Positions 1 to 64,000 of a DNA stretch of 64,000 nucleotides are shown one piece after another. The notes below the pieces were generated by a model that saw nothing but the letters and a program-made list of their open reading frames with translations, did no database searches and was not told the DNA's origin. Source of the DNA: a virus. How positions within the stretch are numbered: position 1 is the stretch's first letter; every line of letters begins with the position of its first letter. Location of the stretch: positions 74,543 through 138,542 of IMG/VR virus record IMGVR_UViG_3300030098_004404; one strand, written 5' to 3'. The translations under genes were made by a program, and so were the position numbers.

Positions 1-291
1 GCCACGCTTTGCAATCCTAGACAGCTCTGTTAAAAATTTATCTAGATCATGCATGTGTTCGGCTATATGACTAGCTATGACAAAATCGAACTGCTTATCA
101 TCAAAAGGGGTATTAGCCGCGTCCGACTGAACAAAACGTTTTTCTGGATATAGATCCGTGTGATCGACTATATCAGAAAGAGTTTGTGCCTCTTCCCAAG
201 CAAACCGACCACATCCCAAATCTAATATTTGCCATGTGCTGTTGTCTCTCAGCACTTGAAGTATATGGCTCTTGTGAGTTCTTTTAATCAT
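1..291 (-). CDS. Class I SAM-dependent methyltransferase, N-terminal part (runs off window edge)
   Basis: The first 97 codons are present; the 3' end lies outside the window. The glycine-rich SAM-binding motif I (ILDLGCG) sits near residues 19-25, and a later FDFVIASHIAEH stretch matches motif IV/post-IV of small-molecule and lipid/sugar methyltransferases (Methyltransf_11-like). The ATG overlaps the preceding gene's TGA (ATGA), so the two are translationally coupled. The substrate cannot be told from this part. Confidence 0.75.
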   Translation of the reverse strand, partial: MIKRTHKSHILQVLRDNSTWQILDLGCGRFAWEEAQTLSDIVDHTDLYPEKRFVQSDAANTPFDDKQFDFVIASHIAEHMHDLDKFLTELSRIAKRG

Positions 292-767
292 ATCTTCTTT
301 AAGTCACTGATAGCGATATTGTAACAGTCCGCTTTAACTCTAAAGTTATTATCGCCGTCAATCTGCCCCTTCTTCAGAAACTTAGCATCTTCAAAATATT
401 TGTGCTTATAGTATTGTCCAAGCACCCAAGCCCTTTTCCAGCGACCGTTGATATTTTCTAGTCTGACAAATACATATATATCACAGTCCTGCTTTTTTTG
501 TAAAGAGGCGATGGAACACTCGTAATAATCTTTTGGTTTGCTAGTGCATCTCTTGGTTTTGACATCGTACCTAATTCCATCTTTTACTATATCATAGCTG
601 TAAGTGTTGGTTATGTCACCTTTTATTATTTCATTAGCAACTTGTTCACCCAAAAAACCCGCAATGTTCCCCTCGCCCTTTGTTATTGAGTTGTTTATCT
701 CTCCCATTTCACGAGCCTTTCTCCAAGCTCGCTGTTTCATGTCTTGTGTTATTTCTACTTCAATCAT
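288..767 (-). CDS. Putative PD-(D/E)XK-fold nuclease
   Basis: A 159-residue protein. A conserved GFLGEQVANE segment (residues about 37-46) is followed by YDIVKDGIRYDVKTKR, giving the E...D-x-V-K-T-K arrangement of PD-(D/E)XK nucleases, with acidic D and catalytic-type K on adjacent strands. This resembles small phage resolvase- or restriction-like nucleases. It overlaps the sulfotransferase gene upstream and the methyltransferase downstream by a few bases. The nuclease call rests on this motif only. Confidence 0.5.
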   Translation of the reverse strand: MIEVEITQDMKQRAWRKAREMGEINNSITKGEGNIAGFLGEQVANEIIKGDITNTYSYDIVKDGIRYDVKTKRCTSKPKDYYECSIASLQKKQDCDIYVFVRLENINGRWKRAWVLGQYYKHKYFEDAKFLKKGQIDGDNNFRVKADCYNIAISDLKKI

Positions 768-1458
768 CTCTGCTCCACAGTATAATTCTTCCTTTTTTAT
801 CCTTCTTTGCCTTCTCAGTAATAGTAATAGGTATCAATGATCCTGTTTGATTATGCTGTTTCCAATGTGACACATCTAAATCTAAATCTTCTGAGAAAAA
901 GTCTTTAATTTTAGTAGCATCATCTTCTTCTATGTTGAAGACAAGTAAATCATTCGGCCTGTCCTTAAAGTATTCTAGCACATTACTGATATGAGCATTC
1001 CACTGATTTTCCCATAAAGTCAATACTTCTTCTTCGGTCATTTTCATATGATGCATGTATGAACCGAGATAGGTTCTTCCACTACCAAACACATGGCTTT
1101 GCCTACTTTTAATCCATTTAATTAGATTTCTACGATTTAATATGAACTTGGAATTTGGATATTGTTTGTCAAGTTCTGTGAAGTAATTTATATACGCATG
1201 AACACAGGGAAAGTAATCGTCCGAGTCGTCATCAAATCCGTCTAAATGAGACTCCATATCTGAATAGAAATCAAAGTTTTCCATACCCTCAAGAAGAGGG
1301 CGGTCATTTTCATAGTTTCTTTTCATTTCAAGTGCGACATACTTGTGGGCACTTTCATGCCACCATCTCCAATGAACAGATGCAATGCCATTACCTTTGA
1401 AGAAATGGTATAAGCTTGATGTACCACACTTGTTGAATCCTATTTGAAAAATCTTCAT
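760..1458 (-). CDS. Sulfotransferase-family protein
   Basis: A 232-residue protein. The N-terminus IGFNKCGTSSLYHFF is the 5'-phosphosulfate loop of PAPS-dependent sulfotransferases (usual form K-x-G-T-T/S-x-L). A second motif, SKFILNRRNLIKWIKSRQSH, at about residue 100 resembles the 3'-phosphate-binding region. The family transfers sulfate from PAPS to sugars or proteins. With the second sulfotransferase at 40590-41339 and the glycan genes here, a surface-polysaccharide substrate is plausible but not shown. Confidence 0.7.
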   Translation of the reverse strand: MKIFQIGFNKCGTSSLYHFFKGNGIASVHWRWWHESAHKYVALEMKRNYENDRPLLEGMENFDFYSDMESHLDGFDDDSDDYFPCVHAYINYFTELDKQYPNSKFILNRRNLIKWIKSRQSHVFGSGRTYLGSYMHHMKMTEEEVLTLWENQWNAHISNVLEYFKDRPNDLLVFNIEEDDATKIKDFFSEDLDLDVSHWKQHNQTGSLIPITITEKAKKDKKGRIILWSRDD

Positions 1459-1610
1459 TGCTGCGTTCCTGCCGCTCGCTTTATGTCGCTGCCTATGGCA
1501 CTAAGACCTAAAAACAATCCAGCCACTAAGAACCAAGTCCAAGCGTCTTTATCTTCTAAAGCTAACCATGTAGAAGACGCTATACATAGTGAACATATAA
1601 TGTAACCCAT
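1455..1610 (-). CDS. Small membrane protein
   Basis: 51 residues from the ATG at 1610. A TTG 33 bases upstream is possible but lies inside the preceding gene. Two hydrophobic stretches (residues about 2-16 and 24-41) flank a short acidic loop, so two membrane helices are likely. It overlaps the sulfotransferase start by ATGA. No family recognised. Confidence 0.55.
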   Translation of the reverse strand: MGYIICSLCIASSTWLALEDKDAWTWFLVAGLFLGLSAIGSDIKRAAGTQQ

Positions 1611-1617
1611 ATTAAAA

Positions 1618-2640
1618 TTATCCCGGAGCTTCGTAGTATCCAATGTTATGTCCTTCTCTTGTACAGTTATCTATAGTTTCCTGCTCTCCAAATGCCTTAA
1701 GATGTTCCTCTACGTGCTCACACATAGAAATATTAGTTCCCGGCCAGTTGTTCTTGTAGAAATGGCAGAGCTTAGTGCATTTGAAGCTGGTTCTGTTTCT
1801 AGAACAGGGTTGTGGAAAATCGTTTCTCTGTATCTGCTTAAATCTTTTTTCAAGCATACCCAGAAACTTCTCCTGATCAGACTTGTCAAAACACATGCTA
1901 AAAGGTCCACCGTCTCTTATATAAAATATCGTCATTATCGCCTGAGTATATTCAGGGTAAAGTTGCGATATAGCATAATTATACAGTAACAATTGCGGAT
2001 CGTCAAGTAGTTTCTCGTAAGTTTTTTCTTCCCCAGTGGCCCAGTTCAGTCTTCTTCCGGTTTTCCAGTCAACAACCTCAATCGTATCATCCGCAACCTT
2101 AGTAACAAGGTCAATAGTTCCCTTGATCGCAAGTTGCCCTTCTACCTCTTCACCGTTAGGCATCTTGTACTTAAACTTTGCCCAAGGCTCGTCGATAGCT
2201 ATGTCGAACTGTGGCTCAGCGTCTACGATGTCCCTTTTTCTTGGATCAAACTGGCCATCATTGTAAGTTAAGGCTGTTTCAACCTGTGTTCTACAAAACT
2301 TTACATCCGCACCAGTATATTTATGAACACACGTAGATGTATAGTGCTCATAGCTTTTGTCTAGTATCCTAGAGACAAACGTTTTTGTGAACAGGCTTCT
2401 AGGAGTAAAGTTGACTTTGCCAATCGCATCGTCTTTTATATATAGACTTTTTTTGTCTGGGCTTTCTTGTAGTTTCTTTTTACATGAAGACAGAACTTCC
2501 ATAACTTTATGTACTATAGTACCAAGCTGTGCCTTCTTGCCAGATGTCGATCTGTGCCCTAAAACATAAGTTATGAAATATTGCATTTGACAATAGTCAT
2601 AGTTATTATATGATGAGCTTCTTATGTAGGTTACAATCAT
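1618..2640 (-). CDS. PD-(D/E)XK exonuclease, Cas4/RecB-like with probable Fe-S cluster
   Basis: 340 residues. The N-terminal SxSxxxxYxxCxxxYF pattern (SSSYNNYDYCQMQYF) is typical of the AddB/Cas4 nuclease group and supplies the first cluster cysteine. IEVVDWKTGR at about residue 188 is the D-x-K core of motif II/III. C-terminal cysteines (CSRN, KCTKLC, MCEH) would complete a 4Fe-4S cluster. Such phage proteins are 5'-3' or recombination exonucleases. It lies between dNMP kinase and a membrane protein, with an ATGA overlap to the kinase. Confidence 0.75.
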   Translation of the reverse strand: MIVTYIRSSSYNNYDYCQMQYFITYVLGHRSTSGKKAQLGTIVHKVMEVLSSCKKKLQESPDKKSLYIKDDAIGKVNFTPRSLFTKTFVSRILDKSYEHYTSTCVHKYTGADVKFCRTQVETALTYNDGQFDPRKRDIVDAEPQFDIAIDEPWAKFKYKMPNGEEVEGQLAIKGTIDLVTKVADDTIEVVDWKTGRRLNWATGEEKTYEKLLDDPQLLLYNYAISQLYPEYTQAIMTIFYIRDGGPFSMCFDKSDQEKFLGMLEKRFKQIQRNDFPQPCSRNRTSFKCTKLCHFYKNNWPGTNISMCEHVEEHLKAFGEQETIDNCTREGHNIGYYEAPG

Positions 2641-3524
2641 TCTCCAGTAACCTCTTTGATGGTATGAATACCCCCAACAAGCTGTGGCTCTGGTTCAGAA
2701 ACAGGTTCTCCGCTTTGAACGTGTTTAGCAAGTTTCTCATTTGGCTGTTGCAGTGTTGTTTCTTTGCCTAGCCATCCCCAGTCGCCTAGAACTCGTATTA
2801 ACTCTTTGCACGACTCATGTATTGTCATGCCTTCGTTGTCTATTACGGCATCAAAATTATCCCACTCGGACAATGCCGACTCGCTTGCGTGGCTGTCTTG
2901 GTGTGGAGACCTAGTAAGTCTGATGACTTTTCCGCCTGCTCTTTGTATAGCGTCGGCCTCGTTCGGGAATCGGCAGTCATCCACAATAGATAATAGAGGA
3001 TTTTCAAATTTTATATCTGCTATACATCTATCAACCCAGATGTTGTCATATATCTTTCTACAAACATCTGTGCCAAAGTACTGAAGAAACTCCCTTGCTG
3101 TCATTTTCTTGTTTCTTTTCTTTTTATTATTGATCTTTAGAGGCAAGTCTCCCCATTTAATGTTGGTAAGAGTGTTCTTTTGGCTGTCTGTTCCATAGCA
3201 CTGCTCATGAGAAAGACCAAATAGACCGGTGGCTATCTCCTTTAGTGGTGCAGCAAAGGAGTACTTTTTGACATATGGCCACATACTATATATTGCCCAC
3301 TCTGAAAATTGCAGATCAGTTCTAGATACGTCTAGTACAGCGTTGCCCTTTTCTTCTCTTCCTTGTTCGTCGATTATGTTTGTTGTTACAACCAAGTCGC
3401 CGTCAGCAATCTGGAAATCTTCCACGATTCCGTGGCAAGCCATTTGATAACCATGAAGAAAATTAGAACAGGTTGTTTTTCCAGACTGCTTAGTTCCAGA
3501 AAAAGCCAGAATTCTACCTTGCAT
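2637..3524 (-). CDS. Deoxynucleoside monophosphate kinase (T4 gp1-like)
   Basis: 295 residues. Walker A FSGTKQSGKTT is at residues about 9-19. The YFGTDVCRKIYDNIWVDR segment and VDDCRFPNEADAIQRAGG with following basic residues are hallmarks of phage dNMP kinases, which phosphorylate dNMPs for DNA synthesis. The last 40 residues are a Pro/Glu-rich tail outside the usual domain. A good ribosome site (AAAGGAA) precedes the ATG; the start overlaps the end of the primase gene. Confidence 0.85.
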   Translation of the reverse strand: MQGRILAFSGTKQSGKTTCSNFLHGYQMACHGIVEDFQIADGDLVVTTNIIDEQGREEKGNAVLDVSRTDLQFSEWAIYSMWPYVKKYSFAAPLKEIATGLFGLSHEQCYGTDSQKNTLTNIKWGDLPLKINNKKKRNKKMTAREFLQYFGTDVCRKIYDNIWVDRCIADIKFENPLLSIVDDCRFPNEADAIQRAGGKVIRLTRSPHQDSHASESALSEWDNFDAVIDNEGMTIHESCKELIRVLGDWGWLGKETTLQQPNEKLAKHVQSGEPVSEPEPQLVGGIHTIKEVTGE

Positions 3525-4557
3525 TATTTGTTCCTTTCAACTGGGGATATAATTGTTCTTTTATTTGTTCGATTGTCATGTCGCCAACATCCTTTTCGGA
3601 TATGCTGGGACGGTAATAATTAAATCTTCTTCCGCACTTTTTAAGTATCTGCGAATAGGCCTTGTCTCCGGCCTCATCTGAATCCGTGAGTATCACTAAA
3701 TTTAATGCACCACTAGATTCAAGCAATATCAGTTGGTCTTCATTTATACTAGATCCAAAAATTCCAACTGCATTTTTAAGACCGGCCTCATGTAGCCTCC
3801 AAACATCTCCCTGCCCCTCAACAAGAATGGCAGTGCGTGTTTTCAATATTTCTTCTTTTGCTATGTTTAAACCATATAGGACTGACTTTCTAAAGCCCTT
3901 GCTGTGCAGCCACTTTGGCTTCATGTCGTCATTGGTGGATCTACCCACGCATCCTATATAATTATAGCCCTCATCGTAGATTGGGACAACAACTCTTCCC
4001 GACATTGGCTGATTTTTTGCCGAGCATAATCCAACATCGAAGGAATCTAGGGTTTCTGGGCTGTAGCCTCTACCTATATAGTATTGTGCTGGTATTTGAA
4101 TTTTCGATCTTATTTCTTCTCTACTTATTACGGGATCGTTTCTCTGTATCTTTCTATTGAATACATCAATAACCTTGAATGTATTTTTTTGAGTGCTTTC
4201 TAAATCTAGATCGTCTATATCTTTCTTTAAGAAATTAGCACAGAAAGATGCTGTTTCATTCATGGAGACAGACTTGTTTCTTTTCTGAGAAAGACACCCC
4301 CTAACAAACCCAAAAAGATTATTTGCATACTCTTCTTCGCAGTGCTGTGTCCAACATGCCCAGTTTCCCTTTTGCGTCATGCCGTCTGTGAAGATACAGC
4401 ACCCTTCTGGGTTGTCACCGCCATGAACAGGACAAGCAAACGCTACTCTGTTGGGATACTCTACATATTCTATGTCGAAATAGGTCAATAAAGCATCAAG
4501 CCTCAGAAACATTTCGTTAGAAAGTGCTGATATCTGATTGTTCGTTAATGTCCTCAT
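3514..4557 (-). CDS. DNA primase, CHC2 zinc finger plus Toprim
   Basis: 347 residues from the ATG at 4557, preceded by GAAGAGGG. An open upstream extension to 4644 would overlap the helicase by 128 bases and is less likely. The zinc-binding part holds CPVHGG, CCIF and CWTQHC, a DnaG-type CHC2 finger. The Toprim core shows ILVEGQGDVWRLHEAG and VILTDSDEAGDKA (E and DxD metal ligands). It makes RNA primers for lagging-strand synthesis. It directly follows the helicase gene, forming a replisome pair. Confidence 0.9.
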   Translation of the reverse strand: MRTLTNNQISALSNEMFLRLDALLTYFDIEYVEYPNRVAFACPVHGGDNPEGCCIFTDGMTQKGNWACWTQHCEEEYANNLFGFVRGCLSQKRNKSVSMNETASFCANFLKKDIDDLDLESTQKNTFKVIDVFNRKIQRNDPVISREEIRSKIQIPAQYYIGRGYSPETLDSFDVGLCSAKNQPMSGRVVVPIYDEGYNYIGCVGRSTNDDMKPKWLHSKGFRKSVLYGLNIAKEEILKTRTAILVEGQGDVWRLHEAGLKNAVGIFGSSINEDQLILLESSGALNLVILTDSDEAGDKAYSQILKKCGRRFNYYRPSISEKDVGDMTIEQIKEQLYPQLKGTNNAR

Positions 4558-5992
4558 CCGTCTCGAATCCCTCTTCTCTGGTTCTTGAGTTCTCATGTAT
4601 CTCGTTTCTAGTATCACCCTCTTCAATTCTACCAAATCTCCCATGCATCTTCATAGACACATAGTCTCCGTCGTCTAGACCTTCTCCATGTCTAGCAACG
4701 ACTGGAACAAGTTTTCTGTTGCCATTGTCTATTCCGTCTGTGGCCACCTCCTCGTCAGATTTCAGCTTAAATATAGAGAAGCTAGTACATAACCAGATTA
4801 GCCTGTCAGAACCAGAAACAACATCTGTAGATTCTTTTGTTATACCGTCCCTATTTAACTGCACAAAGGCTAAGCATGGCACATCATACTTCACCACAAA
4901 GTTGTGTAGCTTCGTGATCTGAAAACCTAAAACCTGATACTCCTGCATCGAGGCACTAATTCCCTCTGAGCCCATCAGCTTAAGATAGTCATAGACCACT
5001 AGGCAGTCCTTTGTTTGTCCGTTTTCATCAAATCCAACATGCTGATAGATCCACTTTCTCATCTGGCTGAGTATGTTCTCAAAAGACTCGCCAGCAATGC
5101 TGATATAGTGATATGGAATATCTTTTAACTTTTCGGCAGCGGCGAATACCTTTTCTTTTTCTATTTCGTTTTCAGAAAACCTACCTGTAGATATCTTATT
5201 AATTTCTACTCCTGACATATTTGCCAAGATTCGATTGTAGTGATCTTCTTTAGACATTTCTGTATCTAGCATCAATACGGGAATATCTAGTTCGCCCGCC
5301 ACATGCATTGCTACGGCATCGCCAAACATAGACTTACCAACCTTTGGTCTAGCGGCCACTAGGTCAACACACTTTCTCCGTAGTCCACCACCAATGGCCA
5401 CGTCAAACCTTGAGAACCCACTTGGTATACCCACAAAATCAGACACGTTTTCGCTAAGATATTCTACGTAGTCTTCTACGCCCTCTCCTAGTATCTCTGT
5501 CTTTTTTCTAGATGATTGGTATATGTCGCCCGTCGCTTCTAGTAGCGGCTCTTCTATTTTAGCCACGAGATCCATTACGTCTTCATCGCCCGTAATTGAA
5601 TCTAGGTCGCTTTCACACGCCTTTAGTGTCTTCTTAAGATCTCTGGCTAGTTTAAGCTTTGCTATTTTGGCGGCATGACTAGCAACATTCTCTTTATGTA
5701 TTGGAAAGTTAAAAAGAGATCGTATAAAACCAATCTCGTCTTTGTTGTTTATTTGATCATGCACACCAAGATCATTCGCAGAAGACAATATAGAGGAAAG
5801 CTCTACTTGCGTGTTCTCCGATATAGATCTATATATACAGTCAAATATCAACTGATTCATTGGATCAGTAAAAGACTGCGAGCTTATAAAATCAACTTCT
5901 AGATACGCATCTAGTCCATATTGACATAGTGCTGCCAAAACGGCTCTTTCTGCGGCTAGATCTTCTAGTTTTCTGGTTATCTTCTTAGGCAT
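4517..5992 (-). CDS. Replicative DNA helicase, DnaB family
   Basis: 491 residues from the ATG at 5992; a TTG three codons upstream is possible. The N-terminal DnaB domain (EDLAAERAVLAALCQYG) is followed by a RecA-type core with Walker A AARPKVGKSMF near residue 215, VLMLDTEMSKEDHYNRI (H1a-like) and a Walker B LVVYDYLKLMG. QLNRDG and SDRLIWL match DnaB motifs 3 and 4. It unwinds DNA at the fork and overlaps the primase gene by 41 bases. Confidence 0.92.
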   Translation of the reverse strand: MPKKITRKLEDLAAERAVLAALCQYGLDAYLEVDFISSQSFTDPMNQLIFDCIYRSISENTQVELSSILSSANDLGVHDQINNKDEIGFIRSLFNFPIHKENVASHAAKIAKLKLARDLKKTLKACESDLDSITGDEDVMDLVAKIEEPLLEATGDIYQSSRKKTEILGEGVEDYVEYLSENVSDFVGIPSGFSRFDVAIGGGLRRKCVDLVAARPKVGKSMFGDAVAMHVAGELDIPVLMLDTEMSKEDHYNRILANMSGVEINKISTGRFSENEIEKEKVFAAAEKLKDIPYHYISIAGESFENILSQMRKWIYQHVGFDENGQTKDCLVVYDYLKLMGSEGISASMQEYQVLGFQITKLHNFVVKYDVPCLAFVQLNRDGITKESTDVVSGSDRLIWLCTSFSIFKLKSDEEVATDGIDNGNRKLVPVVARHGEGLDDGDYVSMKMHGRFGRIEEGDTRNEIHENSRTREEGFETDEDINEQSDISTF

Positions 5993-6387
5993 TTGTCGCA
6001 AACGTAAAATTCTCTTTGATGCTGAGGATGTGTTGAAAAAGTCTTATTGCATCTAGTGCAAAGCTGTTCAATCTTTTGAAACGGTCTTCTTTTTCTTTCG
6101 GTTAGCTGAACCTCTGGTGTAACATCGTCAGTGTGTTCAGAACCGTCATCCTTAAACTTGTTAAATCTAGGCATGTCCGTTACCGGCACGCCTGTAATCT
6201 GTCCTTGTGTCTTTCTTTTCTTGATCTCTGTCATGCCTTCGGGTAGGCTAGACGCCCTAGTCGCTGGCTTTTCTTCTGGCGACGGAGGATCAGACTTGAC
6301 GTTGGAGTTCAGTATTTGTTGAATAAGCTCTTGCTTCTGTTCTTGCGAAAGAGAATCAAGAAGTTTTTTCACAACTTCGTCACTCAT
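5977..6387 (-). CDS. Zinc-ribbon protein of unknown function
   Basis: 136 residues. The C-terminal CTRCNKTF plus CDKCLRR (two CxxC pairs 20 residues apart) forms a zinc ribbon. The first 90 residues are charged and low complexity. A strong AAAGGAGA site precedes the ATG. It sits just upstream of the helicase and overlaps it, so a replication-accessory or loader role is possible; no loader signature is visible. Confidence 0.6.
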   Translation of the reverse strand: MSDEVVKKLLDSLSQEQKQELIQQILNSNVKSDPPSPEEKPATRASSLPEGMTEIKKRKTQGQITGVPVTDMPRFNKFKDDGSEHTDDVTPEVQLTERKRRPFQKIEQLCTRCNKTFSTHPQHQREFYVCDKCLRR

Positions 6388-6388
6388 G

Positions 6389-6850
6389 CTATCTCCTTTT
6401 TGATAAATTGTTTAATATTTGGGCCATACTCTGTATTCTATCTGCCTTGCCACTTAGCATCTTTACCCTTGCGTCGGCGTGGTTTTTTACTTTTAGTATT
6501 TGCGATGCTAGCGGGTTTTCTTTAATTGCCGAATAGTATTTTTCTTGCCACTTAGTATATTGTGTCCCATAGTTCTGCATCACTGTAGATATTATATACC
6601 AAATACTGGAATCTGCCCATTCTAAAATTGCATTTTCTTTTGTTCTTAGCGTCTCTATATACTCAGCGTAAGCGTATAGCTCATAAGCATAAAACGCACA
6701 GTCACTGTTTGATAAGGAGCTAAGGTCTTGTCTTCTGAAATTTAACGCTTCTGGAACCTCTTTTCTAGGCTCACTGCTATGTACATATTTAGAGTTAACC
6801 CAAGAGTCTATAGCCTCTACAAACTCAACTAACTTTTCTTCTCCAGTCAT
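6389..6850 (-). CDS. Conserved-type hypothetical protein
   Basis: 153 residues from the second ATG (6850), chosen because GAGG lies six bases upstream. Predominantly helical and aromatic-rich around LYAYAEYIETLRTKE. It abuts the zinc-ribbon gene (one base apart) within the replication block. No motif recognised. Confidence 0.55.
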   Translation of the reverse strand: MTGEEKLVEFVEAIDSWVNSKYVHSSEPRKEVPEALNFRRQDLSSLSNSDCAFYAYELYAYAEYIETLRTKENAILEWADSSIWYIISTVMQNYGTQYTKWQEKYYSAIKENPLASQILKVKNHADARVKMLSGKADRIQSMAQILNNLSKRR

Positions 6851-7232
6851 CCCAGTCCTCATCGTAATTGAATTCTACTAATTTTATATCGTTTAACTCG
6901 CACCATTCTTTTTTATCTCGATCTCTAGCTTGAGCCTTAAAAAATGACAACTTGTCTTTGAAGAAAAACTTATTAAATTTAAAGTGCTGCTCGCCATGAA
7001 CTTCAACCATTAGGTTTCTATTCGGTATAAAAAAATCAGCACGAAGAGTGCCTTTTCTGATACCGTTGTTAGTTCCTACTAGCGAAACTTCTTCTAGTAT
7101 TCTATCATACGGAAAGAGAATGTCAAGTAGCTCCTTCGCATTTTTATGTAAATTTGATCTTTTAGAAGATGAAGACTCTTTGCTAGAGGGGTTCCATTTG
7201 TATTCTTTTCCATCAAGGCCTGTTATTTTCAT
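6825..7232 (-). CDS. PD-(D/E)XK / Vsr-like endonuclease
   Basis: 135 residues. LRADFFIPNRNLMVEVHGEQH (residues about 63-83) gives the D...ExxGxQH core seen in Vsr- and DUF559-type nucleases, followed by FFKAQARDRDKKEWC, where a conserved D/K helix normally lies. Predicted single- or double-strand endonuclease within the replication/recombination block. Substrate unknown. Confidence 0.6.
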   Translation of the reverse strand: MKITGLDGKEYKWNPSSKESSSSKRSNLHKNAKELLDILFPYDRILEEVSLVGTNNGIRKGTLRADFFIPNRNLMVEVHGEQHFKFNKFFFKDKLSFFKAQARDRDKKEWCELNDIKLVEFNYDEDWDDWRRKVS

Positions 7233-7495
7233 TTTCTAATGTTCCACTTTTTCTTAGCCTGTGTCCAGTCTTCAGCGTGACCAGAAGACGCACCACAATC
7301 TTCACATTCGTACCAGCACATACTTACGGTTTTTAGCTCTTCCTGCATCGCCTCTCCTCCGCAGAACGGACAGGGGAGCATCGTGTCTTCTGTGTACTCC
7401 ACGACCTGTATGTCGTGTTCTCCACACTTTATGCACCATATAGGCTTGTTATCTACATCGACAACCCTATTACAGCACTTTATTAAATACTTCAA
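7229..7495 (-). CDS. Lar-like restriction-alleviation zinc protein
   Basis: 88 residues with two zinc sites. The C-terminal half (LPCPFCGGEA, then WYECEDCGASS, ending in KKWN) matches the Lar family found in lambdoid phages, where E. coli Lar relieves type I restriction. The N-terminal half adds CC...CIKCGE. An anti-restriction role is inferred from family resemblance only; many Lar-like phage proteins have no tested function. Confidence 0.6.
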   Translation of the reverse strand: MKYLIKCCNRVVDVDNKPIWCIKCGEHDIQVVEYTEDTMLPCPFCGGEAMQEELKTVSMCWYECEDCGASSGHAEDWTQAKKKWNIRK

Positions 7496-7496
7496 G

Positions 7497-8579
7497 TTAA
7501 AGCATTTCCTTTATTGATAATTCTAAAAACTCTACTAGATTTGGGTTCTCGGATAAAAACGCATAAAGATTATCTTGGCCCTGAAATTTAAATGCTTTAT
7601 TTAGAGCCTCTTCATCCTCTACATTTAGTTCAGGCTTTATTTTTTTCGCCTCTTCTTTGCACAGGCTCATAAACGAGCAACTGAACCAAGCACCCGACTT
7701 GTCTATAAGACCAAGATCGCACGACAACATTAGCACCTCTTGGGTCTTGTCTATCCCGTGTCCATACCTAATGTAACTTTGAACCTGTCCTCCCGGTGCT
7801 CCCATAGAAGAGCAAATAATTTTCCAATTAACAACCTGACCAATTCTGTCGCCTCCAGTGCTAGTCCAAGGCGATACAGCAGAGACCTTCTCTCCTCCTC
7901 CGGCTATCTCCATTCTTGTATCCGCTTGATACTGGATCTTATTACCGCCGTCTGCCAGCTTCGCTTTACCAAACCCTCCTGTGTTTGCAATGTAGTGCGT
8001 TATGGCAATAATTAATCCGTGTTGGCGAGGTAGTAGCTGTCCTATCTTCTTTGTAAAAATAGACAGTATCTTAGGAAGGCCAGCTCTTCCGGGACTAAAG
8101 TCTCCGTCTAGTTCTTTTTTAGGCATCAAAGATGATATCGAGTCGATAATTAGAACCGCACCGTAATAGTCAGGGTGGCTCATCATTTTGTATGCAACAT
8201 CTAAGAAGTCTTCTGCCGGTATAGGTTTATCTTCTGGTGCAACGATGGTCATCTTGCTAGGATCTAGATCCGATACCTCAAAGTTCATGTCTTTTAGTCG
8301 GCCCTCGGCGTCCAAGTAGATAATTGGTCTGCCTTCTTTTTGACAGTTGGATGCTATCTGCATGGCCGTTGTTGTTTTACCCGACTTAGGGTCGCCTGTT
8401 AGTGTAAGCCAGCTACCTTCTCTGATCCCGCCGCCCAGTGCGATGTCTATGGCTGGGCTAACAGATATTGTTTTGAAGTTCTTCTTTTGCTCAAGAACAT
8501 CTGTTCCACTACGGATAATCTCCCCGTAGTCTTTGATGATTTTTTTCAGGTATTCAGGAGTCTTTGTTTTTGTTGCCAT
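7497..8579 (-). CDS. RecA/UvsX-type recombinase
   Basis: 360 residues. Walker A GDPKSGKT is at 62-69; Walker B VLIIDSISS at about 142-150. DLDPSKM and the ISIGGGIRE-like GGGIREGS entry are typical of RecA. It catalyses ATP-dependent strand exchange in replication-coupled recombination and repair. The start is supported by GAGGAAAG. The C-terminal domain is acidic, as in RecA. Confidence 0.9.
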   Translation of the reverse strand: MATKTKTPEYLKKIIKDYGEIIRSGTDVLEQKKNFKTISVSPAIDIALGGGIREGSWLTLTGDPKSGKTTTAMQIASNCQKEGRPIIYLDAEGRLKDMNFEVSDLDPSKMTIVAPEDKPIPAEDFLDVAYKMMSHPDYYGAVLIIDSISSLMPKKELDGDFSPGRAGLPKILSIFTKKIGQLLPRQHGLIIAITHYIANTGGFGKAKLADGGNKIQYQADTRMEIAGGGEKVSAVSPWTSTGGDRIGQVVNWKIICSSMGAPGGQVQSYIRYGHGIDKTQEVLMLSCDLGLIDKSGAWFSCSFMSLCKEEAKKIKPELNVEDEEALNKAFKFQGQDNLYAFLSENPNLVEFLELSIKEML

Positions 8580-9039
8580 CTGCTTTCCTCAATTTCGACA
8601 TTAAGCTATTGTTTGATTTCTTTTTTCTTGGTTTGTATTCGCCGTCCGGTATGTCTATAACATTTCTTTCTTTGCTGTTTTTTTCATCAACTATTTTCTT
8701 TGATTCCTTTATCCCATCTTCTACAAAGTTTAGGGCGAGTACAAACTTCTTAGACTTATGCAAAAAACCAAGAGAATATATATTTCTACCTCTTGAGCTG
8801 TTTAGATAATGTAGTACGGCCTGCTCGCCATATTTCTTAATAAGCTTTGATGCCACTCTAACTTGTGTCTGATATTGTTCGTTCTTAGAGTTGTTCCAAA
8901 ATTTATACTCAAGACTGCCGTTGTTTTCTCTCTCGCTTTTTCGTATACATACCATCTCTGCAATGTACTGTGCGGCACTACACGGTTTTGAGGTTGAGAT
9001 ACTTTTGTACTTTGGGGTTTTTGAGTTTTTCTGATTCAT
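8554..9039 (-). CDS. Hypothetical protein
   Basis: 161 residues from the first ATG, which overlaps the upstream gene by 62 bases and lacks a clear ribosome site; an internal ATG at 8955 would remove the overlap. The C-terminus is Lys-rich (RKKKSNNSLMSKLRK). Its position immediately before recA suggests a recombination accessory, but no motif supports this. Confidence 0.5.
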   Translation of the reverse strand: MNQKNSKTPKYKSISTSKPCSAAQYIAEMVCIRKSERENNGSLEYKFWNNSKNEQYQTQVRVASKLIKKYGEQAVLHYLNSSRGRNIYSLGFLHKSKKFVLALNFVEDGIKESKKIVDEKNSKERNVIDIPDGEYKPRKKKSNNSLMSKLRKADGNKNKDS

Positions 9040-9493
9040 TTTTAAAAATCATATTGTCCAAATTTACTTGGGACAATCCTCTTCTTGATGACTTCTGTTC
9101 AAATTCATTATTTGGCCAAGTGTATTTAGCGACATCTATATAGTCACACGATTCATGCAGTAACGACACTGTTAAAGTTTGAAAAGATTGAGAGTGTGAG
9201 CCGTCCATCATTTGGTTCTTTGCGATGCCCCTCATTATAGAGATGCCATCTAGTCCCGTGCTATCTTCAAAAAAGACCTTGTGCTGAGCACCAAACATAT
9301 AAAGCTCTACCTTGGCTGGCACAACGTCGTTTTTGCGACAATGCTCCTTTAATCTCTCTATGGGGTTTGGATAATTAGGTCTCTCATAATCCCCATAGAC
9401 TTTGACTCCATCTGTCAAGGTTATCTGCCAGCTTATCATCAGCTCCTGATGACAGAGCCTTTCCATATGTCCATCAAAATTTGTACAAATCAT
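8978..9493 (-). CDS. Hypothetical protein
   Basis: 171 residues, mixed alpha/beta composition with a repeated hydrophobic pattern and no recognised motif. The start ATGA overlaps the stop of the small gene upstream. Belongs to the same co-directional block as recA. Confidence 0.55.
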   Translation of the reverse strand: MICTNFDGHMERLCHQELMISWQITLTDGVKVYGDYERPNYPNPIERLKEHCRKNDVVPAKVELYMFGAQHKVFFEDSTGLDGISIMRGIAKNQMMDGSHSQSFQTLTVSLLHESCDYIDVAKYTWPNNEFEQKSSRRGLSQVNLDNMIFKNESEKLKNPKVQKYLNLKTV

Positions 9494-9696
9494 TTTGCTT
9501 CCTCTGTGTGTCTATTATATAGCTCATGATCAACGTAATATTCTCTTACGAGCATATCGACCAATATACTGAATAATTCAGGATCTTCAATACAAGACAA
9601 TTTTTTTTCAGCCGCTCTTATGGCCGCCTCACGAAGAACCGTGGTTCCTCTGTGGGCATCGCCATATTGTCTTTTAGTGTAGTCTCGGCTTCTCAA
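9490..9696 (-). CDS. Small hypothetical protein (TTG start)
   Basis: 68 residues. The TTG start overlaps the upstream TGA (TTGA), mirroring the ATGA couplings nearby. Two helices of charged composition (LREAAIRAAEKKLSCIEDP). Unknown function. Confidence 0.5.
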   Translation of the reverse strand: MRSRDYTKRQYGDAHRGTTVLREAAIRAAEKKLSCIEDPELFSILVDMLVREYYVDHELYNRHTEEAK

Positions 9697-10028
9697 TCTT
9701 TGATCTTATGAATGAACTGTCTATATCTAGCGGGCGTCTGCGGCTCTCTACCTTGCTTAGATTCATCAGACGCCATTGAGGCTGACTCGGTCATAACCGT
9801 AACTCCCCTCTCTTCGTTTCTAGCGAATAGGTCTCCAGCCTTGTGTTCTGCTGGCTCCTGTGTGGCCTGCTCTTCTTTGTTTTCAGCAGCTAGGCTGTCG
9901 GCAAACTTTTTAACAATCGGCTTGGATCTGTCCATTTTTTCTGCTAGGGACGATAGGTCGCCATCAAATCTAGACAGATTTTTAGTTATATATTCTTTTT
10001 CTTTGTTTGAAAGTGGTCCTTTTTTCAT
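9693..10028 (-). CDS. Hypothetical protein with helix-turn-helix-like N-terminus
   Basis: 111 residues. The N-terminus (LSNKEKEYITKNLSRFDGDLSSLAEKM split over two helices) resembles short DNA-binding helical modules that scan 'D..LA..L.R' repeats in phage proteins. The middle is Glu/Gln-rich and disordered, and the C-terminus PARYRQFIHKIKD is basic. Possible DNA-binding regulator; not certain. Confidence 0.45.
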   Translation of the reverse strand: MKKGPLSNKEKEYITKNLSRFDGDLSSLAEKMDRSKPIVKKFADSLAAENKEEQATQEPAEHKAGDLFARNEERGVTVMTESASMASDESKQGREPQTPARYRQFIHKIKD

Positions 10029-10031
10029 TTT

Positions 10032-10373
10032 CTACTCCGTGATAGATCTTCTAGCTCTAGTGAAATACATTCTGTTTTTTGTCTTTAGATACTTTATATA
10101 GTTATTGAAAGACGACTCAGGTATCTTTTTGTATTTATAAAAAGACCTGTTCGCTCTCGTATCAACCCCGTGAGGATCTAATATCTCTCCTCGTCCATAA
10201 AGAACAAATCTTTGAATAGACACCGTTTCATAATCAAGATTCGTGGCCACCACCTTGGCTACCGCGTTTTTCTCTTTGGTCTCGTTGCCTCTTGTGTCGT
10301 AAAATTTTATATCTACCTTTGCTGGCTTTGGTATATCCAAGCCGGAAAGATCTTCTTTATCACCCCTTGTCAT
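10032..10373 (-). CDS. Hypothetical basic protein
   Basis: 113 residues. Beta-rich middle (AKVDIKFYDTRGNE) and a basic C-terminal segment (KYLKTKNRMYFTRARRS). No motif recognised. Overlaps the next upstream gene by 14 bases. Confidence 0.5.
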   Translation of the reverse strand: MTRGDKEDLSGLDIPKPAKVDIKFYDTRGNETKEKNAVAKVVATNLDYETVSIQRFVLYGRGEILDPHGVDTRANRSFYKYKKIPESSFNNYIKYLKTKNRMYFTRARRSITE

Positions 10374-10656
10374 TTATTCTCTCCAAAATTTCTTTTAGTT
10401 TTCTAATACAATCGGCCTCGTCTACGCCTCTTACGTGGAACTGGCCCTTTCTAGTTAGTCCATATTTTTTTAACGCTCCGTTACCCATTACCGAATGATC
10501 TAAGGTTTCATCTACATTCATTGCCCTCACATCTACTTTCAATGTCACTATAGCCAGATGTGGCTTTTGACTTCTAGGTATCTTTGGATAGTGATTACCT
10601 AATATCTCGGAACCAGAGGGCAGATCTTTTGGTTCCGGACTGTCTTTTGGTATCAT
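10360..10656 (-). CDS. Hypothetical protein
   Basis: 98 residues from the ATG at 10656, chosen for the AAGGAGGG site and the TGATG overlap with the FmdB-like gene. HLAIVTLKVDVRAMNVDETLD and HVRGVDEADCIRKLKEILER suggest a small alpha/beta fold. Unknown function. Confidence 0.55.
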   Translation of the reverse strand: MIPKDSPEPKDLPSGSEILGNHYPKIPRSQKPHLAIVTLKVDVRAMNVDETLDHSVMGNGALKKYGLTRKGQFHVRGVDEADCIRKLKEILERINDKG

Positions 10657-11003
10657 CAGTCGCCCTCCTTGATCCACTTTAGCTTTTGTTCTGGCGTCAT
10701 GGATGTTATTTTTTGATGTAGTTTTCTCTTTTCGTTCTTCTCGTTATTGAGGGCCTGATTGACGCCATCCTTTATCGCCCTATCCTGCTTCTCATAAAAC
10801 CCCATGTTTCTAGCATTTTTGTCGGCAAGCTGCCCTATACTCTTGGCTTCTCCTCGAACAAACATTGCTGGGGGATTTATGTATACTTTTCTTAGTGTCT
10901 GCTCGTCGCAAACTGGGCACTTTAGCACTGATGGTTCGTGTACGGACTGTGATATCTCTGCGTAGTACGCACACTCTTCGCACTCAAAGTCATAGGTAGG
11001 CAT
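10656..11003 (-). CDS. FmdB-type zinc-ribbon protein
   Basis: 115 residues. MPTYDFECEEC...LKCPVCDEQTLRKVY matches the FmdB family of putative regulatory zinc ribbons (two CxxC pairs, residues 8-11 and about 29-32). The C-terminal half is a charged helix. Common in phages, with unknown partner. AAGGAGAG precedes the ATG. Confidence 0.75.
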   Translation of the reverse strand: MPTYDFECEECAYYAEISQSVHEPSVLKCPVCDEQTLRKVYINPPAMFVRGEAKSIGQLADKNARNMGFYEKQDRAIKDGVNQALNNEKNEKRKLHQKITSMTPEQKLKWIKEGD

Positions 11004-11065
11004 ATTGATTACTCTCCTTAATTCAATTTCTATATTATGGTCAACAGATTCAGATAATGCACTAT

Positions 11066-11734
11066 TTATTTTAGTCTATTTAGAATATCTGAGATGATAC
11101 TATTTCTAACAATGTCAGAAGAATCTAACTCGCAGATGGCCACGCCATCAAGATTATCTAGCTTAGATATACAGGTGTGTAAACCTCCATATTCGTTACC
11201 CCTAAGATCAGTTTGATCTAGGTCGCCGTTTATAACGGCCTTAGACCCAAGCCCTATTCTAGTCAAAAACATTTTTATTTGCTCAAATGTAGCGTTCTGT
11301 GCTTCGTCTAAAATCATAAATGTATCATGAAAATTTCTACCACGCATATACTCAAGGGGACATATTTCAATTGTATTTGTTGCCCTCATGGAGTTGTATG
11401 TCTCTCTTCCTAGAAAAAGTTTCATCTCTTCTGTAATCGGAACCAGATACGGTTGGACTTTATCGGTCAGTGTTCCCGGTAAAAAACCCAGCCCTCTTCC
11501 CGATTCAACTACAGGCCTGCTTATCACGATCTTTTGAACTCTATCTTGAAGCAAGTACTGACAAGCCAAGCCCACAGCGACCGCTGTTTTTCCCGTTCCC
11601 GCCGGTCCACAGCAAAATGTAACATCCGCTTCTGACATTGATCTGATATAGTCAGACTGATTGTCTGTCTTTGCTCTAAGCTTTTTTCTGGCTGGTCTTG
11701 TTGGTTGATTTTTTGTTTTTTTATTTCTTGGCAT
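11066..11734 (-). CDS. phoH: PhoH-like ATPase
   Basis: 222 residues. Walker A FCCGPAGTGKTA and Walker B FMILDEAQNA, with SRPVVESGRGLGFLPG and TRIGLGSKAVINGD, are diagnostic of PhoH, a P-loop ATPase often carried by marine phages. The role in infection is unsettled (RNA metabolism and phosphate stress have been proposed). The first 30 residues are very basic. It lies 10 bases downstream of the tail-tube-like gene. Confidence 0.88.
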   Translation of the reverse strand: MPRNKKTKNQPTRPARKKLRAKTDNQSDYIRSMSEADVTFCCGPAGTGKTAVAVGLACQYLLQDRVQKIVISRPVVESGRGLGFLPGTLTDKVQPYLVPITEEMKLFLGRETYNSMRATNTIEICPLEYMRGRNFHDTFMILDEAQNATFEQIKMFLTRIGLGSKAVINGDLDQTDLRGNEYGGLHTCISKLDNLDGVAICELDSSDIVRNSIISDILNRLK

Positions 11735-11744
11735 CTGCTATTTT

Positions 11745-13157
11745 CTAATAAATGTCTGGTGCTGTTGGGTTATCTATCTTTGCCGTGTGCGTTTTTGGTG
11801 CAAAGTCTCCCATTGCATTTTGATAAACTAGTGTACATTCCATGTTTCCTCCACCGGTGTCTCCTCCCGAAAGACCAAAATCAACTAAATAATTTTTCTT
11901 GCCCATCAAAAGATTATACCAATAGCTTGTTCCGCCGCTAGTGGCCTTGTTTCCTTTTAGATATATTGCTATTTCTTCGCCAGCCTTATACTTGTCAATT
12001 CCCAATCCTTCGTCACCATCTGCCTTACTGAAGTTTGTGTCGGTAGCCTGCCAATCAATACCGTTGTCGGTTAGCTGTGCAAGATTTCCGTAATAAAGAT
12101 CTGATATAATTCCAGTGTAACTTGTGCTAACGTTAATGGGTAAAGCAACCTGTTTCATAAGGTTTGTTCTTGCACGAGCCCCTCTAGCACCTCCAAACTC
12201 CCCTAGATCAAATAGCTCGTTATAGTCTATAGAAACGTCAATAGTAACGCTTTGTAAACCCAGCAGAGGAACGCTGGATCTGTCTTTGTGCCCATCTAAA
12301 GACGCATCTCTGGTTCTATTTGTCCATCTAAAGGCTCTCTCTACTTCTTTTGGGTATTTCCAGTCCTCGGTTATTACGTTTCTCCTACGTAGCGTACCCG
12401 CACCATCTACAGTCGAATGAAACTCCGGATAGGAATTTATGTTTGACCCGCCTTCATTTTTGGTCATTATAGAGGTGGTGAAGGTTAAAGATTCGGTCAT
12501 TGCACCTTCTACCGATAGGTTGTAACTAACGCTTCTCAACACGCAGCATCTGTAGGTTACATCGTGACAGGTGGATACGGTTTCATTGTTTGGCATCGTA
12601 GACCATACGCTGTAACTATTTAAACTATCTACCTTTGACGGAGCAGGTCCACCAACGGTTGGAGAGGTATTTAGGCTTGTTCCTGCGTCATCAAACATAT
12701 CCCTAACAGAATCGGCTGGATTATCATCAGAAACGCCTAGATAGGCTTGGTTAGCACCCATTACCAAAGTTATATCATAATTTTTCAAAGCGTCTTGAAA
12801 ACCATCCGCACCCAAGTTGTCTTGGTTAAGAAGATGCATTGCCTGATAACCAGATGTCGCTGTCGGCTGGTAGAAAAAAGTAGCACCATTTTTGCCGTCT
12901 ATTACTCTTTCTATTGTTATCTCAAACTCTGGCTTAGTATACGAGCCATATTCTTTTTGAAACCTACCGTAATCAGGGTATTCTGATCTACTTACAGAAG
13001 TATTTACTCCAACAGACTGAACCCCATGTAGCACCGTAAAGGTATTTGGATTTTCAGTTCCTCCGCTTTTTGTGGTGTTTCTCTCAAAAAAAAGAACACC
13101 AAGCATAGCGTAGAATATTCTACCGTTGCCAGCTAATAAACTTGGATAAGTTGTCAT
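11745..13157 (-). CDS. Putative tail tube / major virion protein
   Basis: 470 residues, Gly/Ser/Thr/Asn-rich, beta-rich and without signal peptide. The HGVQSVGVNTSVSRSEYPDYG segment followed by PEFEITIERVIDGK is characteristic of phage tail-tube-type structural proteins, and a second copy of the fold may lie at LGLQSVTIDVSIDYNELFDLG (residues about 300-320), suggesting a duplicated domain. A TGCGTATA late-type element sits 35 bases upstream, as expected for a virion gene. Confidence 0.65.
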   Translation of the reverse strand: MTTYPSLLAGNGRIFYAMLGVLFFERNTTKSGGTENPNTFTVLHGVQSVGVNTSVSRSEYPDYGRFQKEYGSYTKPEFEITIERVIDGKNGATFFYQPTATSGYQAMHLLNQDNLGADGFQDALKNYDITLVMGANQAYLGVSDDNPADSVRDMFDDAGTSLNTSPTVGGPAPSKVDSLNSYSVWSTMPNNETVSTCHDVTYRCCVLRSVSYNLSVEGAMTESLTFTTSIMTKNEGGSNINSYPEFHSTVDGAGTLRRRNVITEDWKYPKEVERAFRWTNRTRDASLDGHKDRSSVPLLGLQSVTIDVSIDYNELFDLGEFGGARGARARTNLMKQVALPINVSTSYTGIISDLYYGNLAQLTDNGIDWQATDTNFSKADGDEGLGIDKYKAGEEIAIYLKGNKATSGGTSYWYNLLMGKKNYLVDFGLSGGDTGGGNMECTLVYQNAMGDFAPKTHTAKIDNPTAPDIY

Positions 13158-13200
13158 ATATTTTTTCCGTCTAGATTGTCAATTTATACTATATACGCAC
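13158..13200 (-). promoter_or_regulatory. TGCGTATA late-type promoter (tail-tube-like gene)
   Basis: On the minus strand TGCGTATA occupies 13199-13192, directly after the TAA of the MazG gene, followed by TAGTATAAAT and an AT-rich leader to the ATG at 13157. The same octamer recurs at 20391, 41690 and 61576. Confidence 0.6.
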
Positions 13201-13599
13201 TTAATCTTCCTCTTTTACAAAAATTCCATCTACCATTTTTCCCTTGCGGTCTTTGATATCGTTATAAGCGGCTCTTAAGCAGGAAGAAAGGCTTATTTTG
13301 TTTCTTTCGCAGATATTGATCATAACAACCAACATGTCTCCAATATCATCTTTAATATCCTTTTCTTTGCATACAGAATCAGATAGCTCGCCAAGCTCTT
13401 GTAGTAGCTTTAGAACCTGATCTTTATCTGAACTGCCGTCAATCAAGTTTCTATCGTGGTGCCACTTTTTAGTTTTTCTTATAAGTTCTTCCATACCATG
13501 ACTGGGATCTATATAATGATCGTTCCTCATCAACATTTGCATCCTAGCCTTTTGATCAGGATTCATAGGCTCTCTGTCGTCGTAAGTAATTTTGTCCAT
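13201..13599 (-). CDS. MazG-like nucleotide pyrophosphohydrolase
   Basis: 132 residues from the ATG at 13599 (AGAGG eight bases upstream). LLQELGELSDSVCKEKDIKDDIGDMLVVMINI contains the ExxE...ExxD metal-binding pattern of all-alpha NTP pyrophosphatases. These hydrolyse (d)NTPs or alarmones; marine phage MazG is thought to adjust host nucleotide pools. Fits with thyX and nrdAB nearby. Confidence 0.8.
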   Translation of the reverse strand: MDKITYDDREPMNPDQKARMQMLMRNDHYIDPSHGMEELIRKTKKWHHDRNLIDGSSDKDQVLKLLQELGELSDSVCKEKDIKDDIGDMLVVMINICERNKISLSSCLRAAYNDIKDRKGKMVDGIFVKEED

Positions 13600-13604
13600 T
13601 AAAT

Positions 13605-13787
13605 TCACCTCTTGAATTTTAAGTTTATGTCGTTTAAATGTATCGTTATAAAAGTCTCATCTCCGACTTCTTGGACTGAGACATTCTTAACTACCCCGTC
13701 AACAATCGAGGTAATCTTTTTAATCATCTCCTCAGAAACCCCGTACCTTTCTAATATGTCGTCTACGATAGAATCTACGATACCCAT
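13605..13787 (-). CDS. Small hypothetical protein
   Basis: 60 residues with a Val/Ile-rich helical N-terminus (VDSIVDDILERYGVSEEMIKKI) and a beta C-terminus. Start overlaps the thyX stop (TGATG). Function unknown. Confidence 0.55.
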   Translation of the reverse strand: MGIVDSIVDDILERYGVSEEMIKKITSIVDGVVKNVSVQEVGDETFITIHLNDINLKFKR

Positions 13788-14413
13788 CAGTCTCTCCCGT
13801 TACAGATTGCTTGTAAAGTAAACTTAAATGGTTCGCCCTCAATAGTGGCAACCAAGTCCCACATCTGTTGTGCGATTTCACGAATTTCTTTCTGTGCGTG
13901 CTCGCTGTTTCTTAGATTGATAAAATTAGCGAAGCTACGTATGTTAAACATTATGTCAGCTTGAATCTGACTGTTGTAAGTCTTAAAGAATCGTGCTGAC
14001 TCTTTTGCTCGCTTGCGTCCCAGAACTGGTTCAAGTTCAGTTAAGCATTCATGATATAGTTCATTGCCAGCCTCGGTGTATTCTATTAGTTTGTTTTGCC
14101 ATTTACGAACCCAGTCATCTGGAACGTAATACTTATCTTCTTTTAATTCTTTATACCTAGCAGACTCAGCGTTAAGAGAACTAATCCGGTGCTTAAGTAG
14201 ATGAATATGACTGGCAATATCAGTATCAACAAGGAAATGCACCACTCCTTTCTCGAATGGGGTTTCATGTCCGTTGACCCAGAGCATTTCGATAAGTCTT
14301 TGTATTCGTCCTCTTTTTTCATCTGTAAGTTCTCTCGATGTAGAAGTCCATGCTGAACAGGCGATAATCTCATCGCTTCCGTAATATCCTAAAAGCTCTA
14401 CTTTATTCTTCAT
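13787..14413 (-). CDS. thyX: Flavin-dependent thymidylate synthase
   Basis: 208 residues, normal for ThyX. The signature RHRxxSxNxxSxRY appears as KHRISSLNAESARY, and HETPFEKG and RSFANFINLR, the FAD/dUMP-binding helices, are also present. It converts dUMP to dTMP using methylenetetrahydrofolate and FAD. Together with dCMP deaminase (35430) it supplies thymidylate. Confidence 0.92.
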   Translation of the reverse strand: MKNKVELLGYYGSDEIIACSAWTSTSRELTDEKRGRIQRLIEMLWVNGHETPFEKGVVHFLVDTDIASHIHLLKHRISSLNAESARYKELKEDKYYVPDDWVRKWQNKLIEYTEAGNELYHECLTELEPVLGRKRAKESARFFKTYNSQIQADIMFNIRSFANFINLRNSEHAQKEIREIAQQMWDLVATIEGEPFKFTLQAICNGRD

Positions 14414-15320
14414 TAGTCTCCCTTAGCCAGTCTTGAAGTTTAACTTTTGGCTCCCATCCAAAGGACTTAATTTTGTCTATGTTTGCCTGTGTGAACCTAG
14501 CCTCTCCCGGTCTTTCTGGTATGAATGTATAATAAGGATCTTCTCCACCAATAATGTTGACTAGATCTAGGATAGCATAGCTCACCCCAGAACCAACATT
14601 AAAAAGCTCTCCACAAACAGCTTTGTCTTTACATAGTGCCATTGTTATATTGGCGTTGACAACATCTGATACATGTGTAAAGTCTCTTGTTTGCAGCCCA
14701 TCACCAACAACGGTCATGGGATTACCTTCTCTGTTTTGCTTTTGGAACAGCCCTATTACTGGTGCATACTGACCCCTTGTTGGCTGTCGTTCACCATAGA
14801 CGTTAAAGTATCTAAACGAAACGGTCTCTAGCCCATAGAGGGTATAGTACATTTTGCACAAATCTTCTCCAGCACGCTTGGCGACCGAATACGGATTCAG
14901 GCAGTCGGGCATCATTGTTTCGATCATTGGGGGTTTGTTTTTTAGTCCATATGCCGCCGATGTTGAAGAGTATACAACCCTACTAACCGCATGAAGACGA
15001 GAGGCCTCTAGCACATTAAGGGTTCCGACAGTATTAGTCTGGAGTGCTAGGGCTGGATCTTCTATAGTCGGTTGTATTCTAGACTCTGCTGCCAAATGAA
15101 AAACATAATCAACACCCATAAACAGGTTGTGAATATCATCATAGTTGTTTATATCTAGCTCATAATATGAAGCGTTTTTTGACGGATTGTAGTAAAAGCT
15201 TTCGTGACAGTCTGCGGAGAGGTTGTCAATGACCGCAACTTCATGCCCCTGATATATGAGTGAATCAACCAAATTAGATCCGATGAATCCACATCCGCCA
15301 GTGACAATACATTTACTCAT
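14403..15320 (-). CDS. NAD-dependent sugar epimerase/dehydratase (extended SDR)
   Basis: 305 residues from the ATG at 15320. GGCGFIGSNLVDSL is the NAD-binding loop (GxxGxxG), and the catalytic YSVAKRAGE (YxxxK) and SSTSAAYG follow the UDP-glucose/GlcNAc 4-epimerase pattern. It alters nucleotide-sugars for glycan synthesis. It is co-transcribed with a cytidylyltransferase, suggesting one sugar pathway. ATGAGTAA overlap with the upstream stop. Confidence 0.85.
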   Translation of the reverse strand: MSKCIVTGGCGFIGSNLVDSLIYQGHEVAVIDNLSADCHESFYYNPSKNASYYELDINNYDDIHNLFMGVDYVFHLAAESRIQPTIEDPALALQTNTVGTLNVLEASRLHAVSRVVYSSTSAAYGLKNKPPMIETMMPDCLNPYSVAKRAGEDLCKMYYTLYGLETVSFRYFNVYGERQPTRGQYAPVIGLFQKQNREGNPMTVVGDGLQTRDFTHVSDVVNANITMALCKDKAVCGELFNVGSGVSYAILDLVNIIGGEDPYYTFIPERPGEARFTQANIDKIKSFGWEPKVKLQDWLRETNEE

Positions 15321-15756
15321 TATCAATTACCTTTTCTATTAATCCGCTTGAAGACTGAGTTTTTCCTCCTCCAACATTGAAAGCCATCTTTATGCCTCTC
15401 TTCTCACAAAGCTCATATTCAGGTATATTGTCTGACTTCCTATCCCCGCCATTCGCAAAGATCATCTCGTCAAAATCCCATTCAAGAGAGTATCTGGTAT
15501 GCAGTATATTCAGCGTTGTAACTACTGATCCATCTTCGTCAACCGATTCAACAGCACTGTTAACACACTGAAGTGCTTCAACTATCCTCATCCTTTCTTG
15601 ACAATCCATAAAGGGCTTGCTCCCTTTTATCTGTACTTGATTGTCATTATTGACTATTACTATTAAGTAGTCACCCAACTTTTTGGCACCTTCTAGGTAG
15701 TCTAAATGACCTCCATGTATAGGATTAAAGTAACCAGAAACCACAACTACTCTCAT
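15313..15756 (-). CDS. Cytidylyltransferase-family nucleotidyltransferase (HldE-C/TagD-like)
   Basis: 147 residues. VSGYFNPIHGGHLDYLEGAKKLGD holds the HxGH motif, KGSKPFMDCQERMRIVEAL the K and R of the family, and ...GGGKTQSSSGLIEKV resembles the ISSTxIRxR-type end. Such enzymes activate sugars or polyols as CDP/ADP derivatives. The neighbouring epimerase supports a nucleotide-sugar role. Confidence 0.82.
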   Translation of the reverse strand: MRVVVVSGYFNPIHGGHLDYLEGAKKLGDYLIVIVNNDNQVQIKGSKPFMDCQERMRIVEALQCVNSAVESVDEDGSVVTTLNILHTRYSLEWDFDEMIFANGGDRKSDNIPEYELCEKRGIKMAFNVGGGKTQSSSGLIEKVIDNE

Positions 15757-16826
15757 AAACTCATGTCTCCAAAATCCATGTCTTCTAAATCGTTTTTGCT
15801 AGCACCAATTTTGTAACTTGTTATTTCATGCTCTTGTGGTGCAACCTGAACACTTTCGCTTTGCATCCAAGCCTGAGTCCATCCGGCTATGGGGTTTTTG
15901 CCAACGTTGTCGTATGGTAGTCCAATGCTTTTTCTCCTAGACATGCAGAGCCAGTCGATATATTGGTGAAGCACTGTCTCGTTAAGGCCAATAATTGACC
16001 CGTCCTTAAACAGATACGACGCCCATTCTTTCTCTTCTTTTGCTGCGTTCTCAAACATCTTGACGGCATCTTCTTCGCATTGCTTGGCCACCTTAACAAA
16101 ACCCTCGGAATCCTCTTTATGTAGAATCTTCAAGATGGCCTGAGTATTTGCTAAGTGTAGTGCTTCGTCACGCTTGATTAACTTGATAATATCGGCATTG
16201 CCTACCATCTTTTTGTTCTCTGCAAACGCAAAGCTACAAACAAAGCTGACGTAAAATCTTATCGCCTCTAAAATGTTGATACTAACTACGGTCATATATA
16301 TCTGTTTTTTAATATCCGTTGGCTTGTTCTTGTCGCAAGCCATGCCCATCAGATTATTGTAGTCAGTTATAGCAACATCTGCACGCTTCATTATCTCCTT
16401 GTCTTCATAAATTCCCTCAAACACCTCTGAGCTATCGGCGTAGACATTTTGTATGATATATGAGTATGATTGACTGTGAATTTTTTCAAAGAACTGCCAA
16501 GTCATAAGACACGCTTCAAGCTCTGTGTTTGTAACAAACTCTAGCAAGGTTGGAACACCCCTACAGATAACGCTGTCCAGCATCGTTTGATATTTTAGGT
16601 TGGAGGTAAAAATAAATTTTTCGTTATCTGAAAGCGTCTGAAAATCAGCACGATCCTTTTTAAGTTCAATCTCTTCCGGTCTCCAGAAATTCATCATCTG
16701 CTTACTGTCAAGATCCTTGAATATAGGATACTTGACGACATCATATCTTTGAACCCCCAAATCTTTACCCAGAAAAAGAGGCTGAGACATAGGATCAACA
16801 TTCTTGGTATTAAAAATAGTTTTCAT
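15753..16826 (-). CDS. nrdB: Class I ribonucleotide reductase small subunit
   Basis: 357 residues from the ATG that overlaps the nrdA stop (ATGA); another ATG is three codons upstream. Diiron ligands are visible: FWRPEEIEL, ELEACLMTWQFFEKIH, EAIRFYVSF and RDEALHLAN (ExxH). The tyrosine expected to carry the radical lies in HSQSYSYI. Forms the reductase with NrdA to make dNTPs. Confidence 0.93.
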   Translation of the reverse strand: MKTIFNTKNVDPMSQPLFLGKDLGVQRYDVVKYPIFKDLDSKQMMNFWRPEEIELKKDRADFQTLSDNEKFIFTSNLKYQTMLDSVICRGVPTLLEFVTNTELEACLMTWQFFEKIHSQSYSYIIQNVYADSSEVFEGIYEDKEIMKRADVAITDYNNLMGMACDKNKPTDIKKQIYMTVVSINILEAIRFYVSFVCSFAFAENKKMVGNADIIKLIKRDEALHLANTQAILKILHKEDSEGFVKVAKQCEEDAVKMFENAAKEEKEWASYLFKDGSIIGLNETVLHQYIDWLCMSRRKSIGLPYDNVGKNPIAGWTQAWMQSESVQVAPQEHEITSYKIGASKNDLEDMDFGDMSL

Positions 16827-19051
16827 ATTGCACATGCTCCGGATTCGCAGTTCATACCCTTCTCGGTGTCGCCATCTCCATCGGGAGTATTGGCGTAATA
16901 GAAATTTTTAAGTCCGTACTTATATCCGTAGATTTGGTCTTTTATTATCACGCTAAGCGGAACATTTCCGTCTGCATAGTGAGAATAGTTATAGTATAGA
17001 TTCGTACTCATGCTCATGTCTACAAACTTCTGAATAACCGCTGCTATATTTAGCATCGCCTTATTGTCTTCCATTTCCCAAGCTAAAGTATAGTAGTTTT
17101 TTCTTCTTCTGTAGTTAGGAACTATTTGTTTAAGTACTCCGTTTTTAGCCTTCTTATAGAGAAGCAAACTTCTGACAGGCTCAATACCGTTAGTACTGTT
17201 TTGTATTACACTACTAGACTCACAAGGCATGATAGCAGATAAAGTGGAATGACGCAGCCCATGTTCTTTAACACGTTCACGTAGGCTCTCCCAGTCCATG
17301 TTGTATTTAGGCCAAACTAATTCGTCTACCTCTTTTTTATACCAGTCTATAGGAAGAAGGCCTTGAGCGTATTTAGTTTCGCTAAACTTTTCGCATGGCC
17401 CTATTTCTTCTGCAAGCTCACAGCTAGCACTTATTAGATTCCATTGTATCTTCTCCATCATTTCATGAACAAGCTCTAGCGACCCGTTATCCTCGTATTT
17501 GAGTTTATTCTTAGCCAAGAATCCAGCTAGATTTGTTATACCTATACCCAAAGACCTTCTGTTTTTAGTGAAGTTTTCTCCAGCCAAAACAGGATAATCC
17601 TGATAGTCTATAACCGACTCAAGAGTTCTAACGGCCATTCGGCAAGCGTCTTCGATGTCTTTATCCGAGTTTAGCTCTAGCAGATTAATAGCAGACAGTA
17701 TGCATATACCTATTTCACCGTCCGGATCATCTATCGAGTTGATCGGTTTAGTTGGATGAATAATTTCTTGGCACAAGTTACTCATGTAAACAGGCACAGA
17801 CCAAGAGCCGTGTTCGTTGGCGTTGTCTATATTCATGCTATAGATTCGACCCGTCTCTAGACGTTCTCTTGCGAAAATTTCAGCCAGTTTTCGGGCTGGT
17901 ACTTTCTTTTTGAATTTCAGAGATCTAGCGTTTTCATATTTGAGGTATAGCTGCTCAAACTTTTCATTGTCTCCAAATGCTTCATACAGCCCTTTAGCCT
18001 CGTCAGGACTGAATAGAGTCACATCTTCATTGGCTATCAGGCGGTCATAGAACAGCTTACAGAACTGGATACTGTAGTCCAGCTTACGGACACGATTGTC
18101 GTCTGTTCCTGCGTTGTTTTTTAGAACCATTACGTCTTCGATCTCGTAATGCCAGAAGGGTATGTGTACCGTAGCAGAGCCGCCACGCAATCCATTCTGT
18201 GATGTTGACTTAACAGCCGACTCAAAGTTCTTTAGGTAAGGGATCAATCCTGTGTGGATGACCTCTCCACCTCGAATGGGAGAGTTAATTGGACGCATCC
18301 TGCCGATGTTGAGCCCGATCCCCGCTCTTCTCGCCGTGTATTTGCCCACTGCATGAATACTTGAAAATATAGCGTCAAGGTTATCGTCAACATCAACCAA
18401 AACACAACTTGCGAATTGACGAATGTTAGTGCGAACACCAGCCATAATAGGAGTGGGTAGATTAATTTTGAACGTTGAGTAGCAGTCATAAGCTTTTTTA
18501 ACCTCATCTACTGAATCAAATAGACACATAGCTATTGCCATGTATGCGAATTGTGGTGTTTCGTATATAACTCCAGTACTTCGATTTTTAACTAGATACT
18601 TGTCTATCATTTGCTGTAGACCGGCATATGTAAACAGGTCGTCTCTACTGTGGTTTATATACCTTCCAAAACGATCTACATCTTTATCGCTCCATTTTTT
18701 AAGGATGTGCGGATCATATATACCATTATCTTCGTTTCTTTGCAGGAACAGCAGAAAATCGGTAGGCTCGTCTCCACAGCCCCACACCTCTTTTCTGAGC
18801 TGCATGTTTAACAACCTAGAGGCTACGTATTGATAATTAGGCTCTGATGTAGATATTAAGTCGTTTGCGGATTTTATTAAAATCTGGTGGATCTTAGAGG
18901 TCTCTATGCCGTCATGAATCGACAGGTTGGCGTTCATCTCTATGTCTGAAAAGGATACTCCATTAATTCCTTTTGTTGCCCACTCTACTACCTTGTGAAT
19001 TTTTTCTACGGAGAACGATTCCTTGTTTCCGTTTCTTTTTGTTACTTCCAT
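16823..19051 (-). CDS. nrdA: Class Ia ribonucleotide reductase large subunit
   Basis: 742 residues, full length. The N-terminal ATP-cone (MEVTKRNGNKESFSVEKIHK) implies allosteric activity control. Active-site residues appear as FASCVLVDVDD, YMSNLCQEI (NLCxE) and MPCESSSVIQNSTNGIEP; the C-terminal CESGACAI is the redox-active tail reduced by thioredoxin/glutaredoxin. Transcribed from a consensus promoter at 19094-19122 with no gene in between. Confidence 0.95.
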   Translation of the reverse strand: MEVTKRNGNKESFSVEKIHKVVEWATKGINGVSFSDIEMNANLSIHDGIETSKIHQILIKSANDLISTSEPNYQYVASRLLNMQLRKEVWGCGDEPTDFLLFLQRNEDNGIYDPHILKKWSDKDVDRFGRYINHSRDDLFTYAGLQQMIDKYLVKNRSTGVIYETPQFAYMAIAMCLFDSVDEVKKAYDCYSTFKINLPTPIMAGVRTNIRQFASCVLVDVDDNLDAIFSSIHAVGKYTARRAGIGLNIGRMRPINSPIRGGEVIHTGLIPYLKNFESAVKSTSQNGLRGGSATVHIPFWHYEIEDVMVLKNNAGTDDNRVRKLDYSIQFCKLFYDRLIANEDVTLFSPDEAKGLYEAFGDNEKFEQLYLKYENARSLKFKKKVPARKLAEIFARERLETGRIYSMNIDNANEHGSWSVPVYMSNLCQEIIHPTKPINSIDDPDGEIGICILSAINLLELNSDKDIEDACRMAVRTLESVIDYQDYPVLAGENFTKNRRSLGIGITNLAGFLAKNKLKYEDNGSLELVHEMMEKIQWNLISASCELAEEIGPCEKFSETKYAQGLLPIDWYKKEVDELVWPKYNMDWESLRERVKEHGLRHSTLSAIMPCESSSVIQNSTNGIEPVRSLLLYKKAKNGVLKQIVPNYRRRKNYYTLAWEMEDNKAMLNIAAVIQKFVDMSMSTNLYYNYSHYADGNVPLSVIIKDQIYGYKYGLKNFYYANTPDGDGDTEKGMNCESGACAI

Positions 19052-19093
19052 TTATATTTTTCTTCCATCTTCGATGTTATAATCATGTAGATT

Positions 19094-19122
19094 ATTATAC
19101 ACCATAAATGTCCTTTTGTCAA
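19094..19122 (-). promoter_or_regulatory. Sigma-70-type promoter upstream of nrdA
   Basis: Minus strand TTGACA (19122-19117), 17-base spacer, TATAAT (19099-19094); transcription should start about 35 bases before the nrdA ATG. The spacer lacks the CGATA element seen in other promoters of this window. Confidence 0.75.
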
Positions 19123-19139
19123 CCGAATAAAACCCAAAA

Positions 19140-19178
19140 AATAGAAAAACCGCCAGCAAATAAAAATTCACCGGCGGT
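19140..19178 (-). terminator. Rho-independent terminator after the 19208 gene
   Basis: Minus-strand stem GGCGGT (19178-19173) with ACCGCC (19154-19149), 18-base loop, followed by TTTTTCTATTTTTT. The stem is modest but the U-tract is good; it separates the nrd operon promoter from the genes above. Confidence 0.6.
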
Positions 19179-19207
19179 CAAAATTTAAACGATTTTATTA
19201 AGCTAAA

Positions 19208-19528
19208 TTACTCTTTCATTCCGTCTACTTTAGACATCAGAGATCCTAGCTGTTGACTTATCTGGTTGTGTAGATTTTTATTATCCTGAACAACCATTTT
19301 ACACTCAGTAACGTTTTCGCTCATTTGATCTATCTTATCCTCTATGCCGCCGACACGCTTTTCTATACGTCCCATACGTTGATTCAAAGATTCATTTACC
19401 TTTTGTTCTAACACGATAATTTGCTTTCCATGTTGAACCATAGTGTACAGCACCCAGCCCAGAACGGGAATAAAAAACATTCCTATTACTTCAGTCACGT
19501 TTCTGATTAAGTCCCAAGTCTCGTTCAT
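19208..19528 (-). CDS. Membrane-anchored coiled-coil protein
   Basis: 106 residues. One membrane helix (residues about 13-30, GMFFIPVLGWVLYTMVQ), then a long heptad-patterned coiled coil (residues 38-106). Topology resembles small phage spanin- or holin-accessory-like proteins, but no lipobox or lysis signature is present. Flanked by terminators on both sides, so likely its own unit. Confidence 0.6.
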   Translation of the reverse strand: MNETWDLIRNVTEVIGMFFIPVLGWVLYTMVQHGKQIIVLEQKVNESLNQRMGRIEKRVGGIEDKIDQMSENVTECKMVVQDNKNLHNQISQQLGSLMSKVDGMKE

Positions 19529-19552
19529 GACATCTCCTATGGTTATATTAAA

Positions 19553-19586
19553 TCCAAAAAAAACTACTCACCGCCGAAGCGGTGAG
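19553..19586 (-). terminator. Strong rho-independent terminator after the 19604 gene
   Basis: Minus strand CTCACCGC-TTCG-GCGGTGAG, a perfect 8-bp stem with a UUCG tetraloop (19586-19567), followed by GTAGTTTTTTTT. Very stable, typical of a highly expressed phage gene. Confidence 0.88.
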
Positions 19587-19603
19587 CAGCAAGAAAATAT
19601 GGA

Positions 19604-20311
19604 TTACATACCAGTGATAGGCTTGTAGTCGAAGAAGTTTCCGCTAGTACTGATATTAGCGTCAACAAAGTCAACCATCATCACAAGTTCACCCGGTACC
19701 GCACGAGTTGGGTTAGCGGCACTGTCGCTATTAGCCGAGGTTGAGCCAGCGGCTGGATCCCAGTAATTCTCGTTGAGAGCATCTGGAGCAGAAGCACTGT
19801 CAGCACCACCTGTTGCAGCAGCAACCCAGTTGATTCTACTACCCAAAGCAGCACCAGCATCATTTCGAGATTTAGTGCTTGTCCAACTGAATCTGTTAGC
19901 TCGGAAAGCAGTAACGGTCTTAGCACCATACTGATTACGAGCACGCATAACGGCGTCGTTGGATGAGAACGATTTGCTTCTGGACGAAGACTGAATAGTG
20001 GTGTTTGCGTAGTTACCAAGACTGGTACTGACTCCCATCATTGGGAATCTAGAACCTGCTGCGGTTCCTCCATCCCAAGCAAAAGTACCATTCGCACCTT
20101 GTGCTTTGATGTTTCTTACCAGACCATTTTCTACATTAGCTGGGCCAGTCGGAACGCCTTTTTCTACGGCACTGTCGGCCAAAGAAAGTGCCTTGGTAAT
20201 TACGTCACCAGTGCTAGAGTTTCCTAAAATTGTACCGCCTTCTTTAGCGGCTGTAAACGTACCATTAGAGGTGTTCTTCAAATAGTTTGAAGTGTTACCC
20301 GGAACTGCCAT
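19604..20311 (-). CDS. Putative abundant virion protein
   Basis: 235 residues rich in Ala, Ser, Gly, Thr and Asn with no signal peptide or enzyme motif. An own promoter element (TGCGTATA at 20391) and a UUCG terminator enclose it as a single-gene unit, the arrangement of highly expressed structural genes. AAGGAGATT precedes the ATG. Structural role inferred from composition and regulation; family not recognised. Confidence 0.55.
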   Translation of the reverse strand: MAVPGNTSNYLKNTSNGTFTAAKEGGTILGNSSTGDVITKALSLADSAVEKGVPTGPANVENGLVRNIKAQGANGTFAWDGGTAAGSRFPMMGVSTSLGNYANTTIQSSSRSKSFSSNDAVMRARNQYGAKTVTAFRANRFSWTSTKSRNDAGAALGSRINWVAAATGGADSASAPDALNENYWDPAAGSTSANSDSAANPTRAVPGELVMMVDFVDANISTSGNFFDYKPITGM

Positions 20312-20403
20312 AATAATCTCCTTGTTGATTAAAAAACAAAATTAAACGATATTTCCAATATTCCACAAAAAGATCCAGTTCCTAGCTATATATACGCAAC
20401 TAT
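20312..20403 (-). promoter_or_regulatory. TGCGTATA late-type promoter (19604 gene)
   Basis: TGCGTATA lies at 20398-20391 on the minus strand, extended as TTGCGTATATATAG, just after the sigma-factor stop codon. About 80 bases of AT-rich leader precede the ATG. Confidence 0.6.
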
Positions 20404-20877
20404 TTAATCTAAGCAATTTTTTTGGCAAACTTTTATGGCTTTTTTTAGTCTTCTACGTGCAGTCTCTCTGCTATACCCATTAGACTTGCCAATTTCCACC
20501 ATTGTCATGTTATGATAAAACCTTTTATCAATCACATCTTTTAGCTCTGGATCTAGGCCGGTAAGTATGTCAAACACTTCCATGCGTCCACGGGTACTGA
20601 TGTCAGTCTTGTCGAAATTTTCATCTCGATTGAATTCCATTCTTTTCTTCTTGAGTTTATTTTTAAAAGCAAAGCTAATCTGCTGATAGAGATATGAAGT
20701 GAACTTGGTGCCTCTATCGGCATCATATTTATCCATACATCTCCAAAGTGTTTGCATCTTAATTGACTCTATGTCGTCTGGGTCGATAGAGTTTTTGTAT
20801 CTGTTCGCAACCTTGTTCATAATATTTTGAACGTCAGAGCTTTTCCAATAGTCTTCGTAAGTAGTGCAATTATCCAT
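20404..20877 (-). CDS. Sigma-70-family RNA polymerase sigma factor
   Basis: 157 residues from the ATG at 20877 (AGAGGTG upstream). Region 2 is visible at residues about 30-85 (IMNKVANRYKNSIDPDDIESI through FTSYLYQQISFAFKNKLKKKR), and region 4 as a C-terminal helix-turn-helix (MTMVEIGKSNGYSRETARRRLKKA). Regions 1 and 3 are missing, as in ECF-like phage sigma factors. It would redirect host RNA polymerase, and the TGCGTATA elements are candidate targets, one of them directly downstream of this gene. Confidence 0.85.
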   Translation of the reverse strand: MDNCTTYEDYWKSSDVQNIMNKVANRYKNSIDPDDIESIKMQTLWRCMDKYDADRGTKFTSYLYQQISFAFKNKLKKKRMEFNRDENFDKTDISTRGRMEVFDILTGLDPELKDVIDKRFYHNMTMVEIGKSNGYSRETARRRLKKAIKVCQKNCLD

Positions 20878-21526
20878 GATCACCTCTCAAAATGATTCCG
20901 CCTAGTTTCTGTTTAGTTTCCAATAATTCATTCAATCCGTCTAGATAGGCTTGGTCTAGATGGTCTGAAACAATATAGTCAACCTTGCCAGTAGGAGCAA
21001 CTAGTATAGACCAGTATTTCGTACTCTCAAGCTGTTCCTTAATTAAGTTTACTGTCGCTTGTGTTTGTTCGTCTGACAGTAATTCCTTTTCTGTATATCC
21101 GCATAACTTCTTTTCTATGTCTAGTCTAACCTCTTTAAAGCTAAAGAGCCTAGCTATTCCAATGAAGAAGCTGTATCTTCCTAATATCTTTAGTGCCTCA
21201 ACACCCTTTACTTTAGATAACGTCTCTTTAACCCCATGCGTAACATCAAAATTAGTGCTGCCAAGCCAACAGTCCCATCTATCGGACGGTTTGAATGGCG
21301 AGTCTAGGTGGTACATACCCATCGGCGTGTGTAGTATTTTGGGTTGTTGATCAATGAGTCCCGCAAATGGGAGTATTTGCATTTCGCCAGTTTCCTGCAT
21401 TTCGCCAAGCTCGTTCTGTAGCTCTTCTAAAAGCAGTTCTTCTGTGCCTATTTGTTCATCTACAATAGCATTCCAGCTTTTCCAGCAAATCTTCTTACGT
21501 GATTTGAGATTGTATTCATCGAACAT
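20870..21526 (-). CDS. Conserved-type phage hypothetical protein
   Basis: 218 residues. A block GMYHLDSPFKPSDRWDCWLG followed by STNFDVTHGVKETLSKVKGVE reads like a conserved core, with FSFKEVRLDIEKKLCGYT later. No catalytic motif is obvious. It is upstream of and overlaps the sigma-factor gene by eight bases, so may belong to the same regulatory unit. Confidence 0.55.
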   Translation of the reverse strand: MFDEYNLKSRKKICWKSWNAIVDEQIGTEELLLEELQNELGEMQETGEMQILPFAGLIDQQPKILHTPMGMYHLDSPFKPSDRWDCWLGSTNFDVTHGVKETLSKVKGVEALKILGRYSFFIGIARLFSFKEVRLDIEKKLCGYTEKELLSDEQTQATVNLIKEQLESTKYWSILVAPTGKVDYIVSDHLDQAYLDGLNELLETKQKLGGIILRGDHG

Positions 21527-21537
21527 ATATTCCTCCC

Positions 21538-21885
21538 TTAAATGCTGGTTATTTTATCAGGAGGCACGACCACTGAATCACCTTTACTGTCAATCGACGC
21601 ATACTTGTATATTATATTCTCTATTGCCATAAAGTCGGTCTCCGCATTATTTAATACGCATTGGTTCTTAATTTCTTCAAATATTTTATTGCCCAAATCA
21701 TCAATAAGCAGCTTGTAAAATATAGAAGCAACACCCAACAATCCGTCGTCTGTTGGCTCCCAGTCACAATTATATACTATCTCTCCCTCTTTGTCAACCA
21801 GTATAGTCAATTTTGCTGAGAAATCTTGTTCGCTAGAACTGTTGTTGCTGGAGACATCTTGGTCTTTGTGAGAGTCCTCTGTCAT
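21538..21885 (-). CDS. Hypothetical protein
   Basis: 115 residues. Ser/Asp-rich first 20 residues, then a beta-rich part (AKLTILVDKEGEIVYNCDW) and a helical part. No motif recognised. Its start overlaps the end of the upstream gene by 53 bases in another frame. Confidence 0.5.
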   Translation of the reverse strand: MTEDSHKDQDVSSNNSSSEQDFSAKLTILVDKEGEIVYNCDWEPTDDGLLGVASIFYKLLIDDLGNKIFEEIKNQCVLNNAETDFMAIENIIYKYASIDSKGDSVVVPPDKITSI

Positions 21886-22222
21886 AAAATTCTTCCAAGT
21901 CCTGTAAAAGGTAAGGTTTAGTTAGTCTGTATCCTTCTTTAACGCCTAGAGTGCCCTCTGGTACTAATACTGAGTATAAAGCTTCGCACTCGGTAGAACC
22001 ACGTTCATGTCTAATGTCAGACAAGAGCGGGGATGCCCAGTCACAATTCAGACTACAACAAGACTCATAAAGCTCTTGTATGGTTTCTGGTATTGTTTTG
22101 GTAGACACATATTTACTAGGAAACCCCCCATCGTCACGCACGACGATATCTAAAAAGTCAGGTGCTAATGGACTAAAACTAGAATCTGCCTGCATCATTA
22201 GTAGCGTTATCTTAAACTTCAT
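21833..22222 (-). CDS. Hypothetical protein
   Basis: 129 residues. N-terminal beta strand (MKFKITLLMM) and a segment VVRDDGGFPSKYVST... reminiscent of small alpha/beta hydrolase or Nudix-like proteins, but the Nudix box is absent. Gln-rich C-terminus. Function unknown. Confidence 0.45.
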   Translation of the reverse strand: MKFKITLLMMQADSSFSPLAPDFLDIVVRDDGGFPSKYVSTKTIPETIQELYESCCSLNCDWASPLLSDIRHERGSTECEALYSVLVPEGTLGVKEGYRLTKPYLLQDLEEFYDRGLSQRPRCLQQQQF

Positions 22223-22229
22223 AGATTAT

Positions 22230-22469
22230 CTAGTTGCCTTCCTGTGACTCGTCTTGGCTAACTTGTTCTTTTTGATTGGCCTGAACTTGACTCTGAAGCC
22301 TGTTCAATGTTTCTACTTCTGCAATTTTCCTAGTGTACGTTGCAACGGCCACAGCCAGTCTATCGACGGAACCTTTTTTTGTTGGTTCTGCTAGTACCGA
22401 ATTTATCTCAAACGCAGCCACATCAATTTCTGATCTTAGTTCGCTTTTTAAAACGTTAATAATATCCAT
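22230..22469 (-). CDS. Small helical hypothetical protein
   Basis: 79 residues, helical, acidic/Gln-rich C-terminus (RLQSQVQANQKEQVSQDESQ). Preceded by AAGGAAA. A stable hairpin (22486-22508) lies just upstream of its ribosome site. Function unknown. Confidence 0.5.
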   Translation of the reverse strand: MDIINVLKSELRSEIDVAAFEINSVLAEPTKKGSVDRLAVAVATYTRKIAEVETLNRLQSQVQANQKEQVSQDESQEGN

Positions 22470-22485
22470 CTTTTTTCCTTAAAGG

Positions 22486-22508
22486 AGGGGCGTCTCAGGG
22501 ACACCCCT
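22486..22508 (-). other. Hairpin upstream of the 22230 gene
   Basis: Minus strand AGGGGTGTC-CCTGA-GACGCCCCT, a 9-bp stem with one G.U pair. It is not followed by a U-run, so it looks like an RNA processing or translation-control element rather than a terminator. Confidence 0.5.
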
Positions 22509-22524
22509 TATTTAAAACATTCTC

Positions 22525-22665
22525 TTAGAATAAAAATCTTGACCACCAGCCCTGAGCGGCACCCAAGAAATAAAGACCTACAAGCACTCCTCCCACTACC
22601 GCAGCACGTCTAATAAGCTTGTGCTTTCTTATAAAAGTACCGATTGGCCCCTTAAAAAGTGGCAT
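22525..22665 (-). CDS. 46-residue membrane protein
   Basis: Starts MPLFKGPIGT with a basic patch (RKHKLIRR) followed by one hydrophobic helix (AAVVGGVLVGLYFLGAA) and a Trp-rich end. Positive-inside orientation puts the N-terminus in the cytoplasm. Part of the small membrane-protein run 22.5-24.1 kb. Confidence 0.6.
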   Translation of the reverse strand: MPLFKGPIGTFIRKHKLIRRAAVVGGVLVGLYFLGAAQGWWSRFLF

Positions 22666-22686
22666 AAAACCCCCTTATGGTTATTG

Positions 22687-23136
22687 TTACCTAAAACACC
22701 AAGACAGGCCATCGAAATGGCTTGCCAACTTTTCTTTTTCTTCCTTTGTTATAGTATGGTTTTCTGTTCCGATTATGCCAGACATTAATCCAACTAAACC
22801 GCTAGAAAGACCTTCGTATTTGCCCCTTAGTCTTCCTTTGAAAAACGTTTTACCAGCCTCAGTATAGATGTCATTTATCTGTTGAGCATCAACCGAGTAA
22901 TCCTTAAGCCTCTCCGAAAAAACCTTATTGAAAGCAAACATATCCGCCCTGTCTTTACTATCGGTAACTTTGTCGGCTATACTTGAGACTCTCTCTAAAA
23001 TTTCTTCGCTTGGTTCAACAACATTGTTGTCGTCAGGTTTAGGAGTAAAATCAGGAATCCTTTCCTGAATTACAGGCAAAAAAACTGCCGCAAGAATGAG
23101 AACCGCACCCAAGATTAATCTTGTTTTATTCGACAT
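22687..23136 (-). CDS. Single-span membrane protein with soluble helical domain
   Basis: 149 residues. Residues 5-24 (TRLILGAVLILAAVFLPVIQ) form a signal anchor; a Pro/Asp linker and a helical domain follow (EEILERVSSIADKVTDSKDRA...). Likely extracytoplasmic. Neighbours are also membrane proteins, so it may belong to a lysis or envelope module. Not recognised. Confidence 0.55.
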   Translation of the reverse strand: MSNKTRLILGAVLILAAVFLPVIQERIPDFTPKPDDNNVVEPSEEILERVSSIADKVTDSKDRADMFAFNKVFSERLKDYSVDAQQINDIYTEAGKTFFKGRLRGKYEGLSSGLVGLMSGIIGTENHTITKEEKEKLASHFDGLSWCFR

Positions 23137-23144
23137 AATTGCTC

Positions 23145-23441
23145 CTAATCGGTTTCGTTGCTTGCTAATTTCTCAGTTTTCTTCTTTTTGCATAGAAGAG
23201 GAAAAACCTCTTCAAGTTTTAATGATGCCTGTTCTAGACCTAAGTCCTCGCACGCATCACACAGATTCTCCCACTTGAGAACTATGTCTGTTATAGTATT
23301 ATCGGGTATAGAGCCGATATCCTTTACTTTGTTTTCCTCTTTATTTGAGAAAAGCTCCATAACGACTGGGGCCACCAATAGGAGACCCATGCCCATCAAT
23401 ACTAACTGTAGTGGATTTAAGTCACTCAGAAATTGAAGCAT
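23145..23441 (-). CDS. Small membrane protein
   Basis: 98 residues. A membrane helix at about 11-29 (LQLVLMGMGLLLVAPVVME), then a charged helical tail with three cysteines (LCDACEDLGL, PLLCKKKK). Function unknown; same run as neighbours. Confidence 0.5.
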   Translation of the reverse strand: MLQFLSDLNPLQLVLMGMGLLLVAPVVMELFSNKEENKVKDIGSIPDNTITDIVLKWENLCDACEDLGLEQASLKLEEVFPLLCKKKKTEKLASNETD

Positions 23442-23453
23442 TTTAAATCCTTA

Positions 23454-23630
23454 TTATTTTGTTTCTCGAACGGTGTCACCGATAACCCAAGCTACAACGA
23501 TGGTTACAACACCAACGATTTGCTCCGTGTCAAGAGTGAGCCCGAAAAGTTCAGACGATACGACACCAGCCAAACCAACAGCCGACACCCAGAATCTACG
23601 TGATTTAAGTAAAGATTTTACCTTATCCAT
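23454..23630 (-). CDS. Holin-like small membrane protein
   Basis: 58 residues from the ATG at 23630 (GGAG six bases upstream). A basic N-terminus (MDKVKSLLKSRRFW) is followed by two hydrophobic segments (VSAVGLAGVVSSELFGL and VGVVTIVVAWVIGDTV). This layout matches small phage holins that start KSRKFW. A papain-like peptidase lies two genes away. Holin role inferred. Confidence 0.55.
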   Translation of the reverse strand: MDKVKSLLKSRRFWVSAVGLAGVVSSELFGLTLDTEQIVGVVTIVVAWVIGDTVRETK

Positions 23631-23664
23631 TTTACTCTCCAATTAAAAGTTTAACAAAACATAA

Positions 23665-24072
23665 TTATCTAAAAATAGGGAATAATAACCCCCTACTCCT
23701 AGTTACTTCTTTATTTTTACATTGACACGAGCACCCCTTTTTATTGCATCCACAGTCACAAGCTTCATTGTTGTTTTTTGCTGAGTGATATGGACACGGG
23801 GTAACGTGACCGTCTCCTTGTATTATTTTTCCAGTGCCCTTACATACGCACTTTTCAGGATCCGGATCTGGCCCCAAAGGCGTATCATCTGGAACCGGAG
23901 TCTTTCCAAGTACCTTTGCCTCTGCTAAAGCAAATGACTTGTTAGCCTCTATCATTATACTCTCTATGTCGTAATTTGTCAAGTCTTTTTTTGAATTTTC
24001 TGGGTTAATATTGAAGTAAAAGAGTGCAACTACAACAACAAGCCCTACAATCGCCCTTTGTTTGAAATTCAT
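23665..24072 (-). CDS. Exported cysteine-rich protein
   Basis: 135 residues. N-terminal hydrophobic helix (RAIVGLVVVVALFYF). The C-terminal half has many cysteines: KCVCKG, PCPYH, CDCGCNKKGCSCQCKNK, perhaps metal-binding or disulfide-rich. Its CxCxGxG-like element (CVCKGTGKIIQGDGHVTPC) recalls DnaJ-type zinc motifs. Ends by ATGA overlap with the peptidase. Unknown function. Confidence 0.55.
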   Translation of the reverse strand: MNFKQRAIVGLVVVVALFYFNINPENSKKDLTNYDIESIMIEANKSFALAEAKVLGKTPVPDDTPLGPDPDPEKCVCKGTGKIIQGDGHVTPCPYHSAKNNNEACDCGCNKKGCSCQCKNKEVTRSRGLLFPIFR

Positions 24073-24992
24073 TAGAATACCTCGTCTATTGTCCAGTCTA
24101 TTTTTCTAGCGGGGAATCCATCTACGTTGCTGAATACCCAAGCACCTCCGCCAGACAACATGCCTCTTGCATCCTTTTCTCGTATCCAAAAGCTGCCCTC
24201 TGGCTGATCGTGTTTCTTGGGGCCGGAGTTCCAAATTCCCCAACTATTTTGAACTAGAAAAAGTGTTTCGTTTAGAGTTTTGCGAGAATCATCGCAAGCG
24301 ATCCAAGCCATAGCATGACTCCACCTGCCAGAACGTTTGGCGATGCCGTTAGCATCCCTACGAGAACTGAAGCCATACCCACTACATACACTAAGTGCAT
24401 AGCCATTAGCAAGGGCGTCTCTAGCTTCTTCAACTGTTCTGACGTTAGATATTGTTTTGACCTGATGCTTTTTAGCTTCCGTAGTATATACATCTTTTGG
24501 TATTCTCTTTTTTGCACCTAGTGACGAGTTGTAAACTGAAAGATCAACATCTCCGTAGTCTTTTCTTAGGAGTATGCCTCCCGTTTGATGAACATATCTA
24601 GCCGCACCACTACATGTCATTCCTTGTCCGTTGTGACTTCTGGATTGATATATAGCTTCTGTAGCACCACGAGCGACAAAATCTTCTCTTTCTGACTTAA
24701 CATCTATTTCCACAGATCTGGTTATATCTACAGCGTTTCTTGTGGAGTGGGATACGCAGTCTCCCGTCGTCTGTCTCTCCGATGGCCCAAAAGACGGATC
24801 GAACTTTAATAGGCTTTTGAAGGGGAGACTTAGTTTGCCTTCACCAGAACCACATAGATCGTAGGCGGCTGCACCAAAAACAGGCATGGGAAGCTCTCCC
24901 ATAAGTTTTTTCACATCTTCTTCGTCGCAGACCGCACCAATAAACCCGTCGCGATACTTATTTAGTATTCTTCTTGGTGTACTAAAGTCCAT
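24072..24992 (-). CDS. Papain-like (C1-type) cysteine peptidase
   Basis: 306 residues. The catalytic set is visible in order: oxyanion Gln and nucleophile Cys in RQTTGDCVSHSTRNA (residues about 73-87), His in RWSHAMAWIACDD, and Asn in FLVQNSWGIWNSG, the classical QNSWG. There is no signal peptide. Could cleave host or virion proteins, or act on peptide cross-links in lysis; the nearby holin-like gene makes lysis possible but unproven. Confidence 0.75.
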   Translation of the reverse strand: MDFSTPRRILNKYRDGFIGAVCDEEDVKKLMGELPMPVFGAAAYDLCGSGEGKLSLPFKSLLKFDPSFGPSERQTTGDCVSHSTRNAVDITRSVEIDVKSEREDFVARGATEAIYQSRSHNGQGMTCSGAARYVHQTGGILLRKDYGDVDLSVYNSSLGAKKRIPKDVYTTEAKKHQVKTISNVRTVEEARDALANGYALSVCSGYGFSSRRDANGIAKRSGRWSHAMAWIACDDSRKTLNETLFLVQNSWGIWNSGPKKHDQPEGSFWIREKDARGMLSGGGAWVFSNVDGFPARKIDWTIDEVF

Positions 24993-26052
24993 TTACTAGC
25001 TCCTTAGTTGAGTTTTGCCAACTAAATTTTTTGGCAGTTTCTATACCATCAGGATTATAAAGCGAACCAGTCTCTTGTTTTTCTCTATGTACAGATCTCA
25101 TGTGCTGTACTAGCTGTTCTTTAGGGGACTCTGATAACTCTGCCCATCTTCCATATTCACCAGAAAAGAAAATTCCGTCTTGTGCCTGTTCTAGGTTATC
25201 TACATTTATTAATAGAGAGTTGTCTTGGTTGCAGAACTCGGTATGTGCCGAGTAATTTGTAGTAATAACCTTTTTACCACAGGCCATCATTTCTAGCAGC
25301 TCTAGGTTCCAGCCTTCAGCTCTCGCCGGAAAAACACCACAGTCGCTTTGACGCATAATAGTATACACATCTTTATGGGATGCTTGTCTAGGAATTATCC
25401 TTATCTTACTGCCTAAAGGGGAATTTTTGTAAAGATCTGCCCACGCTTGGTTTTGATTGCCTATAAAGGGGTTTTCACACATCATCCACAATTCTACATC
25501 GTCATTGTGCTCAAATGCCAGATTAAAACACTCTAAAAGTATGTCGTGCCCTTTTCTCTTTTCCCATTTGCCGCAGTTAAAGAATATGGTCTTCGGGCGA
25601 TTAGATATAAATGGCTGAAACACATCCGTGTCTACGCCAAGTGGAACCACATGGACACGCCCATCGTCAAAGAAGTGTCCGATCATCTGGTCTAAGATTA
25701 TACTTTTTGCCCACTCAGAACAGACAAAAATCTTATCACAATGACTAAGGCTTAGCTTTTCTTCCTCGCTGAATTCGTCCAGCTCAAATATGGGAAACCC
25801 TATATGTTCCCCATGTCCCACAAATTGAAATAGGTCATTTTGATGCCATATTTTAACACATGGCTTTATGGTCATGTCGTCTCGGTTCTTTAGTCCGGTC
25901 TCGATATCTGAATCAATAAACTCTGGTTTTCCGATTGGGTACAGGGCAGTGGTGCGGTATTCCGCTAATAAGTTTTTAAATAAATTATATCCCGCTACCC
26001 CGTAGCCCAAACTGTTTATGGGTGTAATCAGATTTATCAATTTTGTTTCCAA
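24982..26052 (-). CDS. Glycosyltransferase, GT-B fold (group 1 / family 4)
   Basis: 356 residues with TTG start (no ATG upstream in frame; a second TTG four codons on follows GGAAA). The C-terminal nucleotide-binding half is clear: HVVPLGVDTDVFQPF, FFNCGKWEKRKGHDILLECF, CGVFPARAEGWNLELLEMMA with the EGWN..LE signature. It adds sugars to a surface or virion glycan. Overlaps the peptidase start. Confidence 0.85.
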   Translation of the reverse strand: METKLINLITPINSLGYGVAGYNLFKNLLAEYRTTALYPIGKPEFIDSDIETGLKNRDDMTIKPCVKIWHQNDLFQFVGHGEHIGFPIFELDEFSEEEKLSLSHCDKIFVCSEWAKSIILDQMIGHFFDDGRVHVVPLGVDTDVFQPFISNRPKTIFFNCGKWEKRKGHDILLECFNLAFEHNDDVELWMMCENPFIGNQNQAWADLYKNSPLGSKIRIIPRQASHKDVYTIMRQSDCGVFPARAEGWNLELLEMMACGKKVITTNYSAHTEFCNQDNSLLINVDNLEQAQDGIFFSGEYGRWAELSESPKEQLVQHMRSVHREKQETGSLYNPDGIETAKKFSWQNSTKELVNGL

Positions 26053-26067
26053 TCTAGAATATGTAAT

Positions 26068-26093
26068 CCGCTTTTTTTATATCAGAAAAGCGG
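26068..26093. other. Intergenic hairpin
   Basis: CCGCTTTT and AAAAGCGG, an 8-bp inverted repeat with 10-base loop between the glycosyltransferase and the Pro-rich protein. No U-run follows on either strand. Confidence 0.5.
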
Positions 26094-26144
26094 CTTATAA
26101 AAACTGATTAATATATAGTCTATCGTCACTCAGACTTCTGCACA

Positions 26145-26513
26145 TTAAAACCTAAAATGAAAGAAAAAACCTTGAAAGGGTGCTGGGTAAACTGGCACCG
26201 GCTGAGGTTGAATAATCACCGGAGGATAATAAGACGGAACTCTATAGTATCTAAAGTATGGATTTACAGGTCTGTAGTAATAGTCATAGAAACCAAAACC
26301 ATGTTTAGTTTCGATCCTTGGTTGCTGTGGCTGAGTCTGGGGTCTCTGCCACTGTTGCTTTCCGGGAATCTGTGGTCTTGTTACGGGTGGTCGTGTAAAA
26401 TCTCTAGGTACGCTCTTTACAGTCGGAGGCTTGATAACCTTGCGTTCGGGCTGCTCTGCTTCGGCTGACAAAGGAACAAACAAGAGACATAGTATTGATG
26501 CTAAATATTTCAT
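26145..26513 (-). CDS. Secreted proline/tyrosine-rich protein
   Basis: 122 residues from the ATG at 26513 (GCGAGGTG upstream; TAATG overlap with the previous stop). Signal peptide MKYLASILCLLFVPLSAEA. The mature part is Pro/Gln/Arg-rich, then Tyr/Pro/Phe-rich (YDYYYRPVNPYFRYYR), ending FFFHFRF, which may be disordered or surface-binding. Similar Pro/Tyr-rich exported proteins are common in Planctomycetes. Function unknown. Confidence 0.6.
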   Translation of the reverse strand: MKYLASILCLLFVPLSAEAEQPERKVIKPPTVKSVPRDFTRPPVTRPQIPGKQQWQRPQTQPQQPRIETKHGFGFYDYYYRPVNPYFRYYRVPSYYPPVIIQPQPVPVYPAPFQGFFFHFRF

Positions 26514-26707
26514 TATGACACCTCGCAGTCTGGACACTCACAAGCGTCTTGACATATACACTCTTGAACTGGGCATGGGCATTCGTTTTCGCATATATCA
26601 CAAATCACAGGATTCTCCTTTGTAAACATGTTTTTTACTTCGTCTTTATTGATAAATAGGATTGCACCCACAATCAATACAGCTAAAAAGGGTATTTTAA
26701 ACTTCAT
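26513..26707 (-). CDS. Membrane-anchored cysteine-rich small protein
   Basis: 64 residues: a membrane anchor (FLAVLIVGAILFI), then CDICENECPCPVQECICQ and CECPDCE, eleven acidic-spaced cysteines that may bind metal. Resembles the Cys-rich exported protein at 23665 in design. Function unknown. Confidence 0.55.
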   Translation of the reverse strand: MKFKIPFLAVLIVGAILFINKDEVKNMFTKENPVICDICENECPCPVQECICQDACECPDCEVS

Positions 26708-26718
26708 GATAGTTATCC

Positions 26719-27975
26719 TTATATAATAATGTCTGTTAAAACTTTGCCGCCGTCTACGATTTCGATAGGTCTTTCGCCCGGAGCCATTAGCTCTTTATCG
26801 GCAACTATTCCCAATCTATTGTAGATGGTAGCGGCCCAGTCCTCTATGTTGACTGGATTTTGGTCTGGCTCACTAGCAGTGGCGTTTGAGGTTCCATATG
26901 TCATTCCTCCCTTGATTCCACCACCAGCAAGCACCGTACTAAATACCTTTGGCCAGTGGTCTCTTCCTGCACGATTATTAATTTTCGGCGTTCTTCCAAA
27001 TTCAGAAACAACACAAACCAAGGTGGAATCCAGTAGGCCACGCTGGTCTAGGTCTTCGATAAGACTTGCAAACCCCTGATCGAAAGCTGGTAGCTGGCTA
27101 TTCATACCATTGGCTATGTTGTCGTGCATGTCCCATCCGCCATAGGTAAGAGTAACAAAACGTGTTCCAAACTCAACCAGTCTTCGGGCAAGAAGCATTC
27201 TGGCACCCGCAGTATTTCTGCCGTACTTGTCTCTTGTCTGTGCCGATTCTTTCTCTATATCAAAAGCGTCCTTTGCATTTTGATCTCCTATCAAGCTATA
27301 TGCACGCTCATAAAAAGAGTTCATCGCCTTTACAGAGTCGGCGTTCTGCTTTTTGTTAAAGTTGGTATTTACTACATTAAGTACACGCTGTCTTCTTGCA
27401 AACCTTTCATCTGGAACCGGAAGTTTCAGATCTCTAACTTGGAAGTCGTTACTGGCAGGATCAGACCCTAAACCAAACCCAGAATATGAGCTACTTAAAT
27501 ATCCAGTACCTGCAAATTCGTTAGGCTGGTTGGGGATACAGACATACGGAGGAAGGTTTTTGCGAGGCCCAAACTCATGTGCAACCACTGAACCCATTGA
27601 TGGGTATTGAAGGGCTGGGCTAGGTCTATAACCAGTAAACATATTGTGTGTGCCACGCTCATGAGCAGCTTCTCCGTGGGTTAGACTTTTTATAATCGTT
27701 AACTTGTCTGTAATCTTAGCGGTTTTCTTCAAAAGCTCGCCCACACGGATACCCGGAGCGACCGTGTCTATGCTGCCCAACGGGCCACGATACTCAAGAG
27801 GAGCGAATGGCTTAGGATCCCATGTTTCCTGATGAGCCATTCCTCCCGGTAAGTATATAAAAATTATGCTTTTTGCTGGGCCTTCCACGCTTTCGTAGTG
27901 CTTCTGATCGGCCATAGCCAGTGAAGCACCAAAGCTACCTAAAATACCAGCGTGTAAAAAAGATCTTCTATCCAT
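26719..27975 (-). CDS. DUF1501 family protein with Tat signal (copy 1)
   Basis: 418 residues from the ATG at 27975 (AAGGAAAT upstream). Twin-arginine signal MDRRSFLHAGILGSFGAS. DUF1501 landmarks: FIYLPGGMAHQETWDPKP near the N-terminus, RMLLARRLVEFGTRFVTL, GGWDMHDN, and VSEFGRTPKINNRAGRDHW. The family belongs to the alkaline phosphatase/sulfatase-like superfamily and abounds in Planctomycetes, where its activity is undetermined. Expected to be exported folded. First of three paralogues in this stretch. Confidence 0.88.
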   Translation of the reverse strand: MDRRSFLHAGILGSFGASLAMADQKHYESVEGPAKSIIFIYLPGGMAHQETWDPKPFAPLEYRGPLGSIDTVAPGIRVGELLKKTAKITDKLTIIKSLTHGEAAHERGTHNMFTGYRPSPALQYPSMGSVVAHEFGPRKNLPPYVCIPNQPNEFAGTGYLSSSYSGFGLGSDPASNDFQVRDLKLPVPDERFARRQRVLNVVNTNFNKKQNADSVKAMNSFYERAYSLIGDQNAKDAFDIEKESAQTRDKYGRNTAGARMLLARRLVEFGTRFVTLTYGGWDMHDNIANGMNSQLPAFDQGFASLIEDLDQRGLLDSTLVCVVSEFGRTPKINNRAGRDHWPKVFSTVLAGGGIKGGMTYGTSNATASEPDQNPVNIEDWAATIYNRLGIVADKELMAPGERPIEIVDGGKVLTDIII

Positions 27976-27985
27976 TACTATTTCC

Positions 27986-29188
27986 TTACCACATTCTACA
28001 AGACCAGTATCGTGCTTTCCATTTAGGCCCCGGGGCCGTGTCGCACTTATGTCTTGCCCTAAAACTTTTTCTTCTTTCGGGATTGTCTCTTTTGATCTCC
28101 ATATTAGGATCACCAAAACGAACTATAACAACTTTTCCAGAACCGTTTTTGGTATAGACAGCAAACTTCTTTGGGCCATCTGGAGTTCTGAATGGTTTAT
28201 TTAATGTGACCTTCCTGCCTTGATACTCTGCGGATTTACCTTTGTATAAAAGCGGAGTGCCGTCCTTTTTGTAGTTACCTTTTCTATTATAGCTAAATCT
28301 TTCACCCGTTTTTGGATTTTCATATACATAAGCCGCCTTGGATTTTTTAGGATGTCCCTTTGGCAGGAGGTCATTGTCCTGTGTATAGGCCGAGTTTGAG
28401 GGCTTGCCAGTTCTGAGCAAAGTAAGAAAAGCGTTTACTCTAGCCATAGCCCATCCATCTCTAGACATTTTTGGTGCGTGGCTTGTTGAGTAGGCTCCGG
28501 CACCCCTACGATACACAGCCTTAAGCATACCAAGAGTAGCCTTTGATCCTTTGCCTTTGGCGTTATGCTCTTTTACTTTTTTAGAAAGTCTTTCAGTAGT
28601 CTTCTTGCTGAACGTAATCTTGCCACTAGGGTTCTTGGCACTGTCTGGCTTGTTTTTCTTAGATCCCCTTTTCTGATCTTTTTTGGGGGCTGGTGTTCTA
28701 CGTGGGTCTCCCTTTGGCGGCTTGTCAGCGTTCGCCTCTTCAGCATAAGATGGAGGGCCAAGTTTCTTTTGTTTCTTCGGCCCCTGTGCTTTCTTTAATT
28801 CTTCTGGGCTTGGTCTACCCTCTTTTTCGGTTTTGGCTGGCCTGTAGTCGTCGCCTTCTCTCTGCTTCTTTTTACGAATGTTTTCCCATAGCCCCGGTTT
28901 AGCCACGGAAATATCCCACTCTTCAGTGCTTTCCTGAAAGTCTACATAATCAGCCTCTGCGGGTACGTAGAAGTTGTCTTCATTTATATCTTCTGTATAT
29001 CCAAATGTTTCTATGTTGTATTGCATATCGACAGAAGCCGATGTTGACAGCCCTTCAAGAGCCTTAGACATACAGACCGCTGTTCTTTGTTTTCCGTCTG
29101 GAAACTCTTTTGACACCTTGTTGTCTGACATACATCTAGACATAAAGTTTTCTCTAGACTCGTCTTCTCTTCTGGAAGGCAGTGGCAT
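27986..29188 (-). CDS. Putative head-associated protein with DUF5872-like and basic modules
   Basis: 400 residues, highly basic. Three parts: an N-terminal REDESRENFMSRCMSD...QRTAVCMSKA module common at the ends of phage head proteins; a Lys/Pro-rich disordered linker (residues about 100-190); and YSTSHAPKMSRDGWAMARVNAF, resembling DUF5872, followed by a C-terminal FGDPNMEIKRDNPERR...ARYWSCRMW module that recurs in large phages. Probably virion or maturation related. It sits between DUF1501 copies 1 and 2. Confidence 0.5.
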   Translation of the reverse strand: MPLPSRREDESRENFMSRCMSDNKVSKEFPDGKQRTAVCMSKALEGLSTSASVDMQYNIETFGYTEDINEDNFYVPAEADYVDFQESTEEWDISVAKPGLWENIRKKKQREGDDYRPAKTEKEGRPSPEELKKAQGPKKQKKLGPPSYAEEANADKPPKGDPRRTPAPKKDQKRGSKKNKPDSAKNPSGKITFSKKTTERLSKKVKEHNAKGKGSKATLGMLKAVYRRGAGAYSTSHAPKMSRDGWAMARVNAFLTLLRTGKPSNSAYTQDNDLLPKGHPKKSKAAYVYENPKTGERFSYNRKGNYKKDGTPLLYKGKSAEYQGRKVTLNKPFRTPDGPKKFAVYTKNGSGKVVIVRFGDPNMEIKRDNPERRKSFRARHKCDTAPGPKWKARYWSCRMW

Positions 29189-29206
29189 TTTAATCTCCTG
29201 TTTTTT

Positions 29207-30418
29207 TTAAAATAGTTCTTTTATTATTTTTCCGGAATTAGCTATCTTCATAGGTCTTCCGCTTTTACTTGTATAAGTTGTTTGCAACGAAATACCAAGT
29301 GCCTTGCAAACGGAAGCCATGACATCCTGAGATGTATATGGTTCGGTTTCAACACGAGTACCGTCTGAGTTGGTTTCCCCAACAGCTATGCCGCCCTTCA
29401 TGCCAGCACCACCAACAACGACACTCCAGCTTCGTGCCCAGTGGTCACGGCCAGCGTTTTGGTTGATACGTGGAGTTCTACTAAATTCGCCCATCCATAT
29501 GATAGCCGTATCCTCTAGTAGTCCTCTTTGCTCTAAGTCCTCTACTAAGGCACTCATGCCCTGATCGAGCATAGGTAACTTTGTATCTCTTAATGTTGGG
29601 AAGATGTTTTGATGGTTGTCCCATCCTCCTAAGCCCACTTCAATAAAAGGCACACCAACTTCTACTAGCCTTCTGGCCATCAGACACCCCTTACCGAAAC
29701 TATTGTCTCCATATCTTTCTTTGACGTTTTCTGGCTCACCTTCAACTTTCATAGCATCCATCTCTGAGCTTGTCAAAACATTAAATGTTTTACGTAGAAC
29801 CTTTTGGTGATCCTTTGCTAAAGCTCCTCTGCTACTATTGATAAAGTTAGTTTCTATTATGTCTAGTGCCTGTGCCCTCTGATAAAATCTTTGATCTATT
29901 TTCATATTTAGATTTCTGATTCTACCATCGCTGTTTACAACGAACGGCGAATATTCCGCACCTAAGAATCCAGCACCAGCACTTGGGCCATTTACAGAGA
30001 CAAACTGAGGTATCATAAGTTCTGGTTTTTCAAGCTCTTTAGATAACACAGCACCGTAACTAGGATGAACCATGTTCGGGTTTGGGACATAGCCTGTGTG
30101 CATGTAGTATCTGCCACGCATATGATCAGCTTCACGAGTACTCATACTACGAACAATCGCCATGTTATGCATTTGCTTTGCCATCAGAGGCATGTGTTCA
30201 CTTATTTGAACATCACCACTGGTTGCGATTGGCTTAAACGGGCCTCCCGTTGGTGCATCTGGTTTTAGATCCCAAATATCCATAGTAGAAGGGCCACCTC
30301 CCATCCATAAGAGAATGGCCGATTTACCGTTTTTCTTTAGCTGTTCTTCATTGGCCTTTAAGGTGCTAGTAAGACCCAACACGCTGGCCGTAGTAGCTAA
30401 AAAATCTCGTCTTCTCAT
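29207..30418 (-). CDS. DUF1501 family protein with Tat signal (copy 2)
   Basis: 403 residues. Tat signal MRRRDFLATTASVLGLTS. Landmarks: LLWMGGGPSTMDIWDLKP, GGWDNHQN, WMGEFSRTPRINQNAGRDHW (here FSRTP instead of FGRTP, one substitution in the conserved loop) and GGAGMKGG. Start overlaps copy 3's stop by four bases, so both are one transcript. Confidence 0.88.
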   Translation of the reverse strand: MRRRDFLATTASVLGLTSTLKANEEQLKKNGKSAILLWMGGGPSTMDIWDLKPDAPTGGPFKPIATSGDVQISEHMPLMAKQMHNMAIVRSMSTREADHMRGRYYMHTGYVPNPNMVHPSYGAVLSKELEKPELMIPQFVSVNGPSAGAGFLGAEYSPFVVNSDGRIRNLNMKIDQRFYQRAQALDIIETNFINSSRGALAKDHQKVLRKTFNVLTSSEMDAMKVEGEPENVKERYGDNSFGKGCLMARRLVEVGVPFIEVGLGGWDNHQNIFPTLRDTKLPMLDQGMSALVEDLEQRGLLEDTAIIWMGEFSRTPRINQNAGRDHWARSWSVVVGGAGMKGGIAVGETNSDGTRVETEPYTSQDVMASVCKALGISLQTTYTSKSGRPMKIANSGKIIKELF

Positions 30419-31662
30419 AGTATTGCCTTTGCTTCTCCCTCTAGTAAATATCTCGGCCTTCCTCCATTATCTATTCTTTGTATAGACTTATCTATACCAA
30501 AGTGGTCAAACAGAGTCGCCTGAAGATCTAATGGCCCTACAGGTTTTTGTGTTGGACTGTATGACCTATCGGACTCTCCAATAGTTCTACCGGACGCATA
30601 GTTTCCACCAGCCATGAGCATTGGAGTAATAGATGGCCAATGATCCCTTCCGGAATTTGCATTTATTTTCGTTCTGCCAAATTCCCCCGTGACAACTAGC
30701 AGTATCTTTTTATTGAGACCACGAGACCATACGTCTTCAAGGAATCCAGATATAGCCTTGTCGATTGGTGCGACTCTGGTTTTGAGAGAGTTAGATATGT
30801 TGCTATGCATATCCCATCCACCATAATGAACTGTTATGAATCTCGTCCCATGTTCTACTAGCCTTCTAGCAAGAATCATTTGCTCGCCAATATCGTTAGC
30901 TTTGGTAGATCCATACATCGCCCTAGTTTTATCGGACTCTTTGTCTGTTGCGAAAGCTTCTTTTGCGGATCCTAAGATTACATCGTAAGCCTGCCCCTTG
31001 TAAAAATCAACAGAGTCCGCACTTGAGCCAGCCACACTTCTGGCGTCTAGCCCTCTGAGTAGGTTCTTTCTGGTGGAAAATCTGTCTAGCTCAACTCTTG
31101 GTGTAAGGTTATCTTTGTTAGAGGGGTCAAATGGCTTATATGCTCCACCAAGCCAAGCACCTTCGTCTCCTTCGATTTTGCCCTGTTTAACATAAGAGGG
31201 AACTCCGTTCTCTGGATGGTTTGCTCCGTACACAGCAGAAACCACTGAGCCAAAGGATGGATACTTTGCTATGGAGGTCGTGGTTCTCTCTGGGTTATAG
31301 TGACCGGTCATCATGTAATGAGTGCCCTGTCTATGCGAAGAATCTCTATGAGAGAACGAGTTTACTACATTTAGTTTTTGAGTATGCTTGGAAAGCTCAG
31401 ACCAATCGGCACCTAGATTTATGTTAGTCTTAGGGTCGTAGATAGATCCATTTACAGGTCTCCATTCTACCGGCACATCTTCTGTTGGTGCGTGAAAAGT
31501 TTCAAACTGAGTCGGCCCTCCTCCTAGCCAAACCCAAACAACAGACACGTCTTCACTGGCTTCCTGTGCTATTGCCGCTTCTGAAAGACCAGCCGCACTC
31601 ATGGCCGTACCTATTCCACCTATCCTTAAAAAATCTCTCCTGTTAAAAGTGAAGTCTATCAT
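30415..31662 (-). CDS. DUF1501 family protein with Tat signal (copy 3)
   Basis: 415 residues from the ATG at 31662 (GAGAGGG upstream). Tat signal FNRRDFLRIGGIGTAMSAAGL. Landmarks: VWLGGGPTQFETFHAP, GGWDMHSN, VTGEFGRTKINANSGRDHW (FGRTK, lacking the usual Pro). Diverged from copies 1 and 2, consistent with old duplication or separate acquisition. Confidence 0.88.
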   Translation of the reverse strand: MIDFTFNRRDFLRIGGIGTAMSAAGLSEAAIAQEASEDVSVVWVWLGGGPTQFETFHAPTEDVPVEWRPVNGSIYDPKTNINLGADWSELSKHTQKLNVVNSFSHRDSSHRQGTHYMMTGHYNPERTTTSIAKYPSFGSVVSAVYGANHPENGVPSYVKQGKIEGDEGAWLGGAYKPFDPSNKDNLTPRVELDRFSTRKNLLRGLDARSVAGSSADSVDFYKGQAYDVILGSAKEAFATDKESDKTRAMYGSTKANDIGEQMILARRLVEHGTRFITVHYGGWDMHSNISNSLKTRVAPIDKAISGFLEDVWSRGLNKKILLVVTGEFGRTKINANSGRDHWPSITPMLMAGGNYASGRTIGESDRSYSPTQKPVGPLDLQATLFDHFGIDKSIQRIDNGGRPRYLLEGEAKAIL

Positions 31663-31684
31663 AATAAACCCTCTCTGCAAAAAA

Positions 31685-31876
31685 TTATTCTTCAGCTACT
31701 CGTAATGCGTTTGTATTGGGTACAGGCTCTGGGAGTATTTCCGAGTCTCTAGACATGGGCACAGGCATAGGAACCTGCTGTATTACTACCGGAACGTGTC
31801 TTATGTGTTCCCAGACAATATATGTTGTAAGACATATGGAAACACTAACAAAAAAACCAAACCAGAAATTTTTCAT
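31685..31876 (-). CDS. Small membrane protein
   Basis: 63 residues: one N-terminal membrane helix (FWFGFFVSVSICLTTYIVW) and a Pro/Val/Met-rich tail (IQQVPMPVPMSRD). Two bases after the PAP2 gene. Function unknown. Confidence 0.55.
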   Translation of the reverse strand: MKNFWFGFFVSVSICLTTYIVWEHIRHVPVVIQQVPMPVPMSRDSEILPEPVPNTNALRVAEE

Positions 31877-31877
31877 T

Positions 31878-32552
31878 TTAACCTACCTTCTCCGGAAATA
31901 AGTCCGGAAACAAATTATACTTTACATTTTCCCAAAGTGCCCCAGAAATCACCATCGACGCATCATTGTCTGAGGGGTAGTGTACACCCTGTAGACACCT
32001 AGCGTAGCCAGCCAGCCCTATCCTCCGAAAGAAGTAAGAACTATACTGTGGATACATCGCTGCCATTTGATAGGCCGCAAACGCAGCATAGGCAGTGTGC
32101 CCAGAAGGATATGCTGGTGTATGATGCGAGTCTGTTTCTAGTATGTTTATTTTTATGCCAAAGTGAGGTGCAAGCTGCTCTGGTCTAGGTCTATTGTAGA
32201 TACCTTTTAAATTGGTGATTACCGGATCAAAGGTTTTATAGAAAAGATCTCTAAATTCCTGCCTATCAAAGCTGAGGTTTTTCTCCTCTAGGAAGGGCAT
32301 AAAAAGATCTAGCGGATCTTTGTCAACAAGCATAACCAAAGAAACCTGTTCCTCTGTTAGTCTCTGGGTTATTTGAGACAAAAACTTTAGTTCCTTGAGG
32401 GTTATGGCAGAGGTATTCTTAGGTGGTTCCGGTAAAACGGTTTTCCATCCTATTGTTATCTCGTCGCTTACCTCCAAAGATTTTGGTGATTCGGTGTATT
32501 TTATTGAATCAATCTTTTTGGAGACTTCTGAAACTATGTTGTTGGGATCCAT
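31878..32552 (-). CDS. PAP2-superfamily phosphatase
   Basis: 224 residues. The three superfamily motifs are present: KGIYNRPRP (KxxxxxxRP-type), YPSGHTAYA (PSGH) and YARCLQGVHYPSDND (R...GxHxxxD). There is no clear set of membrane helices, so it resembles soluble PAP2/haloperoxidase-like proteins. Likely an acid phosphatase on lipid or sugar phosphates. Three genes downstream of hsp20, after a TGTATAAT-like promoter candidate in 32553-32611. Confidence 0.82.
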   Translation of the reverse strand: MDPNNIVSEVSKKIDSIKYTESPKSLEVSDEITIGWKTVLPEPPKNTSAITLKELKFLSQITQRLTEEQVSLVMLVDKDPLDLFMPFLEEKNLSFDRQEFRDLFYKTFDPVITNLKGIYNRPRPEQLAPHFGIKINILETDSHHTPAYPSGHTAYAAFAAYQMAAMYPQYSSYFFRRIGLAGYARCLQGVHYPSDNDASMVISGALWENVKYNLFPDLFPEKVG

Positions 32553-32611
32553 TTTTTTATTTTCCGTTTAGGTTGTGATGCACAAGATTATACACACAAA
32601 CACGGGGTTTT

Positions 32612-33019
32612 TTAGAAACAATCCCTCAATACATCCTGAACGGTTGCGTGTCGGTCTTTTGACCCACAGCTATTAACAAGGTTTTTTGCATCTTTTGCGG
32701 TGTGTCCCAGAGAACGCAGTGCGGCTACAGCATCCGATCCTATTGATGTATCAGAAAATAGCTCAACTTTCTGCTTCTTCTGGGGGGTCTTCTTGCCCTT
32801 CTTCTCGGCCCGCTCAACGGTTTTTGGTCGCGTTTTGTAAACACTCCGATAGACAACCCTGTCAACCTCAACGGGAACGTACTGCACCATCGGCTTCTGC
32901 GGCCAGATCTCAATTATGTACGATAACATTCTGCAAAAAAACGCCAAGGTTATTGGTAGCGTAAAGCATAGTATTACCCAAAAGGCGATGTCTCCATTAA
33001 ATGTTCCTGTGTTTTGCAT
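32612..33019 (-). CDS. Membrane protein with RuvA C-terminal-like domain
   Basis: 135 residues. Residues about 10-32 form a membrane helix (AFWVILCFTLPITLAFFCRML). A very basic linker (EKKGKKTPQKKQK) follows. The C-terminal DAVAALRSLGHTAKDAKNLV matches the three-helix RuvA domain III pattern, which in RuvA contacts RuvB. A membrane-tethered domain of this type is unusual. Confidence 0.6.
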   Translation of the reverse strand: MQNTGTFNGDIAFWVILCFTLPITLAFFCRMLSYIIEIWPQKPMVQYVPVEVDRVVYRSVYKTRPKTVERAEKKGKKTPQKKQKVELFSDTSIGSDAVAALRSLGHTAKDAKNLVNSCGSKDRHATVQDVLRDCF

Positions 33020-33020
33020 T

Positions 33021-33251
33021 TTATACTTCCTCTTCTTTTGGCTTCCTGTATGTATTACCTTTGTTCTGTAGCTTTTTAACTTCTTGCTCCAGCTTGAAGG
33101 TCTCTCTTTTTGCTTTTCTCTCTTTTATATTTTCGGCAAGTCTCGCATCTTTCTTTAGCTTGCCTCGTCTTTTTTTGGCCAGTTCTTTAGCTGCCTTCTT
33201 TTTTCCTCTCGCCAAGTCCTTCTGTTGTTTCTTTCTGTCTGGTTTCTTCAT
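33021..33251 (-). CDS. Lysine/arginine-rich small protein
   Basis: 76 residues from the ATG that overlaps the previous TGA (ATGA at 33251). Almost entirely charged helix (KKQQKDLARGKKKAAKELAK), so a nucleic-acid-binding or coiled-coil protein. Function unknown. Confidence 0.55.
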   Translation of the reverse strand: MKKPDRKKQQKDLARGKKKAAKELAKKRRGKLKKDARLAENIKERKAKRETFKLEQEVKKLQNKGNTYRKPKEEEV

Positions 33252-33421
33252 TGGGTGTCTCTCAATCCTATTAGTACGAGTCCGACATTTGCTAGGGCGT
33301 ATGACATCCAAACCAGTGCCCAAGCAAAATCCTTCTTAAACATATAGCACACTGCGACTATAAAATATAACGCCCCCACTAAGGAGGGCATTATAAAAAT
33401 CAGCGAGTCCAGAGTTTTCAT
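33248..33421 (-). CDS. 57-residue two-helix membrane protein
   Basis: Begins MKTLDSLIFIMPSLVGALYF; two hydrophobic segments (residues 6-27 and 32-53) separated by KKD. The start overlaps the hsp20 stop (TAATG) and the stop overlaps the next start (ATGA), strong evidence that it is translated. Confidence 0.6.
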   Translation of the reverse strand: MKTLDSLIFIMPSLVGALYFIVAVCYMFKKDFAWALVWMSYALANVGLVLIGLRDTQ

Positions 33422-33834
33422 TACTTTATTTCAATCACTTTAGGTTGTTTTTCCGGAGGAAGAACTTCTTCCAGTGATACCTTAAGTAGGCCGTCTTCTA
33501 GTTCCGCAGATTTTACCTCGATGTGCTCGCCAAGGCTAAAGGTTCTTTTGAATCTCTTAGTAGAGATCCCTTTGTGTAAGTGTTTTGTTTCTCCCGAAGG
33601 ATCGTTGTATCCCTCTATAGACAGAACGCCATCCTCCACAACAACGCTAACGTTTTCTTTCTTGTAACCAGCTATCGCTAGCTCCACAAGGATCTCGTTT
33701 TCGTTTTGTATGATATTGAACGGAGGGAAATTGGTGCGTTCTACGTTAGACAGTCGGTCAAATATCCGACTCATTCCGATGGAATTAGAGAAGAGTTCTC
33801 TAAAGAGTTGTTCGTTTTTTGATAGTGCATTCAT
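33421..33834 (-). CDS. Hsp20-family small heat shock protein
   Basis: 137 residues. Alpha-crystallin domain NEILVELAIAGYKKENVSVVVEDGVLSIEG split across two strands, and a closing LLKVSLEEVLPP (the I/L-x-I/V-type strand). Holds unfolding proteins in the cytoplasm; small Hsps are known in marine phages. A long structured leader (33835-34087) precedes it. Confidence 0.9.
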   Translation of the reverse strand: MNALSKNEQLFRELFSNSIGMSRIFDRLSNVERTNFPPFNIIQNENEILVELAIAGYKKENVSVVVEDGVLSIEGYNDPSGETKHLHKGISTKRFKRTFSLGEHIEVKSAELEDGLLKVSLEEVLPPEKQPKVIEIK

Positions 33835-34087
33835 ATTTTTTCTCCTAATTAAAGCGAGGTGTTTGACTGCCCAACATTAGGCACAGTCTGTATAAAAATG
33901 GAAGGGTGGGATTTACATTTTACCCACAAATTTCGGAGCCAGTTATGGCATTGTTCCTACTTTAACCACTATCTTAACCATGTATAGCACTTGCCCGTCC
34001 GGTTAAGCCTCGTGTGCTGTTACCATCACTGGCTTACTCTCGTATTTTCAGCCACCTTCCTTAGACTAGGAAGCTATCCCAGTCTAA
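33835..34087 (-). ncRNA. Candidate structured RNA or hsp20 leader, family not recognised
   Basis: Transcribed from the consensus promoter at 34091-34119. The RNA begins with an 11-bp hairpin (34087-34061, loop UAGCU). A long-range 11-bp helix joins 34034-34023 to 33948-33937; its 5' strand can alternatively pair with UGGCU at 34054-34050, a mutually exclusive switch-like arrangement. CUUAACC/GGUUAAG pairs inside. A GUGGG/CCCAC hairpin then CAUUUUUA (about 33922-33894) resembles a weak terminator, and a further hairpin (GACUGUGCC...GGGCAGUC) lies just before the hsp20 ribosome site. No open reading frame of note. Confidence 0.5.
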
Positions 34088-34090
34088 TAT

Positions 34091-34119
34091 ATTATAGCAT
34101 ATTCAATGATCTTTGTCAA
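34091..34119 (-). promoter_or_regulatory. Sigma-70-type promoter for structured leader/hsp20
   Basis: TTGACA (34119-34114), 17-base spacer, TATAAT (34096-34091) on the minus strand; both hexamers are perfect. Confidence 0.8.
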
Positions 34120-34285
34120 GTCTTTTTTCAATTTTTTCTTTGGTTTTTAGTAGCTTCTTTTTTCTTCTGTTTATTTTTTTGGCTTCAGAGGTTGTTATGT
34201 CTGGGTTATAAAGACGATCCGAAAGTATGTGGATTCTGTCCTCTATGCTCTTTATCTGTCTGTTTGTCTTGTTTATTTTATTCAT
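34103..34285 (-). CDS. Small lysine-rich coiled-coil protein
   Basis: 60 residues from the ATG at 34285; an upstream in-frame start at 34312 lies within the hairpin after ssb. Highly charged helix (KINRRKKKLLKTKEKIEKRL). Its last codons overlap the hsp20-leader promoter. Function unknown. Confidence 0.45.
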   Translation of the reverse strand: MNKINKTNRQIKSIEDRIHILSDRLYNPDITTSEAKKINRRKKKLLKTKEKIEKRLDKDH

Positions 34286-34301
34286 TTTTATAAACCTAGA
34301 A

Positions 34302-34337
34302 CGTAGCGGCACCGCCGCAAGAACGAATGCCGCTACG
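34302..34337 (-). terminator. Hairpin after ssb, possible terminator
   Basis: CGTAGCGGCA pairs with TGCCGCTACG (10 bp, 16-base loop) 15 bases after the ssb stop. The following tract is only TTCTAGGTTTAT, so termination may be partial. Confidence 0.5.
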
Positions 34338-34351
34338 AACAGGATTGCAGC

Positions 34352-34699
34352 TTACGACTGTTCCGTAGACGCTAGTTCACGACTAGGTTTTACAACTTTG
34401 GAGAAAGTGCTAGGAAGGATACTGTAAGAGGTGCGAGACACCCCGTTTTTGTCTTCCCAATTTCTTTGACGCAATCTTCCGTCAATGATTACACGATCAC
34501 CTTTGCTTAGTTGCACGTTTTGTGCGTAGGCTGCGTGACTACCCCATCCATCCACGTCAAGATACACGGTCTCTTCCCGACCGTTGCCAACAGATTCGTT
34601 GACTGCAATTCTGAACGTGACAAGATCCTTTTCAGAGATCTCTTTGTATTCCGGATCTTTGGTGAGGTTTCCCTTGAAAACTACTCTGTTATTAAACAT
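34352..34699 (-). CDS. ssb: Single-stranded DNA-binding protein
   Basis: 115 residues. OB-fold signature FNNRVVFKGNLTKDPEYK at the N-terminus, VTFRIAVNES, and DGWGSHAAYAQNVQLSKGDRV with GRLRQRNWEDKNG match bacterial SSB. Shorter than bacterial SSB and lacking the acidic DDDIPF-type tip. Protects ssDNA at the fork. Confidence 0.88.
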   Translation of the reverse strand: MFNNRVVFKGNLTKDPEYKEISEKDLVTFRIAVNESVGNGREETVYLDVDGWGSHAAYAQNVQLSKGDRVIIDGRLRQRNWEDKNGVSRTSYSILPSTFSKVVKPSRELASTEQS

Positions 34700-34724
34700 A
34701 AAATTAAACTCCCTAAAATTAGAA

Positions 34725-34943
34725 TTAAGCGTTTGAAGATGCTCTACGGTAGAGTGCCTTCTTAGCTAGGTTACGACTTTTATCTACTCCGTGATTCTTA
34801 AGTAGCGATCTTGCGATGCTAGAGTTTGACGTTCCGGCGAAAGAGGAAACAAATTCCTTTCCCGTCATATCGCCTTTTGCAAAGTTAGAAACAGTACTTA
34901 CATTACGCTTCGTATTAAGAAGCGAGTTCCAATTTGTAGTCAT
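34725..34943 (-). CDS. Small hypothetical protein
   Basis: 72 residues, Ser/Asn-rich with a basic C-terminus (RSLLKNHGVDKSRNLAKKALYRRA). Overlaps the previous stop. Function unknown. Confidence 0.5.
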   Translation of the reverse strand: MTTNWNSLLNTKRNVSTVSNFAKGDMTGKEFVSSFAGTSNSSIARSLLKNHGVDKSRNLAKKALYRRASSNA

Positions 34944-35359
34944 TAAGACTCTCCTTTTCTTTTCTTTAAAGAAACACTAATTAATTTATGTGGACTATTA
35001 TACATTCTGTCCAACATAGATGATTTTACTTCCTTACCCATGTATAGGAATTCGTATCCACTTGCATGTCTACCCTTACCTACAACAACTAAGCCGTTTT
35101 CCTTTACGTGTTTTATTTGGTAAACTCCGGGATTTGTGAAATATAGCCTCTCACCGCTTTCCTTTAGATAGTAAGTGCCAGATCTACCAACAACCCTGAC
35201 ATGATCTCCGGGGTTTAGTTCTTCTTTCCAATTCTCAACAAATCTTTTCTTCTTCTTATAAAAAACGTAGCCGCACTTTTTACATGTCGCTAGTCTTGCG
35301 TGACACTCTGTATTACAATCTGGGCACGCCTTTACCGGTTGTTTTCTTTTCTTCGCCAT
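34943..35359 (-). CDS. Zinc-ribbon protein with SH3/KOW-like beta domain
   Basis: 138 residues from the ATG at 35359, chosen because GCGAGGAAAC precedes it and the promoter at 35397-35425 would start transcripts near 35390. Zinc ribbon: CPDCNTEC and CKKCGY. The remainder is beta-rich (NPGDHVRVVGRSGTYYLK), reminiscent of small KOW/SH3 barrels that bind RNA or ribosomes. Function unknown. Confidence 0.6.
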   Translation of the reverse strand: MAKKRKQPVKACPDCNTECHARLATCKKCGYVFYKKKKRFVENWKEELNPGDHVRVVGRSGTYYLKESGERLYFTNPGVYQIKHVKENGLVVVGKGRHASGYEFLYMGKEVKSSMLDRMYNSPHKLISVSLKKRKGES

Positions 35360-35396
35360 CTTTGTTTCCTCGCTTGGTCGGTTGGTCATTACTATT

Positions 35397-35425
35397 ATTA
35401 TATATCAACTATCGTCGTTTGTCAA
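35397..35425 (-). promoter_or_regulatory. Sigma-70-type promoter with CGATA spacer element
   Basis: TTGACA (35425-35420), 17-base spacer AACGACGATAGTTGATA, TATAAT (35402-35397), minus strand; drives the zinc-ribbon gene and probably ssb. Confidence 0.8.
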
Positions 35426-35429
35426 TCGG

Positions 35430-35948
35430 TTATTTAGATTTTTTCTGAATTTTTTCTGAGGCTTCTATCAAGTGTTTCGCAGATAGGTCGTCTTTTGAGA
35501 TGAATATAAGGTCAATCTTTTCTTCAATCATCTTATATATATTCACGTAGTTTGGGGAGCTACTGCACATCTTTGGGTTGGAAATGTCTGAAAAATATAT
35601 CTTTTCTATTCCACACTGGTAAAGCATCTGTAGGCAAGATAGGCATGGAATGGCCGTTATGTATGCCGAGGCACCTAATGTAGATCTACCAATCCTTACT
35701 GAATTATATATGGCGTTTGCTTCGGCGTGTATCATGAAGGGATATTTTTCGGGTCTGGTGTTTGGCAAGCAGTCGTCGTCTATATCTCTTATAAAGCCAT
35801 TATAACCAGACGATATTACCGTTCTGTCTTTTACTAGAACACACCCGCATTGCGTTTGTGTATCGTGGCTTCTTCTAGACCATAGAGTAGCCTCTTCAAA
35901 AAATATGTTGTCCCAATCGCTTGGTTTCTTTTTATTTAATATTACCAT
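35430..35948 (-). CDS. Deoxycytidylate (dCMP) deaminase
   Basis: 172 residues from the ATG at 35948; the open frame further upstream runs into the tmRNA and is not coding. Zinc ligands HAEANAIYNS and IPCLSCLQMLYQCG (PCxxC) with CGCVLVKDRTVISSGYNG before them. It produces dUMP, the substrate of ThyX encoded at 13787. Confidence 0.88.
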   Translation of the reverse strand: MVILNKKKPSDWDNIFFEEATLWSRRSHDTQTQCGCVLVKDRTVISSGYNGFIRDIDDDCLPNTRPEKYPFMIHAEANAIYNSVRIGRSTLGASAYITAIPCLSCLQMLYQCGIEKIYFSDISNPKMCSSSPNYVNIYKMIEEKIDLIFISKDDLSAKHLIEASEKIQKKSK

Positions 35949-35959
35949 AATCCTAGCAG

Positions 35960-36300
35960 TGGAGGCGGCGGGAATCGAACCCGCGTCCTGCATTGATTCC
36001 ATAAAAACATCTACATTGTTAGCCTGCTGTAATCGCACAACAAACAAAGCTATCCGATTATCGGAGTCAGATGGATTACCATCATCTCACGATTAATTCA
36101 AGTAGTGAGTCCTCTATCTAGGAACGGCCTAGCCCGTTCATGATTGGGCATGAAGGCTCATGAAGCCCCCTGCTGCTACGCAGCGAGTGCGAAATTCTCT
36201 TCGACACTTAAAAAAATATAATCGGTTTTTATACTGGCCAACCGATCAACCAGTCAATGCAGTCTTTACTTCCACAATCAGTCGAAGCCTAATCGCCCCC
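35960..36300 (-). ncRNA. ssrA: Transfer-messenger RNA (tmRNA)
   Basis: About 341 nt. The 5' end GGGGGCGAUUAGGCUUCGACUG and 3' end GGACGCGGGUUCGAUUCCCGCC-GCCUCCA fold into the Ala-type acceptor/T arm (7-bp acceptor stem with one G.U). The tag frame at 36208-36176 reads SVEENFALAA then stop, the standard tmRNA ending. The encoded 3' end is ACUG, so CCA must be added by the host. It rescues stalled ribosomes and marks their products for proteolysis. Driven by the promoter at 36361-36389. Confidence 0.95.
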
Positions 36301-36302
36301 CC

Positions 36303-36857
36303 TTATCTTACTTGTATTTCCATGTCCAGTAATCTTTCTATTTCCTTTGGTATTTTCTTTATTATAGTATGTCTATCGGGCTTTGTCAACTCCTTTCTTG
36401 AAGAAATTTCCACAATTCTTGCGTTTAGTACTTCTGGATCGTACATTGTTTGTGTTCTCTTTATCTGTTTAGAGATCACAACCCTTTCACATTTATCTGA
36501 CTGGTCATAGTAATGAGTATACCATTTGTCTTTATAAAGATACGGAGAGATGCCGCTTGTTTTATTGAGTCCATAATTATTATTATGAAGAGTAAAATAG
36601 TCTATAACTACATAGTCAGAGCCTTGATACCAATTTCCGGTAAGCTCACCTTCTTTTATCTCTGGTAGTAATACATTCTTGCGATACTCCCAGAATATAA
36701 CTTGGGTGAATTGCTTTTTAATCTCTCCGCTGTCACTATCTCTAAAATACTTATGATTAATCTCTATCATATCTACGTAGTCAACGACAAAAGTTTTTTC
36801 TTTTGTCCCAGCGTCCAAGAAGACAATCAGTGTCAATATTTTGACTACGTTGAGCAT
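36303..36857 (-). CDS. Exported hypothetical protein
   Basis: 184 residues. A short hydrophobic N-terminus (MLNVVKILTLIVFLDAG) suggests export or anchoring. The rest is beta-rich (DYVDMIEINHKYFRD, VIFWEYRKNVLLPEI, DYVVIDYFTLHNNN) with a charged helical end. The tmRNA promoter lies inside its 3' part. Function unknown. Confidence 0.55.
   Translation of the reverse strand: MLNVVKILTLIVFLDAGTKEKTFVVDYVDMIEINHKYFRDSDSGEIKKQFTQVIFWEYRKNVLLPEIKEGELTGNWYQGSDYVVIDYFTLHNNNYGLNKTSGISPYLYKDKWYTHYYDQSDKCERVVISKQIKRTQTMYDPEVLNARIVEISSRKELTKPDRHTIIKKIPKEIERLLDMEIQVR
36361..36389 (-). promoter_or_regulatory. tmRNA promoter with CGATA spacer element
   Basis: TTGACA (36389-36384), 17-base spacer AAGCCCGATAGACATAC, TATAAT (36366-36361) on the minus strand, within the upstream coding sequence; start expected near 36354, leaving about 50 bases to be trimmed from the tmRNA 5' end. 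Confidence 0.8.
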
Positions 36858-36863
36858 CAGACA

Positions 36864-37592
36864 CTATCCAACACCCAAGAGCATCATACTGCGTCCACCT
36901 CCGCCACCGGCAGTACCTTCTCTGAGAGCAATATTAGCAAATGCAATGGCATCAACCTCACCGCCAACCACGCTAATTGTGTCTATCTGTAAGGCACCTA
37001 CGGTCTCCGCTGAGACGGAGTTTTTCTGTATGCTAATCATTCCAACTTCTGAGCCTGTCAGTATTGCTCGTCTAGTATGACCCGTGAATGATTGTGCGTT
37101 GTCGAGCGTTCCCTCGTCACCGTTGTCGTTACACGCAGCAATTCTGAACAACTCATCATCAAATGAGTCTGTAGTACAGGACGCTATATTGAAATACGGA
37201 GGAAAACCGGGGGTTTGATATTTTTTAACGTTGTCTTGGCCAGACCCTCTTAGCACAAGCGGCTGTCCTGTATTACATCCAGAAAATCTATGAACAATAA
37301 ATCTCTTGTCAGAAGCGTTATCAGTACTACTTGTAACTGGATTTGATTCAGAGGAAGTGGCTATCTTGTAAAAAACAAAGAAACGACAAAGGTTTGTTCC
37401 AAAGTAAGCGTCTGTGGCCTGCTCATCGACAAGTTGTGTATAGCCAGTCGGGGTACTGAGTGCGAAGGCACCCTCGTGTACACCAGCAATAAGTATCAAA
37501 TCGTTTTCTACCACTCCCGCAGGTAGGGCTATTGTTAAGCTAGTCCCCGATGTAAACGAGGTAGTTTGTGTGCCTTCTAATACTACTGCCAC
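36864..37592 (-). CDS. Putative tail fibre / adhesin-type virion protein
   Basis: 242 residues, no signal peptide. ALPAGVVENDLILIAGVHEG... with TPTGYTQL and FFVFYKIATSSE is the pattern of beta-sandwich modules in phage fibres and baseplate appendages (usually GDLLVAAI...PSGWT...VFYKVA). The glycine-rich end TAGGGGGRSMMLLGVG resembles fibre tips. A GTGTATAC element at about 37630 may be its promoter. Confidence 0.55.
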   Translation of the reverse strand: MAVVLEGTQTTSFTSGTSLTIALPAGVVENDLILIAGVHEGAFALSTPTGYTQLVDEQATDAYFGTNLCRFFVFYKIATSSESNPVTSSTDNASDKRFIVHRFSGCNTGQPLVLRGSGQDNVKKYQTPGFPPYFNIASCTTDSFDDELFRIAACNDNGDEGTLDNAQSFTGHTRRAILTGSEVGMISIQKNSVSAETVGALQIDTISVVGGEVDAIAFANIALREGTAGGGGGRSMMLLGVG

Positions 37593-37655
37593 TTTACTGC
37601 TCCAATTTTATTTTATGAAAACTTTTAAGCCACAATAGTATACACAATTTATCTT

Positions 37656-39038
37656 TTAACCGGCATTTGGATTATATAGATTTATCTCATCGTATTCATA
37701 TCTATATAGCCGTTTACCGTTATTTTGTCGGGGTATTTGTTCTAATAGAGACTCAGACCATGTGGCACAACGTCCACAGTTTCTTCTGCCCTTATTTCCA
37801 CCGTGTGAAATTGCTGAATATTCAGCTATGTGCTGCACGGGAGAGGGGTCACAAAACCACATTGTTCTTCCCATTATGTTCATTATCTTTCCTATTGCTG
37901 TATCGCTGTTCTGCACCCTCCAAGGTTCTGCCCTTCTCTTCTCTTGCATTGACTCCCAAGCGGATTTTGTTCTTAGTCTTGCTCCTAGCCAGTTTTTAGT
38001 AAAGTCTAGCTCAACCACCTGCTCCAGTATTTTTCTAGGCCAAACTAGGGCACAGGCACCCCACATGCTCTTTGTTATTACTCTATTTACTCCACGATCC
38101 CTTTGCTCTGTCTTTTTGTGTGGCTTAAGACTATAGTGCTTGGGGGTGTAAAGTGAGACAAAACCAACCTCTGTATCTGGCCACAGGATGTTTTGCTCTA
38201 AAAAGGTCTTTGAATCGGGATGAAACAGTGAATCGTCCTGTACCGTAAGAATAGTATTTGCATCGCTATTTTCTAAAGCATATCTACAGGAGTCTAGCCA
38301 GTTATGCCAAACTCCTCTCTTTGTCTCATTGTTAATGGTAAATTCTTCGTATTGCTTCCCAAGGCCACGAACATTTGGTTCCGCAAATATAAAGGGAGTA
38401 AATCCCGCTATCTGTAGTGACTCAACACAGTTCTGTAGAGTTGAAACTTTTCTAGGTGCTGTAGTCACTGCACAGAACCACTTTGTCTTGGGATTATCGG
38501 CTTCTTCTTTTTCTCGTACCTTGTTAATAGCAGACTCCACCAGTCTTTTGGCTACAACTTTAGTAGCTGACGAAGGAACCCAACTAAACAAAACCCTTTT
38601 ATTAGACTCTGCTACTAGGTGATCAATTATTGCCTGTTTGTTGTTGGTGCATCCTTCTACTCCCCATATGTTCATCTTCTTGGCCCAGCTTTTACAAGAA
38701 CAACCGGGCCTTTCTAAAAACTTTGGTATCATTTTGTGTAGCTCTGTACCAACTCCTTCTCCTATCTTCTCTGAGACAGAACGAAGAAGGTTTTCTCCTG
38801 ATTCTTCTGCGGCCTTCAGTGCTAACTTTTGAACCGTCTTACAGGCCGCCGTTTTTCCATCCTTATGCCAGTTACAGATTTCACATCTGTAGGGATTTGG
38901 TATTTTTGCCGGAACCCCAGCCATATCAGATGCGAGTTTGCATATTTTATCTTCACCAAAATCTGCCAGATGATGACAGTCAATGTCTTCCCAAGTTGCG
39001 TCTGGGTTCCCTATTATCATGTGAAATTCTTTAGCCAT
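37656..39038 (-). CDS. Glycosyltransferase with cysteine-rich N-terminal region
   Basis: 460 residues. The C-terminal two-thirds looks like a GT-A glycosyltransferase: FCAVTTAPRKVSTLQNCVESL, ANTILTVQDDSLFHPDS (metal-binding DDS), GACALVWPRKILE. The N-terminal 170 residues hold several cysteine pairs (RCEICNWH, GCSCKSW). A short Cys cluster (RRNCGRCATW) precedes the end. Likely glycosylates virion or cell-surface components. Confidence 0.68.
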   Translation of the reverse strand: MAKEFHMIIGNPDATWEDIDCHHLADFGEDKICKLASDMAGVPAKIPNPYRCEICNWHKDGKTAACKTVQKLALKAAEESGENLLRSVSEKIGEGVGTELHKMIPKFLERPGCSCKSWAKKMNIWGVEGCTNNKQAIIDHLVAESNKRVLFSWVPSSATKVVAKRLVESAINKVREKEEADNPKTKWFCAVTTAPRKVSTLQNCVESLQIAGFTPFIFAEPNVRGLGKQYEEFTINNETKRGVWHNWLDSCRYALENSDANTILTVQDDSLFHPDSKTFLEQNILWPDTEVGFVSLYTPKHYSLKPHKKTEQRDRGVNRVITKSMWGACALVWPRKILEQVVELDFTKNWLGARLRTKSAWESMQEKRRAEPWRVQNSDTAIGKIMNIMGRTMWFCDPSPVQHIAEYSAISHGGNKGRRNCGRCATWSESLLEQIPRQNNGKRLYRYEYDEINLYNPNAG

Positions 39039-39056
39039 TTGTACTTTCCGTTTGGT

Positions 39057-39302
39057 TTATATAATATAAATAGGAGTGTTATTACCGACATAGGCTCCAA
39101 AAGTATTGTACTCAAGCCACTCTAGAGCCTCGTCTTGATCTATACTAAGATTATTTGCTGCTATCTCTACCATTTTCGGAATATAATAAGCAACCCTTCC
39201 TGAATCGTGGCCACCACAAACGCCAATAATAGCGTCGTCATAACCATTGGCAAACAGAAGATCATCGCCAAAATATTCGCACAACTTTTCACGAATTCCC
39301 AT
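39057..39302 (-). CDS. Small hypothetical protein
   Basis: 81 residues with a GGHDSGRVAYYIP segment and an acidic helix (LSIDQDEALEWLEYNT). Similar short proteins ending in a Trp-Glu-Tyr helix are frequent in large marine phages; function unknown. Confidence 0.55.
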   Translation of the reverse strand: MGIREKLCEYFGDDLLFANGYDDAIIGVCGGHDSGRVAYYIPKMVEIAANNLSIDQDEALEWLEYNTFGAYVGNNTPIYII

Positions 39303-39468
39303 GTCCCTTGAATCCTTTTTTCCATGTTTTCTTGTCCTTGTCCCACCATTGTCGATACTTTTCTACTATCGTCTTGGACTTTTCGTTAATCAATTTTATA
39401 TGCTCCCGAAACGCCTGAAGCTCTGCTTCATCTGTTTTGCGGGGTTTATATTTTTTCTTTTTTGCCAT
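39289..39468 (-). CDS. Small lysine-rich protein
   Basis: 59 residues from the ATG at 39468 (GAGAGAAC upstream). Begins MAKKKKYKPRKTDEAELQ and ends with a Trp/Lys cluster (QWWDKDKKTWKKG). Overlaps both neighbours. Function unknown. Confidence 0.5.
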   Translation of the reverse strand: MAKKKKYKPRKTDEAELQAFREHIKLINEKSKTIVEKYRQWWDKDKKTWKKGFKGHGNS

Positions 39469-39469
39469 A

Positions 39470-40030
39470 TTAAGTTCTCTCAACGCAAACAACGGCGATC
39501 TGACGACCTAACACAGAGCAGGGCTGTGAAACTTGGGCACACTGACAGTTTAGCGATCCTGTCGAGCTATCACATTCATCAACTATTATGTCATACGCCC
39601 AGTGATCAAAACACTTCCATATACAGTAACCGTCTTGGAGGCAGTCTTCTCCGGGTGGCCCCAGACTTGAGAGCGAAAGAGACTCAGAAACCGTGGAAAC
39701 CGACACGGAACTAGAGCCTAACGACGACGAAGCAGACGACGAAACCGAAAAAGAGGAACTGCTACCCGACGAGGACGATCTAGATGAAGAAGACGATGAA
39801 GAAGATAAAGACCTAGAGGAAGACAAGGATGACGAAGACGACAAAGATGACGAAGACGACGAAGCAGACGACGAAGCAGACGAAGAACTAGACGACGAAG
39901 ACGATGAAGCAGACGACGAGGAAGAGCTAGACGATGACGACGACTGGGAGGAACTGCTGCCACTACTGCTACTTGATGAGCTTGAGCTACTACTAGGATC
40001 GTCTTTGCAGCACTTGCACGGCCTTCCCAT
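39470..40030 (-). CDS. Poly-serine protein with cysteine-rich ends
   Basis: 186 residues. A CKCCKDD start, then about 105 residues nearly all serine (interrupted by A, L, G, R, Q, V), then a folded-looking C-terminus with eight cysteines (EDCLQDGYCIWKCFDHW...CQCAQVSQPC). Serine codons are varied (TCG, TCT, TCA, AGT, AGC), so the tract is selected at protein level rather than a recent triplet expansion. No signal peptide. Possible virion spacer or O-glycosylated stalk. Confidence 0.65.
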   Translation of the reverse strand: MGRPCKCCKDDPSSSSSSSSSSSGSSSSQSSSSSSSSSSSASSSSSSSSSSASSSASSSSSSLSSSSSLSSSRSLSSSSSSSSRSSSSGSSSSFSVSSSASSSLGSSSVSVSTVSESLSLSSLGPPGEDCLQDGYCIWKCFDHWAYDIIVDECDSSTGSLNCQCAQVSQPCSVLGRQIAVVCVERT

Positions 40031-40067
40031 TTCTTCTCCAGATACTAACTTTTACTATTTTTACTAT

Positions 40068-40385
40068 TTAAGTGGTCTCGTATGGCCAAATTTTTGCAAG
40101 CTCATCCGTAACTCCCTGTATCTCCACTATCCATCTACCGTATTTACCGGTCTTGTTTGTTTTTATAATAACGCTGCCCTCATAAGGAAAGGACGCCTTA
40201 GACTTTTCTAAAAGTTCCCTGCACATCTTTGCCGCCACGATAAAATCCTTGTGGCCTCGCTCTGGAGTATCTACACCAGCGAGCCTGCCCCTAACTTTCA
40301 TATACACACTGAACCCTAGATCTACGATAAAGTCAACAGTGTCTCCGTCAACAACCCTGTGTACAGTAGCCTTGTATTCATACAT
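40068..40385 (-). CDS. Staphylococcal nuclease-like (thermonuclease) protein
   Basis: 105 residues from the ATG at 40385 (TAATG overlap). YKATVHRVVDGDTVDFIVDLGF and RLAGVDTPERGHKD hold the DGDT and R-x-x-G-x-D-x-P-E catalytic elements; KYGRWIVEI supplies the later Arg. Lacks a signal peptide, so presumably cytoplasmic. Degrades nucleic acid. Confidence 0.82.
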   Translation of the reverse strand: MYEYKATVHRVVDGDTVDFIVDLGFSVYMKVRGRLAGVDTPERGHKDFIVAAKMCRELLEKSKASFPYEGSVIIKTNKTGKYGRWIVEIQGVTDELAKIWPYETT

Positions 40386-40600
40386 TATTGGGGAAACCAC
40401 CTGTCTAGTGTATCTAGTCTATCCTCTGCATCAGCCAGTTTTGACAATGCCTCGTTTAAATTGGAGTGTAGGTCTTCAGTGCTATGGTCTCCTATCCCAG
40501 CGGGATGGTCTAGCATTATATTAAGACTGCACAAAGCCTCGGCTCTATCTGCTCTAGCTTTCATATAAAGGGACTCGATAGCACTATCTCTATATTCCAT
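40385..40600 (-). CDS. Small helical hypothetical protein
   Basis: 71 residues, helical (SAIESLYMKARADRAEALCSL). Overlaps both neighbours. Function unknown. Confidence 0.5.
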   Translation of the reverse strand: MEYRDSAIESLYMKARADRAEALCSLNIMLDHPAGIGDHSTEDLHSNLNEALSKLADAEDRLDTLDRWFPQ

Positions 40601-41339
40601 TTAATATCCTTTTCTTAAAGTTGGTTTCACTGTAATTATAGTAAAGTTTAAAATCTTTAGCATATGTTTTTTGTAACCATTTCATATTTTTTTCAGATAT
40701 TGGTCTTTGATCGGCGTTTGAGCTTCTATTTTTGTGAGGAAGAATGTAATCTAATCCTAGTTGTTTTGTTAGGTAGTCAATTTCTTGCTCTATATTATCC
40801 ATTATAATTACAATAGAGGGCTTGAGATACCAACTAGCCTGCGGCTCAAATGGAAATATATACTGACATTTTTTAGGGCCGATGTAGTTTAATGCTGATT
40901 CTAAAACATTAGACTCTATAATATATTTTATGGTATATGCGAGTGCTCCCGTACCCTCTCTTAGTATAGAAATCCAAGCGTTTGGCCTATTCGACAAGGC
41001 CTGTATGTCTTTAAAAATCTGAGATTTTCTATTGTCTATGAATGTTGGCAGACTTATCTTTTTGTCTTTATTTTTTTTTCTGATAGATTTGAAATGGTCA
41101 TCTATCTTTTTGTGCTTTTCTGATAGTGTTTCTTCACACATTTCAAAAAAGTCTGAAACATACTTGACAGCAGACTTAAATCTATCTACTGGATTTCTAA
41201 TTATTAGTATTTGATTTTTTATAGACGGGCTACTTACGTCTGCTCCGTGACCGTTGTACTTTATGAGGCCGTTGCTTTGAAGGCAAAGGTGTCTCATTGA
41301 AGTACCCGCTGTCTTGGGCACATGAATAAAATTAAACAT
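40590..41339 (-). CDS. Sulfotransferase family 2-like protein
   Basis: 249 residues from the ATG at 41339 (TGATG overlap). FNFIHVPKTAGTSMRHL is the classic PAPS 5'-phosphosulfate loop and ILIIRNPVDRFKSAVKY the 3'-phosphate motif of carbohydrate sulfotransferases. The downstream DHFKSIRKKNKD region is Lys-rich. A second sulfotransferase besides 760-1458; a phage encoding two points to sulfated glycans as targets. Confidence 0.85.
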   Translation of the reverse strand: MFNFIHVPKTAGTSMRHLCLQSNGLIKYNGHGADVSSPSIKNQILIIRNPVDRFKSAVKYVSDFFEMCEETLSEKHKKIDDHFKSIRKKNKDKKISLPTFIDNRKSQIFKDIQALSNRPNAWISILREGTGALAYTIKYIIESNVLESALNYIGPKKCQYIFPFEPQASWYLKPSIVIIMDNIEQEIDYLTKQLGLDYILPHKNRSSNADQRPISEKNMKWLQKTYAKDFKLYYNYSETNFKKRILNGI

Positions 41340-41659
41340 CAAAAGTCAAGTTCGGAATTGAACTCCTCTGTCAACTCTATGTAGTCGGAAAGTGCCAGCA
41401 TTATCAATAATATATACTGATTCAACTCACAGGGAGTTAGTTCAAAGCCCTTTTCTGCTATTTTATGTCTTAGATGAAGCCTTTGTCCCCTATCTAGCTC
41501 GCAAATTGTCATTAGATAGTGTGTTGTTTCTGGATCTCCATCTAGAAAAAGATCTATAAAGTTACTGTAGGAGTCCCAAGCTGTGTTCTCCTCAAGTGCT
41601 GGTTCATACAGGCTCCTTAGTATCCTGCTAATTCTTTTTTTCTCCATTGTTCTATTCAC
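41339..41659 (-). CDS. Hypothetical protein
   Basis: 106 residues, helical, acidic at the end (SDYIELTEEFNSELDF). A TGCGTATA element lies immediately upstream (41690-41697). Function unknown. Confidence 0.5.
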   Translation of the reverse strand: MNRTMEKKRISRILRSLYEPALEENTAWDSYSNFIDLFLDGDPETTHYLMTICELDRGQRLHLRHKIAEKGFELTPCELNQYILLIMLALSDYIELTEEFNSELDF

Positions 41660-41698
41660 TTTTAACGAGGGTTTTCTCTGCTATATTTCTATACGCAA
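41660..41698 (-). promoter_or_regulatory. TGCGTATA late-type promoter (41339 operon)
   Basis: Minus strand TTGCGTATAGAAATATAG, octamer at 41697-41690, four bases after the guaC stop codon and 31 bases before the next ATG. Confidence 0.55.
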
Positions 41699-42757
41699 TT
41701 AAATCGAGTTATCAAAGTGTGTTCTACCTACTTTTATAGCCTTAGCACATTTTGGCAAATCCTTAAGGGACGTGGCTCCAACATAAGCACAACAGCTACG
41801 TAGACCTCCTTTAACGTCACTCATAACAGAGTCTGCTGATCCCTTGTATGGCACAATTTTAACTCTACCCTCGCTGGTAGCATAGTTATTCATGCCTCCG
41901 CTATGTTTATCCTGTGCTTTTTCGGACGACATACCGTAAAATTTAAGACCCGTTTTCTTTTCTTCAGTAGAATATTGCCACTCTCCCTCACATTCGTCTG
42001 TTCCTGCGAACATACCGCCCAGCATCACAAAGTCGGCATTAGCAGCGAAGGCCTTGCAAATATCAGCAGGGATTCTACATCCTCCATCGGCACATACCAG
42101 CCCCATCTTTCCATCGCCGCTTTTTAGTCCGTGAGCAGCATGGCTACATTCAATAATTGCTGAAAGCTGTGGGTATCCTACTCCAGTTTTTAGTCTTGTT
42201 GTACAGGCACTTCCCGGTCCAATACCTATCTTTACAATATCAACACCGCCATGAAGAACCAACTCCTGAACCATCTCAGGTGTACAAACGTTGCCAGCCA
42301 TAATGATTGAATCTGGAAAATGTGATCTAACCAACAAACACCATTCTACAAATTTTTCAGTGTATCCATTGGCAATATCTATGCAAATATTTGGGCTAGA
42401 GTGGATTCCTTTTTTGATGGCGTGTAGTTTCTCTAAATCGTTCTTATTCATTCCTATAGAAACCCACACGCTGGACTCTATATTGTAGTATTTAAAGTAC
42501 TCCACAACCCTGTCAGGATCGTGGTACTTGTGAAGGCATGTTACCGCTTCGTGTTTTGACAAAGCAGCACCCATATTAAAGGTGCCAGTAGTATCCATAT
42601 TGGCCGCAATAATAGGGAGTCCATGCCACTCTTTTGGCGAGTGAAAAAACTTGAAGGTTCTTTTTAATTGTACTTCCTTTCTACTGGCGGAAGGCGAGCG
42701 TGCTGGAACCAATAGGATGTCGTCAAAGTCTAATTTAGTTTCGTCTACTATTTTCAT
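41699..42757 (-). CDS. guaC: GMP reductase
   Basis: 352 residues, the length of GuaC, and without the CBS insertion of IMP dehydrogenase. Catalytic loop [19 protein letters not shown] (Cys), phosphate site [17 protein letters not shown] and [10 protein letters not shown]...SEG match GuaC. It converts GMP to IMP with NADPH. Uncommon in phages; may shift guanine and adenine pools. Confidence 0.88.
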
Positions 42758-43372
42758 TTATTCCCAATCGTAAGATACAAACCATTTACTAAAGTCTTGC
42801 TGTTTCAAAACCACGCCCTGCTTACCGCCCATATAGCTTATGGGTCTGAAGCCAGCAGTCTTGTTGACGTTGTTATAAAATTCTTTAACTCTGGGCGACC
42901 ACATTATGCCCCATTTAATTTGCTGACTCTTGGACTCCACTAATTTAATATGGCGATCAAAGTCATAATCTCTTGGCTTTCTTAGGTCTGTTCCACATCT
43001 CACTGAATTATAGATAAAGAGAATGCTCGCTTGTTCTCTAACATAAGCCTTCAGATCATTTTCTTTTAATGTAAATTTACCAGCCGTAGGAACCCACTTA
43101 ATCTCTAGCGGCTCATCTGTTAGTTGTGCGTCTAATCCTTCGCCTCTTATTGATCCAGATATTTTATAGTCAGCACCGGCGGTATTCCCTTTAGCAATAA
43201 ACTCTCCATCATTGCCGCAACCATTGTCACTCCATTCTGAAACATGTAGGCCGCACGCTCCAGACTTAACTTTTTCTAGCCACTCAGTAAAGAAATATTT
43301 CTCTAGTTTTGTGGCAAAGTGAATGTCTTTTTTAAAAGTTGACACGCTTCTGTTATCGAATCTCGTTGACAT
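42758..43372 (-). CDS. Putative PD-(D/E)XK nuclease
   Basis: 204 residues. GLDAQLTDEPLEIKWVPTAGKF then TLKENDLKAYVREQASILFIY gives D...E-x-K and a following Q/Y helix, as in restriction-like nucleases; GADYKISGS may supply an additional acidic site. AAAGGA precedes the ATG. Its first 70 bases overlap the dehydrogenase gene. Confidence 0.5.
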   Translation of the reverse strand: MSTRFDNRSVSTFKKDIHFATKLEKYFFTEWLEKVKSGACGLHVSEWSDNGCGNDGEFIAKGNTAGADYKISGSIRGEGLDAQLTDEPLEIKWVPTAGKFTLKENDLKAYVREQASILFIYNSVRCGTDLRKPRDYDFDRHIKLVESKSQQIKWGIMWSPRVKEFYNNVNKTAGFRPISYMGGKQGVVLKQQDFSKWFVSYDWE

Positions 43373-44199
43373 TGTTTATCCTTTGTGGTTAGGTCACGGA
43401 CTAATTCGTTATAGTTTTCTACTGCCTCTAAGGGGCTGGAATTTATATTGTTTTGTTTTGCTATTGAGATCATACTTGACAGTTCTTTTGGTAGACACTT
43501 GCCACCAAACCCCCTCTTTCCGTCATGACCGGGAACTTGCCAGTGAATGTCGCCCACGCGAGGGTCTGCTTCCTGCATGACTTCAATCATTTTGTTGTAA
43601 TCTATTCCTAGAGAGTTACATATATCATAAATTATATTTGCGAAAGTAATTTTTGTCGAGAAGAAACTATTGGTTGTAGTTTTTATCATCTCTGCGGTAG
43701 TGGGGTCTGTATAGATACAATCAGAATCTGGCCAAGCCATGCTATGATAGTCTGAGAGCAAATGCTTCATCGAAGGGTCAGGTATCCCTAGAAGATGCTT
43801 AGTTGTGTTTTTAACGTCTTCTACTGCTGTTCTTTCGGTTAGAAACTCTGGATTGCATACCAAGACGCAGTGATTATACTTTTCTTGAAGTCTCTGTGTT
43901 GTGTGCGGAGACATCGTTGATTTTATTAGGACGACAGTAAACTTGCTGACTCTCTTGGAGTAGTAATTAATGAGCTTGCAAGCATTGTCCACATGCAGGG
44001 TGTCACACTTCCCATGTTTATCAGATGGAGTAGGGACACAAAGATATATAATGTTAGATTTTTCGACCACCCTTTGGTATCCTAAGTTCATGTCTACCGT
44101 ATCAGATAGATCATATGACGATACGCTAAATATCTTTTTCAGGTGCGACAACAAGGCGGAGCCAACAAAGCCCCTACCTATGATTCCTACGTTATACAT
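43303..44199 (-). CDS. UDP-glucose/GDP-mannose dehydrogenase-family protein, short form
   Basis: 298 residues. NAD-binding NVGIIGRGFVGSALL, YLCVPTPSDKHGKCD, IKSTMSPHTTQ, VCNPEFLTERTAVED and the catalytic GFGGKCLPKEL are all present. The usual C-terminal UDP-sugar-binding domain (to about 390-430 residues) is missing; the frame ends shortly after the central helix. It would oxidise a nucleotide-sugar to the uronic acid if active. Confidence 0.8.
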   Translation of the reverse strand: MYNVGIIGRGFVGSALLSHLKKIFSVSSYDLSDTVDMNLGYQRVVEKSNIIYLCVPTPSDKHGKCDTLHVDNACKLINYYSKRVSKFTVVLIKSTMSPHTTQRLQEKYNHCVLVCNPEFLTERTAVEDVKNTTKHLLGIPDPSMKHLLSDYHSMAWPDSDCIYTDPTTAEMIKTTTNSFFSTKITFANIIYDICNSLGIDYNKMIEVMQEADPRVGDIHWQVPGHDGKRGFGGKCLPKELSSMISIAKQNNINSSPLEAVENYNELVRDLTTKDKQCQRDSITEACQLLKKTFTLPQN

Positions 44200-44200
44200 C

Positions 44201-44455
44201 TTACAGTCCTATGAGATTTTTAATTCCGCCCAAGTCAAAGCCGCCCTTAAATATAATTAAATAAGCGGCTATAGCTGCCACTATCATAAACACCAGCCAC
44301 TTTCTTTTGGTTGCAACAGCATATGCTTTTGCGGTGACTTCTTTTATTCTTTCTAGGCGAAATAGCCTTCTAGACTCTTTTCTTTCTTTGAGTCTCTCGT
44401 GCTTCTCGTTTTTTAGTTTTTCTTTTTCTTCTTTGTTCTTTTTGAATAGTGGCAT
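44201..44455 (-). CDS. Basic membrane protein
   Basis: 84 residues: a 45-residue Lys/Glu/Arg-rich N-terminal helix, then one membrane helix (WLVFMIVAAIAAYLIIFKGGF). Cytoplasmic charged domain anchored at the C-terminus. Function unknown. Confidence 0.55.
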   Translation of the reverse strand: MPLFKKNKEEKEKLKNEKHERLKERKESRRLFRLERIKEVTAKAYAVATKRKWLVFMIVAAIAAYLIIFKGGFDLGGIKNLIGL

Positions 44456-44456
44456 G

Positions 44457-44657
44457 TTATCTCCAAAATAGAAGGATTTTGTGCCAGAGTGGACGATCCT
44501 TCTTGTTTTTTGTTTGTTTAGTTTGTCTTTTGTGTCTGTTCTCTTCGTCGAAATAAATCTTTCTTAGTTCAGGCGTACTCGTTCTTTTCTTGAGTGTCAA
44601 CGCAACCCGACCATAATGAGAGTCAGACATATCCCTAGTTTCGCTTCGTCCTGCCAT
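44457..44657 (-). CDS. Small basic hypothetical protein
   Basis: 66 residues, Arg/Lys-rich (EENRHKRQTKQTKNKKDRP) with an aromatic C-terminus (WHKILLFWR). Possibly nucleic-acid- or membrane-binding. Function unknown. Confidence 0.5.
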   Translation of the reverse strand: MAGRSETRDMSDSHYGRVALTLKKRTSTPELRKIYFDEENRHKRQTKQTKNKKDRPLWHKILLFWR

Positions 44658-44852
44658 TTAATTTCCATCCCAACCCTCTTGCCAAGATCTAAATTCTGGA
44701 TCTTCGTCTTCTTCAACGAAGCATATGTTAAATTCTTGGTGAAGTCTCTCGAAATACTTCATGGGGATTTTTATTGTTTGGTTGTAATGATCCGCCTCAA
44801 AAACAGAGTTGTACAGAACATCACCCCAAGCCTTCTTTAGTTCATGAAACAC
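44658..44852 (-). CDS. Hypothetical protein (GTG start)
   Basis: 64 residues from a GTG that overlaps the preceding TAG (TAGTG). Reads VFHELKKAWGDVLYN, and ends in an acidic Trp-rich tail (FRSWQEGWDGN). Function unknown. Confidence 0.5.
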   Translation of the reverse strand: MFHELKKAWGDVLYNSVFEADHYNQTIKIPMKYFERLHQEFNICFVEEDEDPEFRSWQEGWDGN

Positions 44853-44950
44853 TATACACCCCCGTAGATATAGATGCCCATACAAAGACTTACGCCCAGA
44901 AGAAAACCCAATACGAAGTCTTTAGTCTCTAAGTTATTCATTTTTTTCAT
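44852..44950 (-). CDS. 32-residue membrane peptide
   Basis: MKKMNNLETKD then one hydrophobic helix (FVLGFLLGVSLCMGIYIYGGV). GAGGAA before the ATG and a TAGTG coupling to the next gene support translation. Transcribed from the promoter at 44966-44993. Confidence 0.55.
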   Translation of the reverse strand: MKKMNNLETKDFVLGFLLGVSLCMGIYIYGGV

Positions 44951-44965
44951 TTCCTCTTGCCCCTT

Positions 44966-44993
44966 ATTATAAAGTACAATAGCTAATTGTCAA
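44966..44993 (-). promoter_or_regulatory. Sigma-70-type promoter
   Basis: TTGACA (44993-44988), 16-base spacer ATTAGCTATTGTACTT, TATAAT (44971-44966), minus strand. The -35 overlaps the stop codon of the 44990 gene. No CGATA in the spacer. Confidence 0.72.
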
Positions 44994-45118
44994 GTCCTAA
45001 TTTTGTTTTTTCTTCTTTTTATAACTTTCGACTCTTCTCTTTTAAGTAACGCAAAGGCTGTTAAAACTACAGAAATTTCTATAGCCCAAGCCAGTAGACC
45101 GGCCATCAATGCTTTCAT
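44990..45118 (-). CDS. 42-residue membrane protein
   Basis: MKALMAGLLAWAIEISVVLT, one hydrophobic helix followed by a very basic tail (KVIKRRKNKIRT). No strong ribosome site. Tail-in topology suggested. Function unknown. Confidence 0.45.
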   Translation of the reverse strand: MKALMAGLLAWAIEISVVLTAFALLKREESKVIKRRKNKIRT

Positions 45119-45128
45119 AGTATATTCC

Positions 45129-45317
45129 TTACAACATGATCCATAGAGTCAATAACATCACCATAGCACATGCTACTATAACGCTAAATATTATAGCGTT
45201 TGATTTACGTCTTTGCTTTTCTTTTTCTGAAATTCTTTGCTTTATTCTTTCGGCAGTTGCCCAGTATCCGTCTTTAATCGGATCAAACCCTAATTCTTCC
45301 CATTTATGTTTCTTCAT
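45129..45317 (-). CDS. C-terminally anchored small membrane protein
   Basis: 62 residues: charged N-terminal helix (AERIKQRISEKEKQRRKS) and a C-terminal membrane helix (AIIFSVIVACAMVMLLTLWIML). Function unknown. Confidence 0.5.
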   Translation of the reverse strand: MKKHKWEELGFDPIKDGYWATAERIKQRISEKEKQRRKSNAIIFSVIVACAMVMLLTLWIML

Positions 45318-45480
45318 CGTCCTCTAGCTTCTCCCCGTGTTTGTCTACGGTTATCCATCCACATCCTTCACACAGGCAAAAGTACCTCTCCTTACCTCTA
45401 GCTATCCCAGCAAAATCATTTTTGTCGGCGTTCTCTTTTCCAAATAACTCAGCAGTGCAGGTGTAACAAAAATTAGCCAC
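45304..45480 (-). CDS. Small zinc-binding-type protein (GTG start)
   Basis: 58 residues from a GTG nine bases after GGAG. Two cysteine pairs, FCYTC and CLCEGCGW, suggest a zinc ribbon; acidic C-terminus. Function unknown. Confidence 0.5.
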   Translation of the reverse strand: MANFCYTCTAELFGKENADKNDFAGIARGKERYFCLCEGCGWITVDKHGEKLEDDEET

Positions 45481-46198
45481 AATATTTTTCTCCAATTATT
45501 CTTTTTGTATCTGTCCAGTCTTGGACGTTATAGTATGTGTCACATTGTATCGCAAGAGTATGGTCGTTGCCGCCTAGTTCACATCTGTCACCAAAGAATA
45601 TGGTTTCTCCGAACATATCAGAAAGCACCTGAGATTTATCTCTGCCGATTGGATATATGTCTATACTTATCTCTCCACCTATCGCAAAGGAAATATCTTC
45701 GTACTTGGAAGATAATTCGCTTACTATGTTTAGTCTTTCTCCTTTAAGTTTGTCCCATTCAAAGTATTCTTTTCTCTGAAGCTGGTTTGCAGACCTGCCT
45801 AGTGTAGAGAAGTTCACCATCATGGGTACACTATTCTTTTCACCTCTCCTATATTCAATATTATTTTCAGCCTTACCGTACCATTTACTTTTTGTAAGTA
45901 TTTTTTTAAGGTCTTTGATTAAAGGGTCGGGTACTTGCCAATGCTTTTCCCATCTTAAACGATTTCTAATGTATAGTTGATTCCCAGAATTTTGATAGCA
46001 CCCGTCTACATGTCTATAAAGGGATAGTCCAATTTGCTCTAGGGTCTTTCGTCTGTCTGAGCCGGTGACTAAAAAAATCTTGTTCCCTCTCTCCCTTTGA
46101 AATGTAATCCAGTTACCGAACGCTTGACGAAAATTACTGTCCATAGTTTTTCTTGCGGGGGTCAGTGTTCCGTCTACGTCAAATAAAAAATTAATCAT
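45473..46198 (-). CDS. HAD-superfamily phosphatase, phosphomannomutase (PMM)-like
   Basis: 241 residues. LFDVDGTLTP (motif I), LVTGSDRRKT (motif II), VPMMVNFSTLGRSAN and IGGEISIDIYPIGRDKSQVL with FFGDRCELGGNDH closely follow eukaryotic-type PMM (motifs III/IV and the GGND end). It would interconvert mannose-6- and -1-phosphate, feeding GDP-mannose synthesis; other HAD sugar phosphatases are possible. Confidence 0.75.
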   Translation of the reverse strand: MINFLFDVDGTLTPARKTMDSNFRQAFGNWITFQRERGNKIFLVTGSDRRKTLEQIGLSLYRHVDGCYQNSGNQLYIRNRLRWEKHWQVPDPLIKDLKKILTKSKWYGKAENNIEYRRGEKNSVPMMVNFSTLGRSANQLQRKEYFEWDKLKGERLNIVSELSSKYEDISFAIGGEISIDIYPIGRDKSQVLSDMFGETIFFGDRCELGGNDHTLAIQCDTYYNVQDWTDTKRIIGEKYCG

Positions 46199-46394
46199 AC
46201 AATATATCTCGGAATAAATCTACGAAGAACTTGAGTAAAACATTGTGAAAGAAGAAAATAAAAAGGAATAGCACTATCCAAAAAAAAGAAACCCAATCTG
46301 TCTCATCATCTGGTCTTTGATGAATACCCTCGTTCCAACTATCTGATCTCCTTGCGGGGTTAGTCTTCGGTGGGCTGTAAGGATTCTTTTTCAT
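46191..46394 (-). CDS. Small membrane protein
   Basis: 67 residues: a Pro/Arg-rich cytoplasmic-type start and a C-terminal hydrophobic segment (WVSFFWIVLFLFIFFFHNVLL). Function unknown. Confidence 0.5.
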   Translation of the reverse strand: MKKNPYSPPKTNPARRSDSWNEGIHQRPDDETDWVSFFWIVLFLFIFFFHNVLLKFFVDLFRDILYD

Positions 46395-46662
46395 TGCTCA
46401 GATTTCTGAAGTTTTCTGCAAATTGTTGAAACCCCGCCAACACTTCTTCCCTTGCTACCTTTCTAGATATTGATTCCATTTCACGGGGAGCCATCTCGAC
46501 AAAACCTTCCATCATCATCTCAACCTCTGCTAAATTTTGAAAACCGTCCATAAGCATACTTCTATTTTCAGCAACCATTTTGTGGGTCACATGGGATTTA
46601 TACCCCAAGTATCCCAAGCTACCAAAAGTGATGACGGCAAAAAGTGTCATTAACTTATTCAT
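46360..46662 (-). CDS. Membrane-anchored helical protein
   Basis: 100 residues. N-terminal anchor (LMTLFAVITFGSLGYLGY), then an acidic helical domain rich in Met and Glu (LAEVEMMMEGFVEMAPREME). Function unknown. Confidence 0.5.
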   Translation of the reverse strand: MNKLMTLFAVITFGSLGYLGYKSHVTHKMVAENRSMLMDGFQNLAEVEMMMEGFVEMAPREMESISRKVAREEVLAGFQQFAENFRNLSNEKESLQPTED

Positions 46663-46903
46663 TTCTACTTTCCTTGTAAACGTATTTATTTTTTTCGTAA
46701 TATTCTTTATTTTCTAATACAGAACTGGCTTCATGTTCATGCTTGAAGTAATGTTTGAATTGTTTGTACAGGGCTTTTACTTGTTCAAAGGCCTCGTTCT
46801 CGTCTATCTTTCCTCCCTGCTCTAGGTCGCATATGATAGACATTTGTATGTTAAATGCCCTGAAGGGATCGTCGTACTTTTCAAATTTGAATTTACTACT
46901 CAT
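46655..46903 (-). CDS. Hypothetical protein
   Basis: 82 residues, helical and charged (YKQFKHYFKHEHEASSVLEN), no membrane segment. Start overlaps the 46896 gene's end. Function unknown. Confidence 0.5.
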   Translation of the reverse strand: MSSKFKFEKYDDPFRAFNIQMSIICDLEQGGKIDENEAFEQVKALYKQFKHYFKHEHEASSVLENKEYYEKNKYVYKESRNE

Positions 46904-47057
46904 TGTATAACTCCGGAAAATTATCTCTACAGTATTTGGTAAATATCTCTAAGGCCTCTGTGTATGTTGAACAAAAATCAATGACCTGTTCCACTTCGTC
47001 GTAGACAAACCATCCGTCTTCCGAAGGACACCACACTATGTTTTTATTTACGGACAT
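46896..47057 (-). CDS. 53-residue hypothetical protein
   Basis: Reads MSVNKNIVWCPSEDGWFVYDE and continues acidic and aromatic to EL-YNE. Overlaps the HNH gene end and the next gene's start (both by eight to ten bases), the normal packing here. Function unknown. Confidence 0.5.
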   Translation of the reverse strand: MSVNKNIVWCPSEDGWFVYDEVEQVIDFCSTYTEALEIFTKYCRDNFPELYNE

Positions 47058-47890
47058 GTGCCGTCTCTCTTTTTTCTGTTTTCAGATATGGATAGAGGTC
47101 TTGTATTTTTATAGTTCATTACCTTGTAAACATTTTCTTTGTTGGTTAGGTCTACCGAGTTAAACGGAATTATATGATCTAGCTCCCACACCTCTCCCCG
47201 ATTGTCCCAAGTCCAACCTTCTTCAAACTGAGACTCTATCCACTCCAAAAAGAAGTCCCTTGAGCAGCCGAGAGAATCTCTTATAAATGAGAACTGAGGA
47301 CTTGCTCTTCTTCCGCTTTTTACATTGTAGTAGTCATTGTCTCTTATTTTAATATTGCTTTTATCAAGAACGTATTGTCTGACATCGTTTAGTTCTGCGT
47401 CTTGTCCCAAGTGATCCAGTGCCTCTCTAACCATATTAGACTTATTTAGGCTTCTCTTTGGTTCTCTTCTTATGAATTGATTTAATCCAGAACCCAATCT
47501 TGATCTTATTCTTGCCTGTTGATTATTTTGCTTTTCTTCTTTTCGACCAAGATTGTAACAATTTTTACACTTTGATCCACCGCTGTCTCCTTTTTGCCTA
47601 GCAAAACTTCTATGATGTATAGAAGCACAACGTATACATAGGAACTCCTGTTCATGCACTCCCTCTATGATCGTACCTGACTGGAGCTGTGTGTTCCGAA
47701 ATGTGGAGTCCTCTATTTTAGATTGATGTATCTTAAAGGATATAGTCCTACCACAGTCCGTGTCAAACTCAGCTATTAGCCCAGTTCTGTTTGCGGCATA
47801 TAGGGCGACTAATCTTATTTTCTTTTTCCACCAGCCAGTGTCCCACGTTATGGTATTCTGCTCTAAAAGTTTTTCACGCTTAGTTTTCAT
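47048..47890 (-). CDS. HNH homing-type endonuclease
   Basis: 280 residues. The C-terminal WELDHIIPFNSVDLTNKENVYKVMN is an HNH core (DHI...N...N), and NTRPLSISENRKK completes it. A four-cysteine zinc site (CIRCAS...CKNCYN) lies in the middle at about residues 83-112. Such free-standing HNH enzymes nick DNA and act as mobile genes in phages. Confidence 0.8.
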   Translation of the reverse strand: MKTKREKLLEQNTITWDTGWWKKKIRLVALYAANRTGLIAEFDTDCGRTISFKIHQSKIEDSTFRNTQLQSGTIIEGVHEQEFLCIRCASIHHRSFARQKGDSGGSKCKNCYNLGRKEEKQNNQQARIRSRLGSGLNQFIRREPKRSLNKSNMVREALDHLGQDAELNDVRQYVLDKSNIKIRDNDYYNVKSGRRASPQFSFIRDSLGCSRDFFLEWIESQFEEGWTWDNRGEVWELDHIIPFNSVDLTNKENVYKVMNYKNTRPLSISENRKKRDGTCP

Positions 47891-49094
47891 TTCTCCAGCC
47901 GTTCATTAGTGTATTCAATGAGTTGCCACCCAGAAATCCCTTTATCTCATCATCAGAATATCTTTCCAAAGAATGTAAATATCTGGTTAATCTGGGAAGT
48001 TCTGATATGTCAACCATCTCATCAGGAGGATCGGTAAACCCGTCATAGTCCGTTCCCAATCCGACTACATTAGCTCCGGCAACATCTCTCATGTGACTAA
48101 TTGTTTGTTCAATATACTTTAGCCCCAACGGTGTGTCAACTGGGCTTATCCAATAATTCATAAAGATAACACCTACAACGCCGCCATGATCTGCAATCCA
48201 CTTTAGTTCCCAATCTTCTAGGTTGTATGGATCACGGTTAATTTCAAAGCATCCAGTGTGGCTAGATATAACGAGGCTCTGCTTGTCGCCAACTATTTCG
48301 TATACTTCTTTTCTAGCTTTGGGTGTACAGTGAGCAATATCAATTAACATTCCAAGCTCGGTCATTCTCTGTACGACCTTAGCACCTAAAGCGGTAAGCC
48401 CCTTATTCATGTCCCATCCGGCCATGAGGTTTTTCCAGTTACTTCTTTTGATCCCGTAGGTGGGGTAAGGAAACACCGGAGGAGCTACTTTGTTAGGATA
48501 GAAGTGTGCCAGCGTCAGATATGCTACACCTCTTTGGGATAAGTATTCAAGGTTACTCAAAACCTCTGACTCTATGTCTTGGCTAATTTCTGATGTCTCG
48601 CTCTCTATTCCTTCTAGGCTATGACCGCCCTCAACCGAATGTATAAAGGCTATATTCTTTTCAGCCAAAATATCTATCAAAGAGTTCTTGTCTTTGGCAA
48701 ACTTTATTTTTCTTTCTGGTTCTTTGTTGTTATACGACTCAGCCTCTTTCTCCATTGCATCCATCATAGACACGGTAGCGTCAAAATAGAAAGGATCGAA
48801 GACACGCTTCTTCGTTTCTGGTGATAAAGTCAAAGCCAGTTTTACAAGACCCTGATCTTCTATCCATTCTCGCTCAGGTATATAACACGTTGAGAAAACA
48901 ACATCAACGCCACCCTTGTCTAATAAGGGAAATGTGCTTCTCTGACTCAAAGGCCAGAAGGCTCTCTTAAATAAAGATGCTAAAAATTTAGTCTTGCTTG
49001 TTGTTAAGTCTCTGTCGAGGAGAAACTTTTTTAAGACTGCGTGATTGTGAAGGTCTACAACAGTAGCGTCTTCGTGTAATTGCTGCCAAGTCAT
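47880..49094 (-). CDS. Membrane dipeptidase (peptidase family M19)
   Basis: 404 residues. DLHNHAVLKK (usual D-G-H-N-D), VEGGHSLEG, GMLIDIAHCT, LVISSHTGCF and LGTDYDGF are the zinc ligands and binding loops of M19 in order. M19 enzymes hydrolyse dipeptides and act on D-amino-acid or beta-lactam substrates. No signal peptide is seen, so it would be cytosolic. Unusual cargo for a phage. Confidence 0.85.
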   Translation of the reverse strand: MTWQQLHEDATVVDLHNHAVLKKFLLDRDLTTSKTKFLASLFKRAFWPLSQRSTFPLLDKGGVDVVFSTCYIPEREWIEDQGLVKLALTLSPETKKRVFDPFYFDATVSMMDAMEKEAESYNNKEPERKIKFAKDKNSLIDILAEKNIAFIHSVEGGHSLEGIESETSEISQDIESEVLSNLEYLSQRGVAYLTLAHFYPNKVAPPVFPYPTYGIKRSNWKNLMAGWDMNKGLTALGAKVVQRMTELGMLIDIAHCTPKARKEVYEIVGDKQSLVISSHTGCFEINRDPYNLEDWELKWIADHGGVVGVIFMNYWISPVDTPLGLKYIEQTISHMRDVAGANVVGLGTDYDGFTDPPDEMVDISELPRLTRYLHSLERYSDDEIKGFLGGNSLNTLMNGWRNEN

Positions 49095-49106
49095 TGGTAA
49101 AACTCC

Positions 49107-49610
49107 TTAAACTAGGTAGGACTTTACGCCCACACCCTTAGCTAATTCTATGTTCTCTCTATTATCGTCATAAAAATAGATTTTATCATACAATTTCATA
49201 ATTGTTAGTAGTGATTTTTTCTTAGCGTTTGCTATTCCGCAGTGATCGTCGCTATCTCCCACGCATATAATTTGCTTGGCCTCTATGCCAGCTAATTTCA
49301 AAAACTTAGCTATAGCGTCTGCGACATCATTACTTCTAGCGGTTAAAATATATACATCATGCTGTTCGCCATATACTTCTTTAGCTAAATTGATTAGCTC
49401 GGTTGGCTTGCCGTCAATAACTAAATCGGGACACCTGAACTGAGAGAAGTCAAACCTCTCGCCATTCTTTAGTGTATAACCATTGAACTCAGCGGGAGTA
49501 AGTTCTCTGATATATCCCCTGCAAGTTTTTGTGTCGGGCATCACAACCAGTACGCAAGCTTCTGTTGTTGCGAGAGTGTCGTCAAAATCAAATACAAATG
49601 CTTTTCTCAT
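49107..49610 (-). CDS. HAD-superfamily phosphatase
   Basis: 167 residues. FVFDFDDTLATTEA (motif I), VYILTARSNDVADAI (motif II), ICVGDSDDHCG and FYDDNRENIELAKG (motif IV). Similar to the phosphatase half of phage polynucleotide kinase, though the kinase half is absent. Overlaps the GNAT gene (ATGA). Confidence 0.75.
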   Translation of the reverse strand: MRKAFVFDFDDTLATTEACVLVVMPDTKTCRGYIRELTPAEFNGYTLKNGERFDFSQFRCPDLVIDGKPTELINLAKEVYGEQHDVYILTARSNDVADAIAKFLKLAGIEAKQIICVGDSDDHCGIANAKKKSLLTIMKLYDKIYFYDDNRENIELAKGVGVKSYLV

Positions 49611-50107
49611 TTTTGATCTCCTATATATTCATGTGAATAGCATACTCTCATAGATAGAGATTCTTTCACCATGTTATTATAGTTTTTCTTTCTGCCGATG
49701 TTATCGGGTCTTGCCTTCTTGTTCTTGCTGGTTGGTCGCCATACTTTTCGCTGACTTCGAGCTTCTCCTAATTTTATATTGGCGGTCTTTGAGAAAAATC
49801 TTTTTTCTTCTCCTGTTAAAATTTTACCAACACATTCTGACATGTTGTTGCCAATGCCCATGCCCTGATAGTCCGACAGGACAACGAGCCTATGTTCTCT
49901 CCAAGCGTTTTTAAGAGAGCCGCTCGGCATGGCTAGTACAGAGTTAAAGGCTACAGGATTGCCCCAGAGATAAGCAACCCAACAGCGTGCAGCCTTGTTG
50001 AGAGAGTCACCAAGATAATGATGCTTCTTAAAAAGATTCCAGTATCTTTCCTTGAACTCTTTTGGAATCTCATAGACTTCTAACTGTATGGTTGGTCTTT
50101 TGAACAT
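49607..50107 (-). CDS. GNAT-fold protein, Mom/COG2401-like
   Basis: 166 residues. KKHHYLGDSLNKAARCWVAYLWGNPVAF and EHRLVVLSDYQGMGIGNNMSE (acetyl-CoA loop Q-x-x-G-I-G) fit the phage GNAT group related to Mu Mom, which modifies adenine in DNA, and to the acetyltransferase part of COG2401 proteins. SRQRKVWRPTS-type basic residues follow. The adjacent ABC ATPase gene mirrors the fused COG2401 layout. DNA-modification role is inference. Confidence 0.65.
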   Translation of the reverse strand: MFKRPTIQLEVYEIPKEFKERYWNLFKKHHYLGDSLNKAARCWVAYLWGNPVAFNSVLAMPSGSLKNAWREHRLVVLSDYQGMGIGNNMSECVGKILTGEEKRFFSKTANIKLGEARSQRKVWRPTSKNKKARPDNIGRKKNYNNMVKESLSMRVCYSHEYIGDQK

Positions 50108-50727
50108 TAGTATATCTCTATCTTTGCTACCTTCTTTAATTGCTGGCGTGGATCGTCATTAACAAAACGTTCGCCGCTGTCACAGTCAAAAACCCAATCA
50201 GGTTCTATCCATTCAATTATATCTTTATGACAAGAACATAAAACTACATTCCTGATGTCCTTGCGTCTGATATATTTGCTCAGGGCTACTGACAAACTCT
50301 TTGCTGTTTCCCTGTTGACCTCTGAGGTAAACTCATCCAATATCATACCGTTCCGTAACTTTCTAGCTACAACAGCACGGTACTTTTCGCCATTGCTAAG
50401 GACATGAAAAGGTTTGCATAACGTCGGGACAGAGGCGAGTCCACAAGCAAACAGTTTCTCAATAGCTTCGTCTGGTGTTTCAAAGTGTGAAACGATAGCC
50501 TTATCGTTAAGCCAGAGCGTGCTATTGTCATTGGCTCTGAAGTGATGGTTTAGAATCTGGCTTTTACCGCTTCCACTTGAACCTACAATCATGCCGATGT
50601 TGAAGTCAGCCATAGGCAATTCAAAATCTGGAATGTCGGTTGTGATAGTCCCGTCGAAGTCTAGGTCGAAAGCCTGTGCAACCTTAGAAGTAAAATCGTC
50701 TGGCTCTACGTTGATGCTAATTTTCAT
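50107..50727 (-). CDS. ABC-type ATPase, partner of the GNAT protein
   Basis: 206 residues. Walker A GMIVGSSGSGKSQ, signature-like VLSNGEKYRAVVARKL, Walker B NGMILDEFTSEV and VVLCSCHKDI (H-loop). No transmembrane part. One base overlap with the GNAT gene: together they look like a split COG2401 (ABC ATPase plus acetyltransferase). Confidence 0.75.
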   Translation of the reverse strand: MKISINVEPDDFTSKVAQAFDLDFDGTITTDIPDFELPMADFNIGMIVGSSGSGKSQILNHHFRANDNSTLWLNDKAIVSHFETPDEAIEKLFACGLASVPTLCKPFHVLSNGEKYRAVVARKLRNGMILDEFTSEVNRETAKSLSVALSKYIRRKDIRNVVLCSCHKDIIEWIEPDWVFDCDSGERFVNDDPRQQLKKVAKIEIY

Positions 50728-51152
50728 TGTAGGTAATTTCCCCCCTGTAGTTTATCTAATATGTTTTCCAGTGTCTCTGCTTGAAAGAGATTGGCTGACG
50801 CAAACGCTCTGATTGACTGATCTACTTCTCTCTGATCTTTTGCGACCTGCTCAAATGTGTGCGGAACGTCATCGTCCTCGATAGACTCATCCGAGGTAAT
50901 CATTTCAGATATGGTTGCCCTAACTGGTGGCTTGATCTCCCTACCTTCTATAAGATTTAGTATCTGGATCATAACTTCCGCATTGTATGAGTCTGTAGCG
51001 GCAACGATACCTAAGCTATGGATTTGTTTTGTGTTCCAGTTTACAACCTTCTCTATCTTTGATTCGGTCTGTAGGTCGCTGTAGTATTTACCACCGACAA
51101 ACGAAGCAAAACAGCAAATGAGGGCAAGATTTAGTAGTATGACGTTCTTCAT
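50724..51152 (-). CDS. Exported or membrane-anchored hypothetical protein
   Basis: 142 residues. Signal/anchor MKNVILLNLALICCFASFVGG. Acidic helical remainder (SDESIEDDDVPHTFEQ). Function unknown; overlaps the ATPase start (ATGA). Confidence 0.55.
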   Translation of the reverse strand: MKNVILLNLALICCFASFVGGKYYSDLQTESKIEKVVNWNTKQIHSLGIVAATDSYNAEVMIQILNLIEGREIKPPVRATISEMITSDESIEDDDVPHTFEQVAKDQREVDQSIRAFASANLFQAETLENILDKLQGGNYLQ

Positions 51153-51292
51153 TTTCTTCCTCTTATTTTATTATTTATGGTAACTATTATATTCCAAGCT
51201 ATTGGAATTATTAAAACTAAATCGTTAATACGGAACGATAACTCTATAAAAGTTACCAGAACTAAAATGTTAAACGGTATTGTTGGTATCAT
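51149..51292 (-). CDS. 47-residue membrane protein
   Basis: Two hydrophobic segments (IPTIPFNILVLVTFIELSF and LVLIIPIAWNIIVTI) flank a short polar loop. Start overlaps the UV endonuclease stop (ATGA), stop overlaps the next ATG. Translation likely; function unknown. Confidence 0.55.
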   Translation of the reverse strand: MIPTIPFNILVLVTFIELSFRINDLVLIIPIAWNIIVTINNKIRGRK

Positions 51293-52206
51293 CAGTGTAA
51301 TGCGTACATTGATCTGGCGTTCTTTAGATGTGAAGCACAGGCACGAATAGCTGCGTCCTTAGACTTGAGTTCTATATCCCAGTCGTAGTCGTCGCTACAC
51401 GGGAAGTCTACCGGCATGTCTGCGTGACTGCGTGGATTGGTCTTTTCAGGATGTGACTCACTGTAATGAAACAGTGGCTTGATGTCACCCCAAGTCTCTG
51501 CACACTCTAGGTAAGTGTTCTTGGCTGATGGGTTACACCGGTCATGCAGGTTGTCATATGTGATGGGTAGGTTAAAATACTTGAGTAGGTTATCTACATT
51601 CCAGCAACCTTTGTCCTCGTTCTCTATAACCAGTCGGCTAGTTACAGCTTGACTGCACTGGTTTAAGCGAAACATGAAACGAGTAGCGATCTCAGCGAGA
51701 TCACCCTTTGTGCAGTTGACATGGATGTTCATAGGATTGTAGTAACTACGCTCACAGCCTAGCTGATCCATGACCCAACCATGATGATTTAGCTCTAGGA
51801 TGGTCTTGTCTACTGACGCTTGATTTTCGCTGGCAAGCACGTTGAACTGATCTGGGTGCATAGACAGTCGCACTCCCCAGAAGCTCTTGTTCTCCCACGC
51901 AGTGTCGTTGAGGGTCTGCATGATAGCCTCGTACTGAGGTACGTCTGAGATGTCGTAACCGAACTCAGGGTGAGTCAGTACGGGAAAGAGGTTGCTTGAT
52001 ATACGGTAGCCCCAGCGGTTCTCCCAGCAATGCAGGATAGCAAGCCTTGTGACCTGTACGTTATTAAGCCAGCGTGAGCCTAACTCGTTGAGTGCGTGAG
52101 AGATACTGTGTTGACTGCACAGATCGTTATAACGCTTCCATGTCATAGTCTGGAAAGCGTGGCCTTGTTCTTTGAGTTCGTTACTGATGCAACATAGACT
52201 GTACAT
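51292..52206 (-). CDS. uvsE: UV-damage endonuclease (UvdE/UvsE)
   Basis: 304 residues, family length. GYRISSNLFPVLTHPEFGY, VRLSMHPDQFNVLAS, LVIENEDKGCWNVDNLLKY, ITYDNLHDRCNP and FHYSESHP carry the metal ligands of the TIM-barrel UVDE family. It nicks DNA 5' to UV photoproducts, an excision-repair route for phage DNA. Its base composition is more GC-rich than the adjacent block. Confidence 0.92.
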   Translation of the reverse strand: MYSLCCISNELKEQGHAFQTMTWKRYNDLCSQHSISHALNELGSRWLNNVQVTRLAILHCWENRWGYRISSNLFPVLTHPEFGYDISDVPQYEAIMQTLNDTAWENKSFWGVRLSMHPDQFNVLASENQASVDKTILELNHHGWVMDQLGCERSYYNPMNIHVNCTKGDLAEIATRFMFRLNQCSQAVTSRLVIENEDKGCWNVDNLLKYFNLPITYDNLHDRCNPSAKNTYLECAETWGDIKPLFHYSESHPEKTNPRSHADMPVDFPCSDDYDWDIELKSKDAAIRACASHLKNARSMYALH

Positions 52207-52250
52207 AATATTCTCCTGAAAGTGCTGACTCGCTATGGTTAGTAATTAAG

Positions 52251-52322
52251 TAGCCCGACGAGGAATCGAACCTCGAATTGCGGTTTAGAAGACCGCTGTT
52301 ATATCCGTTTAACTATCAGGCC
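52251..52322 (-). tRNA. tRNA-Arg (UCU)
   Basis: 72 nt cloverleaf: acceptor GGCCUGA/UCGGGCU with G1.U72, anticodon loop CUUCUAA (UCU, reads AGA), T-arm GAGGUUCGAUUCCUC. Followed by ACUU, so CCA is not encoded. Confidence 0.9.
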
Positions 52323-52326
52323 ATAG

Positions 52327-52400
52327 TAGACTCGGAGGGACTTGAACCCCCGACCAAGAAATTATGAGTTTCCTGCTCTGACCAACTGAGCTACGAGTCC
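52327..52400 (-). tRNA. tRNA-Met (CAU)
   Basis: 74 nt: acceptor GGACUCG/CGAGUCU (G1.U72), D-arm with UAGCUCAGUUGGUCAGAGC, anticodon loop CUCAUAA. Elongator Met or lysidine-type Ile (CAU) cannot be separated by eye. No CCA; followed by ACU. Confidence 0.88.
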
Positions 52401-52405
52401 ACAAG

Positions 52406-52477
52406 TAGTACGGGCAAGAATCGAACTTGCGGAGGCGAGTATATAAGACTCACGGAGATAACCAATCCCACCGTACC
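52406..52477 (-). tRNA. tRNA-Ile (UAU)
   Basis: 72 nt: acceptor GGUACGG/CCGUACU (G1.U72), anticodon loop CUUAUAU (UAU, reads AUA), T-arm GCAAGUUCGAUUCUUGC. The anticodon stem has a U.G first pair. Followed by ACUU, no CCA. Confidence 0.75.
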
Positions 52478-52487
52478 ATGTAAATCA

Positions 52488-52516
52488 ATTATAACATACC
52501 TATCGGCATTTGTCAA
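52488..52516 (-). promoter_or_regulatory. tRNA-cluster promoter with CGATA spacer element
   Basis: TTGACA (52516-52511), 17-base spacer AATGCCGATAGGTATGT, TATAAT (52493-52488); start expected just before tRNA-Ile. Serves Ile, Met and Arg tRNAs. Confidence 0.85.
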
Positions 52517-52545
52517 TCGGGTCTTTAGAAAAAATTAAAAGAAAG

Positions 52546-52618
52546 TACCCCGTAGGAGAATTGAACTCCTGTCTTCAGGATGAAAACCTGATGTCCTAGT
52601 CCACTAGACGAACGGGGC
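52546..52618 (-). tRNA. tRNA-Glu (UUC)
   Basis: 73 nt: acceptor GCCCCGU/ACGGGGU (G1.U72), D-arm UCGUCUAGUGGACUAGGACA, anticodon loop UUUUCAU (UUC), T-arm AGGAGUUCAAUUCUCCU. Followed by ACUUU, no CCA. It lies upstream of the tRNA promoter, so is transcribed with the preceding genes. Confidence 0.88.
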
Positions 52619-52637
52619 AACCTAAGACTTTTCAATA

Positions 52638-53048
52638 TCAGAAACTAAATTCTGCCAATGTTATAAAGTCTTGATTGTCGATCTCTCTATGTAGAGGGAA
52701 GATCAACTTATTTGATTCCACTGGCTCACCCAAGTCGATCTCTGGAGGAGTTGTGGGCATTTCTTTCAATCTAGGCGGAGTCCAGAATCCTCTTTCGTAC
52801 CGGAACATTCTAGGCTTAGGCCAGTTGAATCTAGACCTGAATGGAGAAGTAATAATATCTCCTGTTCCTTTGATAATCTTCTTGGTTCCTGCTACAGTCT
52901 TACAGCCTACTTCCTTGAGGTAAAGACCCGTTCCCGTGAGAACGTCACCAACGGTAACTCTCTCAAAGAAGATTGGTTTTCTTTCCTGTGCATCTGCGAT
53001 ATTGATGCTGAACAGGCTAATCACGATTGCTAAAATAAGATGTCTCAT
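52638..53048 (-). CDS. Secreted hypothetical protein
   Basis: 136 residues. Signal peptide MRHLILAIVISLFSINIADA, cleavage expected before QERK. Mature part starts with a beta/amphipathic region (VTVGDVLTGTGLYLKEVG) and is Pro/Arg-rich in the middle. Function unknown. Confidence 0.6.
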   Translation of the reverse strand: MRHLILAIVISLFSINIADAQERKPIFFERVTVGDVLTGTGLYLKEVGCKTVAGTKKIIKGTGDIITSPFRSRFNWPKPRMFRYERGFWTPPRLKEMPTTPPEIDLGEPVESNKLIFPLHREIDNQDFITLAEFSF

Positions 53049-53070
53049 TTTTATTCCTTTGGTAAAAGTG

Positions 53071-53108
53071 TAAAGAAAAGCCGGAGCCGCATCCTAACGA
53101 CCCCGACT
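53071..53108 (-). terminator. Rho-independent terminator after rIIB-like gene
   Basis: AGTCGGGGTCG pairs with CGGCTCCGGCT (11 bp including three G.U) with an eight-base loop, then TTTTCTTT. Lies between rIIB-like (53128) and the secreted protein. Confidence 0.8.
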
Positions 53109-53127
53109 TCGTTCTAACCAACCACGA

Positions 53128-53961
53128 TTAGAAATCTAATTGTTCGTTTTGGTACTCCTCTGTTTCGTAGTAGTCATCGTACTCGTCCTCCATGAACACT
53201 TCTTCTTCCAGTTGCTCACGGGCAATGGCAACTACAGTATACTTGCTGACTCTCATCTTGGAGTAATTACAATCAGTCGGTACGCTAACAATGTCAGCGG
53301 GGTCGAACTTGACAAGCAAAACAACACCATCATTGCCAGCCCAGTCATTGGCGTACTCGTAAGTACCCACATGTAGACCTGCGGCACATCCTTCGTTGCA
53401 GTTGTCGCTGACTTTGCGACGATTCATACTACACTCATCACCGATGTTATTGCGGAACGAGTTGCCAGTGTACTTGTCAACGTGATCGCCAGCAGTAAGA
53501 GGGCGACCGTTATTGTCTTTCCGGTCATCACCCTGATAGATGCTGACTCCCTTGTAGCCAATTAACATTCCGTCATCGGAAATTGGTAGACCTTTGTGAC
53601 TACACCATGTGTAGGATTCTTGAACAGCACGATTGCTGACGTTCTGATAGAGGCGGTCTAGATAGGCAAGCATAGGCTGATGATCCCAGCCGTTCTTGAG
53701 CATATTGATGATACGCTCGGTTGGCTGACTCGCTACCTGCTCGTCCTCGTAATACAGGAACCCGTCACGGAACTCAAAGTTACCTTCTGACCAGTTCTCG
53801 ATGACCGTACCCGTGTTGAAAAGAGTTACAAACTCATTCTCATCTCCAGCCATGACGCACTCGCAAAGCCCATTATATTCTGGGTGAGTGTGGTCATATT
53901 GAAATGGCTGACCGCCAAGTACAACAGTCCAGTGATTGTCGTTTGATTTGATATGTGACAA
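53128..53961 (-). CDS. rIIB-like protein
   Basis: 277 residues from the ATG at 53961 (GCGAGGA upstream; an in-frame extension would run through the promoter). LIGYKGVSIYQ, DVVDKYTG-like HVDKYTGNSF, ECSMNRRKVSDNCNEGCAAGLHVGTYEYA and ADIVSVPTDCNYSKMRVSKY follow the conserved core of T4 rIIB (N..C..GLHV...P.D.V.VP.D). rIIA/rIIB counter RexAB-type exclusion in T4. The C-terminus is strongly acidic (EDEYDDYYETEE). Confidence 0.78.
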   Translation of the reverse strand: MSHIKSNDNHWTVVLGGQPFQYDHTHPEYNGLCECVMAGDENEFVTLFNTGTVIENWSEGNFEFRDGFLYYEDEQVASQPTERIINMLKNGWDHQPMLAYLDRLYQNVSNRAVQESYTWCSHKGLPISDDGMLIGYKGVSIYQGDDRKDNNGRPLTAGDHVDKYTGNSFRNNIGDECSMNRRKVSDNCNEGCAAGLHVGTYEYANDWAGNDGVVLLVKFDPADIVSVPTDCNYSKMRVSKYTVVAIAREQLEEEVFMEDEYDDYYETEEYQNEQLDF

Positions 53962-54010
53962 CATAGTTCTAATCCTCGCTAAAAGTGAAAGTGGTTGATT
54001 CGATACTTTA

Positions 54011-54039
54011 ATTATAATATAGTTATCGTCGTTTGTCAA
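54011..54039 (-). promoter_or_regulatory. rIIB-like gene promoter with CGATA spacer element
   Basis: TTGACA (54039-54034), 17-base spacer AACGACGATAACTATAT, TATAAT (54016-54011). Confidence 0.85.
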
Positions 54040-54047
54040 TAGGTTCT

Positions 54048-54194
54048 TTACAAATTTCTAAAAATATTCCAAACTATCAGTGCGTTACAAATAACTGCTT
54101 GTAATACAATTATAGTTCTAATAAAGGCTACCTTGTCGGCCTCCTTATCTTCTCCTATCTTCTCCCCCAGAGCTTTTGCCCAAAGCCTCCACAT
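54048..54194 (-). CDS. 48-residue membrane protein nested in the next gene's end
   Basis: Reads MWRLWAKALGEKIGEDKEAD followed by a hydrophobic helix (VAFIRTIIVLQAVICNALIV). AAGGAGA lies nine bases upstream of the ATG, a strong ribosome site. It overlaps the 54145 gene by 50 bases in another frame. Confidence 0.5.
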   Translation of the reverse strand: MWRLWAKALGEKIGEDKEADKVAFIRTIIVLQAVICNALIVWNIFRNL

Positions 54195-54378
54195 TGTGTC
54201 CCATCTCCTTTAGTTCTTTAATTGTTACGCCGAAAGCATCTGTAAGTTCTTCGTAAAGGTCAATCATCTGTGTTAGACTGTAAACACCTTCTTGAATGAA
54301 GCACTCGGTCGTTGTGTCTACTATGTCAACAGTAACATACCTACCTTCCCAAACTGTTTTAATATCGTCCATTTTCAT
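54145..54378 (-). CDS. Hypothetical protein
   Basis: 77 residues. Beta/helix pattern (GRYVTVDIVDTTTECFIQEG, SLTQMIDLYEELTDAFG). Start overlaps the previous stop by ATGA. Function unknown. Confidence 0.5.
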   Translation of the reverse strand: MKMDDIKTVWEGRYVTVDIVDTTTECFIQEGVYSLTQMIDLYEELTDAFGVTIKELKEMGHNVEALGKSSGGEDRRR

Positions 54379-54533
54379 CCTTGCTGCTCCACATCATAGT
54401 CCTCGATGGCATAGTCCCAATCTTCTGGTAGTCCTCTGACATCTACACACATGCCACCTTCAATGACTACTGTGATTTCGTGATACCTGTCCACTACCAT
54501 CTCATGCTTGCTTAAAGTTACTGTATTACTCAT
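54375..54533 (-). CDS. 52-residue hypothetical protein
   Basis: MSNTVTLSKHEMVVDRYHEI, acidic C-terminus. Start lies in the ATGAGTAA junction also found at 55187 and 55404. Function unknown. Confidence 0.5.
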   Translation of the reverse strand: MSNTVTLSKHEMVVDRYHEITVVIEGGMCVDVRGLPEDWDYAIEDYDVEQQG

Positions 54534-54681
54534 CTTTCAATACTCCTTCTACGCAGAGAATTTCCCACGCATCATCCATCGCAGATTGTAAATGTTTAGT
54601 ATAATAGTTATCGGGTACATCTTCAAGAACATTAAAGTATAAACTTTCAATTACCTGTAAAAGATATTTGTTATCACTCAT
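54526..54681 (-). CDS. 51-residue hypothetical protein
   Basis: MSDNKYLLQVIESLYFNVLE, then DAWEILCVEG-type helix; the stop (GATGAGTAA) overlaps the next start. Function unknown. Confidence 0.5.
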   Translation of the reverse strand: MSDNKYLLQVIESLYFNVLEDVPDNYYTKHLQSAMDDAWEILCVEGVLKDE

Positions 54682-54979
54682 CGTCATTCTTATGTATTTG
54701 GTAGTCAGTAACTAAATTTGAAATTATTTCTTGCCATTCTGTAATAGTCTTGAAGTCAGACATTAGTTGATCCAAAACAACATCCCATTCCACACCATCG
54801 TTGTATGTTAAGGAAGATTGTGCGATAAAACAAGCAACAGTATAAGAGGTATGCTGGAAAGCGTTTTCATCACGAAACTCGGCATCCCAATCGTGAGAAT
54901 GTTCCTGTGCGTAATGGCAGATTTTTGCACAAGTGTCAACTAGAACTTCTCTTTCTTTTATCAATTCTTTAATTGTCAT
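54674..54979 (-). CDS. Hypothetical protein
   Basis: 101 residues from the ATG at 54979 (GAGGCGAAG upstream; the longer frame overlaps the previous gene). Helical and acidic with conserved-looking His/Cys (CAKICHYAQEHSHDWD). Function unknown. Confidence 0.5.
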   Translation of the reverse strand: MTIKELIKEREVLVDTCAKICHYAQEHSHDWDAEFRDENAFQHTSYTVACFIAQSSLTYNDGVEWDVVLDQLMSDFKTITEWQEIISNLVTDYQIHKNDDE

Positions 54980-55187
54980 CTTCGCCTCTGAATTTCTCGT
55001 TGGTAAAATCTTCTGGTTCGTAACCAAGTTGTTCTAAATTAGCATAGAACATATCGTTATCTTCTAACATGATAGAGTATACGTCATCATATACAAACTG
55101 GGTAAGTTCTTGGAATGACATGCCATTAACAATATAGTCTGCCAAATTCTTAATCATCTCATGTGTTGGTACTGTAGTATTACTCAT
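54969..55187 (-). CDS. Acidic hypothetical protein
   Basis: 72 residues from the ATG at 55187, in an ATGAGTAA stop/start junction. Reads MSNTTVPTHEMIKNLADYI; acidic helical remainder. Function unknown. Confidence 0.5.
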   Translation of the reverse strand: MSNTTVPTHEMIKNLADYIVNGMSFQELTQFVYDDVYSIMLEDNDMFYANLEQLGYEPEDFTNEKFRGEDDN

Positions 55188-55404
55188 CTTCAATCTCCCT
55201 GTTATATGTTTTCCAATCTTCATCGTAAACACCAGTCTCACTATCGAAGATGTTTTCAAAAACTACTACTATATCGCCTTCTAAAATTCGTTGAACAAAC
55301 TTTGCCTTAGCCTGCTCGATAAGAGTTTCTGGATCAGTTCCAATAGGAGCATCAACAGCAACACAACTATCAAGAGTAAAATCATATGATACTTTGTTAC
55401 TCAT
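55180..55404 (-). CDS. Hypothetical protein
   Basis: 74 residues from the ATG at 55404, preceded by AAGGAGATTGAAG. Reads MSNKVSYDFTLDSCVAVDAP with acidic C-terminus. Function unknown. Confidence 0.5.
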   Translation of the reverse strand: MSNKVSYDFTLDSCVAVDAPIGTDPETLIEQAKAKFVQRILEGDIVVVFENIFDSETGVYDEDWKTYNREIEDE

Positions 55405-55415
55405 CTTCAATCTCC

Positions 55416-55787
55416 TTACCACCAGCTAGAGTAAACAACAGTGTAACCTTGTTTGATTGCGGCACGAGCCTCACGGATAAACTCACGGTCTTGCTCGGCG
55501 TAGTGATCGTCAGAGTTTGCACCGAAGAAGAATCCTACTGTCTCTGGTAGTGCTGACTCGTCGAGACTCTGTTCCAGAGCGTCCAAGTCCTCCAGCGTCA
55601 ACTCAAGGTCAACACAGTTGAACGATTCTTCACCACCCTTCTCATGGTAGAGTTCTTCCATCCACCCTTGCAGGTTGGGATGCTTACGCCAGTAGGCTAA
55701 CTCCATGCTATCTTCGTAGTAGGTGTAACCATCTGCGTCTGTTGATGGTTCGCCCTTGCGGGCTGTTGCGTATTGATCTAGTCCCAT
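55416..55787 (-). CDS. Conserved-type phage protein (MGLDQYA family)
   Basis: 123 residues. The start MGLDQYATARKG, then MELAYWRKHPNLQGWMEELY, is a pattern that recurs in small phage proteins of unknown role. Acidic, no membrane part. Own promoter at 55822-55849. Confidence 0.6.
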   Translation of the reverse strand: MGLDQYATARKGEPSTDADGYTYYEDSMELAYWRKHPNLQGWMEELYHEKGGEESFNCVDLELTLEDLDALEQSLDESALPETVGFFFGANSDDHYAEQDREFIREARAAIKQGYTVVYSSWW

Positions 55788-55821
55788 TTTAATTCTCCTG
55801 TGATTGGTTAGTTGTCCTTTT

Positions 55822-55849
55822 ATTATAACATCTATCGGCTAATTGTCAA
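55822..55849 (-). promoter_or_regulatory. Promoter with CGATA spacer element
   Basis: TTGACA (55849-55844), 16-base spacer ATTAGCCGATAGATGT, TATAAT (55827-55822); about 35 bases upstream of the 55416 gene. Confidence 0.8.
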
Positions 55850-55854
55850 GAGGC

Positions 55855-56034
55855 TCAATACATATTTTTCAAATTTTCTTTTGTTTTTTCCAAGTCCTCA
55901 TAGTATTCTAAGACAGCCGGACAGTCATCTGCTGTATCACTGCGATCCAAAACATTTACAATGTAAGTCTCATCTGGGCAGTAAATTCCAAGAATGATTC
56001 CATCCTCGATCTCTACAATAATGTTTTTGTCCAT
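55855..56034 (-). CDS. 59-residue acidic hypothetical protein
   Basis: MDKNIIVEIEDGIILGIYCP..., beta-rich and then a charged helix (EYYEDLEKTKENLKN). GGAGATAAA precedes the ATG. Similar layout to small phage host-modifying proteins; function unknown. Confidence 0.5.
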   Translation of the reverse strand: MDKNIIVEIEDGIILGIYCPDETYIVNVLDRSDTADDCPAVLEYYEDLEKTKENLKNMY

Positions 56035-56035
56035 T

Positions 56036-56389
56036 TTATCTCCTAATTCTTCCTAGTAAATCTTTATGTTTGTCAACAGGTTCTTCGGTCTTATCTACAA
56101 TCATCTGTTCATCGGGATAGTAGAAAACAAAATATGAATGTATGATCTTAGTGTTTGGACAGAACTGCCCCATCTCATATGTTGTTTGCCACACATTAAT
56201 TCTATATCGTTGAATGTTACCCTTCTGCCACAAGAATCCGGCACGAATCTTTGATATATTTTTTAACTTGCTAAAGTTGCACTTCTCCTCCAAGAAGTCT
56301 TTAAGAATGTTATCTGGTATTTGTGGTTTAGGTTTACTCATTTTAGCTGGCTCTGGCGGTTTGCTAATTGGTTTCTTCTTGGTTCTCAC
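56036..56389 (-). CDS. Hypothetical protein (GTG start)
   Basis: 117 residues from GTG, eight bases after GGAGG. Basic Pro/Lys N-terminus (RTKKKPISKPPEPAKMSKP), then an aromatic beta-rich part (IQRYRINVWQTTYEMGQF). Function unknown. Overlaps the rIIA-like end by 26 bases. Confidence 0.55.
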   Translation of the reverse strand: MRTKKKPISKPPEPAKMSKPKPQIPDNILKDFLEEKCNFSKLKNISKIRAGFLWQKGNIQRYRINVWQTTYEMGQFCPNTKIIHSYFVFYYPDEQMIVDKTEEPVDKHKDLLGRIRR

Positions 56390-58307
56390 GAATAGTTCCT
56401 CCAATGTAGTTTGCGATCTTGGTTTGGTATTCCTTGTCGGTTGACTGCATCTCCCAGTCTGACAGGAATGTGAGCATCTCGTACTTGACGAAGAACTCGT
56501 CCATCATGTCCTGAATCATAGTGTCCTTCTCCATCTCGGCTATAGCCTCGACACGATCCTTGTTGATGTAAGATACCCAGTCAGCGATCTCGCTGTTGCT
56601 CTGTTGCTCTACAAGTGCCACCATGTCACTGATGTCGTCGTGCTGCATGTGTTCGTGCATCTTCTTGAACACATTGAACTGGCGAACATTATAGTCGTAG
56701 TACGTCTTGGGTGATCGTACAATTAGCTCACGCTTGACGTAATCTGCAAGGTCGATGAAGTTACCGTCCTTGAACTGCTTGGTCTTGAGGAACGCTGACT
56801 TCAGGGCAACAACTTTTGGTGCGTCGATACCACACTTCTCCAGACGACTCAATGCTCTCTTGACATCGCTGTTGCTGTAGTACACACCATCACCACCCAC
56901 TGGCTCCCAACGATTGATCTCGATGTACACTATCTCGTCGCCATCAATAGTTAGCTCGGCCTCGTCGAAGGAATCCTTGTTTGTGAAACCAGAGAAGTTG
57001 CGGTCAAATACGAATGTCTTGACTGTGCTACCCGCTTTGGCGTAACTTTGGCGTACAACTTTGGGCAAGTCCTCCAAGTCTAGCAATACGTCCTCGTCGA
57101 TCAGACACTCTTTGATCTGCTCGTCTGTCAGGATAACCATTGTTAGCTTGTTGAAGTCCTTGATGTACTCTCTGATACGAGTCTGCATACGGTCTTTGTG
57201 ACGGTAATACTTGATATTCTCGCCTACTGGTACACGCTTGGACGTGGCCTTGTCGGTGCTACGCCAGCTACGCTGGAAGTAGGTGAACTCTTTGCTTGTC
57301 TCTGGCAGGTCGTACTGCTCAAGGTCTGCTTTGACATGCCTACCGAGATTGCCTTGACGCAAACGGTTTGCAAGAACAGCCTGCTTGAATGGAGAGTCCA
57401 ACGCTGCGATTTGCTGACTCGCTTCGGTTGCTAATTTATCTTTTACTTGCTGGAACTTATCCTTGATGGCCTGCTTGGTCTTGTCGTCCATAGCAAGATT
57501 CTCACGGGCAGTATCAAAACTCAACTCGCCTAGATCGAACTTGAGATAACCTTTTGTGTTGAAGTCATCTAGCTCATCAGGAATCTTGTAGGCGATATTG
57601 CCCATAAGAGCATACATGCTACCCCAACTGGCGGTCAAACCAAAGTCCTCACCCTTGAACGCATAGTCGTCACGGGTTTCCTCGATGGTACGCACAACGC
57701 TTTTATCGTTGATGTTTGGTACAGTACCTTCCCAGAACCGGAACACGTTAGCCGCTTCTTCTGAGAACTCGTACACCTTGCCCTCTACAGATAGCGTGAC
57801 CTCCAGACCGTTTTTGCCGCCCCATCCACACTCTGTAAGCAGAGCAACCACTGGCTTGCGATCTTCGTCACGATAGCATGTGTAGGTGCGGCATGTTCCG
57901 TTGATATAACTTTTTACGGTAAAACTATCTGTCATAGAGTATGGCGACAGACTACCGATACCAAAGCAACCAATGACCTCGTTGCTGTCACGCTTGGTGC
58001 TGATACCAATACCAGCAAAGATGTTACGCACCTCGTCGTCTGTGAGTCCAGTACCGTAGTCACGAATAGAGAAGTATGGCTCTAACTGTGTTGGCAGATG
58101 AACGTCGAACGGAATGTCCGTAGTGCCAGCCATAACGTGACTGTCATGTGCGTTGCAAGAAAGCTCACGGATAATCGCTCGCTCTTTGTGAGAGTATACC
58201 TTGTCGGCAAACATATCTACGATAAACGCAATGTCGCCAATAGCAAAGTCAGATGTTTCAAAGTCGCCGTGTACTGCTACGTTCTGTTCTTCTGTGTAAA
58301 GTTTCAT
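56364..58307 (-). CDS. rIIA-like protein with GHKL ATPase domain
   Basis: 647 residues. GHKL motifs: REL-S-CNAHDSHVMAG (N-box), YFSIRDYGTGLTDDEV (G1 DxGxG), CFGIGSLSPYSM (G2/lid). Length and the N-terminal HATPase arrangement match rIIA of T4-like phages, and an rIIB-like gene lies 2.4 kb downstream. Presumed exclusion-resistance or early-function protein. GC-rich relative to mid-window genes. Own promoter at 58341-58368. Confidence 0.82.
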   Translation of the reverse strand: MKLYTEEQNVAVHGDFETSDFAIGDIAFIVDMFADKVYSHKERAIIRELSCNAHDSHVMAGTTDIPFDVHLPTQLEPYFSIRDYGTGLTDDEVRNIFAGIGISTKRDSNEVIGCFGIGSLSPYSMTDSFTVKSYINGTCRTYTCYRDEDRKPVVALLTECGWGGKNGLEVTLSVEGKVYEFSEEAANVFRFWEGTVPNINDKSVVRTIEETRDDYAFKGEDFGLTASWGSMYALMGNIAYKIPDELDDFNTKGYLKFDLGELSFDTARENLAMDDKTKQAIKDKFQQVKDKLATEASQQIAALDSPFKQAVLANRLRQGNLGRHVKADLEQYDLPETSKEFTYFQRSWRSTDKATSKRVPVGENIKYYRHKDRMQTRIREYIKDFNKLTMVILTDEQIKECLIDEDVLLDLEDLPKVVRQSYAKAGSTVKTFVFDRNFSGFTNKDSFDEAELTIDGDEIVYIEINRWEPVGGDGVYYSNSDVKRALSRLEKCGIDAPKVVALKSAFLKTKQFKDGNFIDLADYVKRELIVRSPKTYYDYNVRQFNVFKKMHEHMQHDDISDMVALVEQQSNSEIADWVSYINKDRVEAIAEMEKDTMIQDMMDEFFVKYEMLTFLSDWEMQSTDKEYQTKIANYIGGTIRENQEETN

Positions 58308-58340
58308 GTTCTAATCCTTGTGGTTGGTTGGTTAGTATGC

Positions 58341-58368
58341 CTCTATTATACCATAGGTATCGGCATTG
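58341..58368 (-). promoter_or_regulatory. rIIA-like gene promoter with CGATA spacer element
   Basis: TTGACA (58368-58363), 16-base spacer ATGCCGATACCTATGG, TATAAT (58346-58341). Confidence 0.85.
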
Positions 58369-58554
58369 TCAAGAGGTAACTTTAGATTTTTCTCTTTTTT
58401 TTCTTTCCCAATCTAAAGCCGCACATAAACACTGTATGATGTAATGTTCTGTGAATCCCGCTAATGGAACTGAATCTGGTGATGGATGGTCGTGTGTACC
58501 AAAACTGTTGATACATTTAGTTATGATTTCTTTTTGTTTCTCGCTGTAGTTCAT
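58369..58554 (-). CDS. Small hypothetical protein
   Basis: 61 residues from the ATG at 58554 (AGGAAC upstream). Helical N-terminus and basic C-terminus (ALDWERKKREKSKV). Ends just before the rIIA-like promoter. Function unknown. Confidence 0.5.
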   Translation of the reverse strand: MNYSEKQKEIITKCINSFGTHDHPSPDSVPLAGFTEHYIIQCLCAALDWERKKREKSKVTS

Positions 58555-58693
58555 CTTCAAGTTCCTGCACTTCCATTAACTGGTTAAACGCTTCAATTCT
58601 AGTTACTTCGTACAATTTTCCTTTGTGTTCGTACAAGTCTCCTTCCTTGTAGCCATCTTGTAAGTCAACGTAATAACTTCTAAACTTATTCAC
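58517..58693 (-). CDS. 58-residue hypothetical protein (GTG start)
   Basis: Starts VNKFRSYYVDLQDGYKEGDL; GAGGAAG upstream and TAGTG overlap with the preceding gene support the GTG. Charged helical end (EDELQRETKRNHN). Function unknown. Confidence 0.5.
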   Translation of the reverse strand: MNKFRSYYVDLQDGYKEGDLYEHKGKLYEVTRIEAFNQLMEVQELEDELQRETKRNHN

Positions 58694-58830
58694 TATTCTT
58701 CCTCAATTAGTAGTTCGATCTCACCTTTCTGCAACTGCTCGATGTACCAAGCGGTTGCCTGCTCACGGGCATCTTCTTCTGACTCTGCCTCAAACGCACA
58801 GCCTGATTCAATATACATGTAGTATGTCAT
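58693..58830 (-). CDS. 45-residue acidic hypothetical protein
   Basis: MTYYMYIESGCAFEAESEED..., a beta strand and a helix, small enough to be a host-interaction peptide. Stop overlaps the next GTG start. Function unknown. Confidence 0.5.
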   Translation of the reverse strand: MTYYMYIESGCAFEAESEEDAREQATAWYIEQLQKGEIELLIEEE

Positions 58831-59219
58831 GCTTCCACCTTGCAATCTTCTACGGCAAAACGCTCGATAGTCTCAGCCACAGGAATGTAATATAAAGACG
58901 ATACTAAATCATAGTTGTCTGTAGGAGAATCACCCCAACTCATGCCTCCGGTATAAAGAAACCTCATTCGTTCACCCTTTTCATTATATTCCCAGTCTGT
59001 GCCACAGTCTCTAGGTTCGCCCAAGTTCATTACCTGTTCGATTGTATCGAGACACGCTTCCTGAATTTCAGTATCGCTCTCGTCGTCCCAGAACAATTCA
59101 TCACGAAGATTCTCGTAATCTTGCGGAGTAAGGTTGGACAGTTCTTCTGTAAGAACCTTCTTGCGATCTTCTGTCATTCTGAATACTGGAGTCTTAGCCA
59201 GTGTAAAATCTGCACCCAT
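58827..59219 (-). CDS. Acidic hypothetical protein
   Basis: 130 residues from the ATG at 59219 (GGAG upstream). Acidic with TYR/Trp-rich middle (DWEYNEKGERMRFLYTGGM). No recognised motif. Own promoter at 59262-59289. Confidence 0.55.
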   Translation of the reverse strand: MGADFTLAKTPVFRMTEDRKKVLTEELSNLTPQDYENLRDELFWDDESDTEIQEACLDTIEQVMNLGEPRDCGTDWEYNEKGERMRFLYTGGMSWGDSPTDNYDLVSSLYYIPVAETIERFAVEDCKVEA

Positions 59220-59261
59220 TGTAATGCTCTCCAAAGGTTAAAAGTGTCGGTTACACTATCA

Positions 59262-59289
59262 ATTATACTATAGGTATCGTCACTGTCAA
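59262..59289 (-). promoter_or_regulatory. Promoter with CGATA spacer element
   Basis: TTGACA (59289-59284), 16-base spacer GTGACGATACCTATAG, TATAAT (59267-59262). Confidence 0.85.
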
Positions 59290-59307
59290 GTGGTTACTTT
59301 AGTTTTT

Positions 59308-59493
59308 TTAGAAAAATTTGACCTTTTCTTTTTCTAGAAGGTATCTCTTTGTTATGGATGCCATGTCGTTCATGGTAAACTTAACAGCAAGTTGTTTTAC
59401 CGATTGTGTTTCTTCTTCGGTTTCCAGTTCAGATTTAGCCCACTCTAAGTTTTTGCTATAAAGTTTTCTTACGCTTTTCTTGTTAATTTCCAT
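59308..59493 (-). CDS. Small hypothetical protein
   Basis: 61 residues, helical and charged (KSVRKLYSKNLEWAKSELET). Overlaps the 59469 gene. Function unknown. Confidence 0.5.
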   Translation of the reverse strand: MEINKKSVRKLYSKNLEWAKSELETEEETQSVKQLAVKFTMNDMASITKRYLLEKEKVKFF

Positions 59494-59597
59494 GATCTTC
59501 GTACCAATTCGTAAAGTCCAACAAAATATAGAGACAAAGTAAGGTTAGGTTGAATAGTCAAGCATATTGCCAAGAAAGATATATCCGTTCTACTCAT
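59469..59597 (-). CDS. 42-residue membrane protein
   Basis: MSRTDISFLAICLTIQPNLT, a hydrophobic stretch (residues 6-30) and a basic tail (RRSWKLTRKA). Overlaps both neighbours. Function unknown. Confidence 0.45.
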   Translation of the reverse strand: MSRTDISFLAICLTIQPNLTLSLYFVGLYELVRRSWKLTRKA

Positions 59598-59778
59598 CTT
59601 TGTTGTCATGTCTTATCTGCACCAGAAAAACAGCAAGAGATTTAAGCATGTCGGAATATTCTTTGTCTGTCCATCCCATCATTTTTTTATTTATGTCATA
59701 GAGGGTTGTACCCTCTGCTCTGTCTAGCATATCGAGTGCTATTTCAAGATGCCTTATGAATTCACTCTTGTCTGGCAT
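59590..59778 (-). CDS. Small hypothetical protein
   Basis: 62 residues: helical with MLDRAEGTTLYDINKKMMGW and LAVFLVQIRHDNK. Function unknown. Confidence 0.5.
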   Translation of the reverse strand: MPDKSEFIRHLEIALDMLDRAEGTTLYDINKKMMGWTDKEYSDMLKSLAVFLVQIRHDNKDE

Positions 59779-59929
59779 GTGTTAGTTCCTTTAACTTTGA
59801 TATTAAACCCTTGAGCGTAGCGGAGATTTTTTCATGCTCTTGAACGCTCCAAGAATCTTCTAATGCCTTTTCGTAATACCTAATTGCCAAATCAACCTGT
59901 TCTATTTCGTATTCTCTGGTAATTTGCAT
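59762..59929 (-). CDS. 55-residue hypothetical protein
   Basis: MQITREYEIEQVDLAIRYYE, helical throughout with a Leu/Lys repeat (LKGLISKLKELT). GGAGCAAG before the ATG. Downstream of the promoter at 59966-59993. Function unknown. Confidence 0.5.
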   Translation of the reverse strand: MQITREYEIEQVDLAIRYYEKALEDSWSVQEHEKISATLKGLISKLKELTHARQE

Positions 59930-59965
59930 AATCTTGCTCCGTTTTCGAGTAAAGGTTACTGTGGT

Positions 59966-59993
59966 ATTATATACTATATTTCGTCTATGTCAA
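59966..59993 (-). promoter_or_regulatory. Sigma-70-type promoter with variant spacer element
   Basis: TTGACA (59993-59988), 16-base spacer TAGACGAAATATAGTA (CGAAA instead of CGATA), TATAAT (59971-59966). Confidence 0.72.
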
Positions 59994-60002
59994 TCCCAAA
60001 CT

Positions 60003-60401
60003 TTACAAATTTTTTATCTTTTCTATGAGTTTTTCCTCTGGGACTAAGCCGGTCGTTCTCTCCTTCTCCTTGTCTCCATTTAAGAATATAATTGTAGGTA
60101 TTAGTTTGATCTTATGCTTCGACGCTTCTTTCTTGTCTTTGTCTACGTCATACATAATGAAGTCAACTTTATCTAGTTCTTTTTTAACATTCTCTTTTTT
60201 TAGAACCTGTTTCATCAGTCTACAGGGAGAACACCAAGTCGCCCCAAAATATAAGACTCTTTTATTGTTGTCCTGCTCGTCAGAAACAAACACGCTTTCC
60301 GGCTCAATAAAGTTTCGATCATCAATTTTCTTTTGCGGATATGAGGCTACCAGAAATGGCACTATAAAGAACAGCATACAAATGATTGCTACGTTTCTCA
60401 T
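60003..60401 (-). CDS. Exported thioredoxin-like protein
   Basis: 132 residues. Signal peptide/anchor MRNVAIICMLFFIVPFLVAS; VLYFGATWCSPCRLMKQ holds the CxxC redox pair; IKLIPTIIFLNG is the cis-Pro loop. Would catalyse disulfide exchange outside the cytoplasm, perhaps on the Cys-rich exported proteins of this phage. A TGCGTATG element lies upstream. Confidence 0.85.
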   Translation of the reverse strand: MRNVAIICMLFFIVPFLVASYPQKKIDDRNFIEPESVFVSDEQDNNKRVLYFGATWCSPCRLMKQVLKKENVKKELDKVDFIMYDVDKDKKEASKHKIKLIPTIIFLNGDKEKERTTGLVPEEKLIEKIKNL

Positions 60402-60450
60402 TTTAGTTTCCTTGTTAATGTTATCTTTCTGGTATTACATACGCATTTAT
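60402..60450 (-). promoter_or_regulatory. Variant TGCGTATG late-type element before thioredoxin gene
   Basis: Minus strand AAATGCGTATGTAATACC at about 60450-60433; octamer TGCGTATG at 60446-60439, last base differing from the TGCGTATA consensus. Confidence 0.45.
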
Positions 60451-60654
60451 CTAATCGTCATAATGATTTGTTTTGCCGTTATTGCCCCCGAAGTTCCAGT
60501 TAAGTCTTGTTGATCTCCAAATCCATAGCTCATAACACTTTGCACACTTGATTATGTTGCCTCTATTGGTTGGTATCTTATAAAAATCCTTAGTTTCTTC
60601 GTTACAGTCTATGCAGATTTCCTTTTTCTTTTGTTTTTTATTTTTTTTGCTCAT
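60451..60654 (-). CDS. Zinc-binding-type small protein
   Basis: 67 residues from the ATG at 60654; an in-frame extension to 60738 has weaker start signals. A Lys-rich start (KKNKKQKKKEICIDCNEE) leads to two CxxC pairs (CIDC, CAKC), and NGKTNHYDD ends it. HNH- or ribbon-like in layout, without HNH residues. Function unknown. Confidence 0.5.
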   Translation of the reverse strand: MSKKNKKQKKKEICIDCNEETKDFYKIPTNRGNIIKCAKCYELWIWRSTRLNWNFGGNNGKTNHYDD

Positions 60655-60805
60655 AAAGTTATTTTTTTCTCCAGAGTGTTCCGATTCCGTTCCTTTTTCA
60701 TCATACATAATCGACAGTAAAAAGCCAGAAAAACACACAGTATATTGAGGTTCTTGCTAGGTATAAATACATAATAAAGTCATAACATAAAATTGTGAAA
60801 AGGAC

Positions 60806-60833
60806 TTGACATACAGCTAAAATACAGTATAAT
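60806..60833 (+). promoter_or_regulatory. Sigma-70-type promoter of the plus-strand operon
   Basis: TTGACA, 16-base spacer TACAGCTAAAATACAG, TATAAT. The only clear plus-strand promoter of this class; spacer lacks CGATA. Confidence 0.8.
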
Positions 60834-61140
60834 ATATTAAAGAACACACACACGATATACCAATAGTACATATAGACAAATACATACATAAACATAAGGA
60901 GGGCATGGGGTTACGTCAATAGAAAAAATATGGATTTAACCTCCTCTACCCGCAATAAGTAATTGTCTGGGTTTATTTCCCAAGAAGTTGCCTCCAAAAG
61001 TTACTAAATTGGGACAAAAAGCCACAAAGTTGAAATTTTGTTGACCCATTTGCTCCATTTTAATACGAATATAAGGTGTATATTCTCTCGTAAAGGCTCT
61101 TTTACATCTATAAAGTAACAATGTTATTTAATTACTCTAT

Positions 61141-61157
61141 GGCCTTACGGCCTTTTT
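61141..61157 (+). terminator. Weak hairpin-U-tract upstream of the plus-strand operon (possible attenuator)
   Basis: GGCC-TTAC-GGCC followed by TTTTT, 60 bases upstream of the first plus-strand start codon. A 4-bp stem would give partial termination at best. Confidence 0.4.
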
Positions 61158-61215
61158 AGCAGAGATATTAAGAAAGGTTTGAATAGGACAACTCTAACCC
61201 TATATGGAGGAAACA

Positions 61216-61572
61216 ATGAATGTCCAAATAGACCGAAGCATCTTTAGTGATAAGTTAGAACGTAGATTTGGTGGCAAACGAGCATATGCTGACCAGTCAT
61301 TTGATCTCCTCGATGAGGTTTATGACAAAGCCCAAGAATGGTTTGATGACGAACTACAACATCATCCCAAAGACAAAGACAGCCCACGAGACTTACGAAT
61401 TTCCCTCAAAAGGTATATCTGCAATAATATAGATTTGAGTGACAGTAAGAGATCGTTTTTCGTTGGAAGTCATATATGGGTATGGATAGCAACACAACTA
61501 ATTACCTATATTGTAAAATTACTGATCGAACATCACTGGGAAGAAATATATAGTTCTGTAAAGAAGAAATAA
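61216..61572 (+). CDS. Small amphipathic/membrane-associated protein
   Basis: 118 residues from the ATG at 61216 (GGAGGAAAC upstream; four codons earlier an ATG has no site). A charged first 80 residues (KLERRFGGKRAYADQSFDLL) precede a hydrophobic helix (HIWVWIATQLITYIVKLLI). First gene of the plus-strand operon. Function unknown. Confidence 0.55.
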   Translation: MNVQIDRSIFSDKLERRFGGKRAYADQSFDLLDEVYDKAQEWFDDELQHHPKDKDSPRDLRISLKRYICNNIDLSDSKRSFFVGSHIWVWIATQLITYIVKLLIEHHWEEIYSSVKKK

Positions 61573-61623
61573 ATTTGCGTATAATCTTTCGTAGCGGCAT
61601 ACCAACCACGAAAGGTCAATACG
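61573..61623 (+). promoter_or_regulatory. TGCGTATA late-type element on the plus strand
   Basis: AATTTGCGTATAATC with the octamer at 61576-61583, just after the TAA of the first operon gene and about 40 bases before the serine protease. Same geometry as the minus-strand copies. Confidence 0.6.
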
Positions 61624-62307
61624 ATGAGACTGTTCTTAATTTTAGCGTTTCTATTTTTACCAATAGAATTATATGCACAAGAATGGGAAGAATCAAAAGA
61701 ATCATATGAGTCTAGTATTGTTCAATTAGAATACTCTAGGGGGACATCTATAAGTAGAGGCACTGGTTCTGTTGTTAAGTTCATAAAGGATAGTGAGAGA
61801 TTTCCTGATTACTATATTGGGATTGTATTAACTGCCTCTCATGTAGTCCCCGATGAAGATTCCCTAGCAACTATAACTTTTAGTACGGGAAAGAAAACAC
61901 AAAAGAATAGCGTAATAGTTAAGTTCCCATACGAAAAAGATATGAATGGTGATCTTGCATTAATAAAAGCGTTGATACCAGATGAGGTTGAACCTTTAGG
62001 TGTGACTGAAGTAGTTCCTCCTATGGGCAGCAATGTTGATCTTGGTGGATTCGGAACAGGATCGTATCGTGGCTGGACTGCAAAGTTCGCTGGCAGAAAG
62101 TTATCCGATGATGGGATTATAGTTTTGTCTTGGGGCATACAGGGAGATAGTGGCGGGCCAATTATTTATAACGGAAAGATAATAGGAGTTATATGTAGGG
62201 GTTCGGGATTAAGCAGGTACAAAGATACATCTAGAATAATAATAGCCCCAATACATGGCAGTAGCGTCAAGAGGGTAATCAACTTTATAAAATTATATTC
62301 TAGTTAA
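61624..62307 (+). CDS. Secreted trypsin-like serine protease
   Basis: 227 residues. Signal peptide MRLFLILAFLFLPIELYA. Catalytic His in LTASHVVPD (about 78-86), Asp in MNGDLALIKAL, Ser in IQGDSGGPI near residue 178. No PDZ domain, unlike HtrA/DegP. Could degrade surface proteins or help lysis. Overlaps the next gene's start region closely. Confidence 0.85.
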   Translation: MRLFLILAFLFLPIELYAQEWEESKESYESSIVQLEYSRGTSISRGTGSVVKFIKDSERFPDYYIGIVLTASHVVPDEDSLATITFSTGKKTQKNSVIVKFPYEKDMNGDLALIKALIPDEVEPLGVTEVVPPMGSNVDLGGFGTGSYRGWTAKFAGRKLSDDGIIVLSWGIQGDSGGPIIYNGKIIGVICRGSGLSRYKDTSRIIIAPIHGSSVKRVINFIKLYSS

Positions 62308-62628
62308 ATGTTTAAAGCAAAATTCAACGCCCCCATTATATTTGGGCTTCTATGGGTAATCATGGTAAGCATGTTGGATCATTACTATACCATAAAGCTA
62401 GAGGAAACAATTCTAGACTATGAACAGAATCCAATCGGCACGTTCCTGATTAAACTTGACTCTGGTTCCGTCGCTTTGTTCATGACGCTCAAGATGATTT
62501 GCTTGTGGCTCTTAGTCATTGCTATTCTAATACTATACAACATAAAGAAGCTCTACGCTTATATCTCTTTAATCTCTTTATGTATAGCCCAACTACTTCT
62601 TCTTATATATTTCATCTGGGGAGTATAA
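62308..62628 (+). CDS. Three-helix membrane protein
   Basis: 106 residues. Membrane helices at about 9-25, 53-80 and 82-104 (FGLLWVIMVSMLD, ALFMTLKMICLWLLVIAIL, LIYFIWGV). The start follows the protease stop directly (TAAATG), so it is coupled. Function unknown; a DUF5658-like fold is possible. Confidence 0.55.
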   Translation: MFKAKFNAPIIFGLLWVIMVSMLDHYYTIKLEETILDYEQNPIGTFLIKLDSGSVALFMTLKMICLWLLVIAILILYNIKKLYAYISLISLCIAQLLLLIYFIWGV

Positions 62629-62638
62629 ATCAGTATTT

Positions 62639-62891
62639 TGGCTGACTCCCATCAATGGCCGCAATCAGATAGTTTTAGACTAGACAAATGTAAAAATGGC
62701 TGACTGGTGCTATATAGCTGCGACTCTAGTTAGATGAGATACGACAGTTTCAAAAAGTTGCTGGATCCGCTGACTGGCTGGTAGGGTGGCGACTCTGTTT
62801 GGTAGGGGTTCGACAGAGGTGTGAAAGTGGCTGACTGGTGGTATCTGTGGCGACTCAGTATAGATGAGATGAGACAATGTAGAGAAGATCC
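62639..62891. repeat. Four degenerate tandem units, about 60 bases each
   Basis: Units begin near 62640, 62698, 62768 and 62829. Shared core: GGCTGACTGGTG...TAT...GCGACTC...AGATGAGAT..GACA, then A-rich spacer. Units 2 and 4 agree best (GATGAGAT and GACAATG/GACAGTT). No ORF is preserved across them. They lie downstream of a minus-strand promoter, so would form a repeat-containing RNA antisense to the end of the plus operon. Confidence 0.65.
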
Positions 62892-62964
62892 TTCCAATGG
62901 GTGGCATGGGTGAAGTAGTCCTAACCCCCCAACAAGACTAGTTGACACGTTTGGTCATAGTACC

Positions 62965-62992
62965 ATTATACCATAGTATCGACATAAGTCAA
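62965..62992 (-). promoter_or_regulatory. Minus-strand promoter facing the repeat region, CGATA spacer element
   Basis: TTGACT (62992-62987), 16-base spacer TATGTCGATACTATGG, TATAAT (62970-62965). No coding sequence follows until the converging plus-strand genes. Confidence 0.78.
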
Positions 62993-63143
62993 TAGGAACT
63001 TTAACGTAAACCCTTACTATATAAGTACTTACAGCAAAAAGATAAACAATACGAAATACGCTTGCATTGTAGAGTTTGGCACAAGTGTTGCTGCCCCGGT
63101 TTTCGTAAGTCCTTTGATACCAAGCACTTACGTCAAAACTTTC
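62993..63143. other. Noncoding stretch
   Basis: About 150 bases between the repeat-facing promoter and the 63144 ORF. AT-rich with no ORF or clear hairpin seen; part of the 62,629-63,305 region that otherwise holds the repeats, a promoter, a 27-codon ORF and a terminator. Confidence 0.5.
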
Positions 63144-63227
63144 CTAGCGTCGTTTAATCAGTTCCGTTACGATACCAAGTGTCAAGACAGAAAAAAATAA
63201 AATTAAAATAAATTTTCCGATGTTCAT
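63144..63227 (-). CDS. 27-residue hydrophobic peptide (possible)
   Basis: MNIGKFILILFFSVLTLGIV ending TELIKRR: one membrane helix with a basic end. AGGGGTGTGG lies before the ATG. It follows the DUF932 terminator, so expression would need readthrough or its own promoter; low confidence. Confidence 0.35.
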   Translation of the reverse strand: MNIGKFILILFFSVLTLGIVTELIKRR

Positions 63228-63240
63228 TCCACACCCCTAG

Positions 63241-63286
63241 AAAAAAACCGCTACCGGTCAGGACAACGAGTCCCAACCGGCAACGG
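63241..63286 (-). terminator. Strong rho-independent terminator of the DUF932 gene
   Basis: CCGTTGCCGGT pairs with ACCGGTAGCGG (11 bp, two G.U) around an inner GGAC/GTCC hairpin, followed by TTTTTTT. Positions 63286-63241 on the minus strand. Confidence 0.88.
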
Positions 63287-63305
63287 CACACGAAAGGGGT
63301 ACAGA

Positions 63306-64000
63306 TTAGGCCGCAAGCTCTAGGGCGAGCTTCTCAGCCGCCCGCACTTCTTGCGAGTTGGACGCACGCAGGATTCGATCAAAGTCACCTTTGAAACCTT
63401 CCTTCGCTTGTGCATCGTGCTGGACGTAGCCCTGAACAGCGTTGTACGCTTCCCAAGCGGAAACCACGTTGGTCATAGCTGGACGACCTGTCAGGTTACG
63501 CTCACGATTGAGACGCTTCCAGATTGCCTCAGTACGATTTTGGTGAGTAGTCACCGCACGTACCTTTTCACCACGAGCCGCACGATCCAACTGATCCTGA
63601 TCAGGACGACCATAGATAGAGTCGAGAAACTCAGTCATGCGAACCTCAGTGGATTCTAGACGGTCGATAACGTCAGTCAGAGTTGACCAGCTATTTTTGA
63701 GAGTCTCAAACGTAGCGATCAATTCGTCCATGTTGGCACGCAAGCCGGAAGTGTGACGAATGGAAACGGTTGTACCGTTGACCATACGCATCATAGCCAG
63801 ATTGCTACACGCATCACGGAAGTAACCAAGCGAGGCAGTAAACGCCTTGCCATCATAGCCAGCGTTAATCATCACGCGAGGCCAAACGTTGTCGGTGTCC
63901 CGATCCTTGAAGATCGACCGACGTTGCTCGGCAGTCGGAGCAATGGAAACGTAATGACCAGAACGGAAGTGAGTATCGCAAGCAATCTCACCGTCAAACG
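63306..64000 (-). CDS. DUF932 (phage/plasmid-like) protein, 5' end outside window
   Basis: At least 231 residues; the frame is open to the window edge, so the start is missing. CDTHFRSGHYVSIAP, YFRDACSNLAMMRMV and SIRHTSGLRANMDELI carry the ACSN...RHT landmarks of DUF932 proteins, found on phages and plasmids; some are implicated in genome-linked or early functions, but activity is unknown. GC content is visibly higher than the mid-window genes. Strong terminator downstream. Confidence 0.78.
   Translation of the reverse strand, partial: FDGEIACDTHFRSGHYVSIAPTAEQRRSIFKDRDTDNVWPRVMINAGYDGKAFTASLGYFRDACSNLAMMRMVNGTTVSIRHTSGLRANMDELIATFETLKNSWSTLTDVIDRLESTEVRMTEFLDSIYGRPDQDQLDRAARGEKVRAVTTHQNRTEAIWKRLNRERNLTGRPAMTNVVSAWEAYNAVQGYVQHDAQAKEGFKGDFDRILRASNSQEVRAAEKLALELAA

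Follow-up and report, generated by a model that had tools for sequence, protein, structure and literature searches.

What a promoter-borne repeat array without a recognizable gene is doing in a phage early region is the question raised by a short stretch near the end of the window, the 64,000 nucleotides analysed here, which are the closing part of a virus record 138,542 bp long. The phage is of the T4-like type; the best tblastn match of its ribonucleotide reductase is Pelagibacter phage Mosig (56%), and the window also encodes RIIA, a tmRNA and tRNAs. Judged from sequence, the repeat unit is a copy of a previously undescribed element of ~45 bases found in a family of uncultured T4-like phages, where it occupies the gaps that separate early genes, tRNAs and noncoding RNAs, close to early promoters; probably it marks, or ends, gene cassettes that can be exchanged.

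Location and promoter of the array

The array lies between a DUF932 gene and a convergent operon (Table 1). The DUF932 transcript is ended by a predicted intrinsic terminator, so the array needs a promoter of its own. An earlier note on this DNA had placed a CGATA-class promoter on the minus strand, and that promoter is real: TTGACTTATGTCGATACTATGGTATAAT (62992-62965) is an 11/12 match with an extended -10, and its position is kept in the related loci L002-L004, L012, L090 and L094. The class, TTGACN..CGATA..TATAAT, has 16 copies in the 138.5-kb record, all on the minus strand, and only two of the 16 are linked to the element. The quasi-palindrome at the predicted start site recurs beside the array promoter, as the same or an inverted copy, in L004, L007, L012 and L090. 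The plus-strand operon, genes similar to which are found in L004, L006 and L011, ends 12 bp from the last array unit, so that the two are convergent and do not overlap. The suggestion that the array is antisense is not supported, since it lies past the operon end and an antisense part would require read-through.

Table 1. Features of the repeat array and its surroundings, in window coordinates
Feature	Position	Strand	Basis and remarks
Convergent operon of three genes, with products of 122, 227 (trypsin-like) and 106 aa	61204..62628	+	Similar convergent genes in L004, L006 and L011
Element copy 4; box2 degenerate, ATTGCGG	62640..62685	-	R1 match 2.5e-6
Element copy 3	62698..62745	-	R1 match 6.1e-8
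Element copy 2; box3 AGTCAGCG	62768..62814	-	R1 match 2.2e-6
Element copy 1; box1 GTCTCATCTC, box2 AGTCGCC, box3 AGTCAGCC	62829..62875	-	R1 match 5.5e-8
Non-repeat leader, ~80 nt from predicted start site (~62957) to first element; no conserved ORF	62880..62957	-	Sequence
Quasi-palindrome TGACC-AAACG-TGTCA at predicted start site	62943..62957	.	Sequence
CGATA-class early sigma70 promoter of array, TTGACT-16-TATAAT, extended -10	62965..62992	-	Sequence; relatives
Operator-like palindrome of 27 bp, GTAARYCCTT-N7-AAGNRYTTAC, upstream of array promoter	63006..63032	.	Sequence
Second 27-bp palindromic site, same family	63105..63131	.	Sequence
Predicted intrinsic terminator closing upstream DUF932 transcript	63247..63287	-	Terminator prediction
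DUF932 gene, cut off by the end of the record (C-terminal 230 aa present)	63306..63998	-	Array sits downstream of DUF932 in relatives

The operator-like palindromes belong to a family, GTAAGTCCTT-N7-AAGGACTTAC, that is restricted to the early region and also occurs at G000 763, 2703, 3776 and 5037 and in L005, L009 and L012. In relatives the sites are paired, 52-53 bp apart, upstream of CGATA promoters, and in the three loci just named a GC-rich inverted repeat often lies between the members of a pair. Elsewhere in the window, the tmRNA gene (35957-36300, minus strand) has a CGATA promoter of its own at 36389, and a DUF1501 protein (379 bits) is encoded at 26719-28116, also on the minus strand. 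DUF1501 is known mostly from cellular bacteria such as planctomycetes, and here it is carried by a T4-like phage.

Anatomy and coding potential

Four degenerate units of about 60 bases, as the earlier note had described, occupy 62640-62875 of the minus strand, with starts at 62875, 62814, 62745 and 62685 and hence spacings of 61, 69 and 60. Read on the plus strand, [GC]GCTGACT is present in all four (62640, 62698, 62768 and 62829); the GCGACTC box that was also reported for them is found in three (62720, 62789 and 62850) and is degenerate in the fourth. The pattern GTC-N30..40-AGTCAGC[CG] has five matches in the array region and none elsewhere in the window, against expected means of 0.002 in shuffles of the region and 0.2 in shuffles of the whole window. 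TRF reported no tandem repeat in the array because the units are too degenerate. A CRISPR-like array was considered and rejected, as on inspection the units are alike within a genome and lack spacer-like variability.

Two minus-strand ORFs, of 65 and 72 aa, span the array. Compared with one relative, the 65-aa ORF has three synonymous and six nonsynonymous changes, while the adjacent DUF932 gene has 49 and 14, so the ORF does not look coding and a coding reading of the array was dropped on this pattern. With no conserved ORF behind the promoter and array-crossing ORFs that are not coding-like, the earlier observation of a promoter with no coding sequence stands.

The tandem repeats, the strong promoter and the palindromes at 63006 and 63105 could together suggest a replication origin or iteron region, which the earlier note had offered as one possibility. 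The data do not bear this out, and we regard it as very improbable: GC skew, itself uninformative, shows no change other than with gene orientation, the array is not AT-rich, its units are not helically phased, a C-rich array transcript would disfavour R-loops, and copies of the element also lie after tRNAs, in leaders and, as single 3' or leader copies, at a second locus (below).

The element in related phages

Relatives were gathered by a DUF932 protein search of IMG/VR, which gave about 30 loci on metagenomic contigs, several of them fragmentary. On the transcript strand the element consensus is GTCTYAYCT, ~20 nt, [GA]TCGCC, ~18 nt, AGYCAGC[GC], and the distance from box1 to box3 is 36-41 nt and nearly constant inside one genome. 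R1, a sequence-only model of the element, finds about 80 copies in the window genome and its uncultured relatives: the first 22 sources gave 58 at E<=0.05, and another 16 loci added 24. Since R1 was built from copies picked by eye, the conservation of the boxes is partly by construction; the 16 later loci were independent of its building. L002 and L003 match the window at 92% across the whole region, and the module persists downstream of DUF932 in more distant relatives, whose protein identity falls to about 50%. The R1 search thus finds the repeat conserved in related phages, whose lack of it the earlier note had named as grounds for giving up its reading. Each large record has its copies at two places only: the DUF932 locus, and a site ~5 kb upstream of it at which a conserved noncoding RNA has the copy as its 3' end (in G000 at 450-700, beyond the window).

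R1 has no match in the most distant DUF932 loci (L010, L013, L014, L101, L107-L111 and L114), none of the Rfam 15 covariance models matches the element, and no isolate relative was found by DNA, DUF932 protein or zinc-ribbon protein. A bacterial-host origin was rejected; the exact pattern has three matches in 84,980 genomes, and of these L079 was inspected and the DNA around it looks unrelated.

Could the units be a duplicated remnant with no present function? Their degeneracy and variable copy number are of that kind, and so is the lack of any better conservation of boxes than of spacers in the 92%-identical relative. Against this, the array differs from that relative by 4.6% (11/237) and the adjacent gene by about 9%, the three-box spacing is kept to about 50% protein identity, and the copies stay linked to promoters. 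We think a remnant quite improbable.

Placement of copies and the cargo between them

Promoter and ORF calls around 79 copies were pattern-based, so the counts are approximate: the next feature after a copy is another copy in 21 cases, a CGATA promoter in 20 and an ORF start in 18. The distance from copy to CGATA promoter is 20-85 nt, mostly 19-49 nt to the -35 box. Copies also lie 2-3 nt after a tRNA (L009 5061; L076 complement 7695) and overlap ORF stops (L075 and L076). By eye, arrays that face the convergent operon have three or four copies and co-directional sites mostly one to three.

What lies between the copies varies. The window, L004 and L090 have no cargo between copies before the convergent operon, and L011, the locus that matches the window array, has a promoter and ORF cassette there. 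tRNAs are the cargo in L005 and L009, and the zinc-ribbon gene in L007, L009, L074-L076 and L089. L007 encodes a DUF932 protein that is 96% identical, yet the DNA directly downstream is wholly different. At the second locus in L005 and L006, the upstream noncoding RNA has been swapped with retention of the element and the next promoter. In L115 the copies are antisense to an inserted tRNA, the tRNA cassette being inverted relative to the flanking copies.

Such variable cargo flanked by copies is what would be expected of a repeat that acts purely as DNA, either as a recombination or cassette-boundary site or as the site of a DNA-binding protein, with transcription incidental. This is a serious rival to the reading we favour below, although we consider it unlikely. 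It accords with the inverted cassette of L115, with start and stop codons that may fall inside copies (L074, L091 and L076), with the recurrence of GTC triplets about every 20 bp in the array, and with the lack of a consensus RNA structure. It fits poorly with the co-orientation of copies with early transcription, to which L115 is the sole exception, and with unit spacings (58-61, 66 and 69) that are not helically phased. Arrays of integron attC sites resemble the element in that similar direct repeats flank small cargo and start or stop codons may overlap the repeat, but box1 and box3 are not complementary, so that the inverted complementarity of attC is missing, the element lacks attC core sites and an imperfect palindrome, and no integrase or other dedicated recombinase was seen at the loci.

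Some copies precede genes. Single copies lie 11-26 nt before the start codons of the zinc-ribbon gene or other small ORFs, copies stand directly between promoter and start codon in L007, L018, L020, L074 and L089, and the start codon is inside the element in L074 and L091. In such leaders of accessory genes the copies could be the regulated targets of an RNA-binding protein, of host or phage, for which the array RNA is a decoy with one to four titrating sites. The logic would be that of the CsrB/RsmZ sponge RNAs, in which tandem binding-site-like modules of a noncoding RNA are matched by single copies in mRNA leaders; here the element is phage-borne and its motif is different, with no recurrent GGA or GGA hairpins in the units. 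The occurrence of promoter, leader and tandem copies without an ORF at the same place in many relatives speaks for such a decoy, as does the low structure of the element's 3' half (below). The GGA-type CsrA motif is absent, the window genome has no leader copy, the zinc-ribbon protein is missing from G009 and G013, two large records with copies, and copies after tRNAs and noncoding RNAs are left unexplained. The decoy too is a serious rival that we hold to be improbable on balance.

The zinc-ribbon family (window 34943-35359, minus strand) has four conserved Cys and a beta-rich domain and is present in the element locus of seven relatives. It has no match in 50,697 phage records, and its AlphaFold model (pLDDT 84) gave no Foldseek match at E<=0.001. 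Although often beside a leader copy, this protein was rejected as the cognate binder on account of G009 and G013.

The conserved noncoding RNA of the second locus is ~200 nt long and is preceded by a CGATA promoter of its own; box1 takes part in its terminal stem. It was located at L029 (G000) 450-715 (minus strand), L007 930-1170, L011 1500-1740 and L016 1700-1920; an exact 30-mer of it occurs in eight IMG/VR contigs, and it has no Rfam match.

Structure and composition of the predicted transcript

No consensus secondary structure was found in 32 copies. A small box1-box2 hairpin occurs in 28 of 55 copies (21.2+-3.1 in shuffles, z about 3); being only mildly enriched and missing from about half of the copies, it was not accepted as the structure of the element. 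The 3' half has fewer stems than shuffles. Box2-box3 pairings drawn by hand looked convincing for some genomes but did not hold for others, and base pairing of box1 to the conserved noncoding RNA (GGTAAGAC) in trans is not kept across copies. Terminator prediction called nothing within the array. The predicted minus-strand RNA of the window array is rich in C (0.30, with G at 0.16) and has YC dimers at twice background. This composition is shared by L006, L009 and L074 and not by L016, L020, L036 and L037, and a Rho rut site, which fails in these four loci, was dropped as a general definition of the element.

A proposed PeSL-like boundary module

PeSLs (promoter early stem-loops) are composite promoter-terminator motifs of T4-type phages (Arbiol 2010 and Comeau 2014, as cited in PMC4503421 and PMC4177764). 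The element resembles them in coupling an early promoter to an intergenic, 3'-end-like sequence, and in its association with variable early regions and gene shuffling. The element is placed at unit ends and shortly ahead of the following early promoter, as the stem-loop is in PeSL cassettes (PMC4503421 and the Comeau 2014 title cited there); the 20 copies that precede a CGATA promoter are joined by others that follow one, and comparison among relatives places variable cargo between copies as at a module boundary. It is for this position that we favour, tentatively and at somewhat less than even confidence, a PeSL-like mobile regulatory module in which an early promoter and a short transcribed boundary element, replacing the stem-loop, delimit exchangeable early cassettes. 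The difference is that the element has no conserved stem-loop or T-run, is ~45 nt long and three-boxed, and can be repeated in tandem or stand in the leader, after the promoter and ahead of the start codon. Lambdoid nut and put sites are likewise short elements downstream of early promoters, some of them at the start site, but the element has no boxA or boxB hairpin, is linked to few of the early promoters and is also found at 3' ends.

In the PeSL-like scheme, a clade-specific, sense-strand intergenic element would travel with CGATA early promoters and be placed at the borders of exchangeable early-region cassettes of small genes, tRNAs and noncoding RNAs. In place of the stem-loop there would be a three-box sequence, essentially unstructured, which a putative factor of host or phage would read in RNA so as to end or cut early transcripts. 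The four-copy array would then be a noncoding unit that halts transcription from 62957 ahead of the convergent operon; its repetition might strengthen that stop and also aid homologous exchange of cassettes. What the sequences establish is the three-box anatomy with its constant spacing, the association of copies with promoters and with the ends of units, their conservation and the changing cargo; termination or processing is inferred. The leader copies, the inverted tRNA of L115 and a bias of C over G that is not universal call for caution; in particular, a position between promoter and start codon, or around the start codon, is strange for a terminator unless it acts by attenuation. It is possible but doubtful that the three-box element represents an unstructured RNA signal of a new class, read by a factor, which ends or cuts early transcripts in this uncultured T4-like clade and is tandem where a stronger stop is needed.

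If the PeSL-like reading is true, T4-like phages would have a second kind of mobile regulatory cassette, one without a stem-loop, and their separation and exchange of early genes, tRNAs and noncoding RNAs could be studied by way of a concrete sequence. Because the element is so short, recurs and is specific to the clade, a simple pull-down could identify its reader.

We note two other repeats in these loci. A box1-like sequence alone, GTGTCGCACCTAAACCT, forms four tandem copies at L004 5255-5365, and L095, a relative that lacks the element, has two copies (4510-4680) of another repeat, CCCGCAAGGGCCA..TTTGGAC..CAAGTTCTTT, directly before the zinc-ribbon gene.
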